Source: Pseudomonadota bacterium (GTDB taxonomy: Bacteria > Pseudomonadota > Alphaproteobacteria > Dongiales > Dongiaceae). Taken from it: a DNA stretch of 64,000 bases. Shown here in pieces: positions 1 through 64,000 of this stretch. Below the pieces are notes generated by a model, which had not been told where the DNA came from, did not search any database, and was given only the letters and a program-made list of their open reading frames with translations. Numbering within the stretch: position 1 is the first letter of the stretch; each line of letters opens with the position of its first letter. The translations under genes and the position numbers were made by a program. The stretch is from positions 1-64,000 of the forward strand of contig JAJYUT010000002.1 in assembly GCA_021792365.1 (NCBI GenBank). Reading direction: 5' to 3'.

Positions 1-49
1 CAGAGCGCACACACAACAGCATCCGATACCCACAAGCCAAACCTCTTAC

Positions 50-126
<77 letters not shown>

Positions 127-144
127 ATCTCCCAAAACACCCTC

Positions 145-175
145 GATCCCGCGCGAACAGCGCGCCTCCGGGATC
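145..175 (+). terminator. hairpin downstream of tRNA-fMet, candidate terminator
   Basis: GATCCC at 145-150 pairs with GGGATC at 170-175, and the inner GCGCG at 151-155 pairs with CGCGC at 161-165, leaving a five-base loop and a four-base bulge. It lies 19 nt after the tRNA and is followed by ATCACTTT rather than a strong T tract. A terminator role is inferred. Confidence 0.4.
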
Positions 176-573
176 ATCACTTTCTGCCGCGCAGGCCCTT
201 TAGAGCTCCCTTCCACCGAAGTAGAGGCGACTCCTCGTGGAGGCCGCTGCCGGGCACAATCCAGATCTGCGGATTGTCATGTCCACCTCATCGATCACGC
301 ACCGGCGCAACGGGCTGATAGCCCGGTCGATCGCGGGAGCGCTTGTGATGTAGGTGGGGATTCAGCACGACAATCCTCCGACAAAGCGCGTCCATCGCGT
401 CACGTCAATGCGCGGCTTGTGTCTGCCGCCGCACACTCTTTCGCTTACACCTTGCGCCCTCGACCAGAGACTCATTCGCTCGTGTCAAAGCTAACGAGCG
501 AGCAAAACATCAACTCCCGTGGTTCCGGCTCAGTATCTGGAACCGGCAGCTCTGAACTGAGTTTCTCCACACC
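176..573. other. intergenic stretch, nothing recognised
   Basis: About 400 bases between the tRNA hairpin and the first glycosyltransferase. Short open frames here overlap each other on both strands and show no family resemblance. I see no convincing promoter, repeat or integrase remnant. It must hold the promoter of the next gene if that gene is expressed on its own. Confidence 0.4.
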
Positions 574-1806
574 ATGGATGCGTTGGCGCATTTTCTTGAA
601 TATCTTGCACAGGCGTATGACTGCCGCGGCGTGGAAACGCTTTGTACTTCGAACTTGCATCGAGTAAGTGAGCGTCGCGAACCGGTGCTGACGGCATGTC
701 GGATCGACCTTGTCGCCCCGCACAGCTGGCCAGAGGAACTGATTGAAGCGCTTTGGCGCAGAATGCAGATCTCACCAGTCGGCGTGGTCGTTGTTTGCGG
801 GGCCCACTGCACGTCAACATTGGCCTACAAAAAACTCTCAGATGCCGGCCTGGACGTTGCGTTCTTTGGAGCGGCTCCGTCGCCGCACCGGGGATATCTG
901 GCCGTATTGCATCATGCGGGAGCAGTTCCTTTAGCGCACGGTTCCCCTCCCAGAGAATTCCGGGTCGTTGCGATCATTCCGACTTTCAACGAGGAAGACA
1001 TCATATCGCAAACTCTGCGCGACCTTGGTGAGCAGGGATTGCAAGCCTACATCATCGACAACTGGTCCACGGACGGCACCGTTGCCAAGGCAAGCGCATT
1101 TCTCGGAAACTCACTGATCGGCATCGAGCGCTTCCCGGCCAGCGGCCCAGCGATGACATACGATCTGTCCGCGATCATGAGCCGCGTCGAGGAGGTCGGA
1201 GCGGAGCAACGAGGGGCAAGTTGGGTGGTTCTGCACGATGCCGATGAAAGACGACGCAGCCCATGGCCGGGGGTGACGCTTCGAGATGCTCTTTGGTATG
1301 TCGACCGATGCGGCTATTCCTGCATCGATCACACCACGTTGAACTTCTGGCCAGTCGATGATTCCTTTGATCCTGAGGGGCTCGATCTAGAGCAGCACTT
1401 CGCATACTTCAGCTTCAGCGATCATCCTGGCCACTTCCATCAACGCCGTGCGTGGAAGCAGCTCGGAATGCGAGTCGCGCTCGCCGCAAGCGCGGGTCAC
1501 GACGTAAGCTTCATGGGGCGACGCGTATATCCATACAAGTTCCTGCTCAAGCATTATCCCATCAGGTCCCAGGCGCACGGCGTTCGCAAGTTGCGCGAAC
1601 GCTTCCTCCGCTGGAACTCAGAAGAGCGCGCACTCGGCTGGCATCGGCAGTATGATGATATTGAGACCCGATCGTTGCTACACGATCCCGCTAAGCTCAT
1701 TCGATTCGAACCGAACACATTCTATGAGGACTATCTGGTCGCCCGGCTTTCGGGCGCCGGAATCTTCGCGGCACCGCCCCCTTGGGCGACGCCGCCCCGA
1801 TGGTGA
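574..1806 (+). CDS. family 2 glycosyltransferase with extra N-terminal region
   Basis: Predicted 410-aa cytosolic glycosyltransferase. The GT-A (family 2) fold begins near residue 129 with IIPTFNEED (about 135-142), followed by IIDNWSTDGT and a DADE metal/nucleotide-sugar motif at about 222-225. The first ~128 residues are an extra region with no family I recognise. The ATG at 574 is the first in frame, but no clear ribosome-binding site precedes it, so the start is provisional. Donor and acceptor cannot be read from the sequence. It lies next to a sugar epimerase, which suggests surface glycan synthesis. Its base composition is lower in GC than most of the window, compatible with transfer beside the tRNA gene. 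Confidence 0.8.
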   Translation: MDALAHFLEYLAQAYDCRGVETLCTSNLHRVSERREPVLTACRIDLVAPHSWPEELIEALWRRMQISPVGVVVVCGAHCTSTLAYKKLSDAGLDVAFFGAAPSPHRGYLAVLHHAGAVPLAHGSPPREFRVVAIIPTFNEEDIISQTLRDLGEQGLQAYIIDNWSTDGTVAKASAFLGNSLIGIERFPASGPAMTYDLSAIMSRVEEVGAEQRGASWVVLHDADERRRSPWPGVTLRDALWYVDRCGYSCIDHTTLNFWPVDDSFDPEGLDLEQHFAYFSFSDHPGHFHQRRAWKQLGMRVALAASAGHDVSFMGRRVYPYKFLLKHYPIRSQAHGVRKLRERFLRWNSEERALGWHRQYDDIETRSLLHDPAKLIRFEPNTFYEDYLVARLSGAGIFAAPPPWATPPRW

Positions 1807-2098
1807 TCAGGCGGTTGGTGCGGGGCGATCCGTCCGCAACTCAGTACTCCTATCCATGATAGATAGAACAGGCGACCGGACGATCTATAGACGCGCCGTG
1901 GCTTGATCCTCGTTCGAGAGAGCGGTCCCTTCTTCTGCCCGGCAGCGCCAGGGGCCGCCATGCGCCGGTCGTCCTCTCCTGGCGCCATCCAAGCAGGAGA
2001 CCGCCTGTTACACGTGTGTATTCCGGCATTTGTCACGGAAAGCTTTTCCCAGCTTGCTGTTGTCTTTCCATTGCGACGGCCGACATCGGACAGAGGCC

Positions 2099-3040
2099 AT
2101 GAAGAAATATCTCGTGACTGGTGGTGCGGGGTTCATTGGTTCGCACCTCGCGGATTATCTCGCGACGATGGGTCACCAGGTGCGCGTATTGGACGATCTT
2201 TCCACCGGTCGTATCGAAAACGTCCCGCGTCAAGCAGACCTCATCATCGCGAATGTTTGCGAGTCGAACGTTGCCGTGCGTGCTATGAGCGGATGCGACG
2301 GCATTTTCCATCTCGCTGCTATTGCATCAGTGGCGCGATCGGCAGAGGACTGCGTCGGCACTCATCGCGTCAATCAAGGTGCGACAATTGCAATACTCGA
2401 GGCCGCGCGCCGTCACGGCAATTTGCCAATCGTGTTTGCCTCGTCGGCTGCGATCTACGGGCAACAATGTCCGGCGGTGGAGCACCTCAGTCCGGCACCG
2501 CAGTCAGCATATGGTGCTGACAAGGCTGGAAGCGAGCTGCATCTGCAAGCCGGCTGGTGGAGCTTCGCCCAGCCGAGTGCCGCAATGCGATTCTTCAACG
2601 TGTTCGGTCCCCGGCAGGATCCCGCTTCGCCCTATTCGGGCGTGATCTCCGCATTCTTGGCACGTGCGCTTGCGGGCCTGCCGCTGATCGTACATGGTGA
2701 CGGGTTGCAGAGCCGCGATTTCATTTATGTGGATAACGTCGTGCGGTTCTTGTACCCTGCCATGGTCCGTCTGCATCAGCGCCCTGGGCATTTCGCCTGC
2801 AATGTTTGTAGTGGGAAAGCCACTACGATTCGTCGACTGGCAGAGGCCGTGGCAGCGATTGCCGGCAACCCAGTCAGAATCGTTCACGGTGCCAGGCGTA
2901 CAGGGGACATCCTTCACTCCCGTGGCGATGGGCATCTCGCTGCGCGGTTGCTGGGGGTCAAGGCCGACGTCAATCTGGATGCGGGGCTCTCCGCGACAAT
3001 GCAATGGATGAAGACGCACTCGTTGCGCGCAGCATCATGA
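2099..3040 (+). CDS. NAD-dependent sugar epimerase/dehydratase (extended SDR)
   Basis: Predicted 313-aa extended short-chain dehydrogenase acting on a nucleotide sugar, probably a UDP-hexose 4-epimerase type enzyme. The Rossmann motif TGGAGFIGS is at residues 7-15, a serine-rich SSAA stretch near 116, and the catalytic Y138-x3-K142 reads YGADK. The start is the ATG at 2099, because the fold begins only two residues later and GAGG lies just upstream; a longer frame from 2030 adds 23 residues unlike the family. The 292 bases before it hold nothing I recognise. Together with the preceding glycosyltransferase it forms a small glycan pair in lower-GC DNA. The exact substrate is unknown. Confidence 0.86.
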   Translation: MKKYLVTGGAGFIGSHLADYLATMGHQVRVLDDLSTGRIENVPRQADLIIANVCESNVAVRAMSGCDGIFHLAAIASVARSAEDCVGTHRVNQGATIAILEAARRHGNLPIVFASSAAIYGQQCPAVEHLSPAPQSAYGADKAGSELHLQAGWWSFAQPSAAMRFFNVFGPRQDPASPYSGVISAFLARALAGLPLIVHGDGLQSRDFIYVDNVVRFLYPAMVRLHQRPGHFACNVCSGKATTIRRLAEAVAAIAGNPVRIVHGARRTGDILHSRGDGHLAARLLGVKADVNLDAGLSATMQWMKTHSLRAAS

Positions 3041-3247
3041 ATCGCGCGGATTCAGCGATGAACCACCTAACTTTCGGCCGAACGCGCCGTGTAGTTGTCA
3101 GGCGGACTAGGTCGTAGACCCAGTTGAGACGGACATTGCCGTCCGAATCCGCGGGCGGACCGGGAACCGACAGGCGCGATCAGCAAGCCGAAGAGAAAAG
3201 GAGCTGCCCTGCCTGCGCGGAGTAGGCCTGCAGGGATTCTCCGGTTG

Positions 3248-3276
3248 ACGCCCAGTACCAATTCGGCACTGGGCGT
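3248..3276 (-). terminator. perfect 9-bp hairpin closing the peptide-importer operon
   Basis: ACGCCCAGT at 3248-3256 and ACTGGGCGT at 3268-3276 form a perfect 9-bp stem with an 11-nt loop, starting 7 nt beyond the stop codon of the hydrolase gene on the minus strand. The T tract is poor. Position and symmetry make it a likely terminator, and it could also act on transcripts arriving from the plus-strand epimerase. Confidence 0.6.
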
Positions 3277-3283
3277 TCACCAA

Positions 3284-5323
3284 CTACACGTGGTCTCGGG
3301 GAATCGCGACATCCCATTCTCTGGAAAAAGCTCTTGCCTCTCCCTCATAAGCGTCCAGCGTCGCGGTCAACAACAGGTTCCCCTTGCTGACTCTCATGAG
3401 CGTGCGCGTCTCGATGCGGACGCGCATATTACCGCGCCCATACTCCTTCTTCCAGGTGATCTCGGCCGTCGCCGACAACGGGTCGTCCGGTTTGATCGAG
3501 AAGCGTCTCCGCGTCGCCGCGCCATACTCCCAATCGAATTCCGGGATGCGGATCAGCCCGCTATCGCTGTACTCGTCCACAGTAACCGCGTCGGTGGCGA
3601 CGTCGGTGACGATGCGCGCGTGCGAGCTGCCCGGACGAATGCTGGTCGAGCCGAACGCAGGAGCATTCTCTGCAGGCTGGAAGGCCGGCAGCTCGGCGTC
3701 CGAAGCCTTCGGCGGGCGAACCGGAATCGTGAGCTGGCTCTCGCCGGCAAAGACCGTCAGGGTGACAGGCTCCGGCGACGGCCAGACGATCGGCCAATAG
3801 CTGGACGAGATGGCGAGACGCAGGCGGCTGCCGACGCCGAGCCTTTGAGCGCAGTCGTTGAGCTTGATGCGTACGCGATAGACTTCGCCGGGACGCAAGG
3901 GCTCGAGCTTCTCGTGACCGTTGCGGTGGGTAAGGTTGAGCAGCCCATAGCTGAAGCGGGTCACCGCGCCATCGGGCAGCACTTCCGAGAGGGTCACCGC
4001 GACGAAGGCATTCGGCCGATCGGCCGCCACCTTGAGGTCGAGCACAGGCGCGCCGACGAATTCCAGCGGCTGCTCCAGCACTGCGGTGTCGAACACCAGG
4101 GAACCGCCGGCCTCGGCGCGCTGGTCCGTGGCCTGATCGGGTGCCAGGCCATAGGGGCACCAGCTTCCAGCAGCGAGGCCGACCGTCTGCGGCGAACTGA
4201 GGCTGATGGCTTCCGACGCCGGCTTGGCGCCGGGTTGCGCAAGCATGCCCTTGGCCAAGGGATAGGCCACGGGGGCAATCCGCGCGCTCGGCCAAGCCTG
4301 CTCCGCAACCCAGCGGCCCGGCCGTTCCTGATACATCGCGTGCGGTGCGACGCTGTCCTGCATCCAGACCCGCAGCATGGGCTCATCCATGATGCCGGTC
4401 TCCTTGCCCTTCAGCCACTTGTCCCACCAGCGCAGGCATTCCTGCAGGAAGCCGATGCGCGGGCCGGGCAGCGCGAAGTTCGGATACTTGTGCGCCCATG
4501 GGCCGACCAGTCCCTTTCTGGGGCAGCGCAGATGTTCCAGCATGCGGAAGATCGGGTTGGTGTAGCCGTCGGCCCAGCCTCCCACCAGATAGACGGGACA
4601 TTCGATGGCGGCGTAGTCCTCGCGGATCGAGCCGTGCTTGTAGAACGCGTCGTGGCGCTGCCGCCGGTGCCATTCCTCCAGCCAGAATCCGGATTCCTCC
4701 AGCCTCCGCTTCCACATCTCCCGCCACTTCTCGCCGACCAGCGCCGGATCCGGCGGCGCCGCGTTGTAGCCGAACATGGTCGAGCCCCAGATGAGCTTGT
4801 CGACGAGCAGGCAGCCGCCCATGAAATGAATGTCGTCGGCATAGCGATCATCGGTGGAGCAGAGCGAGATCACCGCCTTCAGTTCCTTCGGCCGCCGCGC
4901 CGCCACCTGCAAACCGTTGAATCCGCCCCACGAGATGCCGATCATGCCGATGGCACCGGTGCACCAGGGCTGCGCGGCGATCCAGCGCAGGATCTCCAGC
5001 GCGTCATCCTGCTCCTGCTTGAGGTACTCGCCCTTCAGCACGCCTTCGGAATCGCCCGAGCCGCGCATGTCCACGCGCACCGAGGCATAGCCGTGCCCGG
5101 CAAAATAAGGATGGTTGAAGGCATCGCGCTCCGTGGTGCCGTCGCGCTTGCGATAGGGCAGATACTCGAGAATGGCCGGAACCGGATTGCGTTCGGCATC
5201 CACCGGCAGCCAGATTGTCGATGACAGGATCGTGCCGTCCGACAGCGGGATCTCCACATGGTGCAGCGTCTTTGTCTTGTGCGGAAACTCGGTACGATAA
5301 TTCACGCGTCTCTCCCTGGTCAT
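3284..5323 (-). CDS. CocE/NonD family hydrolase (X-Pro dipeptidyl-peptidase-like)
   Basis: Predicted 679-aa serine hydrolase of the CocE/NonD (S15-like) family. The nucleophile elbow is GISWGG with S131, the acid is probably D252 in GWADGY, and the base H278 in GPWAH, the usual order for this alpha/beta hydrolase. A C-terminal jelly-roll-like half follows, as in cocaine esterase and X-Pro peptidases. There is no signal peptide, so it should act in the cytosol. It is the last gene of a minus-strand operon with a peptide-type ABC importer, 42 bases after the ATPase gene, so a role in cleaving an imported peptide or acylated compound is a reasonable inference. Its actual substrate cannot be told from sequence. 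Confidence 0.88.
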   Translation of the reverse strand: MTRERRVNYRTEFPHKTKTLHHVEIPLSDGTILSSTIWLPVDAERNPVPAILEYLPYRKRDGTTERDAFNHPYFAGHGYASVRVDMRGSGDSEGVLKGEYLKQEQDDALEILRWIAAQPWCTGAIGMIGISWGGFNGLQVAARRPKELKAVISLCSTDDRYADDIHFMGGCLLVDKLIWGSTMFGYNAAPPDPALVGEKWREMWKRRLEESGFWLEEWHRRQRHDAFYKHGSIREDYAAIECPVYLVGGWADGYTNPIFRMLEHLRCPRKGLVGPWAHKYPNFALPGPRIGFLQECLRWWDKWLKGKETGIMDEPMLRVWMQDSVAPHAMYQERPGRWVAEQAWPSARIAPVAYPLAKGMLAQPGAKPASEAISLSSPQTVGLAAGSWCPYGLAPDQATDQRAEAGGSLVFDTAVLEQPLEFVGAPVLDLKVAADRPNAFVAVTLSEVLPDGAVTRFSYGLLNLTHRNGHEKLEPLRPGEVYRVRIKLNDCAQRLGVGSRLRLAISSSYWPIVWPSPEPVTLTVFAGESQLTIPVRPPKASDAELPAFQPAENAPAFGSTSIRPGSSHARIVTDVATDAVTVDEYSDSGLIRIPEFDWEYGAATRRRFSIKPDDPLSATAEITWKKEYGRGNMRVRIETRTLMRVSKGNLLLTATLDAYEGEARAFSREWDVAIPRDHV

Positions 5324-5365
5324 GAGCGGCTGCTCGCCGCCGCCCGAAAGTGGATTCCCGTTGCT

Positions 5366-7408
5366 CTAGTCTGTAAGCGGAAAATGGCAGCATATCGTGC
5401 GGCCATCTGAAAGAATGGTCTCCGCCGGCGGCTCTTCGCGACAGCGCGGCTGGGCATATCGGCAGCGCGCATGGAACTCGCAGCCGCGGGGCCGGACGGC
5501 GACGCTCGGCACCTCGCCCTCGATCGAGATCAGCGTGCGTCGATGCTCCGGGTCGGGTTGTGGGATGCCGTTGACCAGCGCCTCGGTGTAAGGGTGGGCT
5601 GGGCGCCGGAATATCGTTTCGCAGTCTCCCTGTTCCACAATGCGACCGAGATAAATGATTGCAAGCCGGCCGCTGATGTGCCGCACCACCGGAAGGTTGT
5701 GCGAGATGATGAGGTAGGTGAGGTTGTGCGCGATCTGCAGGTCGCGCATCAGGTTGAGCACCTCGCCCTGGATCGACACGTCAAGACCGGCGGTCGGTTC
5801 GTCGGCGATGATCAGGTCGGGCTCGAGCGCCAGGGCGCGCGCCACCCCAACGCGCCGCGCCTGTCCGCCGGACAATTGATGCGGGTACCGCGACAGCAAC
5901 TCGCGCGGCAGGTTGACCATGTCGGCCAGCTTGAGGGCAGCGGCATCCCGATCGAATCCCTTCGGTCGATGCACGTCCAAGGGCTCGACCATCAGCGCAC
6001 GCACGCTCTGCCGCGGACTCAGCGACCCGACCGGATCCTGGAACATCATCGCCATGTTTTCGCGCAGGGGCCGGAACTCGCGCTCGCTGAGCCGGGTCAG
6101 TTCCCGGCCGCGAAACGTGATCGAACCTGATGAAGCCGGGACGAGACCCAGGATGCAGCGGCCAAGCGTCGTCTTGCCAGACCCGCTTTCACCGACCAGC
6201 CCGAGAGTCTCTCCGGGCCGCAGGTCGAGATTGACGTCGACAAGAACGTCGATCGTCGCCGGCTGGCCGCCGGGTAGCAGAGACGCCAATCCGCCGCGCC
6301 CGGGAAAGCTGACGCGAAGGTCCCGTACGCGGATGAGCGCGTCCGGCTCAGAGACTTGCGTTCCGGAATTGTCCGGCATGGCCCCGTGCTGCGGGGAGGG
6401 CGCCGTCACGGACGCCGGCAAGGCACGCGCGGCGGCCTGTTCCGGATCCAGCAGGTGGCAGCGGGCGTCATGCCCGTCTGCCAAGGCGTGGGCGGCGGGC
6501 TTCTCATGATGGCAGCGATCGAAGGCTTTGGGGCATCGGCCGGCAAAGATGCAGCCCGCATGCGTCAAGCGGAGGTCCGGCAGGTCGCCGGGAATGGTGG
6601 GCAGGTAGCGGCCGCGTTCGGTAAGCCTCGCCGGGTCGGATTTGATCAGCGCCTGCGTATAGGGGTGCGCCGGCCGCGCATACACCGCGCCGATAGGCCC
6701 ACGCTCCACCACCTCGCCCGCATACATCACTACCACTTCGTCGCAGAGCTCGGCGACGAGGCCCAGATTGTGGGAGACGAGGATGATCGTGATGCGCATC
6801 TCCGCCTGGAGGCTGCGCAGCAGGTGAATGATCTGCGCCTCCATGGTCACATCGAGTGCAGTGGTCGGCTCATCCGCCATCAGGAGCTGCGGCTTCATCA
6901 GCAGGGCCATGGCGATGCCCATGCGCTGCCGCATGCCGCCGGAAAACTGATGCGGGAACTGGTCGATGCGCTGCTCGGGGTCCGGAATACCGACGCGGCG
7001 CATCATCGCCAAGGCATGGCCGATCTTCTGCGAGCGGCTCTGCTCGCGATTGCGGTACAGGATGTCGAGGATCTGTTGCCGATAGGATTTGACCGGTATC
7101 TGCGACGTCATCGGGTCCTGGAACACGATAGATGCCTGCCGGCCGCGGAAGTCGCGCAGCGCTGGCTCGGCCAGATCACACAGGTCCCGTCCGTCGAACA
7201 GGATCGTGCCGTCGACGATGCGGCCATTGCCCGACAATAATCGCGCGACCGACCAGATGACGGTGCTCTTGCCCGAGCCGCTTTCCCCCACCACACCGAC
7301 GATCTTGCCTCGGGGCACATCAAAGCTGACATCGCGCAATGCCCTGACCGGGCCGCGATCGGTGTCGAACACCACGTCCAGGTTGCGGATCTGCAGCAAC
7401 GGCGCCAT
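5366..7408 (-). CDS. fused double ATPase of peptide-type ABC importer (DppD-DppF-like)
   Basis: Predicted 680-aa protein carrying two complete oligopeptide-type ATPase domains in one chain. Domain 1 has Walker [10 protein letters not shown] near residue 41, signature FSGGMRQR near 155 and Walker B LLMADE near 175. Domain 2 has Walker [10 protein letters not shown] near 406 and signature LSGGQARR. Each domain ends in the cysteine-rich motif typical of OppD/DppD proteins (CIFAGRC...C near 286-299; CEFHARC...C near the C terminus). The ATG at 7408 is chosen because the ABC domain starts there and the permease stop lies two bases upstream; 38 extra upstream codons would be antisense-like noise inside the permease gene. 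It should energise the two permeases encoded just before it. Confidence 0.93.
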
Positions 7409-7410
7409 GG

Positions 7411-8313
7411 TCAGCGCCCCTTGCCCAGCCGCGGGTCGAAGATGTCCCGCAGCGCCTCGCCGAGAAACGTGAACCCGAGTGTGGTGAGCACCAGGGGGAT
7501 GCCGCCGGCCACGATCGGCCATGGGGTCTGCCGGATGAGCAGGTAACCTTCGTTGAGGATGCTGCCCCAGCTTGCGGTGGGCGGCAGCACGCCGAGGCCG
7601 AGGAAGCTGAGGCCCGCTTCGACCGTCACCACCACCGGCACGTCCATGGCGGCCAGGATGAACATGGGGCCGATCACGTTGGGCAGGATGTGCCGCCAGA
7701 GGATGCCGCCAAGCGTCACGCCCAGCGACCGCTCGGCAATGACGAATTCGGTGTTGCGCAAGGCCATCGTGCTGGTCCTGACCAGCCGCGCATATGCGGG
7801 AATGGTTGTCACGATGACGATGGCCAGGATCAGGTTGAGGCTTGGACCCAACAGCGCCACCGCGGCCAGTCCAATGATGATGGTCGGAAAGGAGCGGATC
7901 ACGTCGAACAGCAGCAACAGGATATTGTCCAGCCAGGGCGGCCCGTATCCCGCCAGCATCCCGAACAGCAGGCCGAAAATCATCGAAACGGTGATTCCGA
8001 TCGTCGCGACATAGAGGGCGACGCGTCCGCCATAGAGCACACGGGAGAAAGTATCGCGTCCGAGCTGATCGGTGCCGGCGATGTGCTGCCAGGTGGGGCC
8101 TGACAGCCGTGCCGGGATGTCCAGCGTGTTCGGATCGTAAGGCGCCAGCAGCGGCGCGAAGATCGCGCTGACCAGGAACAGCGTGACCAGCACCATGCCG
8201 GTCAGGCCCTGCCAGCTGCCGAGGAGGCGGCGCAGCTTGTACCAGCCCTCTGCGCGGAAGGTATCGGCCGCCAGCGCAGCGCCGGCTGGGTTCTCAGAGC
8301 GAGCTGCGGACAC
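7411..8313 (-). CDS. peptide-type ABC permease, DppC-like
   Basis: Predicted ~300-aa inner-membrane permease of the DppC/OppC family. The N-terminal segment WQGLTGMVLVTLFLVSAIFA is a membrane span, followed by the family motif APYDPN, GTDQLGRDTFSRVLYGGR, several further spans and an EAA loop (AERSLGVTLGGILWRHILP) that contacts the ATPase. The GTG at 8313 is preferred; it overlaps the end of the dppB-like gene by 20 bases. A GTG at 8346 is also possible but has no better ribosome-binding site. Second permease of the importer encoded at 5366-10876. Confidence 0.92.
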   Translation of the reverse strand: MSAARSENPAGAALAADTFRAEGWYKLRRLLGSWQGLTGMVLVTLFLVSAIFAPLLAPYDPNTLDIPARLSGPTWQHIAGTDQLGRDTFSRVLYGGRVALYVATIGITVSMIFGLLFGMLAGYGPPWLDNILLLLFDVIRSFPTIIIGLAAVALLGPSLNLILAIVIVTTIPAYARLVRTSTMALRNTEFVIAERSLGVTLGGILWRHILPNVIGPMFILAAMDVPVVVTVEAGLSFLGLGVLPPTASWGSILNEGYLLIRQTPWPIVAGGIPLVLTTLGFTFLGEALRDIFDPRLGKGR

Positions 8314-9238
8314 GGGGATCCAGCCAGGCGACCACCAGGTCGGCACCGAGATTGATCAACACGTATACTCCTGTGATGATGAGCACGGCACCCTGCACGA
8401 CCGGGAAGTTGCGACTCATCACCATATCGTAGATCAGCTTGCCGACTCCGGGCCGGGTGAAGATGATCTCAGCAAAAAGGGCGCTGGAAAGCAGGCCGCC
8501 GAAGCCGATGCCGATGAGCGTGATCGTCGGCAGGATCGCCACCTTCAGCGCATAGCGAAACACCACCGTGCGCGGCTCCAGGCCGAAGGCATGGGCGGCA
8601 CGAATATAGGTCTCGTTCATGACCTCGAGCATCGAGGCGCGCACCATGCGGGCAAGATAGCCGACCCAACTCAGCCCGACCGCGAAGGCCGGGAGAATGA
8701 GATGGTATGCCTGGTCGGCGAGATCGCCCGGTTCTCCCGCGCCGATCACCGGCAGCCACCTCAGGATCACCGCAAACACCAGCAGCGACCAGATGGACAC
8801 GAGGAAAGATGGAATGGCGATCGTGGCGACCGAGAGGACGCCGGTGACCCGATCGAACCAGCTGTTCGGCCGGACGGCGGAGATGCAACCCAGCGGAATG
8901 CCGAGCAGCGCGGCCCAGAACAGGGCGACCGCCGCCAGGATCAGCGTCGAGGGCAACGCTTCCAGAACGATCCGGGTGACACTCCGTTCGGAGAACACGT
9001 CGACGCCGAGATCACCGCTCACCGCATTGAATAGATAGATCCAGAACTGTACCAGAACCGGCTCATCGAGGTGCATCTTCTCGGCATAGCGGGCGATTGC
9101 TTCGGGCGTCGCCCTGGGGCCAAGAGCAATCGTGGCGGGGTTACCGGGAATAAGATGCAGCAGCAGGAATAGCGCCAGCAGTGCGCACAAAACGATGACG
9201 ATCGATAGGCCGATGCGCTTGAACAGATACAGAAACAC
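8294..9238 (-). CDS. peptide-type ABC permease, DppB-like
   Basis: Predicted 314-aa inner-membrane permease of the DppB/OppB family. It begins with the characteristic MFLYLFKRIGLSIVIV span, then LLHLIPGNPA, and carries an EAA-type loop around ETYIRAAHAFGLEPRTVVFR, with six or so hydrophobic segments. Length and N terminus match the family, so the ATG at 9238 is well supported. It lies 84 bases after the binding-protein gene and overlaps the dppC-like gene, consistent with one operon. Confidence 0.93.
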   Translation of the reverse strand: MFLYLFKRIGLSIVIVLCALLALFLLLHLIPGNPATIALGPRATPEAIARYAEKMHLDEPVLVQFWIYLFNAVSGDLGVDVFSERSVTRIVLEALPSTLILAAVALFWAALLGIPLGCISAVRPNSWFDRVTGVLSVATIAIPSFLVSIWSLLVFAVILRWLPVIGAGEPGDLADQAYHLILPAFAVGLSWVGYLARMVRASMLEVMNETYIRAAHAFGLEPRTVVFRYALKVAILPTITLIGIGFGGLLSSALFAEIIFTRPGVGKLIYDMVMSRNFPVVQGAVLIITGVYVLINLGADLVVAWLDPRVRSSL

Positions 9239-9322
9239 TTCGGATGAAGCCTCGGCTACTTGCCGGAGGCGGACGGTCGGCGTGTCGCAGCCGGCCGTCG
9301 CGCTTCCGATTGTCGCTACGAC

Positions 9323-10876
9323 TTACGCCTTGGTGAAAGCGCGCAGCCGCATTTCGCCGGACGGCAGGACGTCGATCTTGATGTCCTTCCGGTGCACGAA
9401 GACCTCCGGCTCATGGTTGATCCAGACATAGGCGCCGGTGTCTTCCATGATCTCCTGCATCCGCAGATAGATCGCCTCGCGCTTCTCCGGATCGCTCTCC
9501 GCAATGCCCTGCTTGTAGAGCGCGTCGTACTCGTCGTTCTTCCAGCGCTCCCAGTTCCATACCCCGACCTGATCGCTGGTGAACCATTGAGTGGCCTCCT
9601 GCGGATCTGGATTGGTGCCGAAGCGCATGAGGTACATCTGCAGGTTCTTGGGATCACCCTTCTGCTCGTCGCCCATCTCCCAGAACGGACCGGAATCCAG
9701 CGGGATCACCTTGACCGTGATACCGACCTGGGCCAGCTGAGACTGGATGATCTGCGCGGACAGGACACGTTCCTGCTCGTTGAGAGTCTTCAGCTCCAGC
9801 TCCAGCCCGCTGACGCCTGCTTCGGCAAGCATCATCTTTGCCTTCTCGAGATCGTAGCTGTATTTCGTCGCCTTGCGGTGACCGATCAGGCCCGGGCAGA
9901 TGATGCCATTCGACTTCTCCGTGGTGCCGCTATAGGCGCCCTGGATGATCTGCTCGGCATCGACCGCGTGCTGGATCGCCTTGCGGACGCGGATGTCGGA
10001 GAGCTTCGGATGCTCCGTGTTCATGCCCAGCCACATATATTGCAGCGCGCCCGCCACGCGGAGCGCGCTGTTCTCCGGCGGATTTTCCTTGTAGCGGGCA
10101 TAGGTCGCGGCGGTGATGATGGTTGCCGCAACCTCGCCGGCTTCGAAAGCGAGCTCCGCCGCCGAGGGCTCGGTGATGAGCAGCCCATCCACTTCTGCAA
10201 AGGCCGGCTTGGGACCTGTCCATTCCGGGTTCGGCCGTAGCGATAGCTTCTGCTTGGGCGTCCACTGGAACACGTATGGGCCGCACGTCGCGGGAAACTC
10301 CGTAGTGAACTTCTCCCCGACCTTCTGCATCGCTGCCTTGCACAGGATGGCCCCGGGGCCGCTGGTCAGGCCGGTCAGCGTGAACGGCGCATAGGGCTGG
10401 CTGAGCACCAGAGTCCCGCTGTATTTGCCGGTTACCTCGACATGATCGAGCGGTTCGAAATTTCCGCTCCAGTCGGTGGTCTTGATGCGTTCGTATGAAT
10501 ACTTGACGTCCTCGGCGGTGAACTCGCCGTAGCCGTTCGTCCACATGAAGCCAGGCTTCAGCGTGAAGTCGTAGTGGGTGGGGTCACGCTCCTCGAACTT
10601 CTCCACATAGACAGAGGGCTCCCAGCCATAGACACCGTCTTCGCCGACATGGAGGTTCAGCAGCACCGGCAGCACCGCGTTCTGCATCTCGATCTCCGTT
10701 CCACCAATCATATAGCCCGGGTCGAGAATGCTGATATCTTGATCTGAGCGAACGGTCAGCTTCGCCGCCTGCGCATTGGCATCCTTCGCGAACAGCGGCA
10801 GGCCAAAGAGGGCCGCGCCGCCGACCATCGCAGAGGATCCCAGGAACACACGTCTGTTGAGCTTGTCTTCGAGCAT
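9323..10876 (-). CDS. periplasmic peptide/solute-binding protein, family 5, Tat-exported
   Basis: Predicted 517-aa binding protein of the DppA/OppA (SBP family 5) class that delivers the substrate to the adjacent permeases. The N terminus has a twin-arginine signal (NRRVFLGSS, residues 7-15) and a hydrophobic core ending near ANAQA, so export as a folded protein through Tat is predicted. The mature part starts LTVRSDQDISILDPGY, typical of the family. AGGAGAAGG precedes the ATG. It is the first gene of the operon, with a candidate promoter about 180 bases upstream. Whether it binds peptides, nickel, opines or another ligand is open; the downstream hydrolase favours peptides or amides. Confidence 0.92.
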   Translation of the reverse strand: MLEDKLNRRVFLGSSAMVGGAALFGLPLFAKDANAQAAKLTVRSDQDISILDPGYMIGGTEIEMQNAVLPVLLNLHVGEDGVYGWEPSVYVEKFEERDPTHYDFTLKPGFMWTNGYGEFTAEDVKYSYERIKTTDWSGNFEPLDHVEVTGKYSGTLVLSQPYAPFTLTGLTSGPGAILCKAAMQKVGEKFTTEFPATCGPYVFQWTPKQKLSLRPNPEWTGPKPAFAEVDGLLITEPSAAELAFEAGEVAATIITAATYARYKENPPENSALRVAGALQYMWLGMNTEHPKLSDIRVRKAIQHAVDAEQIIQGAYSGTTEKSNGIICPGLIGHRKATKYSYDLEKAKMMLAEAGVSGLELELKTLNEQERVLSAQIIQSQLAQVGITVKVIPLDSGPFWEMGDEQKGDPKNLQMYLMRFGTNPDPQEATQWFTSDQVGVWNWERWKNDEYDALYKQGIAESDPEKREAIYLRMQEIMEDTGAYVWINHEPEVFVHRKDIKIDVLPSGEMRLRAFTKA

Positions 10877-11400
10877 AGCCTTCTCCTGTTCTCGTCGTTC
10901 TTTTTTGTCGCCGTCGCTCTTTCAGCGTCGGGGCTGGTCTTGGTTCGGAGACGAAGATGTCCTCCGCAAGATGATCGACGCAGTCAACCGCGGCTGTCTC
11001 CGCACGCGTTCGCGGCGTCAGGTGTCAGACAGTCACCGCCAAGGCCCTCTACCTGTATATAGCCTGAAATAAGTCATGTCATGCACCACGTTGGACTCGG
11101 CAAGGCTCCCAGGAGCCGGAAGCTTCACAGCAGCGGGAGTTCCGGAGAGGGGCTAGGTGGCTAGCTTGGCGATGCGGCGCAGCGCAAGAGAGCGAGCATG
11201 CTGATATTCTTTCTGTCCTAGTATGGACAAATGACTCCTGTACCCGCATCCGAGCGCAGGCACTTCAGGTCCGGCGGGCCCCGCATCATCTAACCAAGCG
11301 CAACAAAACAGAATTCAGCCTGGATCATCCTCCACTCCTAAGAACTTGCGGCTGCAGCACTCAGCCGTGATCCTGCTGCTGATCGTTCCGGGAGGACAAA
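10877..11400. other. divergent intergenic region, 524 bases
   Basis: This stretch separates the minus-strand importer operon from the plus-strand DUF445 gene. Apart from the candidate importer promoter at 11054-11082 and the GGAGG at 11391-11395 in front of the DUF445 gene, I recognise no gene, repeat or RNA in it. Short frames here lack family features. Confidence 0.45.
11054..11082 (-). promoter_or_regulatory. candidate sigma-70 promoter of the peptide-importer operon
   Basis: Read on the minus strand, ATGACA (11082-11077) and TATACA (11059-11054) are separated by 17 bases, matching TTGACA/TATAAT at 5 of 6 and 4 of 6 positions. It points at the binding-protein gene starting at 10876 and would give a leader of about 170 bases. 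This is a pattern match only. Confidence 0.33.
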
Positions 11401-12657
11401 TTGGTCGACCTCACAAGTTCAGCGGTTGCGACTGACCAGCGGGCAAGCCTCCGCCGCCATAGGGCCTTTGCCACCGCGCTTTTGATCGCGATGGGGATCG
11501 GGTACGTCGTGGCTCTGCGTTCCGGGTTGCCCGGATACTGGATGGACCTGCTCCGCGCCGGCACGGAAGCGGCCCTGGTGGGCGGCTTGGCCGACTGGTT
11601 CGCCGTCACCGCGCTGTTCAGGCGGCCGTTGGGCCTCCCAATACCGCACACCGCGGTCATCCCGAATAGCAGGGATCGCATCGGATCCGGCTTGGCAACC
11701 TTCATCGAACAGCATTTCCTCGAGCCCGAGCTGGTGGCCACACGCTTGCGGGCCGCCGGCGTCAGCCGCCGTCTCGGCGCCTGGCTGGCTGACCGCCGGA
11801 ATGCCGATCTGGTCAGCGATCGCCTGGCAGTCATCTGGTCCTTCGTCTTCCGCTCTTTGAACGATCAGAAGCTGCAGCGCCTCATGCAGATGATGCTGCG
11901 GCGACAGATCCGCGAGGTCGACTTCGCGCCGGCGCTCGCGACTCTGTTGGTCATCCTGCGCCAGAATGGGGCGCACCAGCAGCTCTTCGACTATGTACTG
12001 GCGGTAGTGCGTCACTACATCTCCGTCCACCAGGATGAGGTCCTGGAGGTGGTCGAGCAGAGGAGCCGGTGGTGGGTGCCGCGTCGCGTCGATCAAAGGG
12101 TTGCCAGGGAGATCGCGGAGGGGCTGATCTCCTATATCGACGATCTCAAGAACCGCGGCCACGAGGCGCGGGAGAGCTTCGACCAGGCGATCGAGCTGTT
12201 CATCGAACGCCTGCGGCACGATCCGGCTTACCGGACCAGGATCAACGACATGCGCGACCGCATCCTCGCCGCGCCCCAGGTGAACGAGTATCTTGCCACG
12301 CTCTGGTTAGGGCTGCGCGCCAGCATCGAGGACGAGCTGGCGCTGCCGGACTCGCGCGTCCGGCAGGCGCTTTCGGGCATCCTGCGGTCGATCGGAACGG
12401 CGATCGCGGATGATGCCGACGTGCAGGCGCGGATGGACCGGCGGATCGAAGAAGCCGTCATGACGCTGATCGTGCCCTGGCGTCGCAACATCGGGCATTT
12501 CGTCGAGGATGTGGTGCGAAGCTGGGACACGCGTACCATCGTCGACCGCATCGAACTCGCGGTCGGCAAGGACCTGCAATACATCCGCGTCAACGGCACA
12601 TTGGTCGGAGCGGCGGTCGGATGCGCGATCTTTGCGATCTCCGAGCTGATCCGATAA
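11401..12657 (+). CDS. DUF445 (YjiN-like) membrane-associated protein
   Basis: Predicted 418-aa DUF445 family protein, function unknown. A membrane span lies near residues 25-41, followed directly by the family signature GGLADWFAVTALFRRPLGLPI and a long helical middle with alternating charges. A second span sits at the very C terminus (GAAVGCAIFAISELI). The start is a TTG at 11401, five bases after a perfect GGAGG at 11391-11395; no ATG gives the conserved N terminus. It is transcribed alone and meets the next gene tail to tail with a 15-base gap. Confidence 0.88.
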   Translation: MVDLTSSAVATDQRASLRRHRAFATALLIAMGIGYVVALRSGLPGYWMDLLRAGTEAALVGGLADWFAVTALFRRPLGLPIPHTAVIPNSRDRIGSGLATFIEQHFLEPELVATRLRAAGVSRRLGAWLADRRNADLVSDRLAVIWSFVFRSLNDQKLQRLMQMMLRRQIREVDFAPALATLLVILRQNGAHQQLFDYVLAVVRHYISVHQDEVLEVVEQRSRWWVPRRVDQRVAREIAEGLISYIDDLKNRGHEARESFDQAIELFIERLRHDPAYRTRINDMRDRILAAPQVNEYLATLWLGLRASIEDELALPDSRVRQALSGILRSIGTAIADDADVQARMDRRIEEAVMTLIVPWRRNIGHFVEDVVRSWDTRTIVDRIELAVGKDLQYIRVNGTLVGAAVGCAIFAISELIR

Positions 12658-12672
12658 GCCCGCCTGCCCGGT

Positions 12673-12885
12673 CTAGCCGCCGCCGATACCTTCGGTGACG
12701 CGTCCGGTTCCGCCGCACTGGTCGCAGCGCTCACCGTCGACGCGCCCTGTGCCTCGGCACCTGGCGCAGACGTTCTCGCCGGTGCCGGCAGTACCCGGCC
12801 TTGCCTGGTCGCCGGGATTGAGACCGGTCGCCGGGTCCGGCCGGTCAGCCTCTGGATTGCGCCCGTCTTGAGATTTCGATGCCAT
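12673..12885 (-). CDS. 70-aa CxxCxGxG zinc-finger-like miniprotein
   Basis: Small protein with two CxxCxGxG-type repeats near its C terminus (CARCRGTGRV and CDQCGGTGRV), the motif that binds zinc in DnaJ and in many small redox or chaperone-like proteins. The first 35 residues are polar and probably disordered. GGAGG precedes the ATG at good distance, and the motif is too ordered to be chance, so I treat it as real. Its function is unknown; zinc binding is inferred from the cysteines. Confidence 0.72.
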   Translation of the reverse strand: MASKSQDGRNPEADRPDPATGLNPGDQARPGTAGTGENVCARCRGTGRVDGERCDQCGGTGRVTEGIGGG

Positions 12886-12965
12886 GTCCTGCCACCTCCA
12901 TATCGAGGGTGAACAAGACGGCGCGCCCAGGATTGCGGGCGTATCGTGCGGGGGGATGCGCGGGG

Positions 12966-13526
12966 TTATCGTTCCGCGACCTGCCGTCCGAGCGTCTGCT
13001 GCTGCCCCACCTGCCGCTGGGCTTGCAGCGGCTGGCCCTGCGCCTGCTGAACCTGCGCCTGCTGGACCTGCAATTGCTCTTCCCGCTGCCGCTTCAACGC
13101 GAAATAGACTCGCGCCACTTTGTGCGCATACTTCTCGCCGAATTTGGGCGTGCGCGAGTGGTAGTGGGCCACAGCCTGCCAGTTGTAGCCGACTTCGTTG
13201 ATCTGCTTGCGCAGGATCCAGGCGGCGACATTGATGTTGAAGCAGGCGTTGTAGAGGTGGGGCTGCTTGATTCCATACCGGGCCAGCGGCTCGAGCCAGA
13301 GCGAGTTGATCTGCATCACGCCCATGTCGATCGAGCCGTTGGTGTTGTAGTTCTGGGCGTTCTTGTCGTAGCGGCTTTCCACCCAGGCAATCGCCTGCAG
13401 CACCATGGGCGGCACCTTGTAGGTGCGGCCTGCTTCGTTGAAGCAGTCCATCATGGTCCGCGGCTGTCCGGCCTGGGCGGCGGAGGCAAGCGTGACGAAC
13501 AGCAGCAATGCAAATGCACGGACCAT
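12966..13526 (-). CDS. lytic transglycosylase, VirB1/IagB-like, with Gln-rich tail
   Basis: Predicted 186-aa periplasmic SLT-type lytic transglycosylase that cleaves peptidoglycan glycan strands. A signal peptide spans residues 1-19 (ending AAQA). The catalytic glutamate is E50 in AWVESRYD, and the second motif GVMQIN lies at 69-74; NYNWQAVAHYHS-type residues follow near 115-124. From about residue 148 the chain becomes a glutamine-rich repeat (VQQAQ, LQAQRQ) with no fold. VirB1-like enzymes often serve secretion systems or conjugation, but no such genes are nearby, so a general wall role is as likely. Confidence 0.87.
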   Translation of the reverse strand: MVRAFALLLFVTLASAAQAGQPRTMMDCFNEAGRTYKVPPMVLQAIAWVESRYDKNAQNYNTNGSIDMGVMQINSLWLEPLARYGIKQPHLYNACFNINVAAWILRKQINEVGYNWQAVAHYHSRTPKFGEKYAHKVARVYFALKRQREEQLQVQQAQVQQAQGQPLQAQRQVGQQQTLGRQVAER

Positions 13527-13771
13527 GCGACTACCGGAAGGACCCCGTCTGGCTCTGTGGTGTATGGCCGGTAGGATTCGCCGGGAATAGTTAAGGAAAG
13601 GTCTATCGGGCCAAGCCCAGGAATGGCCGGAACACTTGGATTTCGGCTGTTTTTGGCGCTTTTGTGGGTCAATCTGCGCGCTGCGTGACGCGTTCCTGCC
13701 GCCGATCCTGGCTGCCGATCTTTGGCCGGCAGCGCAGGCAGACCTGATCGAGCGGCTGGACCAGCCCGGCT

Positions 13772-14266
13772 TTAGTCGGCCTTCGACTGCCGCTTGGCCG
13801 CCTGCCAGGCGTCGAGCTTGCTCCGCGCGCCGTTCTTCGCTGGGTCCATGGCCGCGTCGTGGCCGGGACGCTTGGCCGTCAACTCGATCACATAGCCGTT
13901 GGGATCCCGGAAATAGATGGAATCAATGAACTGGTGATCGGAGATCCCGCGGGTCTCGATACCCGCCGCCTTGCCCTTCGCCATCATCTCGTCGAGGAGG
14001 TTACGGGACACCTCCAGCGCAATGTGGAGGTCGTAGTCGTGCTGGTCCTTGAACTCGAACGGCATGTCCGGCGCTTCGAAGAAGGCGAGGCAGGACCCAT
14101 CATCCATCCGATAAAAGGTATGGAGCGTGCTGGTCTTGCGGCCGCTCTTGGTCTCCTTGATCTCCAGCGTGTTGCAGAGCGGAAGACCCAGGAAGTCTTC
14201 GTAGAAGCGCCGCGTTGCCTCGGAATCCCGGCACCGATAGGCGTTATGATGCAGACCCTTGATCAT
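13772..14266 (-). CDS. VOC (glyoxalase/extradiol dioxygenase fold) protein
   Basis: Predicted 164-aa protein with a paired beta-alpha-beta-beta-beta fold of the vicinal-oxygen-chelate superfamily. Metal ligands are plausible at the early histidine (IKGLHHNAYR), the central DLHIALEV and the late glutamate in GYVIEL. The C terminus is a lysine/alanine-rich tail. I prefer the ATG at 14266, which has GGAG five to six bases upstream; an ATG at 14278 adds four residues. It lies 32 bases from a glutathione transferase gene on the same strand, so the two may be co-transcribed and serve detoxification; the reaction is not determinable. Confidence 0.82.
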   Translation of the reverse strand: MIKGLHHNAYRCRDSEATRRFYEDFLGLPLCNTLEIKETKSGRKTSTLHTFYRMDDGSCLAFFEAPDMPFEFKDQHDYDLHIALEVSRNLLDEMMAKGKAAGIETRGISDHQFIDSIYFRDPNGYVIELTAKRPGHDAAMDPAKNGARSKLDAWQAAKRQSKAD

Positions 14267-14298
14267 GCAAGGCTCCATCGCATCGCGAGCGCAACGGC

Positions 14299-14973
14299 TC
14301 AGATGGCGTTGAACTGCTGCTGCTTGAGCGAGTCACATAGGCCGTAGAACACCTCATTCGTCTTCGGCCAGCTCTTCAGCTTTTTCATATTGTTCAGCCA
14401 GCGCTGGACGTTGGGGTATTTGCCGAAGTCGCAGCGGATCACTTCACCCAGCGTGACGAGGGCCGCGCCGAAATAATCCGCGATAGTGATCTGATCGCCG
14501 GTGAGGTACTGCCTGTTCGGCCCGATCCAGTACTGGTCAAGCAGGGCTAGCCAGCCCTGCGCCCGCTCCTTGCCCCATTCGATCGTGGCGGCGTGGACCT
14601 CGTCGGTCTGGCGCTTATGATGCGGGAAGAGCTGCGGGTAGATGAAGCCGTAGGCCCAGTCGCGATAGAAGTTGACGTTGATCCAGTCCATCACCTCGTT
14701 GACCTTGGCGCGCTGCTTGAGGTCCTTGGGATAGGCGGGAGAGCCGATCTTGTCGGCCAGGTATTTCAGGATCGCGGAGCTCTCGGTCAGGCGGAAATCG
14801 CCGTCCTCCAGCACCGGCACCATGTGGTTGGGATTGATCGCGAGGAAGTGCTCCTTGTAATGCTCGCCGGTGAAAAGGTCGACGACCTGCTCCTCGGCCG
14901 GGATGTCGTTCTCCGCGATGAACAGGCGCACCGGGCGGCTCGTCATCGAAACCGGGTGCATGTAGAGCTTCAT
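14299..14973 (-). CDS. glutathione S-transferase
   Basis: Predicted 224-aa cytosolic glutathione transferase. The thioredoxin-like N domain has the serine-type start (MHPVSMTSRPVRL), cis-proline NHMVPVL at about 49-55 and the glutathione-contacting E64-S65 in TESSAILKYL. An all-helical C domain follows, with DQITIADYF as the conserved N-capping motif. It resembles theta-like bacterial enzymes; the electrophile is unknown. It is the upstream partner of the VOC gene in a two-gene minus-strand unit. Confidence 0.9.
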   Translation of the reverse strand: MKLYMHPVSMTSRPVRLFIAENDIPAEEQVVDLFTGEHYKEHFLAINPNHMVPVLEDGDFRLTESSAILKYLADKIGSPAYPKDLKQRAKVNEVMDWINVNFYRDWAYGFIYPQLFPHHKRQTDEVHAATIEWGKERAQGWLALLDQYWIGPNRQYLTGDQITIADYFGAALVTLGEVIRCDFGKYPNVQRWLNNMKKLKSWPKTNEVFYGLCDSLKQQQFNAI

Positions 14974-15086
14974 CTCCGTTCTCCCAACTGACTGCTTGGC
15001 GCTACTGTCACCGACGCCGTTGCGATCACCCTACACCGGTTCACGCCCTGCGGGTAGTATGCAGGTCCGGCAACGGAAGGCGGACC

Positions 15087-16637
15087 ATGGTGGACTCCGA
15101 GGACGAGGAAGGCCGTCTCATCAAGCGCGCCACGGCGAGCAGCGTCGCCGGCTTGTTTCTGATGCAGGCGCGGCTTCACCCCGCCCGCCTTGCGTTGGTC
15201 GAGAGTGGCCGCCGGCTGACATATGGCGAGCTTGGCTGGCGGGTCGCCGCACTGGCCGGCTGGCTGGAGCGCCGCGGCGTCGGGCAGGGCGACCGGGTTG
15301 CCATCCTGTCCGAGAACCGCCTGGAATACCTGGAGCTGTTCCTCGCCGCCGCCTGGATTGGGGCGATCGTCGCCTGCCAGAACTGGCGCCTGGCCGAACC
15401 GGAGCTTGCCCATTGCCTGGCGCTGGTCGAGCCGGCGGCGGTCCTGGTGTCGGAACGTCATGCCGGCCGCCTGGCCGAAATGAACACCGTGATCCGGACC
15501 AGACTGACCTTCGGCCCGGAATACGAGGCTGTCGTGACGGGAAACAACGCGCTTGGCTCACCTGATCGGCTCGATCCGGAATGCCCGTTGCTCATCCTCT
15601 ATACCAGCGGCACGACTGGCCTGCCGAAGGGCGCGGTCATCAGCCACCGCGCCGAGATCGCGCGCAACATGGTGCTGCGCGCGGAGTTCGGCATCGCCGC
15701 GGAGGATGCATTTGTCGCCTGGTCGCCGCTTTATCACATGGGCGCGGCGGAGTTCTCGCTGGGCACCTTGATGGCCGGCGGGACGGTGTTCGTGGTGGAT
15801 GGCTTCGACCCGGCCCGCCTTGCGGAGATCGTCGCGACCGAGCGGCTGGGCTGGCTGCTGCTCATGCCCGGCATGGTGGGCCGCTTCTCCGGGGAGATGA
15901 AACGTGCCGGCATTCGTCCCAAGGGCGTGAAGGTCTGCGGCGTGATGGCCGATCTCGTTCCGCCGCCGGAGATCGCGGAAGTGACGACACTGCTGGGTGC
16001 GCCCTATGCCAATACTTTCGGCGCCACCGAGACCGGCTGCCCGCCTTGCTCCTCCAACCTCATTCCGGTCGGTGTGGCGCCGACCAGGCTGTCTAAGCAG
16101 CAAAGCCCGTTCTGCGAGGTGCGCCTCGTGGATGCTGAGGATCGGGAGGTAGCGGACGGCGCGCCCGGCGAGCTTTGCATGCGCGGGCCGACCCTGTTCA
16201 GCGGCTACTGGCGGGCCCCTGAGACCAATGCGAAGGATTTCCGCGGCGGCTGGTTCCACATGGGCGATGTGTTCGTGCGCAATCCCGACGGCACGCTCGA
16301 TTTCGTCGATCGCGTGAAATACCTCATCAAGTCCGGCGGCGAGAACATCTATCCGGCGGAGATCGAGCGGATCCTGTTGCAGGACACGCGCGTCGCCGAT
16401 GCGGCCGTCGTCCGCAAGCCGGATTCGAAGTGGGGCGAGGTGCCGGTCGCCTTCGTCGCGCGGCGCGACGAGACGGTGACCGAGGATGAGCTGCGCCAGC
16501 TCTGCCGCGTGCAGCTCGCCGGCTACAAGCAGCCGAAGGAAATCCACTTCATCCCGTTCGAGGCGTTCCCGCGCAGCGCCTCCGGCAAGATCCAGCGCCA
16601 CGAGCTGGAGCGCCGGCTGGCAGGACCGACAGACTGA
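15087..16637 (+). CDS. acyl-CoA synthetase (AMP-dependent, ANL superfamily)
   Basis: Predicted 516-aa cytosolic enzyme that adenylates a carboxylic acid and transfers it to CoA. The P-loop motif YTSGTTGLPKG is at about residues 172-182, the aromatic/adenine motif reads NTFGATETG, and the C-terminal catalytic lysine is K501 in SASGKIQRHEL. GGGWFHMGDV and the DRVKYLIKSGGENIYPAEIE hinge are intact. It is followed 16 bases later by a citryl-CoA-lyase-like gene, so the two probably form one unit in acyl-CoA metabolism. The chain length or nature of the acid is not evident. Confidence 0.92.
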   Translation: MVDSEDEEGRLIKRATASSVAGLFLMQARLHPARLALVESGRRLTYGELGWRVAALAGWLERRGVGQGDRVAILSENRLEYLELFLAAAWIGAIVACQNWRLAEPELAHCLALVEPAAVLVSERHAGRLAEMNTVIRTRLTFGPEYEAVVTGNNALGSPDRLDPECPLLILYTSGTTGLPKGAVISHRAEIARNMVLRAEFGIAAEDAFVAWSPLYHMGAAEFSLGTLMAGGTVFVVDGFDPARLAEIVATERLGWLLLMPGMVGRFSGEMKRAGIRPKGVKVCGVMADLVPPPEIAEVTTLLGAPYANTFGATETGCPPCSSNLIPVGVAPTRLSKQQSPFCEVRLVDAEDREVADGAPGELCMRGPTLFSGYWRAPETNAKDFRGGWFHMGDVFVRNPDGTLDFVDRVKYLIKSGGENIYPAEIERILLQDTRVADAAVVRKPDSKWGEVPVAFVARRDETVTEDELRQLCRVQLAGYKQPKEIHFIPFEAFPRSASGKIQRHELERRLAGPTD

Positions 16638-16653
16638 AGGAAAGGGCGGCCGC

Positions 16654-17418
16654 ATGAGTTCCGAATCCGAAGCGCCGGCAACCGGCATCTGCAGCCACGG
16701 CAGCGATGACGTGTTCATCCGCGGCAAAAGCCTGTGCAACGAGCTGATCGGCCAGCGCAGCTTCACCGAGATGATCTATTTCCAGGTCCTCGGACGCATG
16801 CCGACGGCAGACCAGGCCGCTTTGCTCGATGCCTGCCTCGTCGCGCTGATGGAGCATGGCCTGACCCCGAGCGTGCTGGCGGCGCGGCTCACCTATTCCA
16901 GCGCGCCGGAGGCCGTCCAGGGCGCGGTGGCTGCCGGCCTGCTCGGCGTCGGCAGCCGCTTCGTCGGCAGCATGGAAGGTTGCGCGGCGCTGCTGCAGCG
17001 CATTGCTGTCGCGGAGGACGGCGAGGCCGAGGCCAAGCGGATCGCGGTGGAGCACCGCGCCCAGCGCACGCCGCTGCCCGGCTTCGGCCATCCGACGCAC
17101 AAGCCGGACGATCCGCGCGCGCAGCGACTGCTGGAACTGGCGAAGTCGCGCAAGGTGGCGGGTCGGCACGTCGCGGCCATCGAGGCGCTCGGCGCCGCCG
17201 TCGATGCGACCTACGGCCGACACATCACGATCAACGCGACGGGTGCGATCGCCGCCATCCTCGGCGATTGCGGTGTGCCTGCGGAGATCGCGCGCGGCTT
17301 CGGCCTGATCGCCCGCTGTGCCGGCTTGGTGGGTCATCTGTACGAAGAGCACCAGAACCCGGCGATGCGCGCGATCTGGGAAGCGGCCGAGCAAGCAGTA
17401 CCTTACAAGGCCGATTAG
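16654..17418 (+). CDS. citryl-CoA lyase / citrate-synthase-domain protein
   Basis: Predicted 254-aa single-domain member of the citrate synthase superfamily, far shorter than true citrate synthases (about 430 aa) and the size of stand-alone citryl-CoA lyases. The active-site region PGFGHPTHK (H146) matches the conserved histidine motif, and the N-terminal SHGSDDVFIRGKSL matches the lyase-type start. It should split or form a citryl-CoA-like thioester. The ATG at 16654 is chosen for this N terminus. Pairing with an acyl-CoA synthetase rather than with citrate lyase genes suggests a CoA-ligase plus lyase pair acting on a hydroxy-dicarboxylic acid, but that is inference. Confidence 0.8.
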   Translation: MSSESEAPATGICSHGSDDVFIRGKSLCNELIGQRSFTEMIYFQVLGRMPTADQAALLDACLVALMEHGLTPSVLAARLTYSSAPEAVQGAVAAGLLGVGSRFVGSMEGCAALLQRIAVAEDGEAEAKRIAVEHRAQRTPLPGFGHPTHKPDDPRAQRLLELAKSRKVAGRHVAAIEALGAAVDATYGRHITINATGAIAAILGDCGVPAEIARGFGLIARCAGLVGHLYEEHQNPAMRAIWEAAEQAVPYKAD

Positions 17419-17425
17419 AGCAGCC

Positions 17426-18598
17426 TTACACCTTCACCCACTTGCCATCCCTCGCGGAGGACTTCACGGCAGCTTCGATGAACGTGACGCCGCGAACGCC
17501 ATCCTCGACCGTCGGGAAGGTGACGGCCGGATCGAGCTTCTTTTTCGTGCGCGCGGCGCGGATCGCGGCGGCGATTTCGGTGTAGATGTTAGCGAAGCCC
17601 TCCAGGTAACCCTCCGGATGCCCGGGCGGCACGCGCGTCACGCGCGCGGCGGCTGCATTGGCGCTGGCGGTGGCGCGCGCGACGATCTGCGGCGCCTTGT
17701 TGAGCGGCGACCAGAGGAGCTGGTTGGGGTGTTCCTGCCACCATTCGAGCCCGCCCTTGGTGCCGTAGACCCGGAGCTTCAGGTTGTTCTCATTGCCCGG
17801 CGCCACCTGGCTGGCCCACAGCATGCCTTTCGCGCCGCCCTTGAACCGCATCATGACATGCACGTTGTCGTCCAGCTTGCGGCCCTTCACGAAGCTGGTG
17901 AGGTCGGCGCTCAGCGAGTCCAGTTCCAGGCCGGTCACGAAGCAGGCAAGGTTGTACGCGTGGGTACCGATATCACCCAGGCAGCCGCCGGCGCCGGCGC
18001 GCTTCGGGTCATTGCGCCAGACTGCCTGCTTCTGGCCGGTGTCCTCGATCTTCTCGGTCAGCCAGTCCTGCGGGTATTCCGCCTGCACCACGCGCAGCGC
18101 GCCCAGCTCGCCGGCCTTCACCATGGCGCGGGCGTGCCGCACCATGGGATAGCCGGTGTAGTTGTGGGTGAGGGCGAAGATGCGTCCGCTCTGCTTCACC
18201 GCCTTCTCGAGCGACAGGGCCTCTTTCAGGTTCACGGTGAGCGGCTTATCGCAGATCACGTGGATGCCGGCCTTCAGGAACGCTTTCGCGACCGGTGCAT
18301 GCGTGTCGTTCGGCGTGACGATCGCCACGGCCTCGATGCCATCCGCCCGCCTGGCCTCTTCCTTGGCCATGGTTTCGAAATCGTCATAGATGCGATCGGC
18401 CGCCAGGCCGAGCGCCTGACCTGAGCGTCTTGCCTTCTCCGGCGTCGAGGACAGCGCGCCGGCGACGAAGACGTAGTGGTCATCCATGCGCGCGGCGAGC
18501 CGGTGGACAGCGCCGATAAAGGCGCCTTCGCCGCCGCCGACCATCCCCAGGCGAATCCGTGCGTCCGCGGTCTCGCGGCTGCGGCCTTCGATTGGCAT
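17426..18598 (-). CDS. Gfo/Idh/MocA family oxidoreductase
   Basis: Predicted 390-aa NAD(P)-dependent sugar or polyol dehydrogenase. The N-terminal Rossmann fold begins LGMVGGGEGAFIGAVH (about 17-32) and the family motif appears as CDKPLT in place of the usual EKP. The C-terminal half has the family's beta-sheet domain (LGDIGTHAYNLA). GGGAGGGGG precedes the ATG. It is the last of five co-oriented genes after lacI, xylB, xylA and a TIM-barrel isomerase, so it most likely oxidises or reduces a sugar or sugar alcohol of the same pathway. It ends seven bases from the citryl-CoA lyase gene on the other strand. Confidence 0.9.
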   Translation of the reverse strand: MPIEGRSRETADARIRLGMVGGGEGAFIGAVHRLAARMDDHYVFVAGALSSTPEKARRSGQALGLAADRIYDDFETMAKEEARRADGIEAVAIVTPNDTHAPVAKAFLKAGIHVICDKPLTVNLKEALSLEKAVKQSGRIFALTHNYTGYPMVRHARAMVKAGELGALRVVQAEYPQDWLTEKIEDTGQKQAVWRNDPKRAGAGGCLGDIGTHAYNLACFVTGLELDSLSADLTSFVKGRKLDDNVHVMMRFKGGAKGMLWASQVAPGNENNLKLRVYGTKGGLEWWQEHPNQLLWSPLNKAPQIVARATASANAAAARVTRVPPGHPEGYLEGFANIYTEIAAAIRAARTKKKLDPAVTFPTVEDGVRGVTFIEAAVKSSARDGKWVKV

Positions 18599-18619
18599 GT
18601 CGTTCCCCCTCCCTAATCT

Positions 18620-19681
18620 CTATCGAATGCCAAGCATGCGCCGGTTGGCTTCCAGATCCGCGCCGCCGGCCGCGAAATCGTCGAACGCCTTCTCCGTCAC
18701 GCGGATGATGTGGTCGCGGATGAAGATCGCGCCTTCGCGCGCGCCTTCCTCTGCATCCTTGATGCAGCATTCCCACTCCAGGACCGCCCAGCCCTGGAAG
18801 CCGTATTGCGCGAACTTCGAGAAGATGGCGCGGAAATCGACCTGCCCATCGCCGAGCGAGCGGAAGCGGCCCGCGCGATCGATCCAGGACTGGTAGCCGC
18901 CATAGACGCCGGTCCGGCCGTTGGGATTGAGCTCCGCGTCCTTCACGTGAAACATCTTGATGCGCTCGTGATAGATGTCGATGTATGCGAGGTAATCGAG
19001 CGCCTGCAGGACGAAATGCGACGGATCGTAGAGGATGTTGCAGCGCGGGTGGTTCTTCAATCGCTCCAGGAACATCTCGAAGGTCACGCCGTCATGCAGG
19101 TCCTCGCCCGGATGGACCTCGTAGCAGACGTTGACGCCGACGTCGTCGAACGCGTCGAGGATCGGCTTCCAGCGCTTCGCCAATTCGTCAAACGCGGTCT
19201 CGACCAGGCCTGCCGGCCGCTGCGGCCAGGGATAGAAATACGGCCAGGCCAGCGCGCCGGAGAAGGTAACATGCTCCGTGAGACCCAGGTTCTTCGACGC
19301 CTTGGCCGCCAGCATGAGCTGGTCCACCGCCCATTCCTGCCGCGCCTTGGGATTGCCGCGCACCTTCGGGTCCGCGAAGCCGTCGAACGCAGCGTCATAG
19401 GCGGGATGCACCGCGACAAGCTGGCCCTGCAGATGCGTCGACAGCTCGGTGATCTGGATGCCGTGCTTCGCCGCAACAGCTTTCACGTCGTCGCAATAGC
19501 CCTTGGATTCCGCTGCCTTCTTCAGGTCGAACAGCCGCCCGTCCCAGCTCGGCACCTGCACGCCCTTGAATCCGAGCTTGGCCGCCCAGGCGCAGATCGA
19601 ATCGAATGAATTGAACGGCGGGTTATCGCCGGCATATTGCGCAAGGAAGATCGCCGGTCCCTTGATGGTGGTCATCGCCAT
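18620..19681 (-). CDS. sugar phosphate isomerase/epimerase (xylose isomerase-like TIM barrel)
   Basis: Predicted 353-aa TIM-barrel protein of the AP-endonuclease-2/xylose isomerase-like superfamily, which interconverts sugars or inositol derivatives with a divalent metal. Typical strands are visible: CYEVHPGE near the middle, NILYDPSHFVLQ, and MFHVKDAELNPNGR, then AVLEWECC, which supply Glu/Asp/His metal ligands. The ATG at 19681 follows GGGAGG at proper distance; an upstream frame to 19744 is not needed. It sits between xylA and the Gfo/Idh gene, 21 bases from the latter, and likely acts with it. Confidence 0.87.
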   Translation of the reverse strand: MAMTTIKGPAIFLAQYAGDNPPFNSFDSICAWAAKLGFKGVQVPSWDGRLFDLKKAAESKGYCDDVKAVAAKHGIQITELSTHLQGQLVAVHPAYDAAFDGFADPKVRGNPKARQEWAVDQLMLAAKASKNLGLTEHVTFSGALAWPYFYPWPQRPAGLVETAFDELAKRWKPILDAFDDVGVNVCYEVHPGEDLHDGVTFEMFLERLKNHPRCNILYDPSHFVLQALDYLAYIDIYHERIKMFHVKDAELNPNGRTGVYGGYQSWIDRAGRFRSLGDGQVDFRAIFSKFAQYGFQGWAVLEWECCIKDAEEGAREGAIFIRDHIIRVTEKAFDDFAAGGADLEANRRMLGIR

Positions 19682-19740
19682 GGATTGGTCCTCCCGGAAG
19701 GCGGCCGCGCGGTCTCGCGCCGCGTCGGCCGTATTATGGA

Positions 19741-21054
19741 TCACATATAGCTGTTCACCAGGTTCTCAAGATACTCCTGCTTGCCGGAGCGCGGCTGCGG
19801 CTCGGCATTGCGCGCTTCGACCCGGGCGGCGAGGTCCGCCAGGGAACGGTCGCCCGACAGGATGGCCTTGCCCTCGTCACTGTCCCAGGCGGCGTAGCGC
19901 TGCTTCACATGGCGCGCAAGGGCGCCGTCCTCGATCATCCTCGCCGCGATCAGCAGGCCGCGCGCGCCGACATCCATGCCGCCGATGTGCCCGTAGAGCA
20001 GATCGTCCGGCTCCAGCGATTGCCGGCGGATCTTGGCATCGAAGTTGAGCCCGCCCGTGGTGAAGCCGCCGCCCTGCAGGATGTGGTACATGGCCAGGGC
20101 GCTCTCCGGGATATTGTTCGGGAACTGGTCGGTGTCCCAGCCGAGCTGCGGATCCCCGCGGTTCATGTCGATCGAGCCGAAGATGCCGAGCGCGACCGCC
20201 AGCGCGATCTCATGCTCGAAGGAGTGCCCGGCCAGCGTCGCGTGGTTGTTCTCGATATTGACCTTCACCTCGTTCTCGAGCCCGTAACGCTTCAGAAAAC
20301 CATAGACCGAGGCGACGTCGAAATCATACTGGTGCTTCGTCGGCTCGCGCGGCTTGGGCTCGATGAGGATGGTGCCCTCGAACCCGATCTTCTTCTTGTG
20401 ATCGACGACCAGGGAGAGGAACCGCCCATACTGGTCCATCTCCCGCTTCAGATCGGTGTTGAGCAGAGTCTCATAGCCCTCGCGCCCGCCCCATAGCACG
20501 TAATTGTGGCCGCCCAGTTCGTGCGTGACCTCCAGCACGTTCTTCACCTGCGCGGCCGCGTAGGTGAAGATCTCCGGGTCCGGGTTGGTGGCGGCGCCCG
20601 CCATGTAGCGCCGGTTGGAGAACAGGTTGGCGGTGCCCCACAGCAGGCCGATCTTGTTTTGCTCCATCTTGCGCGCGAAGATTTCGGCGATCTGCCGCAC
20701 GTTGCGATTGGATTCCGCAATGGTGGCGCCCTCCGGCGCGACGTCCCGATCGTGGAAGGTGAAGAACGGCACGCGCAGCAGGCGGAACATCTCGAATGCA
20801 ACGTCGGCCTTTTGCCGCGCCATCTGCATCGGGTCGCTGCCCTGCATCCAGGGCCGCTGGAAGCTGTCGCCGCCGAACGGGTCGGTGCCGGGCCAGACGA
20901 AGCTGTGCCAGTAGCAGACGGCGAAGCGCATGTGATCCTCCATGCGCTTGCCCAGCACCGTCTTGTCCGGGTCGTAGTATTTGAAGGCGAGGGGGTTCTT
21001 GGAGCCCGGCCCCTCATAGGGGATCGGTTGTTCCGGTCCGAAGAACTTGGTCAT
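19741..21054 (-). CDS. xylA: xylose isomerase
   Basis: Predicted 437-aa cytosolic xylose isomerase (D-xylose to D-xylulose), matching the length of the class II enzymes. The catalytic H101 and D104 lie in FTFHDRD; the metal and substrate motifs [34 protein letters not shown] and [14 protein letters not shown] are intact, and the end domain has [10 protein letters not shown]. The ATG at 21054 overlaps the xylB stop as ATGA and is preceded by a strong AGGAGG, so translation is probably coupled. The product feeds the xylulokinase encoded just upstream. Confidence 0.97.
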
Positions 21055-22508
21055 CGGGTCGCCTCCTTGATGGCGGGGTAGAGCTTGCGATACCTGGCGT
21101 AGGATGCGGCATAGGAATCGCGCAAGGCGGCGCGCGGCTCCAGCGTCTCGACGCGCCGCGGCGGCTTGCAGACGGCGGAGGGCGATTCTCCCGTCGCCGC
21201 CATGCGGCCAAGCAAGGCAGCGCCCATGGCGCCGCTGACCTCGCTGTCGGCCAGGCGATTGACCGGCAGGTCGAGCACGTTCGCCATGATCGCGAGCCAC
21301 AGCCGCGAGCGTGCCCCGCCGCCAATCGCATCAATGGATTTGAGGTTCGTGCCGGCCGCCCGCAGCGCCTCCAGGCAATCGCGCATGGCGAAGGCGACGC
21401 CTTCCATCACCGCTTCAGTCAATGTGCCGCGCCACGCATCGTGTGCCAGACCGACAAAGGCGCCGCGAATATCCGCATCGTTGTGCGGCGTGCGCTCGCC
21501 GGATAGGTACGGCAGGAAAAGAACGGAGCTCGGCCTCTCGAGCGTGTCGCCGAGCTCCTGCAACAGCTCCGGCGCGCCGACGCCGACGACGCTCGAAAGC
21601 CAGGACAGGCAGGACGCGGCCGACAGGATCACTCCCATCTGATGCCAGGTGTCGGGCACGCAATGGCAGAAGGCATGGACCGCCGCCTTGGGATTGGGCG
21701 CGAAGCCGGCCGTCGTCGCCCACAACACGCCGGAGGTGCCGAGCGAGACGAACGCGTCGCCCGCATGGATCGCGCCCAAAGCCACGGCGCCGGCGGCATT
21801 GTCGCCGGCGCTGCCGGCGATCACCGGCGGCTTCGCCATGCCCCAGCGCTTCGCCAGGTCTGCATGCAGCGTGCCGGCTGGCGCGTTGCCTTCCACCAGA
21901 TCCGGCATGTGGTCACGCGACAGATCGGTGGCGGCCAGCGCTGCGTTCGACCAGGCCCGCTTGCCGACATCAAGCCACAACGTGCCGGCCGCATCGGACA
22001 TGTCCTCGAAGAGCGCGCCACTGAGCCGATAGCGGAGATAAGCCTTGGGCAGCAGGATTTTCGCGACGCGCGCAAAGGTCGCCGGCTCGTGCTTCTTCAC
22101 CCACATCAGCTTGGGCGCGGTGAAACCTGGCATAGCTGGGTTGCCCGTGATGCGGCCGAGGTCGGGCAGCTTTCCTTCCAGCTCGCGGCATTCCTCCGCG
22201 GAGCGCACGTCGTTCCACAGAATGCACGGGCGTAGCACCGCGCCGCTCTTGTCCAGCAGGGTCGCACCATGCATCTGGCCGGATAAGCCGATGCCGCACA
22301 CAGCCGCCATTTCGCGCGGCGCCTGCCGCGCCAGAGTGTCGAGCGCGGCAAGGGTGGCCTGGTACCAGCTTTCCGGATCCTGCTCGGAATGGCCGGGTGC
22401 GGGGCGGCTGACCTGCAGAGGCTCCGATGCCGTCGCGATGAGGCGGCCATCCTCGCCGATCAAAACGCTCTTGATCGAAGATGTGCCGAGGTCGATGCCG
22501 ATGAACAT
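21051..22508 (-). CDS. xylB: xylulokinase
   Basis: Predicted 485-aa FGGY-family carbohydrate kinase. It starts [16 protein letters not shown], carries [12 protein letters not shown] (substrate contact), [17 protein letters not shown] (catalytic Asp and phosphate motif) and the C-terminal [19 protein letters not shown] adenine motif. Phosphorylation of D-xylulose to the 5-phosphate is inferred from the adjoining xylA. It begins 13 bases after the regulator gene, and its stop codon overlaps the xylA start. Confidence 0.95.
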
Positions 22509-22521
22509 GAATGCGCCCGGA

Positions 22522-23559
22522 TCAGGGAAGATTGTCGCGCAGGAAAATGTCGATCCGGATCCGCTCCTGGTCGTCGATCACCGCCTGATTGGTGCAGCGC
22601 GCCAGCAGGATGCGCGCGGCGGAGCGTGCTTCATGTCCCGGGTCCTGGTTGATGATCGCCGCCATGGTGCCGTCAATCAGATAGCGCCGGGAGAAATCCG
22701 TCAACTCGTGCGCGATGAACACGACCTCGCGCGCGCGGCCCGCCGCCTGCACGGCCTCGGCGATGCCGCGGTTGCCGGCACCGACCGAGTAGATGCCGAC
22801 GAGGTCCGGCTGCTCGGCCAGCAGCTTGTCCGTCACCTGCCGGCAGCGCTGGGTGTCGTCGCGTCCCTCCAACGCGGGCAGGACATGGAGATGCGGATAT
22901 TCCGAGGCGATGACCTGCTGAAACCCGAACATCCGCTCCGCATGGTCGCGCAGCGCGAGGCTGCCCGCGATGATCCCGACCGGCCCCTTGCGCCGCCCGG
23001 AGAAGCGCCCCATCAGCGTGGCGGCCGTGCGGCCCGCGGCGGAATTGTCGATCCCGACATAGCGATGGCGGCGCGAGTTCGGCACGTCGGAGACGAGCGT
23101 CACCACAGCCATGCCCGCTTCCACCATCGCGTCGATCGCATCGCGCACCACCGGGTGATCGAGCGCGACGGTCGCCACGCCGTGGTAGCGGCCGATCAAC
23201 CCGCGCAGGGTATCGGCCAGCACATGCGGATCGAACACGTCGACGCGCACCAGGTCGCCGAAGGCCTGCTGCTCGGCGAGTGCTATCAATGTGCGCTCCG
23301 CCTGCGCCGCCAGCAGGCTCATGAAACTGTTGGTACCGGTCGGCAGCACGAAGCAGACCTGGTACTGGATGCCGCGTGCCAGACGCACGGCAGCGGGATC
23401 GGGCCGGTATCCGAGACGGATGAGCGATTGCTCCACGCGCTCCAGCGTCCGTGGGCTGACACCGGGCCGCCGGTTGAGCACGCGGTCGACGGTGGCGAGA
23501 CTGACGCCCGCAGCCTCCGCCACATCCACCAGGGTTGTCCGCCGATGTCGGTTCGACAT
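22522..23559 (-). CDS. LacI-family transcriptional regulator
   Basis: Predicted 345-aa repressor-type regulator. The helix-turn-helix lies at about residues 10-29 (LVDVAEAAGVSLATVDRVLN), followed by the hinge helix and a periplasmic-binding-protein-like sugar domain (VGIDNSAAGRTAATLM, VGIIAGS). It is the first gene of the xyl operon, directly upstream of xylB, and divergent from the ABC/Dha operon. It therefore probably controls both arms and itself through the 386-bp region between them. The inducer is likely a sugar or sugar phosphate, identity unknown. Confidence 0.92.
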   Translation of the reverse strand: MSNRHRRTTLVDVAEAAGVSLATVDRVLNRRPGVSPRTLERVEQSLIRLGYRPDPAAVRLARGIQYQVCFVLPTGTNSFMSLLAAQAERTLIALAEQQAFGDLVRVDVFDPHVLADTLRGLIGRYHGVATVALDHPVVRDAIDAMVEAGMAVVTLVSDVPNSRRHRYVGIDNSAAGRTAATLMGRFSGRRKGPVGIIAGSLALRDHAERMFGFQQVIASEYPHLHVLPALEGRDDTQRCRQVTDKLLAEQPDLVGIYSVGAGNRGIAEAVQAAGRAREVVFIAHELTDFSRRYLIDGTMAAIINQDPGHEARSAARILLARCTNQAVIDDQERIRIDIFLRDNLP

Positions 23560-23652
23560 GCGCGCACCTTGCCGATGCTCGTTGACGTGCGCAACTCATT
23601 TCTGAGGGAAATACCTCAGGCACTTTGATGTGATGTTGAGTGAGTGTGTTCG

Positions 23653-23661
23653 ATGTTTAGT
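23653..23661 (+). promoter_or_regulatory. distal ATGTTTAGT box, candidate operator
   Basis: An exact copy of the nine-base box that also forms both arms of the inverted repeat at 23771-23801. It lies 118 bases upstream of that repeat and 94 bases from the lacI-type start, so it may serve the minus-strand promoter or looping between sites. Regulator identity is inferred. Confidence 0.42.
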
Positions 23662-23765
23662 TCAGCGTGACGCAGGCGGCGCGTGAGCGATCTCACCAAC
23701 ATCCATTATTGCTGCACTGCAGCGCAAATTAGAACGCAGAGTGTCCTGGTCGAACGAAATGTTCA

Positions 23766-23801
23766 TTGCAATGTTTAGTATCATTCTGTAACACTAAACA
23801 T
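23766..23801 (+). promoter_or_regulatory. inverted ATGTTTAGT/ACTAAACAT operator overlapping a weak promoter
   Basis: ATGTTTAGT at 23771-23779 and its exact reverse complement at 23793-23801 flank 13 bases, giving a centre-to-centre spacing of 22 bases, two helical turns. A related ATGTTCATT begins at 23759. TTGCAA (23766-23771) and TAACAC (23789-23794), 17 bases apart, could be a weak promoter for the transporter operon, which the repeat would cover. The LacI-type protein encoded alongside is the obvious candidate binder; no other regulator gene is adjacent. Confidence 0.55.
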
Positions 23802-23945
23802 CACGACGAGGCCGCTTGAGACCAGTCAGGGTGCGGCAGCGGCGGCATCGACAAGAACAGCCCAGCCACGGCCAAGTGGACGGGGTTGGGACCTTCCGGC
23901 GGCAGGGCGTCGGGAGCGGGATCTCAACAGTGGGAGGAACTCCAG

Positions 23946-25262
23946 ATGAAGAAGCTATTGGCGAGCGCGAGCGCGCTGGCCGCGATCGTCGCTTTGGCGC
24001 CGACCGGCGCGGCACAGGCCGACGAGTTGACGTTGTGCTGGGCCGCATGGGACCCGGCCAATGCCTTGGTCGAGTTGTCCAAGGACTTCGAGAAGGCGAG
24101 CGGCACGACGATGAAATACGAGTTCGTGCCGTGGCCGAACTTCGCCGACCGCATGCTCAACGAACTGAATTCCGGCGGCAAGCTGTGCGATCTGCTGATC
24201 GGCGATTCCCAGTGGATCGGCGGCTCCGCCGAGAACGGCTATTACGTGAAGCTGAATGATTTCTTCGACAAGGAAGGAATCAAGATGTCGGACTTCGCGG
24301 ATGCCACGGTCTACGCCTACTCGACCTGGCCGAAGGGTTCGCCGAACTACTGGGCGCTGCCGGCGATGGGCGATGCCAACGCCTGGTTCTATCGCAAGGA
24401 CTGGTTCGAGAATCCCGAGATCGCCGGCGAGTTCAAGGCGAAGCACAATCGTGACCTGGCGCCACCCAAGACCTGGACCGAGTTCAAGGAAGTCGCGCAG
24501 TTCTTCCAGGGCCGCCAGATCGACGGCAAGACGGTCTACGGTGCCGCGATCTTCACCGAGCGTGCATCGGAAGGGATCACCATGGGCGCCACCTCGGCGC
24601 TCTATCCGTACGGCTTCAAATACGAGAACACGCCCGGGAAATACGACATGGAAGGGGCGGTGAACTCGGCCGATGCGGTCGCTGGTCTCGAAATGTACAA
24701 GGAGATCTACGAGTGCTGCACACCTCCGGGCTACACCGATAGCTACATGGGTGAAGGCCTCGACGCCTTCAAATCCGGCCAGGTCGCAATGATGATGAAC
24801 TGGTTCGCCTTCATGCCGGGCATGGTGAAGGACGAGCAGGTCGGCAAGGTCACCGGCTTCTTCGTCAATCCCTCGCAGAAGGTAGCCGCCTCGACGCTCG
24901 GCGGGCAGGGCATCTCGGTCGTTGCCAACACCGACAACATGGAAGGCGCGCTCGCCTACGTCAAATGGTTCGCGCAACCCGACGTGCAGAAGAAGTGGTG
25001 GGCGCTCGGCGGCTATGCCTGCCACAAGGCGGTGTTGAACGATCCGAGCTTCAAGGACTCGCAGCCTTTCGCCGCGCAGTTCCTCGAAGCGATGGGCGGC
25101 GTGCAGGACTTCTGGCAGGAGCCGGCCTATGCCTCGCTCCTGCAGGCCATGCAGAGGCGCATGCATGACTACGTCGTCGCCGACAAGGGCACGGCCAAGG
25201 AGGCCCTCGACGGCCTCATCCAGGACTGGACTGCGATCTTCGAGGAAGAAGGCAAGCTCTAG
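23946..25262 (+). CDS. carbohydrate ABC transporter substrate-binding protein (CUT1 type)
   Basis: Predicted 438-aa periplasmic sugar- or polyol-binding protein. A Sec signal peptide covers residues 1-25 (cleavage after AQA), then LTLCWAAWDPANALVEL and the family 1 binding-protein fold with CDLLIGDSQWIGG and ALPAMGDANAWFYRKDWF. The ATG at 23946 follows GGGAGG. It is shorter than the glycerol-binding protein GlpV of rhizobia as I recall it (about 570 aa), so glycerol is not assumed. It opens an eleven-gene operon running to dhaK. The ligand is unknown; DhaKLM downstream suggests a substrate yielding a short keto-sugar such as dihydroxyacetone or erythrulose. Confidence 0.92.
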   Translation: MKKLLASASALAAIVALAPTGAAQADELTLCWAAWDPANALVELSKDFEKASGTTMKYEFVPWPNFADRMLNELNSGGKLCDLLIGDSQWIGGSAENGYYVKLNDFFDKEGIKMSDFADATVYAYSTWPKGSPNYWALPAMGDANAWFYRKDWFENPEIAGEFKAKHNRDLAPPKTWTEFKEVAQFFQGRQIDGKTVYGAAIFTERASEGITMGATSALYPYGFKYENTPGKYDMEGAVNSADAVAGLEMYKEIYECCTPPGYTDSYMGEGLDAFKSGQVAMMMNWFAFMPGMVKDEQVGKVTGFFVNPSQKVAASTLGGQGISVVANTDNMEGALAYVKWFAQPDVQKKWWALGGYACHKAVLNDPSFKDSQPFAAQFLEAMGGVQDFWQEPAYASLLQAMQRRMHDYVVADKGTAKEALDGLIQDWTAIFEEEGKL

Positions 25263-25333
25263 CAGTTCGATTTACTCCCGTGCAGGCATCTCCGGACCCC
25301 ACATCCGGAGATGCCGCTGGAGCCAGGACCCGA

Positions 25334-26287
25334 ATGCCCGATATGAACGCCATCGCAGACCGCGTCGCGAGCGCGACACCGCCACATGTAGGAAAGGCGA
25401 TCAGGGGCCTCTCCGACCGGTCGATCGCCTGGATCTTCGTCGCGCCGACCATGATCCTGCTGCTGGCGATCAACATCTTTCCGCTGATCTGGACGGTCTA
25501 TCTGTCCTTCACGAACTACGCTTCGAACCGGCCCAACCGGGCGGTCGTGAACGTCGGCCTCAAATGGTACCAGGACATCCTGAGCTCGCCGGAGGTCTGG
25601 GCGGCGATGCAGGCGACGGCCCATTTCGTGTTCTGGACCATCTTCTTCCAGACGCTGATCGGCTTCGGTCTCGCCTATCTCATCGACCGCAAGTTCCGCG
25701 GCCACGCCTTCTGGACGACCATCATCCTCATCCCGATGATGCTGTCGCCGGCGGTAGTCGGCAATTTCTGGAAGTTCCTCTATCAGCCGCAGATCGGCCT
25801 GTTCAACTACGTCATTTCCTTCTTCACCGGCATCCCGCCGTCCTCATTCGAGATGCTCGGCTCCGTCACGCTTGCGCCCTGGGCCATCGTGATCGTCGAT
25901 ACCTGGATGTGGACGCCCTATGTGATGCTGATCTGCCTCGCTGGCTTGCGGTCAATCCCGGACTACATCTATGAAGCGGCGGAGGTTGATCGCGCCTCCA
26001 AGTGGCGGCAGTTCTGGTCCATCACCCTGCCCATGGCGCTGCCCTTCATCATGCTGGCGGTGCTGTTCCGCGGCATCGAGAACTTCAAGATGTTCGACAT
26101 GGTGGTGCTGCTGACCGGCGGCGGCCCGGGCTCCACCACGGAGCTCGCCTCGATAACGCTCAAGCGCCAGGCGTTCGAGGCGTATCGCACGGGCTATTCC
26201 TCGGCCTTCGCGATCATCCTGTTCGTTGTCGTCTTCGGGCTGGCGAACATCTATGTCCGGGCGTTGAACAAGGTGAAGCAGCGATGA
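25334..26287 (+). CDS. carbohydrate ABC transporter permease 1
   Basis: Predicted 317-aa MalF-type inner-membrane permease. About six spans are visible, starting with IAWIFVAPTMILLLAINIFP, and an EAA loop near the C-terminal third (YEAAEVDRASKWRQFWSITL) docks to the ATPases. The ATG at 25334 with AGGA upstream is chosen; a GTG at 25280 would add 18 polar residues. Its stop overlaps the next permease start as ATGA. Confidence 0.93.
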   Translation: MPDMNAIADRVASATPPHVGKAIRGLSDRSIAWIFVAPTMILLLAINIFPLIWTVYLSFTNYASNRPNRAVVNVGLKWYQDILSSPEVWAAMQATAHFVFWTIFFQTLIGFGLAYLIDRKFRGHAFWTTIILIPMMLSPAVVGNFWKFLYQPQIGLFNYVISFFTGIPPSSFEMLGSVTLAPWAIVIVDTWMWTPYVMLICLAGLRSIPDYIYEAAEVDRASKWRQFWSITLPMALPFIMLAVLFRGIENFKMFDMVVLLTGGGPGSTTELASITLKRQAFEAYRTGYSSAFAIILFVVVFGLANIYVRALNKVKQR

Positions 26288-27237
26288 GTGGCGCCAGCAC
26301 TGCCCATTCGGTCGTGGAACCGTCCGCCGCCACCAAGCGGATCGCCGCCTTCCTGGTGATCCTCTACGCGGTCATCACCATGGTGCCGTTGGCCTGGATC
26401 TTCGCCACAGCCTGGAAGACGCCGCCCGATTCGATCGCCTATCCGCCGAAGGTCGTGTTCGACCCGTCGCTGGAGGGGTATTGCAACCTCTTCACCACCC
26501 GCAGCCGGCAGACCCAGGATTACATTGCCGAGCTTGGGCCGCCGCAGGGCACCTGCGACACCGTCACGCGCCAGCGCGAGATGGTGATCGTCGGCCCGTC
26601 GAACTACGTGCCGCGCTTCATCAACTCGCTCATCATCGCCTTCGGATCGACCTTCCTGGCGGTCTCGTTGGGCGTGTTCGCGGCCTATGCCTTCTCGCGG
26701 TTCAAGATCCCGCTCAAGGACGACCTGCTGTTCTTCATCCTGTCCACGCGCATGATGCCGCCGATCGCGGTGGCGATCCCGATCTACCTCATGTATCGCG
26801 AGGTTGGCCTCAGCGATTCCGCGCTCGGCATGATCCTGCTCTACACGGCGGTGAACGTGTCGCTGGCCGTCTGGCTGCTCAAGGGCTTCATCGACGAGAT
26901 TCCGCGGGAATACGAGGAAGCCGCGATGATCGACGGCTATACGCGGCTGCAGGCGTTTTTCAAGGTCGTGCTGCCGCAGGCCGCGACCGGCATCGCCGCC
27001 ACCTCGATCTTCTCCCTGATCTTCGCCTGGAACGAATACGCGTTCGCGGTCCTGCTGACCTCGGGCACGGCACAGACGGCGCCGCCCTTCATCCCGACCA
27101 TCATCGGCGAGGGCGGGATGGATTGGCCGGCGGTCGGCGCGGGAACGACCCTGTTCCTGATCCCGGTCGTCGTCTTCACCGTGCTGTTGCGCAAGCACCT
27201 GCTGCGCGGCATCACCTTCGGCGCGGTGCGGAAATGA
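26284..27237 (+). CDS. carbohydrate ABC transporter permease 2
   Basis: Predicted 317-aa MalG-type inner-membrane permease. The first span is IAAFLVILYAVITMVPLAWI, and the EAA loop reads YEEAAMIDGYTRLQAFFKVV. A periplasmic insertion of about 60 residues between the first and second spans (about 50-110, with two cysteines) is longer than in many MalG proteins. Start and stop overlap neighbouring genes as ATGA, indicating tight translational coupling in the operon. Confidence 0.93.
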   Translation: MSGASTAHSVVEPSAATKRIAAFLVILYAVITMVPLAWIFATAWKTPPDSIAYPPKVVFDPSLEGYCNLFTTRSRQTQDYIAELGPPQGTCDTVTRQREMVIVGPSNYVPRFINSLIIAFGSTFLAVSLGVFAAYAFSRFKIPLKDDLLFFILSTRMMPPIAVAIPIYLMYREVGLSDSALGMILLYTAVNVSLAVWLLKGFIDEIPREYEEAAMIDGYTRLQAFFKVVLPQAATGIAATSIFSLIFAWNEYAFAVLLTSGTAQTAPPFIPTIIGEGGMDWPAVGAGTTLFLIPVVVFTVLLRKHLLRGITFGAVRK

Positions 27238-27455
27238 GCCTGCAATCGCAATCGTCGCCGTCCAACGGCGCGCAGCGGAAGCGCTGGCCGCGCTGGGCGC
27301 GCCGGAACGTGATGGAGAGCGTCGCCGTCGCGCTCATCGCCCTCGGCGTTCTCATGCTGGTGCAACCCTTCTCGATCACGCTCTATGGCTGGTCCTTCAG
27401 CGTCGTGCTGGCGGGAACCGTCATGTTCATGATCGTCAGCAAGTTTCCGGAGTAG
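27234..27455 (+). CDS. small two-span membrane protein of the importer operon
   Basis: A 73-aa protein with a basic N terminus (RKRWPRWARR) and two hydrophobic segments (ESVAVALIALGVLMLV and SVVLAGTVMFMIVS) joined by a short loop, so both ends should face the cytosol. Its start overlaps the permease stop as ATGA and it ends three bases before the first ATPase gene, so it is surely part of the operon. A small unknown membrane protein also occurs in the rhizobial glycerol importer (GlpU). Its role is not known; assembly or stability of the transporter is a guess. Confidence 0.8.
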   Translation: MSLQSQSSPSNGAQRKRWPRWARRNVMESVAVALIALGVLMLVQPFSITLYGWSFSVVLAGTVMFMIVSKFPE

Positions 27456-27458
27456 GCG

Positions 27459-28556
27459 ATGGCTGAGATCCGGGTCGAGAGCCTGTACAAGAGCTTCGGC
27501 GACTTCACCGCCGTCAAGGACTCGAACTTCGTGGTGGAGAACGGCGAGTTCTTTGTCATGCTCGGCCCCTCGGGCTGCGGCAAGACCACGACTTTGCGCA
27601 TGATCGCGGGGCTGGAGCTGCCGACCTCCGGCCGCATCCTGCTTGGCGGCAACGACGTGACCTTCAAGCGCGCGGCGGAGCGGGACATCGCCTTCGTGTT
27701 CCAGCTCTTCGCGCTCTATCCGCACATGAACGTGCGCAAGAACATCGGCTTCTCGCTGAAATGCCAGGGCATGCCGCAAAGAGAGATCAACCGCCGGGTT
27801 GACGAGGCGGCGCGCATCCTCCGGATCGAGCATATCCTCGACAAGTCCGTCTCGGGCCTTTCCGGCGGCGACCGGCAGCGCGTGGCCCTTGGCCGGGCCA
27901 TCGTGCGCCAGCCGATGTGCTTCCTGATGGATGAGCCCCTGGGCGCGCTGGATTCCGAGTTCCGGCACCTGATGTGCGGCGAGTTGCGCGGCCTGCACGA
28001 CCGCCTGAAGGCGACGACGGTCTATGTCACTCACGACCAGGTCGAGGCCATGTCCATGGCGGACAAGATCGCCGTCATGAATCGCGGCGTGATTGAGCAG
28101 TTCGGCCCGCCGCAGGAGATCTATGCCAAGCCTGCCAGCATGTTCGTGGCGGATTTCATCGGCTCGCCGCCGATGAACTTCCTGCATTTCCACGCCGGCC
28201 TTCCGCGCGGCGCGGCGGAGGCGCGGCTCGGCGATGTCGTGGTGCAGATTCCGACGTTGCACGAGGACGTCGCGCCGCGCGATCTTGCGCTGGGCGTCCG
28301 GCCGGAGCACATCGCCTTCGACGACAATGCGCCGTTGCGCGGCTCGGTCTATGGCAGCGAATATCTGGGCACGACCCAGATCGTCACGGTCAACACGCCC
28401 TTCGGCCAGATTAAGGCGCGCACCAAGTCGACGGGCGAGGTGAAGCCTGGCGAGAAGGTCGGCCTGCGCTTCGCATCCAGCCGGCTGTCCTTGTTCGACA
28501 AGGTGACGGGCCGCGCCGTCCGGTCCGCCCTGCACCAGGGAGCGGCCCATGGCTGA
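27459..28556 (+). CDS. carbohydrate ABC transporter ATPase A (variant signature)
   Basis: Predicted 365-aa CUT1-type ATPase with a regulatory C-terminal TOBE-like part. Walker A GPSGCGKTT is at 36-44, Q-loop Q82, Walker B CFLMDEP at 154-160 and the switch histidine in VTHD. The signature reads LSGGDRQR (134-141) with Asp where Gln is usual, and the D-loop reads LGALDSEFR instead of LSNLDAKLR. A second, more standard ATPase follows, so a heterodimer with unequal sites is likely, as proposed for rhizobial GlpS/GlpT. Confidence 0.93.
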   Translation: MAEIRVESLYKSFGDFTAVKDSNFVVENGEFFVMLGPSGCGKTTTLRMIAGLELPTSGRILLGGNDVTFKRAAERDIAFVFQLFALYPHMNVRKNIGFSLKCQGMPQREINRRVDEAARILRIEHILDKSVSGLSGGDRQRVALGRAIVRQPMCFLMDEPLGALDSEFRHLMCGELRGLHDRLKATTVYVTHDQVEAMSMADKIAVMNRGVIEQFGPPQEIYAKPASMFVADFIGSPPMNFLHFHAGLPRGAAEARLGDVVVQIPTLHEDVAPRDLALGVRPEHIAFDDNAPLRGSVYGSEYLGTTQIVTVNTPFGQIKARTKSTGEVKPGEKVGLRFASSRLSLFDKVTGRAVRSALHQGAAHG

Positions 28557-29562
28557 AGTCCGCCTCGAGCAGGCCGAAAAGCGCTTCGGCGACGTGACCG
28601 CGGTCACGGGAATCGACCTGACCATCCATGACGGCGAGTTCGTGGTCCTGCTGGGCCCGACCGGAGCCGGCAAGACGACGACCTTGCGCCTGGTCGCGGG
28701 CCTGGAAATGCCGGATCACGGCCGCGTTTCGATCGGGGGCAGGGACGCGACGCCGCTGTCGCCGATGGAGCGCAACGTCGCCTTCGTGTTCCAGCAGTAC
28801 TCGCTTTATCCGCATCTCAGCGTCTACGACAATCTCGCCTTCCCGCTGCGCTCGCCCACGCGGCGCGTGGACGAGGCGACCATCCGCCACGCGGTCGAGC
28901 GGGTCGCCAAGTTGCTGCGCATCGAGCAGAAGCTGCAAAACCGCGCGACGCGCCTTTCGGGCGGCGAGATGCAGCGCGTCGCCATCGGCCGCGCCCTGGT
29001 GCGCTCGCCCTCGATCTTCCTGATGGACGAGCCGCTATCCTCGCTGGACGCCAAGCTGCGTGCCGAGCTGCGCCTGGAGCTCAAGCACATCCAGCAGGAT
29101 CTCGGCGCGACCGTGCTCTACGTCAGCCACGACCAGACCGAGGCCATGACCATGGCCAATCGGATCGGCGTGCTGGATCACGGCCGGCTGGTGCAGATCG
29201 GATCGCCGCGCGAGATCTATGAATCGCCGCGCAACATCTATGTGGCAACCCGCCTTGGCATGCCGTCCATCAACCTGCTGCCGCTCTCGGCCTTTCCGTC
29301 CCATCCGGCGCCCACCGGCACCAGGACCATCGGCGCGCGCACCGAGCATGTGGCCATCGCGCGCGGCAATGGCGGCGCCCATGCGCGGGTGGAGTGGGTC
29401 GAGCATCTGGGCGACCAGAACCACCTGCACCTTGCGATCGGGGAGCACAAGCTGGTGACGCTGGTCGATCCGGATTTGGACCTGTCGGTCGGCGATGCGG
29501 TCGACATCGCCTTGCAGCAGCCGCTCTATTTCGATGCGGATGGCGAGCGGATCGGTGGCTAG
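28549..29562 (+). CDS. carbohydrate ABC transporter ATPase B
   Basis: Predicted 337-aa CUT1-type ATPase. Walker A GPTGAGKTT lies at 36-44, signature LSGGEMQR at 136-143, Walker B IFLMDEP near 156-162, a standard D-loop LSSLDAKLR, and the switch region VSHDQTEAM. The C-terminal TOBE-like domain is shorter than that of its partner. It overlaps the preceding ATPase gene by eight bases. The two proteins align only moderately, so they are not a recent duplication. Confidence 0.93.
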   Translation: MAEVRLEQAEKRFGDVTAVTGIDLTIHDGEFVVLLGPTGAGKTTTLRLVAGLEMPDHGRVSIGGRDATPLSPMERNVAFVFQQYSLYPHLSVYDNLAFPLRSPTRRVDEATIRHAVERVAKLLRIEQKLQNRATRLSGGEMQRVAIGRALVRSPSIFLMDEPLSSLDAKLRAELRLELKHIQQDLGATVLYVSHDQTEAMTMANRIGVLDHGRLVQIGSPREIYESPRNIYVATRLGMPSINLLPLSAFPSHPAPTGTRTIGARTEHVAIARGNGGAHARVEWVEHLGDQNHLHLAIGEHKLVTLVDPDLDLSVGDAVDIALQQPLYFDADGERIGG

Positions 29563-29574
29563 GAGTTGCGCGGA

Positions 29575-30183
29575 ATGAGTGCAGGTGCGGAACTGCGGGC
29601 GGAACTGGTGCGGGCGGTGGCGGCCGTGATCGACCGTCATGCCGAGGAACTCACCTCGCTGGATCAGGCGATCGGCGATGGCGACCACGGCCTCAACATG
29701 AAACGCGGCTTCGATGCTGTATTGGCGGACGCCGCCAATCTCAGCGCCAAGCCCTGGCCGGATTTCCTGAAGGGCGCGGGCACCATGCTGGTGATGAAGG
29801 TCGGCGGCGCCTCGGGGCCGCTCTACGGCACGCTGTTCATGGCCCTCGGCAAGGAGCTTCCGGCCGAGCCTGGCCGCGCCGATCTTGCCCGGGCTTTCCG
29901 TGCCGCCATCGCGGCGGTGCAGGCGCGGGGCAAGTCGGAGCGCAGCCAGAAGACGATGCTTGATGTCCTGATCCCGGTCGCCGAGGCGCTCGAGGCCGGG
30001 ACGTTCGAGGCCGCCGCCGTTGCACGCACCGCCCACGCGGCCGCGGAGGCGACAATCCCGCTCAAGGCGGTGCGTGGCCGGGCCTCGTTTCTCGGCGACC
30101 GGTCGATCGGGCACATGGATCCGGGCGCGCGCTCCTCGGCGCTCTTGATCGAGGCGATCGGTTCAGTTCTGGAGAAAGCGTGA
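29575..30183 (+). CDS. dhaL: PTS-type dihydroxyacetone kinase, ADP-binding subunit DhaL
   Basis: Predicted 202-aa DhaL, which carries tightly bound ADP that is rephosphorylated by DhaM and then phosphorylates the keto-sugar held by DhaK. The Mg-ADP ligands D30, D35 and D37 are present in LDQAIGDGDHG, the same positions as in the E. coli protein, and the GGASGPLYGTLF loop follows. The ATG at 29575 is preferred because AGGAG lies nine bases upstream, although a TTG at 29566 is in frame. It sits 12 bases after the ATPase gene. Confidence 0.94.
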   Translation: MSAGAELRAELVRAVAAVIDRHAEELTSLDQAIGDGDHGLNMKRGFDAVLADAANLSAKPWPDFLKGAGTMLVMKVGGASGPLYGTLFMALGKELPAEPGRADLARAFRAAIAAVQARGKSERSQKTMLDVLIPVAEALEAGTFEAAAVARTAHAAAEATIPLKAVRGRASFLGDRSIGHMDPGARSSALLIEAIGSVLEKA

Positions 30184-30572
30184 TGGAGAGCGTCGGCGTG
30201 GTCATCGTCTCGCACTCGCCCAAGGTGGCGGAAGGCGCCGCCGATATGGTGCGCCAGATGGTGGGCGAGGAAGTGCCGCTGGCCTGGACCGGCGGCAATC
30301 CGTCCGGCGGGCTCGGCACCGATGTCGGGCAGATCATGTCCGCGATCGACCGCGCCTGGTCCGATGCCGGCGTGGTCTTGCTGGTCGATCTCGGCGGCGC
30401 GGAGACCAATAGCGAGATGGCGATCGAGATGCTGCCCGACGAGCGGCGCGGCAAGGTGCTGATCTGCAACGCGCCTGTGGTGGAGGGCGCCGTCGTCGCG
30501 GCGACGGAGGCGGCCGGCGGGTCGAGCGTCGATCTGGTGCGGCAAACGGCAGAGGAATATTCGGCACGATGA
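30183..30572 (+). CDS. dhaM: PTS-type dihydroxyacetone kinase, phosphotransfer subunit DhaM (EIIA-Man fold)
   Basis: Predicted 129-aa single-domain DhaM. The phosphoaccepting histidine is in VIVSHS (about residue 11), followed by the EIIA-mannose-type fold with NPSGGLGTDV and LLVDLGGAETN. In E. coli DhaM also carries HPr and enzyme I-like domains; here these are separate genes immediately downstream. An in-frame GTG at 30180 is an alternative start, overlapping dhaL by four bases. Confidence 0.9.
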   Translation: MESVGVVIVSHSPKVAEGAADMVRQMVGEEVPLAWTGGNPSGGLGTDVGQIMSAIDRAWSDAGVVLLVDLGGAETNSEMAIEMLPDERRGKVLICNAPVVEGAVVAATEAAGGSSVDLVRQTAEEYSAR

Positions 30573-30880
30573 GCGACGCGGCGGTCACGGAAACGACGGC
30601 GACGGGCTCGATCCTCATCGAGCATGAGGTCGGCCTGCACGCGCGGCCGTCGGTCAAGCTCACCAAGCTGGCGAAGACCTTTGCCAGCAGGATCGAACTG
30701 GGCCTCTCCGCCGACGGCCCTTGGATCGACGCCAAGAGCATCGTGAAGGTGATGGCGTTCAAGGCGGGGAAGGGCGCGACTTTGCATTTCCGCGCCCATG
30801 GCGGCGACGCGAACGAGGCCGTGGCGGCGCTGGTCGGTCTGGTGCGCCGCGATTTCGACGAAGGTCAACCCGGTGGGTGA
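30569..30880 (+). CDS. ptsH: HPr-family phosphocarrier of the Dha relay
   Basis: Predicted 103-aa HPr-like protein. The phosphorylated histidine is H24 in GLHARPS, and the second conserved motif AKSIVKVMAF contains S57, the position phosphorylated by HPr kinase in other bacteria. An N-terminal extension of about 12 polar residues precedes the fold. The start overlaps dhaM as ATGA. It probably accepts phosphate from the enzyme I encoded next and passes it to DhaM. Confidence 0.92.
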   Translation: MSDAAVTETTATGSILIEHEVGLHARPSVKLTKLAKTFASRIELGLSADGPWIDAKSIVKVMAFKAGKGATLHFRAHGGDANEAVAALVGLVRRDFDEGQPGG

Positions 30881-32474
30881 ACTGCGCCTGATCGGCCGCC
30901 CTGCCTCGCCGGGCGTGGCCCTGAGCCGCCTGTTCGTGTTGGCGGAGAAGGATGGGCCAGCCGCCGCGCCTCCGGTCGGAGATCCGACGAGCGAAGCGCT
31001 GCGGCTGAGCGCGGCCATCGCTCGGGCGATCGGGGAACTGGAGGCAGTCTCCCAAAGCGTCGGGGAGGATGCGCGCGAGATACTGGAGTTCCAGATCGCG
31101 CTGCTCGGCGACGACGCACTGGCCGAACCGGCCTTCGCCTCGATCGCCGTTGGCGACAGCGCCGACCTTGCCTGGCGCGCGGCACTGGAGGCCCAGGTCG
31201 CGGATTATGCGAGCGCGGAAGACGAATATTTCCGGGCCCGGAGCGCCGATCTGGCGGATCTGCGCGACCGGGTGCTGCGCATCCTTTCAGGGGAAGTGCA
31301 GCAGACCGTGCCGGCCGGTGCGGTCCTGGTGGCGCGCGATCTCCCGCCGTCGCAATTCCTCGGGATCGAGTGGCGGAGCGGCGCAGCCATTGCCCTGGCG
31401 GGCGGCAGCCCGACCAGCCACGTCGCGCTGCTGGCGCGCGCGCGCGGCGTGCCCATGGTGGTGGGCCTCGGCGCCGATGTCATGAGCATCGCAAGCGGCC
31501 AGGAAGCCATGGTGGATGGCGAGCTAGGCACCCTCGTCATCGCGCCGGACGACGTCACCCGCGCCGCCGCCAGATCCCGCGAGACGGAGATCAAGCAGCG
31601 TCAGGCGATCGCGGAGCGGTATGAGCGCGCGCCGGCCAGGATGCCGAGCGGCGAGGCCGTAGCCGTGATGATCAACACGGCGGGGCCAGACGAGCTGTCG
31701 CTGCTGGATCCGGCGATCTGTGACGGCATCGGCCTGGTGCGCTCGGAATTCCTGTTCCACGGCCCGGTTCTGCCGGATGAGGAGACGCAATATCGCGCCT
31801 ATCACCGCATCCTCGAATGGGCCGGCGGGCGACCAGTCACCATCCGCACGCTCGATGCCGGCGGCGACAAGCCGGTCCAGGGCTTGACCATCGATGACGA
31901 GGGCAATCCGTTCCTCGGCACGCGTGGAATCCGTCTGTCGCTGCTGAAGCCGGACGTGTTCCGCGTCCAGTTGCGTGCGCTTTGCCGGGCGGCAACGCAC
32001 GGCACGCTAAAGGTCATGCTGCCGATGGTGGCGACGCCTCGCGATCTAACGCAGGGCCGGCAGCACCTCGAGGCCGTCGCTTCCGACTTGGCGGCGCGGA
32101 AGGTTCCGCACGCGGTTCCGCCGCTCGGCGTCATGGTGGAAGTGCCGGCGGCTGCCATCGCGATCGATCGGTTCGATGCCGACTTCTATTCCATCGGATC
32201 CAACGATCTCATCCAATACGTCATGGCGGCGGCACGCGACATCGCCTCGCTCGCGGATTATGCCGACGCCACCGATCCGGCCGTGCTCAGCCTGATCGTC
32301 CAGACCGTGGGGCATGGCAAGCGCACCGGGCGGGAGGTCAGCCTGTGCGGCGACGCGGCCTCCGATCCCGCGATCGTGCCCCACCTGCTGCGGGCCGGGC
32401 TGCGGTCGCTGTCGGTCTCCGCATCCTCGGTCGGGCTGGTGAAGGCTGCCATCGCGGGCGCGCTCGAGCGGTGA
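30873..32474 (+). CDS. ptsI: phosphoenolpyruvate-protein phosphotransferase (enzyme I)
   Basis: Predicted 533-aa enzyme I, which takes phosphate from phosphoenolpyruvate to HPr. The phospho-histidine is H183 in GGSPTSHVALLAR. The PEP-binding barrel shows GIGLVRSEFLF, RTLDAGGDKP, NPFLGTRGIRL and the catalytic SLCGDAA region. The GTG at 30873, eight bases before the HPr stop and preceded by AAGG, gives the expected start (LIGRPASPGVALS); an upstream ATG would lie wholly inside the HPr gene. It likely serves the Dha kinase specifically, as no sugar EII genes are in the window. Confidence 0.94.
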   Translation: MGELRLIGRPASPGVALSRLFVLAEKDGPAAAPPVGDPTSEALRLSAAIARAIGELEAVSQSVGEDAREILEFQIALLGDDALAEPAFASIAVGDSADLAWRAALEAQVADYASAEDEYFRARSADLADLRDRVLRILSGEVQQTVPAGAVLVARDLPPSQFLGIEWRSGAAIALAGGSPTSHVALLARARGVPMVVGLGADVMSIASGQEAMVDGELGTLVIAPDDVTRAAARSRETEIKQRQAIAERYERAPARMPSGEAVAVMINTAGPDELSLLDPAICDGIGLVRSEFLFHGPVLPDEETQYRAYHRILEWAGGRPVTIRTLDAGGDKPVQGLTIDDEGNPFLGTRGIRLSLLKPDVFRVQLRALCRAATHGTLKVMLPMVATPRDLTQGRQHLEAVASDLAARKVPHAVPPLGVMVEVPAAAIAIDRFDADFYSIGSNDLIQYVMAAARDIASLADYADATDPAVLSLIVQTVGHGKRTGREVSLCGDAASDPAIVPHLLRAGLRSLSVSASSVGLVKAAIAGALER

Positions 32475-32478
32475 CGCC

Positions 32479-32925
32479 ATGACAGATGACGGTGACCGTA
32501 CAGGCGAAGTCAACTGGGTTGCGGAATACAAGGGCATCCTGCTGCGGGTGCTCGACCTCAGGCCGTCTGGCATGCGCCAGCGCCTCGCCGATGCGCTGGG
32601 CGCCAATCGCAGCTTCGTCTCGCAGATCACCAACCCGTCCTATCCGGTACCGATTCCGCCGCGGCACGTCGAGATCATCTTCGATGTCTGCCGCTTTCCG
32701 GACGCGGATCGGCGGGCCTTTCTCGAAGCCTATGAGCGGGCGCATCCGGGCCGCCTCCAGCAGACGCATCCGCCGAGCCCGCATCTGCGCCACATCACGC
32801 TCTACGTGCCGGATCTGGGCGATGCCGCCAGGAATGCGGAACTGGACAAGATCCTGAGCGACATGGCCGCGCGCGTGGCGGCGCTGGCCTCCGGCCAGCC
32901 CGGCGACGACGAACCGAAGGAATAG
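32479..32925 (+). CDS. helix-turn-helix-like protein within the Dha operon
   Basis: Predicted 148-aa soluble protein of unknown function. Residues about 28-50 (GMRQRLADALGANRSFVSQITN) look like an XRE-type helix-turn-helix, followed by a conserved-looking PIPPRHVEIIFDVCRFP stretch. The rest is polar, with a predicted amphipathic helix near the C terminus (ILSDMAARVAALASG). It begins four bases after the enzyme I stop and ends 11 bases before dhaK, so it belongs to the operon. It may regulate the operon in response to DhaK or DhaL state, replacing the DhaR/DhaS type regulators, but this is only inferred. Confidence 0.7.
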   Translation: MTDDGDRTGEVNWVAEYKGILLRVLDLRPSGMRQRLADALGANRSFVSQITNPSYPVPIPPRHVEIIFDVCRFPDADRRAFLEAYERAHPGRLQQTHPPSPHLRHITLYVPDLGDAARNAELDKILSDMAARVAALASGQPGDDEPKE

Positions 32926-32936
32926 GGAGGAATGTC

Positions 32937-33926
32937 ATGAAGAAGCTGATCAACGGCACCGGAACGCTCCTGGAAGAGAGCCTCGCCGGCTTCGCCGCCG
33001 CTCATGCCGGGATCGTGACACTGGGCGAAGAAGGCAAGTTCGTGCGCCGGCGCGACCTTAAGCGCGGCAAGGTCGGCCTCATTTCCGGCGGCGGGTCGGG
33101 CCACGAGCCGTTGCACGCCGGCTTCGTCGGGCTGGGCATGCTGGACGCCGCCTGCCCCGGGCAGGTCTTCACCTCGCCCACGCCCGACCAGATGCTCGCC
33201 GCGGCCGAGGCGGTGGAGACCGGCGGCGGCGTCCTCTACATCGTCAAGAATTATGAAGGCGATGTGATGAACTTCGCCATGGCGGCGGAGATGGCGAATG
33301 GCAAGATCTCGACGGTCGTCACCGATGACGACGTGGCGGTCGAGACATCGACCTATTCGACCGGGCGGCGTGGCGTTGCGGGCACCCTGATCGTCGAACG
33401 CATGGTCGGCGCGGCGGCAGAGAAGGGTGCGGACCTCGAAGCGCTGCAGGCGCTCGGCCAGCGTGTGAATGCGCAAACCCGCTCCATGGGTGTCGCTCTG
33501 ACCAGTTGCACGGTTCCGGCCGCCGGCAAGCCGACCTTCCAGATCGGCGAGGACGAGATGGAGATGGGCGTCGGGATTCACGGCGAGCCGGGCCGCCGGC
33601 GCGTCAAGCTGGCCGCCGCCGATGCCATTGCGGACGAGATGATGGGGGCCATCCTGGGCGATCTAAAGCTCGCCTCCGGCAGCGATGTGCTGCTGCTCGT
33701 CAACGGATTCGGCGGCACGCCCGCGATGGAGCTGTACCTGATGTACAATGCCGCCAAGCGCATCCTCGACGGCAAGGGCCTCAAGGTGGCGCGGTCCCTC
33801 GTCGGGTCTTACGTCACCTCGCTGGAGATGGCGGGTTGCTCGCTGACGGTATCGGCTCTGGACAGCGAACTGACCACCCTGTGGGACTTGCCGGTCCACA
33901 CGGCCGCTCTGCGCTGGGGCGTCTAG
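32937..33926 (+). CDS. dhaK: PTS-type dihydroxyacetone kinase, substrate-binding subunit DhaK
   Basis: Predicted 329-aa DhaK, which binds the keto-sugar covalently through a histidine. That residue is H215 in GVGIHGEPG. GGGSGHEP (51-58, H56) and YEGDVMNF (D109) supply the other active-site groups. The length fits PTS-type DhaK rather than the fused ATP-dependent kinase. GGGAGG precedes the ATG. Normal substrate is dihydroxyacetone; related kinases use erythrulose, so the real substrate should be judged with the importer. It is the last gene of the operon. Confidence 0.94.
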   Translation: MKKLINGTGTLLEESLAGFAAAHAGIVTLGEEGKFVRRRDLKRGKVGLISGGGSGHEPLHAGFVGLGMLDAACPGQVFTSPTPDQMLAAAEAVETGGGVLYIVKNYEGDVMNFAMAAEMANGKISTVVTDDDVAVETSTYSTGRRGVAGTLIVERMVGAAAEKGADLEALQALGQRVNAQTRSMGVALTSCTVPAAGKPTFQIGEDEMEMGVGIHGEPGRRRVKLAAADAIADEMMGAILGDLKLASGSDVLLLVNGFGGTPAMELYLMYNAAKRILDGKGLKVARSLVGSYVTSLEMAGCSLTVSALDSELTTLWDLPVHTAALRWGV

Positions 33927-34001
33927 AAGGGGTGGCGGCTCTGCCATCAAAGCGTCACACAACTCGACTAGGAAGGGCTGAGGACCGGGTCGAGGAAGTG
34001 G

Positions 34002-34931
34002 ATGCTCGCCAAAATCGTCAAGGGTGTGCGGCGCAAGATTTGGCAGCACCTCTATCCCCAGCACTACTGGCACATGCGCCACTATGACGACCGTTTCACG
34101 CTCACTTGGCGGGATGGACGGGCGGAAGCGTGCTGGCGGGGGCAGTTGGCCGCCAAGTCGCTGCTGCCGCGCGAGATTACGCGCACAAGCTCTTCCTTGG
34201 CGATCATCGCCTCCGGCCCTTCGCTCTCGGCGACGCCGGCGCGCGCTTGGCAGGGGCGCGACATCGTCTGCGTGAACGGCTCCATCCTGTGGGCCCGCGA
34301 GCGCAACCTCCGGCCCAAGCTTTATGTCGTCACCGACCCTGGCTTCGCGCGGCGCCAGATCGAGCTGGTCCGCATGGCGATCGCCAGCGTAGAGACGGTT
34401 TGCCTGACGGTGCGCTGCCTGTTCGAGCTGCTGCGGCAGGATTCGGCCCTGTTCCTGGGCAAGAGGCTGCTCATCCTCGATCACATCAATCAGCCCTTCG
34501 GCCGCAATCTTTACACCCATGGCGAGCTTGCCGCGTTGCCAAAGGTGATGATCGATCCCAGCCGGCATTACCAGAACCGCTATATCGTCGGCGTCAGCAC
34601 CGATCTGCGGCTCGGCGTGTTCGCAGGCGGGACGGTCGTCCTTGCGGCTGCGCAGGTCGGCATGGCGCTCGGTTACCGCGACATTCACTTCGTCGGCCTC
34701 GATATGAAGCCCTGCGGCACCCAGGGACGGTTCTACAGCGAAGGGAAGCCCGAGCCGTCCTTCATCGACCGCAATCTCGACGGACTGATCCTGCCGTCCT
34801 TCGCCGTGTTGCGGCGCTATTGCGACGCCGAGGGCATTGTACTCTGCAACTGGTCGCCGGACAGCGCGGTGCCGCGCAGCCTCGTGCCGGCCGCTTTGCG
34901 CGACGTCGACCTCGCCGTGTCGGCGGCGTAA
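34002..34931 (+). CDS. DUF115/MptE-like protein of the glycan cluster
   Basis: Predicted 309-aa soluble protein. Residues about 66-75 (LAIIASGPSL) match the nucleotide-binding start of DUF115/MptE-like proteins, followed by DIVCVNGSILWARE and later YRDIHFVGLDM, the same alternating strand-loop pattern. Such proteins take part in surface or flagellar glycosylation in other bacteria. It opens a three-gene plus-strand block with a pyruvyl transferase and a GT29-like protein, spaced by only three bases from the next gene. Catalytic role unknown; family assignment is moderate. Confidence 0.6.
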   Translation: MLAKIVKGVRRKIWQHLYPQHYWHMRHYDDRFTLTWRDGRAEACWRGQLAAKSLLPREITRTSSSLAIIASGPSLSATPARAWQGRDIVCVNGSILWARERNLRPKLYVVTDPGFARRQIELVRMAIASVETVCLTVRCLFELLRQDSALFLGKRLLILDHINQPFGRNLYTHGELAALPKVMIDPSRHYQNRYIVGVSTDLRLGVFAGGTVVLAAAQVGMALGYRDIHFVGLDMKPCGTQGRFYSEGKPEPSFIDRNLDGLILPSFAVLRRYCDAEGIVLCNWSPDSAVPRSLVPAALRDVDLAVSAA

Positions 34932-34934
34932 CCT

Positions 34935-35975
34935 GTGCCAGCCGTCGAACAACGCGCACGTGTCGTCCTGCTCAACGACACGTCGAGGCACAACCATCAT
35001 GGTTGTCGCCGGGTCGTTACGACCATCCATCGCTGTCTCGCCGACCGGGGACTCGCCATCATCGACACGGCGCCGGCGGGCAGCCAGTGGTCGGAGGATG
35101 AGCGGTTCCTGCGCAGCATGGAACGCGCCGACCTGATCCTCATTAACGGCGAGGGGACGCTGCATCACGCGGCTGGCCTCGGAACACGCCTGCTCGAGGT
35201 CGTCGCGCATCCGGCGCGCGGCAACAGGCCGGTCGCGCTGATCAACACGATCTACCAGCACAATCCGAGCCAATGGGCGGAATGGCTGGGCCAGATGAGC
35301 TTGATCGCCACGCGCGATCGCAGCAGCCAGGCGGAGATTCAGGGGCTTGGCCTGCAGGCGGAGTACGCGCCCGACCTCAGCCTTCACTTCGGATCGCCGG
35401 GCTGGTCGCCTCGCGCAACAGACGGACCCATTGGCTACGGCGATTCGGTCTTTCCCGATGTCAAGCGGGCGCTCCGTCAGGCCTATCTGCACGAGGCGCG
35501 GCCGAGCCTCTATCTGCCGATCCACACCGGCATCCGGCACCCCGCGATTGCTTCCGACTGGTCGGTCCGGCGCCGCCTCCACAACATCCGGTTCGGCCTG
35601 CGCGCGCGGCTGCGCAATCTGCGCGATCGCGGCTACTGTGTCAGCAACGAGGTAGAGGGGTTCATCGGCGACCTTCGTCGCACCAGTATCTACCTGACGG
35701 GGCGCTATCACGGAATATGCCTTGCGCTGGCGGCCGGCGTTCCGTTCCGCGCCGTCGCATCCAATTCCCACAAGATCGAGGCGCTGTTGCGGGAAGCCGG
35801 CGTTCGGCCCGAGCGCCTCGCAGGGAGCGCCCCGGAACTCGCGCGCACGGCGCCTCACGAGTGGCGGTTTTCGACCGAAGAAGCCGCCAGCCTTTCCGCT
35901 TTCCTGCATGAGGGCCGGCAGCGGACCGAGACCTTGTTCGACCGCATCGCCGGCCTTGCCCTGCAGAGTCGATGA
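34935..35975 (+). CDS. polysaccharide pyruvyl transferase family protein
   Basis: Predicted 346-aa cytosolic enzyme that adds pyruvate ketals to sugars of surface polysaccharide. Conserved stretches of the family are visible: LILINGEGTLHH (about 74-85), LIATRDRSSQAEIQ, and near the C terminus YLTGRYHGICLALAAGVPF. The start is the GTG at 34935, three bases after the previous stop. Its stop overlaps the next gene start. The cluster context supports glycan decoration; the acceptor is unknown. Confidence 0.8.
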   Translation: MPAVEQRARVVLLNDTSRHNHHGCRRVVTTIHRCLADRGLAIIDTAPAGSQWSEDERFLRSMERADLILINGEGTLHHAAGLGTRLLEVVAHPARGNRPVALINTIYQHNPSQWAEWLGQMSLIATRDRSSQAEIQGLGLQAEYAPDLSLHFGSPGWSPRATDGPIGYGDSVFPDVKRALRQAYLHEARPSLYLPIHTGIRHPAIASDWSVRRRLHNIRFGLRARLRNLRDRGYCVSNEVEGFIGDLRRTSIYLTGRYHGICLALAAGVPFRAVASNSHKIEALLREAGVRPERLAGSAPELARTAPHEWRFSTEEAASLSAFLHEGRQRTETLFDRIAGLALQSR

Positions 35976-36556
35976 TGCTGGCCGGCCTGGTGGAGGCGAT
36001 GGACTATCTCGCCGGCAAATCCGTCGCCATCGTCGGCAATGCGTCGAGCCTGCTGAGCCACGCCTATGGCGATCTGATCGACGGGCACGACGTGGTCGTG
36101 CGGATGAATCGCGGCGTCCCGTTCGATCCTGTTGCCCAGGGACACAAGCGCGACATCTGGTGCTTCTCGACCATACCCGAGATCGGCGATGCGCTCGAGC
36201 GGGCTTCGCCACGCTTTGCAATCTGGATGTCCCCGCGGGCCCGGCAACATTACCAGGATGCGCAAGGGATCAGCTTCTATCCCGTGGACTGGTGGAAGTC
36301 GTTGCGCGACGCGCTGGGCGCGCGCCCTTCGGTTGGCGCCATGACCGTCGACCTCATATCACGGTCGGCGGCCTGCGCCGTCTCCGTTCTGGGTTTCGAC
36401 TTCAAGGCGAGCGGCACGTTCTACACGGCGCAGCAGCATGTCGGGCCGCACGATTACCGGGCGGAGTCACGCTACGTGCTGGGCATGATCGAGGAACGAT
36501 CCTGGCGCTTCGTGGAAACCAAGACGCTCGAGCCCGGCGAGTGCAAGGTAGGCTGA
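35972..36556 (+). CDS. GT29 sialyltransferase-like protein
   Basis: Predicted 194-aa protein with the signature elements of glycosyltransferase family 29. A large-motif-like stretch SVAIVGNASSLL...DLIDGHDVVVRMNRG runs from about 17 to 48, a small-motif-like RPSVGAMTVDLIS lies at 118-130, and H160-DYRA-E165 fits the very-small motif HxxxxE. It lacks a membrane anchor and is shorter than eukaryotic family members, as reported for bacterial forms. It might transfer sialic acid or another nonulosonate or Kdo-like sugar. Its last 90 bases overlap the convergent GT4 gene. No nonulosonate biosynthesis gene is in the window. Confidence 0.72.
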   Translation: MMLAGLVEAMDYLAGKSVAIVGNASSLLSHAYGDLIDGHDVVVRMNRGVPFDPVAQGHKRDIWCFSTIPEIGDALERASPRFAIWMSPRARQHYQDAQGISFYPVDWWKSLRDALGARPSVGAMTVDLISRSAACAVSVLGFDFKASGTFYTAQQHVGPHDYRAESRYVLGMIEERSWRFVETKTLEPGECKVG

Positions 36557-37735
36557 GGCGGCACGCTCGGCGGTGAAGGCTGCTCCCCGCGCACGCAGGA
36601 AGCTGGCCGGCGGCGGCGCGGTCAAGGTGAGGGCGATCGCCTCCGCAATGGCTGCGGCATCGCCGACGGGCACCAGCCTGCCATATCGTCCGCCCTCCAG
36701 AATCTCCGATGGTCCATAGGGGCAATCGGTGCTGACCACGGGGCAGCCGCAGGCCAGAGCCTCGATGATGACATTGCCCAGTCCTTCCCGATAAGAGGAG
36801 AGGACGAAGGCCGCGGCGTGGCGATAGAACGGGTAGGGGTTCTCGACATGCCCCGGAAGTTGCACATCGTCGCCCACGCCGAGCGAACGGGCGAGCGCAA
36901 GCAACCTGGCGCGCTCGCCGCGTTCCTGCTCTTCGCCCAGGATGAGCAGCCGCGCCGGCCGCCGTGCGCGCAGCAGCGCGAAGGCCCGGATCAGGGTCGT
37001 GAAATCCTTGGGCTTCACCAGCCTGCCGACACCAAGGATGACCGGCGGCTGACCCTGCTGGAGCCACGGATGGAGGGCCGGCTGCAACGCCCGCCGCTCC
37101 AAAACCTCGCCGGTGTGGATCGGGTTGTAGATGGTGGAGATCGAGCGGCGCGGAATGGCGCACAGATCGGCAAGGTCCTGGGCGACGCCGTCGGATACCG
37201 CGACGATCCCGTCCGCTCTCGGATAGAGCGCGCCGATCAGCGGTGGCACATGGCGCCAGCGCCAGGCTTGACGGCGCTCCGGGCGTCGTAACTGCACGGA
37301 CAGGGCATTGCGCTCGCTGACGATGACCTTGCTGGGAGCGCGCGATACCTGGCGCGCCCAGATAGCGGCGAGATTGCAATAGGTATCCGCCGAGATGATG
37401 GCGTCCGGCTGGCGCATCTCGAGATACTCGGCCAGAGCCGGCAGATAGAACATCGCCTTCTGCGGCAGGAGCGGCAGCATGACGGGCTTCAGGAACGATC
37501 GCCGCAGCGCGGGCTCGGCCCGCATCACCAGCGGCAGGTAGGCAAGCCTGGTCCGCCGCTGCAGCGGCACCAGGCGCACGCCCGCGGGCACCATCGACCG
37601 GCTGGGGCCGTCGGCGGTCCCGACCAGCAGATCGATCTCGTGGTCGCGTTGCACGAAAGTCGCGGCGAGATTGAGCGTAGAGCGCTGCACCCCGCCGCCG
37701 GACAGGCCGTGTATGAAGAGGGCGATCCGCGCCAT
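36467..37735 (-). CDS. family 4 glycosyltransferase A
   Basis: Predicted 422-aa GT-B glycosyltransferase. It opens IALFIHGLSGGGVQRSTLNLA, has the linker VILGVGRLVKPKDFTTLIRAF, and the nucleotide-sugar site EGLGNVIIEALACGCPVVSTDC with the EX7E glutamates. Its C-terminal codons overlap the convergent GT29-like gene by 90 bases. It starts five bases after the stop of the next GT4 gene and is the last gene of the minus-strand glycan block. Donor unknown. Confidence 0.92.
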   Translation of the reverse strand: MARIALFIHGLSGGGVQRSTLNLAATFVQRDHEIDLLVGTADGPSRSMVPAGVRLVPLQRRTRLAYLPLVMRAEPALRRSFLKPVMLPLLPQKAMFYLPALAEYLEMRQPDAIISADTYCNLAAIWARQVSRAPSKVIVSERNALSVQLRRPERRQAWRWRHVPPLIGALYPRADGIVAVSDGVAQDLADLCAIPRRSISTIYNPIHTGEVLERRALQPALHPWLQQGQPPVILGVGRLVKPKDFTTLIRAFALLRARRPARLLILGEEQERGERARLLALARSLGVGDDVQLPGHVENPYPFYRHAAAFVLSSYREGLGNVIIEALACGCPVVSTDCPYGPSEILEGGRYGRLVPVGDAAAIAEAIALTLTAPPPASFLRARGAAFTAERAASAYLALAGLERLGFHEAPGSFLDHAQHVA

Positions 37736-37740
37736 CGCCG

Positions 37741-38919
37741 CTACTCCGCCGCCTGACGAAGCGTGCTGGGCTGCTGCGATCGCAACAACGCGTCGACGTA
37801 AAGCTGAGCGATCCTGGCCTCGTCGAACTGGCGCGCCCGGGCGCGTTGGCGCTCCGGATTGCGTGGCGCGCGGAGGCTGCGCATCATCTCCTGTGCCAGG
37901 CGCCTGTGATCGCCGATGGGCACGAGGCTGCCGAACCAGCCGTCCTTGAGGATCTCGGCCGGCCCATGCGGGCAGTCCGTGCTGACCACCGGCAATCCGC
38001 AGGCGAGCGCCTCCAGCAGGACATTCGGCATGCCTTCGTAGCGCGATGACAGCACGAACAGATCGGCGCGGGAGAACAGGGGGAACGGGTTGTCCAGGTA
38101 TCCGGGAAACAGGATGCGATCATGGACACCGAGGTTCCGCGCCAGCGATTCAAGCCGTGCCCGCTCGGGCCCATCGCCCAGGATGACCAGCCGCGACGGC
38201 AGGAGCACCTGCAGGCAAGCGAAGGCGCGGACCAGGGTGGCATGGTCCTTCTGCGGAACCAGGCGGCCGGCCGTGACGATCAGCGGGCCGGAGCCGCTGT
38301 CCGGGACAGCCAGGCGGAGCGCGTCGCGGCTTGCCTCATCCACCCAATCGCATTCGACGCCGTTGGGGATGGCCACGATGCCATTCGTATCGAGCCCAAG
38401 CTCGACCAGGTTCCGCGCCACGCCGGCGCTGTTGGCGATGATGGCATCGGCTCTCCGGTAGAGGCGCGGGATCAGCCGGTCGCGCCAATGACTGTCGACA
38501 TCCGCCAAAGCCGCCGCGCCAGCGACATGCACGGCGTTGCTTTGACGCAGCACGAGGCGGCCCCGGAACCCGGTGGTCGATGCCGCCGTGGCCGCAACGA
38601 GGTTCGGTGGCACCGAGGTCGCAAAGAGCACATCGGGTTTCGCGCGCCGCAGATAGGACGCCAGCTTCGGGACGGAGCTTGCCATGCGCAAGCCATGCGG
38701 CACCGTCACGCCAAGCGAGGATGGCGGCAGCGGCGAGATATCCACGAGGTCGTAGGACGCGTGCAGCACCGATCGCAGCGCATGCTCCGGGCTCGCCGCC
38801 AGGAACGTGACCGTGCATCTGCGCCGGGTGAGAAGGTCGGCTACGCGCAGGAACAGCCGCTCGCGGTTGGCGATCCGCCGGGCGCTGACCAGGATCGCGA
38901 TGCTAGCGGCCGATCGCAT
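37741..38919 (-). CDS. family 4 glycosyltransferase B
   Basis: Predicted 392-aa GT-B glycosyltransferase. Features include IPNGVECDWVDE, LIVTAGRLVPQKDHATLVRAF and the donor-site EGMPNVLLEALACGLPVVSTDC. It shares clear similarity with the neighbouring GT4 (the same RLVxPKDxxTLxRAF and PVVSTDCPxGPxEIL stretches), so the pair may derive from an old duplication. It overlaps the sulfotransferase gene by 17 bases. Confidence 0.92.
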   Translation of the reverse strand: MRSAASIAILVSARRIANRERLFLRVADLLTRRRCTVTFLAASPEHALRSVLHASYDLVDISPLPPSSLGVTVPHGLRMASSVPKLASYLRRAKPDVLFATSVPPNLVAATAASTTGFRGRLVLRQSNAVHVAGAAALADVDSHWRDRLIPRLYRRADAIIANSAGVARNLVELGLDTNGIVAIPNGVECDWVDEASRDALRLAVPDSGSGPLIVTAGRLVPQKDHATLVRAFACLQVLLPSRLVILGDGPERARLESLARNLGVHDRILFPGYLDNPFPLFSRADLFVLSSRYEGMPNVLLEALACGLPVVSTDCPHGPAEILKDGWFGSLVPIGDHRRLAQEMMRSLRAPRNPERQRARARQFDEARIAQLYVDALLRSQQPSTLRQAAE

Positions 38920-39946
38920 GGGAATTTCCCCGGCTTGCTGACCGCGATTTCAAGAGCTGGCGCAGATCGGCCAGGGTCGAGGCGGTGGGAAGGTGCTTCC
39001 ACATCGTCATCGCCATGCCTCGAAGGGTCGGACCGCGGCGTCGCAGCTCGCCCTCCAGGTCGTCGACCAGGGCCAGGGTGCTGGACATCGCCTTGAATCG
39101 GCCCGTGAGCTGCGCCAGGTCGAGCGCGATGTCGGCATCCGCGGGAGCGTCGGCGTCGCGCGCCAGGTCGAGCAAACGGCGATACAGGCTCCAGGTCAGC
39201 GGATTGATGCCGTCGCCGGCCCGCTCATGCGCCTGGTCGTGCCGGTACGAGACGGAGACGAACTCCGTCGCATAGCGTCCGACCGCGGCCTCTACCTCGG
39301 CCGTGAGCGGCAGGCGCAAATGCCGTGCAATCCGGTGCAGCTCGGTCGCTGCCCCCGAGATCAACCGGTCATAGTCGACGACGACGTAAGGCCGCCGTGC
39401 CATCATCGCGAAGTACGGCAGGATCTGCGCCGCGAATTCCAGGTCCGATTTCTCCTGCAGCCCGCGCCGCGGATCGAGATTCTGGCGCGACCGCACCACG
39501 CTCGCGGGATGCCGGATTGCGAGCACGTAGCTGACATCCTGCTCGAGCTCCGTCAGCACCTGCTCCCAGAAGGGCAGGATCCGCATGACGCCGCCGACCT
39601 TGAATCCCCACAGCGGACAGCCGCCGAAACGGCGCCGGATCAGGTCCTTGGCCTCGTCACGCAGCCGGGCCAGGTCCGGATCCCGCCAGGCGGCATCGGC
39701 GATCCATCCGACCGATGATCCGTTGCGCCGCAAATTCAAGCGCGCGTGAGCCCGATAATTGATGTCCAGCAGATCGAGATCTTCGAAAAAGCCGCGCGGG
39801 TTCTTGCGCATCGCCGGTTTCAGCCGGCCGCCGAACGCAATGTCGAGCGCGATCAGGCCGCGCGCCAGGGTGCTGGTGCCGCATCGCCCGGGGCCGAGAA
39901 CGACGATGGCGCGCTGTTTGCTGCCGGAGGACGCCGCGTGGGCCAT
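38903..39946 (-). CDS. sulfotransferase family protein
   Basis: Predicted 347-aa cytosolic PAPS-dependent sulfotransferase. The 5'-phosphosulfate loop is LGPGRCGTSTL (about 17-27) and the 3'-phosphate site is LAIRHPASVVRSR in the middle of the protein. A helical C-terminal region of about 100 residues follows. In this cluster it probably sulfates a surface sugar or a lipid-linked intermediate. It follows the oxygenase gene by six bases. Confidence 0.85.
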   Translation of the reverse strand: MAHAASSGSKQRAIVVLGPGRCGTSTLARGLIALDIAFGGRLKPAMRKNPRGFFEDLDLLDINYRAHARLNLRRNGSSVGWIADAAWRDPDLARLRDEAKDLIRRRFGGCPLWGFKVGGVMRILPFWEQVLTELEQDVSYVLAIRHPASVVRSRQNLDPRRGLQEKSDLEFAAQILPYFAMMARRPYVVVDYDRLISGAATELHRIARHLRLPLTAEVEAAVGRYATEFVSVSYRHDQAHERAGDGINPLTWSLYRRLLDLARDADAPADADIALDLAQLTGRFKAMSSTLALVDDLEGELRRRGPTLRGMAMTMWKHLPTASTLADLRQLLKSRSASRGNSHAIGR

Positions 39947-39952
39947 GTGCGC

Positions 39953-40717
39953 CTAGAACCCGAGCGCCGTCCGGGCGCGGTTGACGAGGCTCGCCTTGCG
40001 GAACTCGACGATGAACACCCTGCGCAGCGCGCCGAGCGGGCATTCCAGCGGCCGTACGCCGTGCCAGGATTCCGCATCGCGGCGGAAGATCAGGCTGCGA
40101 TTGCCAAGCGGACAGGAGGCGATCTGGATGGGAAAATCCTCGAACTCCGGCGCCGAGCGTGGATCGAGGCCTGGCCTGCCGCCCAGCGCGATGGTTTCTC
40201 CGCCCCAGGCGGGATCCCAGTCGGACGCGGTGTTCAGGTAGAAGATGTGCGAGCCCAGCTTCCATTCGGCATCGCAATGGGGCGACACCGAGCAGCCGCG
40301 CGGCGTGTAGTGCCAATGGAAATGCAGGACAAAATCGTCGCGCCCGAGCAACGCGGCGACGAACCGGCGATAGGGCTCGCCCTGCAGTTCGCGGACAAGG
40401 TCGCGCCATAGTTCCGGGACGCTGCGCAGCGGGTGGTATTGCAGCACGAACCGGTCATGGCTGCGCTGCCCGTAGCGGCGGCGCCGGCCGAATACCTGCG
40501 AGAACATCGTCGGGTCCGGCAGGTCGCGGAGCAGGGCGTGGTGACCGTCGCGTGTGAGCAGGCCTTCGATCTCCAGGAACGGGAACGGCTTGATCGCCTG
40601 GAATGCGCGCGGATCGATCCCGCTCAGCACACTGGTGTTGAGGAACGCAAGATCGATTGCTCGATCGGCGGCATAGGATTGGTCGAGTGCTGTAGCGGTG
40701 GCGGTGGTCGAGGTCAT
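39953..40717 (-). CDS. 2-oxoglutarate/Fe(II) dioxygenase-like protein
   Basis: Predicted 254-aa double-stranded beta-helix oxygenase. The iron ligands are the HCD triad pair in SPHCDAEW and the distal histidine in DAESWHGVRPL, and the 2-oxoglutarate-binding arginine is likely in LRRVFIVEF. The ATG at 40717 is chosen because it lies two bases after the preceding stop; upstream codons are inside that gene. It sits between the ELM1-like and sulfotransferase genes, so hydroxylation of a glycan, lipid or peptide linked to the same pathway is plausible. Substrate unknown. Confidence 0.8.
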   Translation of the reverse strand: MTSTTATATALDQSYAADRAIDLAFLNTSVLSGIDPRAFQAIKPFPFLEIEGLLTRDGHHALLRDLPDPTMFSQVFGRRRRYGQRSHDRFVLQYHPLRSVPELWRDLVRELQGEPYRRFVAALLGRDDFVLHFHWHYTPRGCSVSPHCDAEWKLGSHIFYLNTASDWDPAWGGETIALGGRPGLDPRSAPEFEDFPIQIASCPLGNRSLIFRRDAESWHGVRPLECPLGALRRVFIVEFRKASLVNRARTALGF

Positions 40718-40719
40718 GG

Positions 40720-41901
40720 CTAGGCCGCCTGGTTCGCCAATGCGCTGGACTGCGCGGCGGATTGGACATGCGCCATCGGCTCCGACGTGCAGAGCTGCGT
40801 GATCCGGGCCACGGTCCTCGCCAGGTCCCATTCGATCGGCCGCATGTGCGGAGCGGGCGTGGAGTCCTGCGCGTCCCCGCCGATGTAGCCGCGTGCCTCG
40901 AGCGCGTGATGCAGGCGGCGCATGTCACGCGGGGGAGTCCAGTAGCCGCTGCGCGCGCCCAGCCGGAACAGCCAGCCGAAGCCAAGGTCCGGCATCCACC
41001 GGGTCACGATCCGAGACATCATTCGCTCCCGCAGATCGAACAATTCCATCGCCCGGCCGGTATTCGCGGCCTCCGCGATCATAGACGCGCTCTCGCCGGT
41101 CACTACGAACCGATCGGCAAGGGCGATGATCCCCAGATAGGGGTTCTCGCTTTGGGATGCCTGCCAGAGGTGGACATGCGAAGGGCAGGAGAGGGAACGT
41201 GCAATCATCTCCGCGCGCGCGGCCGGCGTGCGCGGGCTCGTCGCGAGCAGGACCGAGCCGCCGCTCTCTTGCGCCAAGCGGTTCAACCGCGCGCCGAGCC
41301 GCTTGGCACAATCCGACGTCAAACGGAACGAGCCGCTGTTCCCACCGACCATGGCGCCGATCCACGGCCGCGGCAGATGCGCGAAGCGGGCGCCCCACAG
41401 CGCGGCGGCGGCTCTGATCCGGTCCGCTTCCACGTGGTTGAGCGGCAGCATATTCAGCTGCACGTTCTCCGACTCGGGGAGCGCATATTGCGGCGTCGTG
41501 ACGACCAGATCGAAATCCGCGAGCCGGGCCCAAGGCCGGCCGAGGAAGACGATCTTGGTCCGGCCGTCAGAGGCGCTCTTGATCCAGCGCGCCAGCGTCA
41601 CGGCGCGGCCGCCGGCGGCGATCAGCAGGTCGGGAAAGTCCTCGTCGGTATGTCTCCGCTCGTGCCACGGCGCATGCAGACCGATGGAATTGAGCGCGCG
41701 CCCGGCGATCACCTCAGGGATTGTATCGTTCAGCCGTACGAGTCGCACGGCCCCGCGCAACGCGCTCGCCAGGGCCAGGACCTGCCTGTCATCCCCGATG
41801 CGGCCTTCCAGCACGGCCCATATCGTCAACGCGCGCGGCGTCGCGATGGGAAAGCCGGTATCGTCTGGATCGATCCGCCGAATCAGCATGCCGTGCGCCA
41901 T
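40720..41901 (-). CDS. ELM1-like (DUF1022) protein
   Basis: Predicted 393-aa protein of the mitochondrial-fission ELM1-like family, common in alphaproteobacteria and shaped like a GT-B glycosyltransferase. Typical parts are ALTIWAVLEGRIGDDRQVLALA at the N terminus, WIGAMVGGNSGSFRL in the middle and FVVTGESASMIAEAANTG toward the end. Bacterial function is not established, but neighbours here make a glycan role attractive. An ATG four codons in could also be the start. It is first in the five-gene minus-strand glycan block; 131 bases upstream hold its promoter region. Confidence 0.83.
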   Translation of the reverse strand: MAHGMLIRRIDPDDTGFPIATPRALTIWAVLEGRIGDDRQVLALASALRGAVRLVRLNDTIPEVIAGRALNSIGLHAPWHERRHTDEDFPDLLIAAGGRAVTLARWIKSASDGRTKIVFLGRPWARLADFDLVVTTPQYALPESENVQLNMLPLNHVEADRIRAAAALWGARFAHLPRPWIGAMVGGNSGSFRLTSDCAKRLGARLNRLAQESGGSVLLATSPRTPAARAEMIARSLSCPSHVHLWQASQSENPYLGIIALADRFVVTGESASMIAEAANTGRAMELFDLRERMMSRIVTRWMPDLGFGWLFRLGARSGYWTPPRDMRRLHHALEARGYIGGDAQDSTPAPHMRPIEWDLARTVARITQLCTSEPMAHVQSAAQSSALANQAA

Positions 41902-42032
41902 GACCTGCGTTGAACGTTGAGGCAGGTATGGAAGCGAATTGCTTCATGCCGACGATATATGCGTTACAAAATCGCGGCGATTTGGAGTCGCTGACGCGTC
42001 TTGGGGCGCTCAGGCGAAGCGAAGAGTTCGGG

Positions 42033-43172
42033 TCAGTCCGCGGTGCTGTGGCGATAGCGCCGCAGGTGATAGTCTTCGTCGCCAAACATCAGGCGGATCA
42101 TGGTCAGTCGCTTGAAATAATGACCGGCGGCATAGTCGTCGGTCATGGCGATCCCGCCATGCAGCTGGATCGCCTCTTCGCCCACATGGCGGGCGGCGCG
42201 GCCAATCTGCACCTTGGTGGCGGAGACAGCGCGTCGCCGCGCAATGGGATCGGAGGAATCGAGCGCGGCCAGGCCGGCCAGCGCCATCGACTGCGCGAGC
42301 TGGCACTTCATGTACATGTCGACCATGCGGTGCTGGATCGCCTGGAACGAGCCGATCGTTGCGCCGAATTGTTTGCGCATTTTGATGTAGTCGAGGGTCA
42401 TATCATGGAGATGCCACATTGCTCCGACTGCTTCGGCGCAGATCGCGGCCGTGCCGGCATCTAGCGCGGCTTCCAGCGTTTCGAGTCCGGAGTCCATCGC
42501 ACCGACCAGGGAATCCGCCGACACCTGAACCCGCTCGAGCCTGAGATCGGCGGCCCATCCGCTGTCATGCGTGCGATAGGCGTTGACCGCGAGGCCGGGC
42601 GCATCGGCAGGTACCAGGAACATCGAAATGCCGTGACCATCGCCGACCTCGCCGGAGGTCCGCGCGCTGACCAGCAGGTGGTCCGCGACGTTGCCATAAA
42701 GCACAGCCAGCTTCTCGCCGCTGATCACGAACCCATCGCCTTCGCGCCGCGCGCGCGTCGCGACACAGGCGGGGTCCGGGTGCCCCGGCGGCTCGAGATA
42801 GGCGAGGGCCAGCCGGGTCGTTCCTTCGGCGACGGCTGGCAAGATGGTAGATTGCTGTGCCGCGCTGCCGGCCAGCCGCAGGATCGTGCCACCCAGCACG
42901 ACGGTCGGAACAAAAGGCGAGGTCACGAGCCCGCGCCCGAACTGCTCCATCAGCAGAGCCAGATCGGCATGCGACCCGCCGAGGCCGCCATGCTCCTCCG
43001 GCAGGGTCGCGGCAAGCCAGCCGAGTTCCGCAAGCTGCGCCCACACGGGATCGTCCGCCGCGCCGAGCCTGGCGAGAAGCGTCTTGCGCTTCTCGAACGC
43101 GTAGTCCTGCTGGCGGAAGCGCTCGAGGCTTTCCTTCAGCAAGCGCTGTTCGTCTGTCAGGCTGGGCAGCAT
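42033..43172 (-). CDS. acyl-CoA dehydrogenase B
   Basis: Predicted 379-aa FAD enzyme of the acyl-CoA dehydrogenase superfamily that introduces a double bond next to the thioester. It starts LTDEQRLLKESLERF and has LPEEHGGLGGSHADLALLMEQFGRG and the C-terminal QLHGGIAMTDDYAAGHYFKRL. The usual catalytic glutamate position is not obvious, as often in the smaller partner of a paired dehydrogenase. The ATG at 43172 lies two bases after the other dehydrogenase's stop, which favours a two-subunit enzyme such as those for sterol or branched substrates. Confidence 0.9.
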   Translation of the reverse strand: MLPSLTDEQRLLKESLERFRQQDYAFEKRKTLLARLGAADDPVWAQLAELGWLAATLPEEHGGLGGSHADLALLMEQFGRGLVTSPFVPTVVLGGTILRLAGSAAQQSTILPAVAEGTTRLALAYLEPPGHPDPACVATRARREGDGFVISGEKLAVLYGNVADHLLVSARTSGEVGDGHGISMFLVPADAPGLAVNAYRTHDSGWAADLRLERVQVSADSLVGAMDSGLETLEAALDAGTAAICAEAVGAMWHLHDMTLDYIKMRKQFGATIGSFQAIQHRMVDMYMKCQLAQSMALAGLAALDSSDPIARRRAVSATKVQIGRAARHVGEEAIQLHGGIAMTDDYAAGHYFKRLTMIRLMFGDEDYHLRRYRHSTAD

Positions 43173-43174
43173 GG

Positions 43175-44392
<1,218 letters not shown>

Positions 44393-44539
44393 ATACTCTT
44401 AGACTGGTCTTAACGCCTTTTTGCGCTTGCGCTTGCTTGGAAACGACGCCGCGATGGCGTGTGACGGCGCTCGCTTGGGCGATGCTACGGCCCTGCCAAT
44501 CATCGGTTGCTGAGTCATCCCAAGGAGCTCCCCTGCAAG

Positions 44540-44970
44540 CTATTTCGCCGCCGCGGCGCTCGCCACTGCTCCGCAGTTGCGGCACGGCAGGCCGGCGCCG
44601 CCTGCGGCGTCAATGTCGGCTCAATCTGCAACGTGGCGGCGTCGGATTCATCTTCGGCTCCTCCAAGCATATCGCGTGTGTCTTCACCAAGCCGGACGGC
44701 ACCGCCGAGCGTTACCACGGCGAGATCGACAAATACGGCGTCGACATCGGCTTCACCAACGAGGGCTACATGGTCTGGGCGGTGTTCGCGCCTGGCCAGG
44801 TGGCGAAAGGCGCGCTCGCCGGCACCTATGCCGGTGCGACCGCCGACGTGGCGGCCGGCCCGGGCTCGGGCGCCAAGGTCCTGCTCGGCGGCAGTAACGA
44901 GCAGATCGCGCTGCAGCCGGTTGGCATCGAGGGCACGATTGGCCTCAACGTCGCCGCTGGCTTCGGCTAA
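44540..44970 (+). pseudogene. frameshifted DUF992 family gene
   Basis: The last 110 codons (ending at 44970) match the small exported DUF992 family: GGVGFIFGSSKHIACVF, ERYHGEIDKYGVDIGFT, ALAGTYAGATADVAAG, then QPVGIEGTIGLNVAAGFG. The expected preceding residues GVNVGSICNV are present but one frame over, ending near 44635, so a single-base deletion there joins them perfectly. A signal-peptide-like AAAALATAP lies in the third frame near 44551, implying a second shift. No proper start is found. Either a decayed gene or two sequence errors. Confidence 0.6.
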
Positions 44971-45273
44971 GTGACCTTGAGAGCCGGCGCGAAATAGATC
45001 TCGGACCGGGGCAGGGGGCGCCCCGGCTGCGGGTGCCCCTTGTGCCAAGGCGCCGGCTACCTCCTTCGCTTGCATCCCTTTGCCACGCCCGACTTGGTCA
45101 GTCGTTAATCGCCTGATCTGGCTCAAACTCTGTCCAAACGGTCAATCTGCGCTTGATTTTCCTATTGGCCGCCGAAATGATGGCGCAGGCCTGATTTCCG
45201 GGTAACGATAATGGGCCTGAAAAGGTGGGGCCGGCTCCTTGATCCGGCCCTGAGGCAAAACGGGAGACTTTTC
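44971..45273. other. intergenic region before the nucleoside operon
   Basis: About 300 bases without a gene. GC-rich self-complementary sequence at 45013-45040 (AGGGG...CCCCT with an inner CCC/GGG pair) could terminate transcription from the DUF992 remnant. TTGATT (45153-45158) and AATGAT (45176-45181), 17 bases apart, are a weak promoter match facing the binding-protein gene. GGGAGA precedes the ATG at 45274. None of these is more than a pattern. Confidence 0.35.
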
Positions 45274-46266
45274 ATGAAAACGTTGATGCAGGCGGCCTTT
45301 GCCGCTGGCGCATTCTGCTTGGCCGCGTCGACAGCGTTGGCGGATCCCGCGGTCGTCTATGATGCCGGCGGCAAGTTCGACAAATCGTTCAACGAGGCCG
45401 CCTATAACGGCATCGAGAAGTTCAAGGCGGAGACCGGCACCAGCTACCTCGAGTTCGAAGTGCAGGCCGACGCGCAGCGCGAGCAGGCCTTCCGCAAGAT
45501 GGCGCAGCGCGGCGCCGATCCGATCATCGGCATTGGCTTCAGCCAGGAATCCGCGATCAAGAAGGTGGCGGCCGAGTTCCCGAATATCCGCTTCGCGATC
45601 ATCGATTCCGTCGTCGACCTGCCCAACGTGCAATCGATCGTGTTCAAGGAGCAGGAAGGCTCCTATCTGGTCGGCGTGCTGGCCGCGCTCGCCAGCAAGA
45701 CGGGCAAGGTCGGCTTCGTCGGCGGCATGGACATCCCGCTGATCAGCCGCTTCCAGTGCGGCTACGCCCAGGGCGCGAAGGCCGCCAATCCGAATGTCGA
45801 GGTGATCGGCAACATGACCGGCACGACCCCGGCGGCCTGGAACGATCCGACCCGCGGCGCCGAGCTTGCGAAGGGCCAGTTCGACCGCGGCGTCGATGTC
45901 GTGTTCGCGGCGGCGGGCGGCACCGGCACCGGCGTCTATCAGGCGGCGAAAGATGCGGGCAAGCTGGCGATTGGGGTTGATTCAAATCAAAACCATCTGC
46001 AGCCCGGCACCATGCTGACCTCGATGCTGAAGCGCGTGGACGTAGCCGTCTACGAAAGCGCGAAGGCGGCGAAGGAGGGCAATTGGAAGCCCGGCGTCAC
46101 CGTCCTCGGCCTCAAGGAAGGCGGCGTCGATTGGGCGCTTGACGAGCACAACAAGTCGCTGATCACCGATGACATGAAGACCAAGGTAGAAGCCGCGAAA
46201 GCCGACATCGTCTCCGGCAAGGTCGCGGTGCACGACTACATGAGCGACAATTCCTGCCCGATGTGA
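45274..46266 (+). CDS. BMP-family nucleoside ABC transporter binding protein
   Basis: Predicted 330-aa periplasmic binding protein of the basic membrane protein (PnrA/Med-like) family that captures nucleosides. The signal peptide ends at ALA near residue 23. The family motif DKSFNEAAYNGIEKF follows directly, then GIGFSQESAIKKVA, FVGGMDIPLISRF and GVDSNQNHLQPGTMLTSMLKRVD. Start at the ATG 45274 after GGGAGA. First gene of a nine-gene operon with four salvage enzymes, which fixes nucleosides as the likely ligand. Confidence 0.94.
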   Translation: MKTLMQAAFAAGAFCLAASTALADPAVVYDAGGKFDKSFNEAAYNGIEKFKAETGTSYLEFEVQADAQREQAFRKMAQRGADPIIGIGFSQESAIKKVAAEFPNIRFAIIDSVVDLPNVQSIVFKEQEGSYLVGVLAALASKTGKVGFVGGMDIPLISRFQCGYAQGAKAANPNVEVIGNMTGTTPAAWNDPTRGAELAKGQFDRGVDVVFAAAGGTGTGVYQAAKDAGKLAIGVDSNQNHLQPGTMLTSMLKRVDVAVYESAKAAKEGNWKPGVTVLGLKEGGVDWALDEHNKSLITDDMKTKVEAAKADIVSGKVAVHDYMSDNSCPM

Positions 46267-46282
46267 CGGGCCTGCCTTCCGA

Positions 46283-47866
46283 ATGGCGGCAGAGCAGGTT
46301 GGCATTGCTGGATCGCCGTCGGCCGAAGCCTGGCCGGCGGCGATCGAGTTGCGCGGCATCGACAAATCCTTCGGCGCGGTGCACGCCAACAAGAACGTCG
46401 ACCTGACCATCGCGAAGGGATCGATCCACGGCATCATTGGAGAGAATGGCGCCGGCAAGTCGACCCTGATGAGCATTCTCTACGGCTTCTACACGGCCGA
46501 TTCCGGCGAAATCCTGATCAATGGCAAGCCTGTGCGCATTCACGGCTCGCATGATGCGATCGCTGCCGGCATCGGCATGGTGCATCAGCATTTTATGCTG
46601 GTGGAGCCGTTCACCGTCCTTGAGAACGTCATGCTGGGGGCCGAAGGCGGTGCGCTGCTGCGCGCCGGCGCCGGCAAAGCGCGGGCGGAATTGCAGCGGC
46701 TGGCGCGGGACTACGGCCTCAACGTCGACCCCGATGCGCATATCGCCGATCTGCCGGTAGGCGAGCAGCAGCGTGTCGAGATCCTGAAGGCGCTGTTCCG
46801 CCACTGCGAAATCCTGGTGCTCGACGAGCCGACCGGGGTCTTGACGCCGCAGGAGACGGGCCAGCTCTTCCAGATCCTGCGCGCGCTGAACGCGCGCGGC
46901 GTTACCATCGTCCTCATCACCCACAAGCTGCGCGAGATCCTGGCTATCACGGACACAGTCTCCGTCATGCGCCAGGGCGAGATGGTCGCCACCTTGCCAA
47001 CCAAGGAAGCGACCCGCGAGCATCTGGCGGAACTGATGGTGGGGCGGAAGGTCCGCCTCGAGCTCGACAAGACCAAGGCCCTGCCGGGCGCGGTGCGACT
47101 GTCGGTGCGCAATCTGACCGTCATCGACGGCAAGGGCGTGAAGCGCGTCGATAGTGTCGGCTTCGATCTGCGCGCCGGCGAGATCCTCGGCATTGCCGGC
47201 GTCTCCGGGAACGGCCAGAGCGAGTTGCTGGAGGCGCTGTCCGGAATCCGGCCGCTGTCGAGCGGCGGCATCAAGCTGTGCGATCTCGAGGTTTCCCCGG
47301 ACACGCCCTGCGGGCCGGCGGAGGTGCGCGAACATGGCCTCGCCCATGTGCCGGAGGATCGTCTGCGCCTTGGCGTCGTCACGGCGTTCCCGGCGTGGGA
47401 GTCCTTTGTGCTCGGCTATCACGGGGATGACGAATACAACGGCCGCATCCTAATGGACCGCGAGGCGATGACCAACGCCTGCGGTAAGCTGATGGAGCGG
47501 TTCGACGTGCGGCCGCGCGACCCGCAACTCAGATGCGGCAGCTTCTCCGGCGGCAATCAGCAGAAGCTGATCCTGGCGCGGGAGATCGCGCGCCAGCCGA
47601 AGGTGCTGGTGGTGGGGCAGCCGACCCGCGGCGTCGATATCGGCGCCATTGAGTTCATCCACCGGCAGCTCCTCGCCCTGCGCGATGCCGGCTGCGCCAT
47701 CCTGCTGGTCTCGGTGGAGCTGGACGAGGTGATGTCCCTCAGCGACCGGATCCTCGTGATGTTCCAGGGCCGGATCGTGGGCGAGGTGGATGGCGACGCG
47801 GCCGACGAGCGCACCCTCGGGCTCATGATGGCGAATGCCCACGCCCAGGCGGAAGACGCCGCATGA
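46283..47866 (+). CDS. nucleoside ABC transporter ATPase (two domains)
   Basis: Predicted 527-aa ATPase of the BMP/ribose type with two ABC domains in one chain. The first has Walker A GENGAGKST and IHLLVGEQQRVE-type signature (LPVGEQQRVEIL). The second starts near residue 275, lacks a canonical Walker A (GVSGNGQSE), and has the signature FSGGNQQKL followed by VVGQPTRGVD. This pattern of one degenerate site is normal for the family. Overlaps the permease gene by four bases. Confidence 0.94.
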   Translation: MAAEQVGIAGSPSAEAWPAAIELRGIDKSFGAVHANKNVDLTIAKGSIHGIIGENGAGKSTLMSILYGFYTADSGEILINGKPVRIHGSHDAIAAGIGMVHQHFMLVEPFTVLENVMLGAEGGALLRAGAGKARAELQRLARDYGLNVDPDAHIADLPVGEQQRVEILKALFRHCEILVLDEPTGVLTPQETGQLFQILRALNARGVTIVLITHKLREILAITDTVSVMRQGEMVATLPTKEATREHLAELMVGRKVRLELDKTKALPGAVRLSVRNLTVIDGKGVKRVDSVGFDLRAGEILGIAGVSGNGQSELLEALSGIRPLSSGGIKLCDLEVSPDTPCGPAEVREHGLAHVPEDRLRLGVVTAFPAWESFVLGYHGDDEYNGRILMDREAMTNACGKLMERFDVRPRDPQLRCGSFSGGNQQKLILAREIARQPKVLVVGQPTRGVDIGAIEFIHRQLLALRDAGCAILLVSVELDEVMSLSDRILVMFQGRIVGEVDGDAADERTLGLMMANAHAQAEDAA

Positions 47867-48990
47867 GCGGAGCACCGCAAGTCGCGCTGCCGCGCTGGGT
47901 CGATATCGGGCTGATGCCGGTCATCAACCTCGTCCAGGCCTTGCTGGTGGCCGGTCTGGTCGTGCTGGTCATCGGCGTCAACCCGATCGATGCGATGCGC
48001 ATCATGGCATGGGGCGCGGTCTATGACTCGGTCGCGATCAGCTACACGCTTTATTACGCCACGGATTTCGTGTTCACGGGCCTCGCCGTCGCCGTGGCCT
48101 TCCACGCCGGCTTGTTCAATATCGGCGGGGAGGGGCAGGCCTATGTCGCCGGCCTTGGCGCGACGCTCGCGATCCTGCTGCTCGATGGCTATCTGCCCGG
48201 CATCCTGCTGATCCCGATCGGGCTGATCGCGGCGATGGTGTTCGGCGCCGGCTGGGCGCTGGTTCCCGCCTATCTTCAGGCCTATCGCGGCAGCCACATC
48301 GTGATCACCACGATCATGTTCAACTTCATCGCCGCGTCGCTGATGGTCTATGTCGCGTCGGATCTGCTCCGGGCGCCGGGAGACATGCTGCCGAGCAGCC
48401 GCGAATTCGCGCCCGCCGCCTATCTGCCGCACGTGCATGACCTGGCGGCCCTTCTGGGCTTCCAGATGCACAGCACGCCGCTCAACCTTTCGATTCTGTG
48501 GGCCGCCGCCTGCTGCGTGTTCGTCTGGGTATTCATCTGGCGCACGCGCTGGGGTTACGCCATCCGCGCGGTCGGCCTGTCGCCGAAAGCGGCGGTCTAT
48601 GCCGGCATCTCGCCCAAGGGCGTCATCATGGTGGCGATGTGCCTGTCGGGCGCCCTGGCGGCGGGCGTCGCGCTCAACCAGATCATCGGCTACCACCACC
48701 GGCTGCTGCTGGATTTTGTGGCCGGCGCCGGCTTCACCGGCATTGCGGTGGCGCTCATGGGCCGCAATCATCCCGTCGGCATCGTGCTGTCGGCGATCCT
48801 GTTCGGCGCGCTCTACCAGGGCGGAGCGGAGCTTGCCTTCGAGATCCCGACCATCACGCGCGACATGATCGTCGCAATGCAAGGCCTGGTGATCCTGTTT
48901 TCCGGCGCGCTCGCCTATATGAACCGGCCGTGGATCGCGCGCCTCTATGCGATGTTCGACCGCCGCGCGGTCCTGGCGGAGGCGGCCTGA
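47863..48990 (+). CDS. nucleoside ABC transporter permease 1
   Basis: Predicted 375-aa inner-membrane permease of the YufP/RbsC-like family. It shows eight or more hydrophobic segments, FHAGLFNIGGEGQAYVAGLGAT early in the chain and GAGFTGIAVALMGRNHPVGI later, both conserved in BMP-type permeases. ATGA overlap with the ATPase stop indicates coupling. One base separates its stop from the next start. Confidence 0.93.
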   Translation: MSGAPQVALPRWVDIGLMPVINLVQALLVAGLVVLVIGVNPIDAMRIMAWGAVYDSVAISYTLYYATDFVFTGLAVAVAFHAGLFNIGGEGQAYVAGLGATLAILLLDGYLPGILLIPIGLIAAMVFGAGWALVPAYLQAYRGSHIVITTIMFNFIAASLMVYVASDLLRAPGDMLPSSREFAPAAYLPHVHDLAALLGFQMHSTPLNLSILWAAACCVFVWVFIWRTRWGYAIRAVGLSPKAAVYAGISPKGVIMVAMCLSGALAAGVALNQIIGYHHRLLLDFVAGAGFTGIAVALMGRNHPVGIVLSAILFGALYQGGAELAFEIPTITRDMIVAMQGLVILFSGALAYMNRPWIARLYAMFDRRAVLAEAA

Positions 48991-48991
48991 C

Positions 48992-49966
48992 ATGGAAGAG
49001 CTCTGGCTCCAGGCCGTCTCGATCCTGGCGGCGACGCTCCGCACCGCGACGCCGCTGGTGTTCTGCGCCATGGCGGGCATGTTCTCGGAGCGCTCCGGCA
49101 TCATCGATATCGGCCTCGAGGGCAAGATGCTGGCCGGCGCCTTCGCCGCGGCCTGCCTCGCCGTGGTGACGGGCTCGGCCTGGCTCGCCTTGCTAGGCGC
49201 CGTCCTGGTCGGCGTGTTGATGGCGCTGTTGCACGGCCTGGCCTGCATCACCTATCGCGGCAACCAGGTGGTGAGCGGCGTGGCTATCAACATCATGGCG
49301 GCCGGCTTGACGGTGGTGCTGGGCAATGCCTGGTTCGGCCGCGGCGGGCAGACGCCGGACCTGGCGCCGGAGGCCCGCTTCATGCCGTTCAAGATACTGA
49401 GCCGGGAGAGCGCCTACGAGATTCCCATTCTCGGTCCGCTCTACGCCTTCGTGATCGGTGGGCACAACCTGCTGGTCTATGTCGCTTTCGCCACGGTGCC
49501 GGTCGCGTGGTGGGTGCTCTATCACACGCGTTTCGGCCTGCGCCTGCGCGCGGTCGGCGAGGACCCGAAGGTGGTCGATACCGCCGGCATCTCGGTGGCC
49601 TGGCTGCGTTATCGCGCCGTCATCATCGCGGGGCTCCTCTGCGGCTTCGCCGGTGCCTACCTTGCCATTGCGCAGAACGCCGGCTTCAGTCCCCACATGA
49701 CCGCCGGCCGCGGCTTCATCGCGCTGGCGGCCATGGTGTTCGGCAAATGGCGGCCGTGGCCCGCCATGTTCGCCTGCCTGCTGTTCGGCCTGCTGGACGC
49801 CATCGCGATCCGTCTGCAGGGCGTGATCCTTCCAGGCATCGGCCAGGTGCCGGTGGAGGCGATCCAGGCCTTGCCCTATATTTTGACCGTGGTGCTGCTG
49901 GCAGGGTTTGTCGGGCGGGCGATGGCTCCCCATGCACTGGGGCAACCCTACGTCAAGGAGCGGTAA
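48992..49966 (+). CDS. nucleoside ABC transporter permease 2
   Basis: Predicted 324-aa inner-membrane permease of the YufQ-like family. FSERSGIIDIGLEGKMLAGA, GNQVVSGVAINIMAAGLT and GRGFIALAAMVFGKWRPW are the characteristic stretches, with about eight spans. The ATG at 48992 is taken rather than an earlier in-frame start inside the first permease gene. With permease 1 and the double ATPase it completes the importer. Confidence 0.93.
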   Translation: MEELWLQAVSILAATLRTATPLVFCAMAGMFSERSGIIDIGLEGKMLAGAFAAACLAVVTGSAWLALLGAVLVGVLMALLHGLACITYRGNQVVSGVAINIMAAGLTVVLGNAWFGRGGQTPDLAPEARFMPFKILSRESAYEIPILGPLYAFVIGGHNLLVYVAFATVPVAWWVLYHTRFGLRLRAVGEDPKVVDTAGISVAWLRYRAVIIAGLLCGFAGAYLAIAQNAGFSPHMTAGRGFIALAAMVFGKWRPWPAMFACLLFGLLDAIAIRLQGVILPGIGQVPVEAIQALPYILTVVLLAGFVGRAMAPHALGQPYVKER

Positions 49967-49969
49967 GTG

Positions 49970-50362
49970 ATGGACCAGCGCCTGTTCGAAGCGGCCCGCG
50001 CCGCGATGGAGCGCGCCTATGCCCCTTATTCGAAGTTCCAGGTCGGCGCGGCGATCCTCGCCGCCAACGGCCGGATCTATAGCGGCTGCAACGTGGAGAA
50101 CGCAGCCTATCCGATCGGCACCTGCGCCGAAGCCGGCGCCATCGCCGCCATGGTGCAAGACGGGGCGCGGCAAATTCGCGAGATCGCGGTGATCGGCCGC
50201 GGCGGCAATCTCTGCACGCCGTGCGGCGGCTGCCGCCAGCGGATCCGCGAGTTCGCCATGCCGGAAACGAAGGTCCATGTCTGCGGGCCCGAAGGATTGC
50301 GCCGGACCTTCACCCGCGATGAATTGCTGCCTGAATCCTTCGGCCCGGAAAACCTCGCATGA
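49970..50362 (+). CDS. cdd: cytidine deaminase
   Basis: Predicted 130-aa cytosolic zinc enzyme converting cytidine and deoxycytidine to uridines. The zinc and catalytic motif appears as TCAEAGAI with PCGGCRQ downstream, and the substrate stretch NVENAAYPIGTC is intact. The ATG at 49970 has AGGAG nine bases upstream; a GTG three bases earlier is also possible. Its stop overlaps the phosphorylase start. It makes the operon able to use pyrimidine nucleosides. Confidence 0.95.
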   Translation: MDQRLFEAARAAMERAYAPYSKFQVGAAILAANGRIYSGCNVENAAYPIGTCAEAGAIAAMVQDGARQIREIAVIGRGGNLCTPCGGCRQRIREFAMPETKVHVCGPEGLRRTFTRDELLPESFGPENLA

Positions 50363-51159
50363 GCGACGCGGCCGACATCATCGCCGCGGCCAAGCCGGGC
50401 TTCAGGCCGAAGATCGGCATGATCCTCGGCTCCGGCCTCGGCCCCATGGCGGAGGACGTGAAGCAGGCCACGGTGATCGACTATCGCGATCTGCCGGGCT
50501 TCCCGCAGCCGAGCGTGGAAGGCCACGCCGGCCGCCTGTTGCTGGGCGAGATCGGCGGGACGCCGGTCGCCGTGCTGCAGGGGCGGGCGCATTTCTACGA
50601 ACATGGCCGCGCCGACGCGATGAAGGTGCCGGTGCGCACTTTGCGGGCGATTGGGTGCGACGATGTCATCCTGACGAACGCGGCCGGCGGCCTCGATCCA
50701 GCCATGCAGCCGGGCTCGGTCATGATGATCACCGACCACATCAATCTCGTGCAGTCCTCGCCGTTGTTCGACGAGAGCGGCAACAGCCGGTTCGTCGACA
50801 TGGTCGGGGCCTATGATTCCGGCCTGCGGGAGCGCGCGCGCGATGCGGCGCGCGCGACGGGCGTCACTCTGCACGAAGGCGTCTACGTCTGGTTCTCCGG
50901 CCCGCAATTCGAGACGCCTGCCGAGGTGCGGTTCGCGCGCCTGATCGGTGGCACGGCCGTCGGCATGTCGACCGTGCCGGAGGTGATCCTGGCGCGGCAG
51001 GCGGGAGTGAAGGTCGCCGGCTTCTCGATCATCACGAATCTCGGCGCCGGCATGGGCGATGCGCCCTTGAGCCACGAGCAGACGATGACAATGGCCGCCA
51101 GCGCTGCCGGCGCGCTCCGCCGCCTGCTCAACCACATGATCGCCGACTGGTACGCCTGA
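50359..51159 (+). CDS. purine nucleoside phosphorylase (trimeric, family 2)
   Basis: Predicted 266-aa phosphorylase splitting purine nucleosides to base and (deoxy)ribose 1-phosphate. Motifs of the trimeric class: [50 protein letters not shown] and IITNLGAGM. The length is usual for the class. It overlaps cdd by four bases and touches deoA by one. The sugar phosphate product goes to the phosphopentomutase two genes on. Confidence 0.94.
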
Positions 51160-52481
51160 TGCTGCCGCAAGAGATCATCCGCAAGAAGCGCGACGGCGGC
51201 GTGCTGACAGAGGCCGAGATCGCGCAATTCATCCAGGGCCTGGCCGACGGCGCGATCACCGAGGGGCAAGTGGCGGCCTTCGCCATGGCGGTGTTCTTCC
51301 GGGGCATGGAGATGCCAGAACGCATCGCCCTGACACGCGCCATGATGCAATCGGGCGATGTCCTCGATTGGTCGCGCGAAGGCCTGACCGGTCCCGTCGT
51401 CGACAAGCATTCGACCGGCGGCGTCGGTGACAAGGTGTCCTTGATGCTGGGGCCGATCGCCGCCGCCTGCGGCTGCTTCGTGCCGATGATCTCAGGCCGT
51501 GGCCTCGGCCATACCGGCGGTACGCTGGACAAGTTCGACGCCGTTCCCGGCTACCAGACCCAGCCCGATACGGAGACGTTCCGCCGCGTCGTGCGCGAAG
51601 CGGGCTGCGCCATCATCGGCCAGACCGCGAACCTGGCGCCGGCCGACCGGCGCCTCTACGCGATCCGCGACGTAACGGCGACCGTGGAATCCATCCCGCT
51701 CATCACCGCCTCCATTCTCTCCAAGAAGCTCGCTGCCGGATTGCAGGGGCTGGTCATGGATGTGAAGACCGGCAACGGCGCGTTCATGCCGACGCTGGAC
51801 TCCGCGCGCGAACTGGCCGACAGCATCGTGCACGTGGCGACCGGGGCGGGGGTCAAAACGACGGCGCTCATCACCGACATGAACCAGGTTCTAGGCCACG
51901 CTGCGGGACACGTCACCGAAGTGCATGAGGCGATCGAGTATCTCACCGGCAAGCGCCGCGATTCTCGGTTGGACCATGTCACGCGCGCTCTGGTGACGGA
52001 GATGCTCCTGGTCGGCGGCTTATGCGGGACCGCGTCGGAAGCCGGGACCCGCATCGAAGGCGCGCTCTCGTCCGGCCGCGCGGCGGAGGTCTTCGGCCGC
52101 ATGGTTGCGGCCCTCGGCGGTCCTGCGGATCTGGTGGACCGGCCCGGCGCACATCTGCCCGCGGCGCCGGTCGTCAAGCCTTGCATGGCGGGCGAGGCGG
52201 GCCGGATCGCGGCCATCGACACGCGCGCCGTCGGCCTCGCTTTGATCGAGCTGGGCGGCGGGCGGCGGCGGGCCGAGGACAAGATCGACCATCGCGTGGG
52301 ATTCTCCGAATTCCGGGGCCTTGGCGCGGAAGTCGGGCCACAACAGCCGATCTGCCTTGTTCATGCTGTCGACGGGGTGTCCTGGGCACGGGCCGCCGAT
52401 GCCATTCGCGCGGCGGTCCGGCTATCCGGGGACGAAGTGCTAGTTCCGTCGCCCATTCATCAGCGAGTTGCGATAGACTGA
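51159..52481 (+). CDS. deoA: thymidine phosphorylase
   Basis: Predicted 440-aa pyrimidine nucleoside phosphorylase. [17 protein letters not shown] near residue 82 is the family signature, with [15 protein letters not shown] and [10 protein letters not shown] following. It cleaves thymidine and deoxyuridine to the base and deoxyribose 1-phosphate. The final codons end four bases before deoB. It follows the purine enzyme with overlapping stop and start. Confidence 0.96.
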
Positions 52482-52485
52482 CTCC

Positions 52486-53709
52486 ATGCAGCGGCGTGCC
52501 ATAATCCTGGTCCTGGATTCCTTCGGCATCGGCGCGACGGCCGATGCCGCGCAGTTCGGCGACGAAGGGGCCAACACGCTTGGTCACATCGCCGAGGCTT
52601 GCGCCAGCGGCCGCGCTGACAGGACCGGTCTTCGATCAGGCCCGTTGCGCGTGCCGAATCTCGCGCGCTGGGGTCTTGGCCGTGCGGCGGAGATTTCCGC
52701 CGGCGCGGTTCCGCCCGGTCTGGAAACTGGACGGATCGAAGGCGCCTATGGCTGCGCGGCAGAGGTGAGCAGGGGCAAGGACACGCCGAGTGGCCATTGG
52801 GAGATCGCTGGCTTCCCCGTGCTGTTCGATTGGGGCTACTTCCCGCGCGAGCGTCCGTGCTTCCCGCGCGACATCATTGACCGGCTCGTTGCGGAGTTCG
52901 ACCTGCCCGGAATACTCGGCGATCGCCATGCCTCCGGCACGGAGATCATCGCGGAGCTGGGCGAGGAGCATGTCAGGACCGGCAAGCCGATTTGCTACAC
53001 CTCCGCCGACAGCGTCTTTCAGGTCGCGGCACATGAGGAGCATTTCGGTCTGGAACGGCTCTATCGCGTCTGCGAGCGCGCGAAGGAACTTCTGGTGCCG
53101 CTGAACATCGGGCGCGTCATCGCGCGACCCTTCATCGGGGACAGCGCGGCCGATTTCCATCGCACCGCCAATCGCCGCGACTACACCACGCCGCCGCCCG
53201 AGGAGACGCTGCTGGATCGCGTATCGGCCTCCGGCGCGGAGGTCTGGAGCATTGGCAAGATCGCCGACATTTTCGCCCATCGCGGCATGTCCCGGAAACT
53301 GAAGGCGGAGGATAACGGCGCCCTGTTCGACCGCACCCTCGATGCGATCCGCGAGGCGGGCGATGGCGCGCTGGTGTTCGCCAACTACGTCGATTTCGAC
53401 ATGCTCTATGGTCACCGCCGCGACGTGGTGGGATACGCCGCCGCGCTCGAGGCGTTCGATCGCCGCCTGCCAGAACTGGAAGCGGAGTTGCGTCCCGGCG
53501 ATCTGGTGCTGGCGACCGCCGACCACGGCTGCGATCCGACTTGGCCGGGCACCGATCACACCCGCGAGCATGTGCCAGTCCTGTTCTTCGGCGCCCATGT
53601 GCCGGCGGGTGCGGTCGGGAAACGGCGCAGTTTCGCCGATATGGGCCAGACCATTGCGCACCACCTGGGTTTAGGCCCTCTGGCGCACGGCCAGAATTGC
53701 CTCGCGTGA
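52486..53709 (+). CDS. deoB: phosphopentomutase
   Basis: Predicted 407-aa alkaline-phosphatase-superfamily metalloenzyme moving phosphate from C1 to C5 of (deoxy)ribose. The N-terminal metal site [12 protein letters not shown] and the threonine region [11 protein letters not shown] are clear, as are the C-terminal [20 protein letters not shown] ligands. The deoxyribose-phosphate aldolase expected next (deoC) is not in the window. Confidence 0.96.
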
Positions 53710-53733
53710 GCGGCTCGGCATGAGCGGCCTCCC

Positions 53734-54609
53734 GTGACCGACCTGGCGCCTCGTCGCTTCCGCACCGAGGACGGCCGTCTCTCCGCCGATATGCGCGCGG
53801 CCTTCGAGCGCGACGGCTATCTGTTCCTGGAGAGCTTCGTGGCGCCTTCCGAATGCGATCGTCTGCGCGCGCGGGCCTTGGAACTGGTGGACGGCTTCGA
53901 TCCTACGGAGCATCGCACGGTTTTCTCGACCACCAGCCGCTCCCACGCCGCGGCAGCATATTTCGAGACGTCCGGCGACAAGATCCGGTTCTTTTTCGAG
54001 GAGGGGGCGTTCGACGGGCGCGGCAACTTGCGGCAGCCCAAGGCACTGTCGATCAACAAGATCGGCCACGCCATGCACGACCTGGATCCCGTTTTCGAGG
54101 CTTTCTCTCATACGGCAAAGCTGCGCAACCTCGCAAACGATCTGGGCATCAAGACGCCGCAGGCCATCCAGTCCATGTACATCTTCAAGCAGCCGCATAT
54201 CGGCGGCGAGGTGGTCTGGCATGTGGATTCCACCTATCTCTATACCGAGCCGCCAAGCTGCGTCGGCTTCTGGTTTGCGTTGGAAGAAGCCACCATGGAG
54301 AATGGGGCCATGTGGTGCCTGCCCGGTGCGCATCGCTTGCCGCTGAAATCGCGGTTCCTGCGGCGGGACGGCAAGCTGGTCACGGAGGTGCTTGACGATA
54401 CGCCCTGGCCGAACGGGCCGTGCGTCGGCCTGGAGGCGGCGATGGGAACCCTGATCGTGCTGCACGGCCAGTTACCACATTACAGCGGCCCTAACAGGTC
54501 CGACAGGTCTCGTCACGCTTATACGTTGCACATGATCGACGCCGAATGCCGCTATCCCGAGGAGAACTGGCTGGTTCGCGGGCCGGAACTGCCGCTGCGC
54601 CCGCTATAA
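53734..54609 (+). CDS. phytanoyl-CoA dioxygenase (PhyH) family protein
   Basis: Predicted 291-aa 2-oxoglutarate/Fe(II) oxygenase close to the PHYHD1 type. The iron-binding HVD is in VVWHVDSTYLY, the distal histidine in LPHYSGPN, and the 2-oxoglutarate arginine is likely among RSDRSRHAYT. The start is a GTG at 53734, 24 bases after deoB, so it may be the last gene of the nucleoside operon. Substrate unknown. Confidence 0.86.
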   Translation: MTDLAPRRFRTEDGRLSADMRAAFERDGYLFLESFVAPSECDRLRARALELVDGFDPTEHRTVFSTTSRSHAAAAYFETSGDKIRFFFEEGAFDGRGNLRQPKALSINKIGHAMHDLDPVFEAFSHTAKLRNLANDLGIKTPQAIQSMYIFKQPHIGGEVVWHVDSTYLYTEPPSCVGFWFALEEATMENGAMWCLPGAHRLPLKSRFLRRDGKLVTEVLDDTPWPNGPCVGLEAAMGTLIVLHGQLPHYSGPNRSDRSRHAYTLHMIDAECRYPEENWLVRGPELPLRPL

Positions 54610-54698
54610 TTGTGCTGGCCTAGTGCTTCCGTCTTTCGCTATAAGCCGTGCGGTCGTATTCTCGCGGCTGGCGGCCTTGCAAGCGCCGAGGGAACATA

Positions 54699-55325
54699 GT
54701 GCGAATTCTTCTAGCCGACGATCACGAGTTGGTCCTGGACGGCTTCAAGGCAGTGATCAAGCGTCATGCGCCGGAGGCCGAGGTGGCGACGGCGCAGAAC
54801 TTCGACGATGCATTTGCGCTCGTCCGCGCCAACGGCTGCTATGACGTCACGCTGCTCGATTTCAATATGCCGGGCATGCAGGGGCTGGACGGCCTGAAGC
54901 GCATGGTCGTGCAGTGCCCGAACACCGCGGTTGCCATCATCTCTGGAATGGTCACCAAGGCGGTGGCGAGTTCGGCGATCGCCGCCGGCGCAAAGGGCTT
55001 CATCCCGAAGACCTTGCCGGGTGACAAGTTGATCCACGCCCTGCGCAGGATGATGGGCGGCGAGATCTATGCCCCGGCGGATCTGGAGCGGGCGGGGATC
55101 GCGGCTGACGGGCTGCAGGTCGTGGGCGCGGAGGTTCTGACCCCCCGGGAGCTGGAGGTCGCGGCCATGCTCGTCAAGGGCGCGTCGAACAAGGAGATCG
55201 CGCGCGCCCTGGACCTGCAGGAAGTCACGGTCAAGCTGCACGTCCGCAACCTGTGCCGGAAGCTCGACACCAAGAACCGGACGCAGATCGCAGTCCGCTT
55301 GGCTCAGCTCGGCCAGTTCATGTAA
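54699..55325 (+). CDS. LuxR-type (NarL family) response regulator
   Basis: Predicted 208-aa regulator with a receiver domain (acidic pocket D7-D8, phosphoaccepting D54 in LLDFNMPGM, conserved lysine in GFIPKT) and a C-terminal LuxR helix-turn-helix (LTPRELEVAAMLVKGASNKEIARALDL). The GTG at 54699, after GAGGGA, starts exactly at the fold. It ends overlapping by eight bases with the convergent kinase-like gene, so it likely receives phosphate from one of the two kinases there. Confidence 0.94.
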   Translation: MRILLADDHELVLDGFKAVIKRHAPEAEVATAQNFDDAFALVRANGCYDVTLLDFNMPGMQGLDGLKRMVVQCPNTAVAIISGMVTKAVASSAIAAGAKGFIPKTLPGDKLIHALRRMMGGEIYAPADLERAGIAADGLQVVGAEVLTPRELEVAAMLVKGASNKEIARALDLQEVTVKLHVRNLCRKLDTKNRTQIAVRLAQLGQFM

Positions 55326-56795
55326 CGGCCTCGGGCCGCCGCAGGTCGGCCGCCAGGCGTTCCAGCTCCTCCGCCTCCGGCATCGTCGTGAGCTGAATGA
55401 ATTGCGGCGACGCGCCGCTTTCCCGCAGCCGTTCGAGGATCTCACCACCGCCGCCGGATTGCGCCAGCACGACGGCGTGACATTTCGCGCCCATCTCGGC
55501 GATCAGGTCCATGGCGGAAGCGACGCTGGTGGTGGAGGCGACACGCAATCCGAAGCCGGTCAAGCGCCGGGAGAGTTCCTCGGCCGTGGCCTCGGAACTG
55601 TGGATGATCAGCGCGTCGAGCTCGTCCTCGTGCGCGTCCAGCTCCAGCGGTGCCGCGACCCCGCTCGAGAGGCGCGCGGGCCAGAGCAGGGTGGCCGTCG
55701 TCTGCTTGTCGGGGCAGGTATCGACCATGATGACGCCCCCGCTCTCCATCATGAGTGTTCCAAGCAGCGCCATCGGCGCGATCTCCGCCGCCTCCTCGTC
55801 CGGCTCGGCGAGATCGAACATCCTGCCCACCAGGTCGCGCGGCCAGCCGTGCCCCTCGAACTCGAACCGCAGCCGGCCATAGCGCCAGCTTGGGCGAAGC
55901 GCCCCGAACTGCACCTTGGTGCGTTCCGGGTCGATCGGATCGGACCACATTTCCAGTCGGTGCCCGCTGATGGCGATATCCTCGGCAGCGGGAGAGGTCG
56001 CGCCCACCACGGAATCGACCAGAATGCGGATGCGGGTCTCCTGCCTGCCGAGCAGCGGCATCGCGGCGGCGCACAGGTGCAGAACGGCCTGGCCGACCTC
56101 CGCCTCGGTCGCGGTCACCTCCACGTCGTTCCCGGTCGGCGCCTCGATCTCTATCCTGGTGGTGATCGCCGTTTGCGCGGAGCGGGCAGCTTCGGCCGCC
56201 ATCGCGCCCAGCCGCGCAATGTCCGCCGGATCGCTCGACCAGCCGAGCGCGGCGCCGAAGCTCCGGATATCGGCAAGGGCCATCCTGGTCGCATCGCGGA
56301 TGCGCACCGCCTGGCGGCGATGCAGCTCGCTCAGGCGAGCATCTCCGCATAGCAATTCGGCGTAGCCTTGCACCGGGCCCAGCCCGTTGTTGAGCTCGTG
56401 ACAAAATCCACGGATCAGGCTGCCCACCGACATCAGGTGCCCCACCCGCGCCAGCGGCACGGGCAGATCGGAACGCGGTGTCAGCTCCGTGATCGGCTGG
56501 CTGGTGGCGCTCGGGCTCGCGGCCTGGTCGGTGGATGGCTCGGCCTCCGCGCCCGGCATCGAGCGCGCCACAAGCACGATCACCAGGACGAGGGACGCCG
56601 CGCTCACCAGCAGCAGCAGGATAGCGATGCGCAGATACGAGCCGAGGCCAGCGAGAGTCACCGGCTCTGCGCCGCTTTCGACCGCCGCGCCCGCCAGGCG
56701 CTCCTGCCAGGCGATCAGCGCGATTGCCACGCCAAGGGCGGTCAATGCGACGATTGCTCCGGCACGGATCGTCAGGCTGGCCGCGCCCTTGCCCG

Positions 56796-56799
<4 letters not shown>
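55318..56799 (-). CDS. membrane histidine kinase-like protein with pseudo-receiver
   Basis: Predicted 493-aa protein. Two membrane spans (about 13-30 and 56-78) enclose a short periplasmic loop. The H-box is FCHELNNGLG with H134. The ATP-binding part is weak: a clear N box and the glycine boxes are not visible, only a late VIMVDTCPDK...TATLLWPARL stretch. The C-terminal ~100 residues fold like a receiver but lack the acceptor aspartate (VVLAQSG). It may be a modified kinase or phosphotransfer protein. Its start overlaps the larger kinase stop as ATGA. Confidence 0.76.
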
Positions 56800-59756
<2,957 letters not shown>

Positions 59757-59895
59757 TCAACGGCGCCCCAATGGTGGCAACCACGAATAGGGGCGTCATC
59801 CCGGCCGGTTGCCTGAGACGGGGGTTGCGGGCATCCTGGCCAAGTCCGCCAGGCAGCCGGACGTACCAGGCAGGCAGGCGTGGGAGAACGGGTAG

Positions 59896-61242
59896 TTGCG
59901 CTCGATGCGCGTCCAGATCTGGGTAGCCGTCTTGATCGCGGCCGTGGGCTTTCTGGCGGTAATGCCCGCCATGCGCGTCGCGATCGATTCCCAATCACTG
60001 CGACTCGCGACCGCCCTGCTGGCCGGCATTGCCATCATCAGCGGCCTTGCCCTGGCACTTGAAGTCCGGCGGCAGGGGCTGCGGATCGAGCAGTTGCGCG
60101 GCTGGGTCAATCTGGTGGCCGGCGAATCGGAGAGCCTGCGGCGCGAGATCGCGCCCGAAGCGGATGCCGTTGACCGCGTGCAGCTTGCCATTATCGACAT
60201 GCTCGGCATGCGCATGGACCAGCAGGGGGCGATCTATCGCCGCCTCGGTGACGTGCTGAATGCCATCCCTGACGGCATAGTGGTGATGACGCCGGAGGGG
60301 CTGATCAGCCTGGTCAACGCCGCGGGCCGGCCACTGTTCGGCGGGCGCGACCCCGTGATCGGGACCAGCATCTACGAGACCCTGTCGAGGCACTCGCTCG
60401 GCGATGCACTGGCTCTTGCTCGGGGCAGCGACAGGCCGGTCACCGCCTCGCTGCACACGGTATGGGCGGATGCGATCCATGCCACCGTCACCCGAATCGG
60501 GACAGACGGCAGCGCCCTGCTGCGCTTTCCGAGCACGGAGGTGGCTTCCGTCGCGCTGGAGCACGACTTCTCGCTGCACGACCGCCCGGCGCAGGCGATC
60601 GTCGTCACGCCGCAGACCGCCCTCGCGGAGTTGCCGGCGATGGCGATCGACACCGAAACAACCGGCCTTGATCCGCAGAACGATCGCGTGATCTCGATCG
60701 GCGCCGTTCGGCTCCACGGAGCGCGCCTGATCCGGTCCTGGACCATGAACATGCTGGTCAATCCCGGCCGTTCAATCCCGACCCGCACCATTCCCGTCCA
60801 CGGCATCTCGAACGCCATGGTGGCCGACGCGCCCGCTTTCGAGCAGGTCGCCGGACGTGTGCTCGAACAGACCAGCGGCCTGGTGCTGGTCGGGTGCCAT
60901 GTCGATTTCGATGTGGCGATCCTGCGCGCGGAGTTGCGGCGCTGCGGGCATGATTGGCAGCCGACGGCGAGCCTCGACGTCAGGCTGCTCTATGCCGGCC
61001 TGTTCCCAAAGCAGGGGACGCTGTCGCTGGATGACATCGCGGCGGATCTCGGCGTTCGGGCGATCGGCCGTCATTCTGCGTTAGGCGACGCTTTGACGGC
61101 GGGGGAGATCTTCGTGCGCCTCGTGCCAGTCCTCTCCGAACGGGGGGTGACCACTCTGGAAGCGGCGCAGGCCTTGCAGCAGAAGGCGGCGCGCCGGCTG
61201 GGTCCGGGGGGCGGCGCTCACCGGTCCGTGCCGGCGCCATGA
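59896..61242 (+). CDS. membrane-anchored PAS-DEDDh 3'-5' exonuclease
   Basis: Predicted 448-aa protein: two membrane spans near 8-24 and 37-55, a PAS-like region about 115-235 (LNAIPDGIVVMTPEGLISLVN), and a DnaQ-type exonuclease from about 247. All five catalytic groups are present: D252 and E254 in IDTETTGL, D339 in HVDFD, H393 and D398 in HSALGD. The start is a TTG at 59896 after GGAGAACGG; an ATG at 59905 is possible. It should degrade nucleic acid or dinucleotides at the membrane, perhaps controlled by the PAS input. Overlaps the CBS-DUF294 gene by four bases. Confidence 0.85.
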   Translation: MRSMRVQIWVAVLIAAVGFLAVMPAMRVAIDSQSLRLATALLAGIAIISGLALALEVRRQGLRIEQLRGWVNLVAGESESLRREIAPEADAVDRVQLAIIDMLGMRMDQQGAIYRRLGDVLNAIPDGIVVMTPEGLISLVNAAGRPLFGGRDPVIGTSIYETLSRHSLGDALALARGSDRPVTASLHTVWADAIHATVTRIGTDGSALLRFPSTEVASVALEHDFSLHDRPAQAIVVTPQTALAELPAMAIDTETTGLDPQNDRVISIGAVRLHGARLIRSWTMNMLVNPGRSIPTRTIPVHGISNAMVADAPAFEQVAGRVLEQTSGLVLVGCHVDFDVAILRAELRRCGHDWQPTASLDVRLLYAGLFPKQGTLSLDDIAADLGVRAIGRHSALGDALTAGEIFVRLVPVLSERGVTTLEAAQALQQKAARRLGPGGGAHRSVPAP

Positions 61243-62753
61243 CCGATACCACCGCCGTTGCGCGCATCGATCCGTTCCCGTTCCAGCATCGCGTTTCCGA
61301 GCTGACGGTCACGGATGTGCCCATACTGACGCGCACCGAAACCTTGTCGGCGGCGGTCGAACTGATGACGCGGCTGCGTGTTAGCGCGGTGATCATCCTG
61401 GATGCGGAGGGCTATCCCGCCGGCATCGTGACGGAGCGTGATGTGATGACGCAGCTTGCGCGGCATTCCGGCGCGGCCTTGGAGGCGCCGCTCTCGGCGG
61501 TGATGAGCGCGCCGGTCGCCTCCATTCCGGCCAATGCCTTCGTCTATCTGGCGATCGCGCGCATGGAGCGGCTGCGCTACCGGCATCTTGCTGTGATCGA
61601 TCCCGAGAGCGGCGCATTCGTCGGGTTGCTCGATGCCAATGCCGTCATGCGACAGCGTGCCACGGTCGCCTTCGCCATTGCCGATCAGGTCGCTCAGGCA
61701 AGATCGGCGCAGGAACTGCGCGCGGCCTTCGTCCGCATGCCGGAGCTCGGCCGGTCCCTGCGCGCCGAAGGGGTTGCTGCCTACCAGGTCGCCGCGGTGA
61801 TCAGCGGCGTCATCCGGGACATGACGGCCCGCGCGGGCCAACTGGCGGTGGCTGAAATGTGCGCCGCGGGGCGGGGTGAGGCGCCCGCCGATTGGTGCCT
61901 GCTGGTGCTCGGCTCCGGCGGCAGGGGTGAGAGCCTGTTGGCGGCGGATCAGGACAATGCTCTGATCCACGGGCACGCGGCGGACGACCACCCCTGGTTC
62001 CAGGAATTCGGCGCCCAGGTGGCGAGCATCCTGAACGAGGCGGGCATCCCCTTCTGCAAGGGCGGCGTCATGGCCTCGGAACCTCGCTTCCGCCACAACC
62101 TGGCGGGCTGGCGGCACAATGTGGATGCCTGGTTCGCACGGCCCGAGCCGGACGCGATTCTGAACGCGGACATCTTCTACGACTTCGCGCCGGTCGAAGG
62201 CAGCGTCACGCTGGCCGCCGACCTGCGGCGTTATGCTGTGCGCGCGGAGCACGCACCCTTGTTCCTCAACCTGATGGCGGGCGACATCGGCGAGAAGAGC
62301 GGCGCGCTCAACTGGTTCGGCTGGTTCCGGACCAGGCAGGGCCGTATCGACCTCAAGCTCGGCGGACTCTTTCCCATCGTCGCCGGCGGTCGCGTGCTCG
62401 CGCTACGCCTCGGCAGCACGGCGTTATCCTCCCGCGAGCGGTGGAAAGCGGCATTCACCGCGGGAATTATCGTGGAGGAGGACCTGGCGCGGCTACTCGA
62501 TGCGCATGAGATGATCCTGGGCCTGATCCTGGACCAGCAACTGGCGGATCTGGCGAAGGGGCAGCCGGCGACGTCGCGCGTCAAGGTACGGCGGCTGATG
62601 GAGCTGGAGCAGGACCGCCTCAAGGAAGCGCTGCACGTGGTGGGGCAGATCGACCATATCGTGAAGACGGCGCTGATGGACGCGAGAGAGTTGCGTCGGC
62701 GGGCCGATCCGAAAACGACGCCCGGCGCCCCAGGCAGGACGCTCCCGGAATGA
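61239..62753 (+). CDS. CBS-domain DUF294 nucleotidyltransferase-like protein
   Basis: Predicted 504-aa cytosolic protein. Two CBS domains (about 20-75 and 85-140) likely bind an adenosine nucleotide. A GlnD-like nucleotidyltransferase core follows: GSGGRGES at 225-232 with acidic residues D237 and D239 in ADQDNAL, and the C-terminal DUF294 helical part. The core resembles uridylyltransferase-type enzymes that modify proteins. Translation is coupled to the exonuclease gene by an ATGA overlap, so the two likely act together. Confidence 0.88.
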   Translation: MTDTTAVARIDPFPFQHRVSELTVTDVPILTRTETLSAAVELMTRLRVSAVIILDAEGYPAGIVTERDVMTQLARHSGAALEAPLSAVMSAPVASIPANAFVYLAIARMERLRYRHLAVIDPESGAFVGLLDANAVMRQRATVAFAIADQVAQARSAQELRAAFVRMPELGRSLRAEGVAAYQVAAVISGVIRDMTARAGQLAVAEMCAAGRGEAPADWCLLVLGSGGRGESLLAADQDNALIHGHAADDHPWFQEFGAQVASILNEAGIPFCKGGVMASEPRFRHNLAGWRHNVDAWFARPEPDAILNADIFYDFAPVEGSVTLAADLRRYAVRAEHAPLFLNLMAGDIGEKSGALNWFGWFRTRQGRIDLKLGGLFPIVAGGRVLALRLGSTALSSRERWKAAFTAGIIVEEDLARLLDAHEMILGLILDQQLADLAKGQPATSRVKVRRLMELEQDRLKEALHVVGQIDHIVKTALMDARELRRRADPKTTPGAPGRTLPE

Positions 62754-62770
62754 CGGGGCCCCAACCCCGT
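62753..62770 (+). terminator. short hairpin after the CBS-DUF294 gene
   Basis: ACGGGG (62753-62758) pairs with CCCCGT (62765-62770) around a six-base loop, starting in the stop codon. No T tract follows and pabB begins 15 bases later, so it may only attenuate or mark the gene junction. Confidence 0.3.
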
Positions 62771-62785
62771 GCTAGCCTCCACGCC

Positions 62786-64000
62786 ATGAGAACCACGCTA
62801 ATAGTCCAGGAACTGCCGCCTCACGAGATACCGGCCGACCCGGTCGCCTGGTGCCGCGCCTTCGCGGACCGGCCGGGCTCGACGCTGCTCGACAGCGCAC
62901 TGAGACACGAGCGCCTCGGCCGCTATACCTTCCTCGGCATCGATCCGTTCGCGCGGCTCGAAGCTAGCCGCACCGGTGTGTGCCTGAACGGCGCGGAGAT
63001 CGGCAGCGACCCGTTCGCCGCCATTGCTGACCTCGCCGAGCGGTACAGCGTCGAGGGACGATCGGACCTGCCGCCGTTCCAGACCGGCATGGCCGGGTAT
63101 TTTGGCTACGGCCTGCGCCATCATGTGGAGGAGGTGCCGGCCCACGCTCGGTCCGACATCGTCTGGCCGGATCTCATCCTCGGGCTCTACGACCTCGTGC
63201 TGGCCGTGGATCACGTGGATGGGCGCGCCTGGCTGTTGGCCAGCGGCTATCCCGAAACATCGACCGCCACGCGCCGGGATCGCGCGAATGCCCGCATCGG
63301 CTGGGCGCGCGAGAGACTGCGACGCGCCCCGCAAGCTTCGCCCGCGTCGTCCTGGGCGATCGCCGCAAAGCCGGACCTCTCACCGATGGCGTTCAAGCAC
63401 GCGGTGCAGCGGACCATCGACTACATCGAAGCCGGCGACATCTATCAGGCAAACATCACCCAGCGGTTCCGCGCAAAGCTGCCGTCCGGCTTCGATCGCC
63501 TGTCGCTCTATCAGGCCTTGCGCACGCGCAACCCGGCGACCTTCGCCGCCTATCTCGATTTCGGTGCGACCAGCATCCTTTCCTCGTCGCCGGAGCGCTT
63601 CCTGAAGGTCTCGGATGGCCAAGTGGAAACACGGCCGATCAAGGGCACGCGCCCGCGTGGCCGCGGGCCCGCCGAGGACAAGGCACTCGCCGTCGAACTG
63701 CTGGCGAGCGCAAAGGACCGCGCGGAGAACTTGATGATCGTGGACCTGCTGCGCAACGACATCAGCCGCGTCTGCCGGATCGGTTCCGTGAAGGTGCCGA
63801 CGCTGTTCGGGCTCGAAAGCTATGCCACGGTGCATCACCTGGTCTCGGTGGTGACGGGCGCGCTTGCCGACGGCCGCAATTCCGTTGACCTGCTGCGCGC
63901 CTGTTTTCCCGGCGGCTCGGTCACCGGTGCGCCGAAGATCCGCGCCATGGAGATCATCGCGGAACTGGAGCCGACCGCGCGCGGACCCTATTGCGGCTCT
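62786..64000 (+). CDS. pabB: aminodeoxychorismate synthase component I (partial at window end)
   Basis: The open frame starts at the ATG 62786 and runs off the window after 405 codons without a stop. It is a chorismate-utilising enzyme: SSSPERFLKV, RPIKGTRPRGRG, RAENLMIVDLLRNDISRVC, PGGSVTGAPKIRAMEII and the N-terminal TLLDSALRHERLGRYTFLG are all typical of PabB/TrpE. The PIKGTRPRG form and the N terminus favour PabB (4-amino-4-deoxychorismate for folate) over anthranilate synthase. The C terminus lies outside, and it may carry a fused aminodeoxychorismate lyase there. Confidence 0.9.
   Translation, partial: MRTTLIVQELPPHEIPADPVAWCRAFADRPGSTLLDSALRHERLGRYTFLGIDPFARLEASRTGVCLNGAEIGSDPFAAIADLAERYSVEGRSDLPPFQTGMAGYFGYGLRHHVEEVPAHARSDIVWPDLILGLYDLVLAVDHVDGRAWLLASGYPETSTATRRDRANARIGWARERLRRAPQASPASSWAIAAKPDLSPMAFKHAVQRTIDYIEAGDIYQANITQRFRAKLPSGFDRLSLYQALRTRNPATFAAYLDFGATSILSSSPERFLKVSDGQVETRPIKGTRPRGRGPAEDKALAVELLASAKDRAENLMIVDLLRNDISRVCRIGSVKVPTLFGLESYATVHHLVSVVTGALADGRNSVDLLRACFPGGSVTGAPKIRAMEIIAELEPTARGPYCGS

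Follow-up and report, generated by a model that had tools for sequence, protein, structure and literature searches.

The dhaK gene and an acyl-CoA dehydrogenase gene are adjacent in all three of the other Dongia genomes that were examined, whereas in the genome of a relative of D. deserti, itself a Dongia, they lie 8.1 kb apart; since these flanks are directly adjacent in the three congeners, the eight genes between them are a single precise insertion. The explanation that we favor, to which we give about an even chance, is that the insertion is a lipopolysaccharide (LPS) core island using CMP-Kdo or another CMP-activated ulosonate. The island joins three enzyme types whose members elsewhere transfer Kdo or are related to Kdo transferases.

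Within the window, i.e., the whole stretch of 64,000 nucleotides that was analysed, all eight open reading frames are present as two tightly packed convergent operons, one on the forward strand (34002–36556) and one on the reverse strand (41901–36467), in keeping with a preliminary description of eight genes in two opposed blocks; the 3′ ends of the two operons overlap by 90 bp between g3 and g4. Scans with Pfam and NCBIfam profiles and their curated cut-offs placed six of the eight genes (g2, g3, g4, g5, g7 and g8) above the Pfam cut-off, and thereby upheld the earlier labels of a pyruvyl transferase, a GT29-like protein, two GT4 enzymes, a 2OG oxygenase and an ELM1-like protein. The eighth gene, which had been left unnamed, is g1. 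The same scans found no polymerase, flippase or exporter among the eight genes, as had been said before, and no NCBIfam match at E ≤ 0.1 for g6, g7 and g8. LPS-core loci typically lack a polymerase and a flippase, and their absence from the island would follow if its product were a core, the assembly of which needs no polymerase or dedicated exporter. The scan of the eight island proteins and ten other proteins of the window revealed no LPS-core gene beside the island, which counts against the core reading. The earlier view of a surface-glycan cluster without polymer machinery of its own, the product of which is probably acidic, is supported.

The spacing between the aligned flanking genes is 8107 bp here as against 18 and 15 bp in two congeners (G002 and G003), and in blastn searches with the flanks the DNA similarity to the congeners ended at the dhaK stop codon (about 33926) and restarted at about 42051, which sets the limits of the insertion at 33927–42050. 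The names of the two flanking genes were read from their sequences rather than from HMM matches. The grouping of the eight genes is more than chance, as the 8.1 kb interrupts, in a single block, a gene pair that is contiguous in all three congeners. A Pfam scan detected no integrase or transposase among them, and no terminal repeats were found, since 33901–34010 and 41881–42080 have no word of at least 9 bp in common in either orientation. A foreign composition was not clearly supported: mean GC3 was 0.826 for the eight island genes and 0.850 for the 44 other genes of the window (Mann-Whitney p 0.035), with values below 0.83 in 4/8 and 11/44, respectively. Low coding scores were given by a custom-built gene caller that overlooked g3 as well. 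That the island might be a silent or decaying passenger would fit the empty site in the congeners and the lack of a known phenotype, but we hold it to be very improbable, as none of the eight frames is interrupted, g3, g7 and g8 retain motifs and g6 retains segments, and codon usage equals that of the other genes of the window (mean distance 0.110 for both).

The reverse-strand operon begins with g8 (40720–41901, 393 aa), which scored 177.2 bits with Mito_fiss_Elm1 (PF06258; cut-off 27) and belongs to the ELM1/GtrOC1 family as a KdoT-like, putative CMP-ulosonate transferase. In the available passages of a 2025 paper, the ELM1-family KdoT of Acinetobacter transferred Kdo from CMP-Kdo in vitro and depended in cells on a GT4-type partner, and of the two arginines in its SRRT segment R180 mattered while R179 was dispensable (PMC12856342). 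Placed by pattern and position rather than by alignment with KdoT, the corresponding segment of g8 reads S-P-R-T, so that the first arginine is replaced and the one retained is that important in KdoT (R180). The S-x-R-T pattern is kept in g8 and, among the 27 ELM1 proteins of the loci examined (28 distinct proteins minus one off-frame reading frame), in 23; it is missing from the vertically inherited ELM1 of the genus. ELM1 was detected in 181 of 222 alphaproteobacteria by profile search, and the genome itself has three copies including g8 by protein search and four matches by profile. A recent duplication of the genome's own ELM1 was considered as the source of g8 and was not supported, since g8 fell outside the well-supported vertical clade (L041 with L022, L023 and L025); in this tree of 26 of the 28 distinct proteins, from which the two-domain L028 and the off-frame L074 reading frame were excluded, its placement lacked support and its branch was long (1.46).

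The first gene of the forward operon, g1 (34002–34931, 309 aa), matched the WaaZ_KDO_III model (TIGR04437) across residues 61–296 with 78.9 bits, far under the equivalog cut-off of 200, and its neighborhood also differs from that of WaaZ; by this profile match g1 is a relative of WaaZ, which acts as KdoIII transferase in LPS synthesis, and a putative ulosonate (Kdo-type) transferase, without being assignable as WaaZ. A search for literature joining WaaZ, Kdo and a CAZy glycosyltransferase family found none. Homologues of g1 occurred in two of 386 alphaproteobacterial genomes including its own, the other being G258 (E 6.4e-4, 29% identity over 168 residues), in which the homologue adjoins a sulfotransferase gene and the gene of a CMP-sugar cytidylyltransferase that is PseF-like (81.5 bits, under the cut-off of 205.7). 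A single-sequence structure model of g1 reached a pLDDT of 30 and was left out of the argument. The protein also matched an MptE-like domain with 23.4 bits, below the cut-off of 34.6, and this family has, we presume, a link to Maf. Together with the pseudaminate (Pse) genes of the genome, this could point to protein (flagellin) glycosylation, in which g1 would act as a Maf-like pseudaminate transferase alongside accessory modifiers. We regard this as scarcely probable: g1 scores higher with the WaaZ model than with the MptE-like one, the island lies far from the Pse genes, and we know of no role in flagellin glycosylation for ELM1 or pyruvyltransferases.

Next in the operon come g2 (34935–35975, 346 aa) and, overlapping it by 4 bp, g3 (35972–36556, 194 aa). 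The former belongs to the polysaccharide pyruvyltransferase family (PS_pyruv_trans, PF04230; 41.0 bits, cut-off 25.3) and stayed below the cut-off of the CsaB model TIGR03609 (31.8 bits, cut-off 213.1). The match of g3 to Glyco_transf_29 (PF00777; 33.9 bits, cut-off 23) covers only residues 17–49, the region of the L motif. Three sets of residues are invariant in four sequences, namely V21-G22-N23...G33, I36-D37-x-H39 and R44-M45-N46 of the L motif, P119-S120-V121-G122...G141-F142 of the S motif and H160...E165 of the VS motif (H-x4-E), L, S and VS being the names of these sialylmotifs; H-x4-E also occurs in L075 and is absent from the shorter L076. The S segment aligns to ST3Gal-I, though below significance. 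An AlphaFold model of g3 (pLDDT 78, pTM 0.81) matched pig ST3Gal-I (2wnb) with Z 14.4 and an rmsd of 2.8 over 168 aligned residues, followed among the matches listed by M. jannaschii HPPK (8sd5, Z 11.6) and GT42 Cst-I (Z 11.0). As judged by its motifs and predicted fold, g3 is a true GT29 of minimal, sialyltransferase-fold type.

A first scan of contigs found no relatives of g3, and an alignment-based scan found three loci; a search for a second GT29 in the same genome found none. In G002 and G003, a pyruvyltransferase–GT29 pair lies behind pyruvate kinase, with pyruvyltransferases 30% and 27% identical to g2. It is unlikely that g3 is a relocated vertical orthologue from this pair, because its identity with the GT29 proteins of the two congeners is 49% and 54%, against 94% and 91% for dhaK in the same two genomes. 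Petit et al., in the part of their 2018 paper considered here, described sialylmotifs in 23 bacterial GT29 sequences, mostly alphaproteobacterial (PMC5811610); sialylmotifs are likewise present in g3, which differs in its minimal 194-aa form and in its pairing with a pyruvyltransferase. Those authors treat bacterial GT29 as sialyltransferases (PMC5811610), whereas the genome studied here yielded no sialate synthase besides PseI. The available passages on plant RCKT1/MGP2, of the same GT29 family, present it as a genetically supported CMP-Kdo transferase, with CMP-Kdo as its proposed donor; unlike g3 it is a plant Golgi enzyme, and its acceptor is the pectin RG-II (PMC11288761).

Which donor is at hand was followed in the genome itself. 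The single NeuB-family gene (PF03102) found in it is the pseudaminate synthase PseI (480 bits, cut-off 340), which makes sialic acid an unlikely donor and weakens the sialic-acid reading of g3; the “sialyltransferase-like” label holds as membership in GT29 and should not be extended to the sugar. PseB, PseC and PseI exceeded their cut-offs and a PseG-like gene remained below its own, the cluster lying about 320 kb from the island on the same contig. CTP_transf_3 gave four matches: a KdsB-like gene (141 bits), which we take to be KdsB by its N-terminal sequence motif; a gene just before the Pse genes that scored about 30 bits with KdsB models (cut-offs at least 155) and did not match the PseF model; one GlmU; and one match under the Pfam cut-off.

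In relatives, genes of the kinds found in the island are linked with CMP-ulosonate synthesis: ELM1 adjoins neuABC-type genes in G005, G008 and G205, and the g1 homologue of G258 has the PseF-like cytidylyltransferase gene as a neighbor. There, ELM1 is accompanied by neu-type rather than kds genes, namely in two of 17 Dongiaceae genomes and in at least G205; this pairing makes a nonulosonate donor possible. In the alphaproteobacterium G205 a module of ELM1, 2OG oxygenase and g6 homologues recurs next to these genes, and in G005 ELM1 stands with a GT4 resembling g4. Unlike the island, the three clusters include genes of NeuB, NeuC and cytidylyltransferase type, and the stretches examined contained no homologue of g1, g2 or g3. 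Such neighborhoods, along with the Pse genes, lend themselves to a reading in which the glycan modified by the island is an O-antigen, a capsule or an exopolysaccharide made elsewhere, and the donor is CMP-pseudaminate or a sialic- or legionaminic-type sugar instead of Kdo. This we consider unlikely, although a serious alternative, as no NeuB-family gene besides PseI was found, the island carries no polymer genes and the Pse cluster is distant.

The reverse operon contains four further genes. The GT4 glycosyltransferases g4 (36467–37735, 422 aa) and g5 (37741–38919, 392 aa) scored 118.3 and 120.5 bits with Glyco_trans_1_4 (PF13692; cut-off 27) and are 41% identical over 304 aa; g4 also resembles the GT4 of G005, which adjoins ELM1 and neuABC-type genes, with 45% identity over 399 aa. 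For g7 (39953–40717, 254 aa), 2OG-FeII_Oxy_3 (PF13640) gave 28.3 bits (cut-off 27), and the protein contains HxD...H...R, which we take to be the 2OG-Fe(II) oxygenase motif; it shows 51% identity over 233 aa with the G205 enzyme that sits between ELM1 genes. Its start is most likely at 40717, right after the g8 stop codon, rather than at 40831, and the homologue in L074 agrees. The earlier sulfotransferase label fits g6 (38903–39946, 347 aa) in that Sulfotransfer_3 (PF13469) aligned over profile positions 2–215 of 216, yet the score of 17.7 bits is under the cut-off of 27, and a Pfam scan of the best homologue, in G205, gave no hit at E 0.001. The segments GPGRCGTS and RHPASVVRSR, which presumably serve in PAPS binding, have counterparts in that homologue, and g6 had matches in 23 of 386 genomes including its own. 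It may be called sulfotransferase-like only, outside any filed family, and sulfate is the weakest part of the proposal.

The preliminary description had looked to synteny in relatives as a check: the eight-gene set is not syntenic, its site being empty in the three congeners, while sub-modules are. The insertion could combine two unrelated modules, g1–g3 and g8–g4, without a joint product; they lie on opposite strands, they recur separately (the g2–g3 type in G002 and G003, ELM1–2OG–g6 in G205), and both blocks occur together only in this genome among the loci examined. Both are nevertheless enclosed in one clean-edged insertion, and G258 mixes the two kinds by setting a g1 homologue beside sulfotransferase and CMP-sugar cytidylyltransferase genes, so that we find this division rather improbable.

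The LPS-core reading draws on the outer-core (OC) loci of Acinetobacter, for which genes of ELM1, GT4 type and pyruvyltransferases are listed in the portion of the source at hand (PMC4172580). In the passages available, the A. baumannii loci (GtrOC1/KdoT, GnaT, PtrOC1) are, as is the island, compact and variable between housekeeping genes, with the ELM1-family gtrOC1 as first gene common to both locus groups, GT4-type genes and, in some loci, a PS_pyruv_trans gene like g2; polymerase, flippase and export genes go unmentioned there and are likewise lacking in the island (PMC4172580, PMC10936431, PMC12856342). GT29, WaaZ-like, 2OG and sulfotransferase genes, types that the island has, are also unmentioned in those passages, and the site is ilvE–aspS in a gammaproteobacterium instead of dhaK/acyl-CoA dehydrogenase (PMC4172580, PMC10936431, PMC12856342). 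The island contains the OC-type set as defined from the accessible part of the first of these sources, i.e., ELM1 and GT4-type genes, optionally a pyruvyltransferase, and no polymer genes (PMC4172580). Among the papers listed by a search, none dealt with the LPS of Dongia as judged by title, and in one open-access library no paper was found on the combination of a pyruvyltransferase, a sulfotransferase and GT29, in agreement with the earlier impression.

We infer the donors, acceptor, product, order of steps and LPS-core location as follows. Cytosolic enzymes of the island would extend and decorate the LPS core: g8, g1 and g3 would probably each act as transferase for a CMP-activated ulosonic acid, with Kdo from the housekeeping pathway as the likeliest candidate, g4 and g5 would add further sugars, g2 a pyruvate ketal, g7 a hydroxyl and, least surely, g6 a sulfate. 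Export of the product would be that of lipid A-core, along the general route. If true, this would offer a bacterial system for a direct test of the GT29 donor, connect clusters of nonulosonate type with the recently defined ELM1/KdoT family and show an LPS-core locus gained as a single block at a housekeeping junction; a “sialyltransferase” label on bacterial GT29 genes is no evidence of sialic acid. A bolder and doubtful extension is an ulosonic-acid assembly line (ELM1/KdoT, WaaZ-related, GT29) that would build a hyperacidic core with several Kdo or nonulosonate residues, pyruvate and sulfate, bacterial GT29 being primarily Kdo-type counterparts of RCKT1 and not sialyltransferases; alphaproteobacteria and plants each have GT29 as well as ELM1 proteins, so that a Kdo toolkit of this kind could be the origin of both RCKT1 and the ELM1 of plants. 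Two plasmid-borne ELM1 neighborhoods have by annotation no gene in common with the island, and on a Pseudomonas plasmid the ELM1 gene lies at most about 5 kb from lptF and lptG.

The stretch at 34002-41901 is filled by eight open reading frames (g1 to g8, numbered by position) that form two tightly packed, convergent operons. The plus strand carries g1 (34002-34931), which is WaaZ-related and MptE-like under both cut-offs (Pfam, NCBIfam), g2 (34935-35975) of the pyruvyltransferase family and g3 (35972-36556), a GT29 protein, with 3 bp between g1 and g2 and a 4-bp overlap of g2 and g3. The minus strand reads from g8 (41901-40720, ELM1) through g7 (40717-39953, 2OG oxygenase, start revised to 40717), g6 (39946-38903, weak sulfotransferase match) and g5 (38919-37741, GT4) to g4 (37735-36467, GT4), with neighbours 2 to 6 bp apart except for a single 17-bp overlap. 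At their 3′ ends g3 and g4 share 90 bp, and the g3 homologues in two congeners stop 11 residues sooner. All seven family labels of the preliminary description hold up, six with scores that exceed the Pfam cut-offs and the sulfotransferase label of g6 with one under its own; its naming of the eight genes had passed over g1. NCBIfam gave no match for g6-g8.

This glycan-modification island is real, well bounded and species-specific. dhaK-type genes are present in 15 of the 17 genomes of the family, and their surroundings were compared in five of these, three congeners and two members of another genus (dhaK, acyl-CoA dehydrogenase and other flanking-gene names were read from the sequence, without HMMs). 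Dongia deserti and the congeneric MAG labelled Rhodospirillum sp. PB1.008 have the same gene order as the window on either side of the dhaK/dehydrogenase junction, as does the left side in G001, a third Dongia genome (68% complete) whose contig stops inside the acyl-CoA dehydrogenase gene; the neighbouring proteins are 72-97% identical between the window and the congeners. dhaK adjoins the dehydrogenase gene in all three congeners, the ends overlapping by 4 bp in two and lying ~10 bp apart in the third (15-40 bp when measured by aligned positions), and in the window the two are separated by 8107 bp. Ten other gaps were compared, and a notable difference was seen only at the two flanking the ORF at 44482. 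DNA similarity to the congeners ends at the dhaK stop and restarts at about 42051; the insertion ends have no common terminal word of at least 9 bp, and the composition of the island is near that of the host. In the two genomes of the other genus dhaK was found, with no dehydrogenase relative within the 18 kb examined. The simplest reading is that the island was acquired in its own species, the alternative being its loss from all three congeners.

Homologues of g3 were found in three of 96 genomes (its own included), all of them in the genus, and none was found in the incomplete genome G001, the fourth genus member; PF00777 matched in 3/387 alphaproteobacteria, again counting its own, and a Rhodobacteraceae MAG holds a relative at 35%. 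The L, S and VS motifs are kept in a four-sequence alignment. An AlphaFold model (pLDDT 78, pTM 0.81) gave 22 Foldseek matches at E ≤0.001, 21 of them mammalian sialyltransferases by title and the other (5cxy) just "glycosyltransferase"; in VIA-align it scored Z 14.4 against pig ST3Gal-I and Z 10-12 against GT42 enzymes and archaeal HPPK (MptE-type). The motifs and the modelled fold of g3 are thus those of a CMP-ulosonate transferase of putative donor specificity. In D. deserti and PB1.008 the gene of the g3 relative forms a pair with a pyruvyltransferase gene, immediately after that of pyruvate kinase (L004:4948-7920, L005:9896-12851), and between these two genomes the kinase is 87%, the pyruvyltransferase 56% and the GT29 protein 65% identical. 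PEP is a substrate of ketal pyruvylation and of Kdo synthesis; it is also that of the pyruvate kinase whose gene lies upstream of this pair. GT29 genes with PF00777 scores above that of g3 occur in two low-GC alphaproteobacteria (G112, L075:7128-8453; G406, L076:6275-7015), near GT4 genes in both and, in G406, FkbM and GDP-mannose dehydratase genes, and two IMG/VR viral contigs encode relatives (L103, 27% over query residues 11-148; L104, 50% over residues 8-45).

A PF03102 search of the island's own genome returned one gene, PseI (480 bits, cut-off 340); PseB and PseC in that genome also exceed their cut-offs, and a PseG-like gene scores under its own. CTP_transf_3 matched a strong KdsB-like gene on contig C9, GlmU, one gene under cut-off and a weakly KdsB-like gene just before the Pse genes. 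From this gene content, CMP-Kdo is the ulosonate donor that the genome appears to make, presumably together with CMP-pseudaminate. Kdo in pectin RG-II is described as requiring the plant GT29 RCKT1 (PMC11288761), WaaZ is by its NCBIfam model name a KdoIII transferase, and the ELM1 family includes KdoT/GtrOC1 of the Acinetobacter baumannii outer-core loci (PMC10936431, PMC12856342), a CMP-Kdo transferase in vitro (PMC12856342); by sequence, three of the eight genes thus lie within, or are related to, families with Kdo precedent. What makes the island chiefly interesting is a claim open to test, namely that Kdo is used by both its bacterial GT29 and its ELM1 protein.

Core sugars are attached to lipid A in the cytosol and exported by the general exporter, so a core locus can do without the polymerase or flippase whose absence had been remarked on in the preliminary description. 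Acinetobacter outer-core loci, as listed in PMC4172580, hold ELM1, GT4-type and pyruvyltransferase genes, as the island does, and an ELM1 gene on a Pseudomonas plasmid (L106) lies near lptF and lptG, which counts for the LPS core. Against it, no core gene was found near the island among 18 window proteins scanned, and the ELM1 genes of relatives are tied to neu-type genes. That the island serves the LPS core through Kdo is in our judgement an evenly balanced proposition; that it decorates another polymer with a nonulosonate, as those neighbours might suggest, seems rather unlikely. The island is a new combination of a kind already known, the variable LPS/LOS core loci.

The ELM1 neighbours in question are NeuB-family, epimerase and cytidylyltransferase genes, here called neuABC-type, of three other alphaproteobacteria. 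G005 (L038:9465-13622) has ELM1, cytidylyltransferase, NeuB family, epimerase (exceeding its NeuC cut-off) and a GT4 45% identical to g4; G008 (L039:5548-12606) has ELM1 with relatives of these three neuABC-type genes at 64-67% identity. The cluster of G205 runs in a single direction (L074:3554-15405): ELM1, 2OG (51% to g7), GT8-like/ELM1 fusion, ELM1, g6 homologue, GT8, methyltransferase, cytidylyltransferase (best fit PseF, under cut-off), NeuB family and UDP-GlcNAc 2-epimerase, with three ELM1 copies in all. With the model for N-acetylneuraminate synthase (cut-off 400) two NeuB-family proteins reached 303 and 296 bits, and with that for PseI (cut-off 340) about 200. This adjacency suggests that some ELM1 proteins may transfer nonulosonic acids other than Kdo. 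The vertically inherited ELM1 of the genus (L041:8109-9263, with L022, L023 and L025) lacks the S-x-R-T motif kept in 23 of 27 ELM1 proteins, and in the island's own genome it adjoins alpha-2-macroglobulin-type and penicillin-binding-protein genes. IncP-typed plasmids carry ELM1/GtrOC1 genes in Diaphorobacter (L105:7980-9056) and Pseudomonas (L106:6708-9050).

Among the 17 family genomes g1 was found in its own alone, and in the class in 2/386 including its own, the second, G258, at E 6.4e-4. There a run of genes (L079:3585-10382) encodes GT2, a PseF-like cytidylyltransferase, 2-hydroxyacid dehydrogenase, sulfotransferase (22.1 bits, cut-off 22), the g1 homologue (over the MptE-like cut-off, and 22 bits with WaaZ) and FkbM methyltransferase. 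Matches to g6 occur in 23 of 386 genomes, its own included, the best being that of G205 (41%, without a Pfam match). Elsewhere in the window, tRNA-Met at about 50-126 is the sole tRNA and sole Rfam match, and a GT2-family protein (PF00535, 31.8 bits) is encoded at 574-1806, close to the left end and outside the island.
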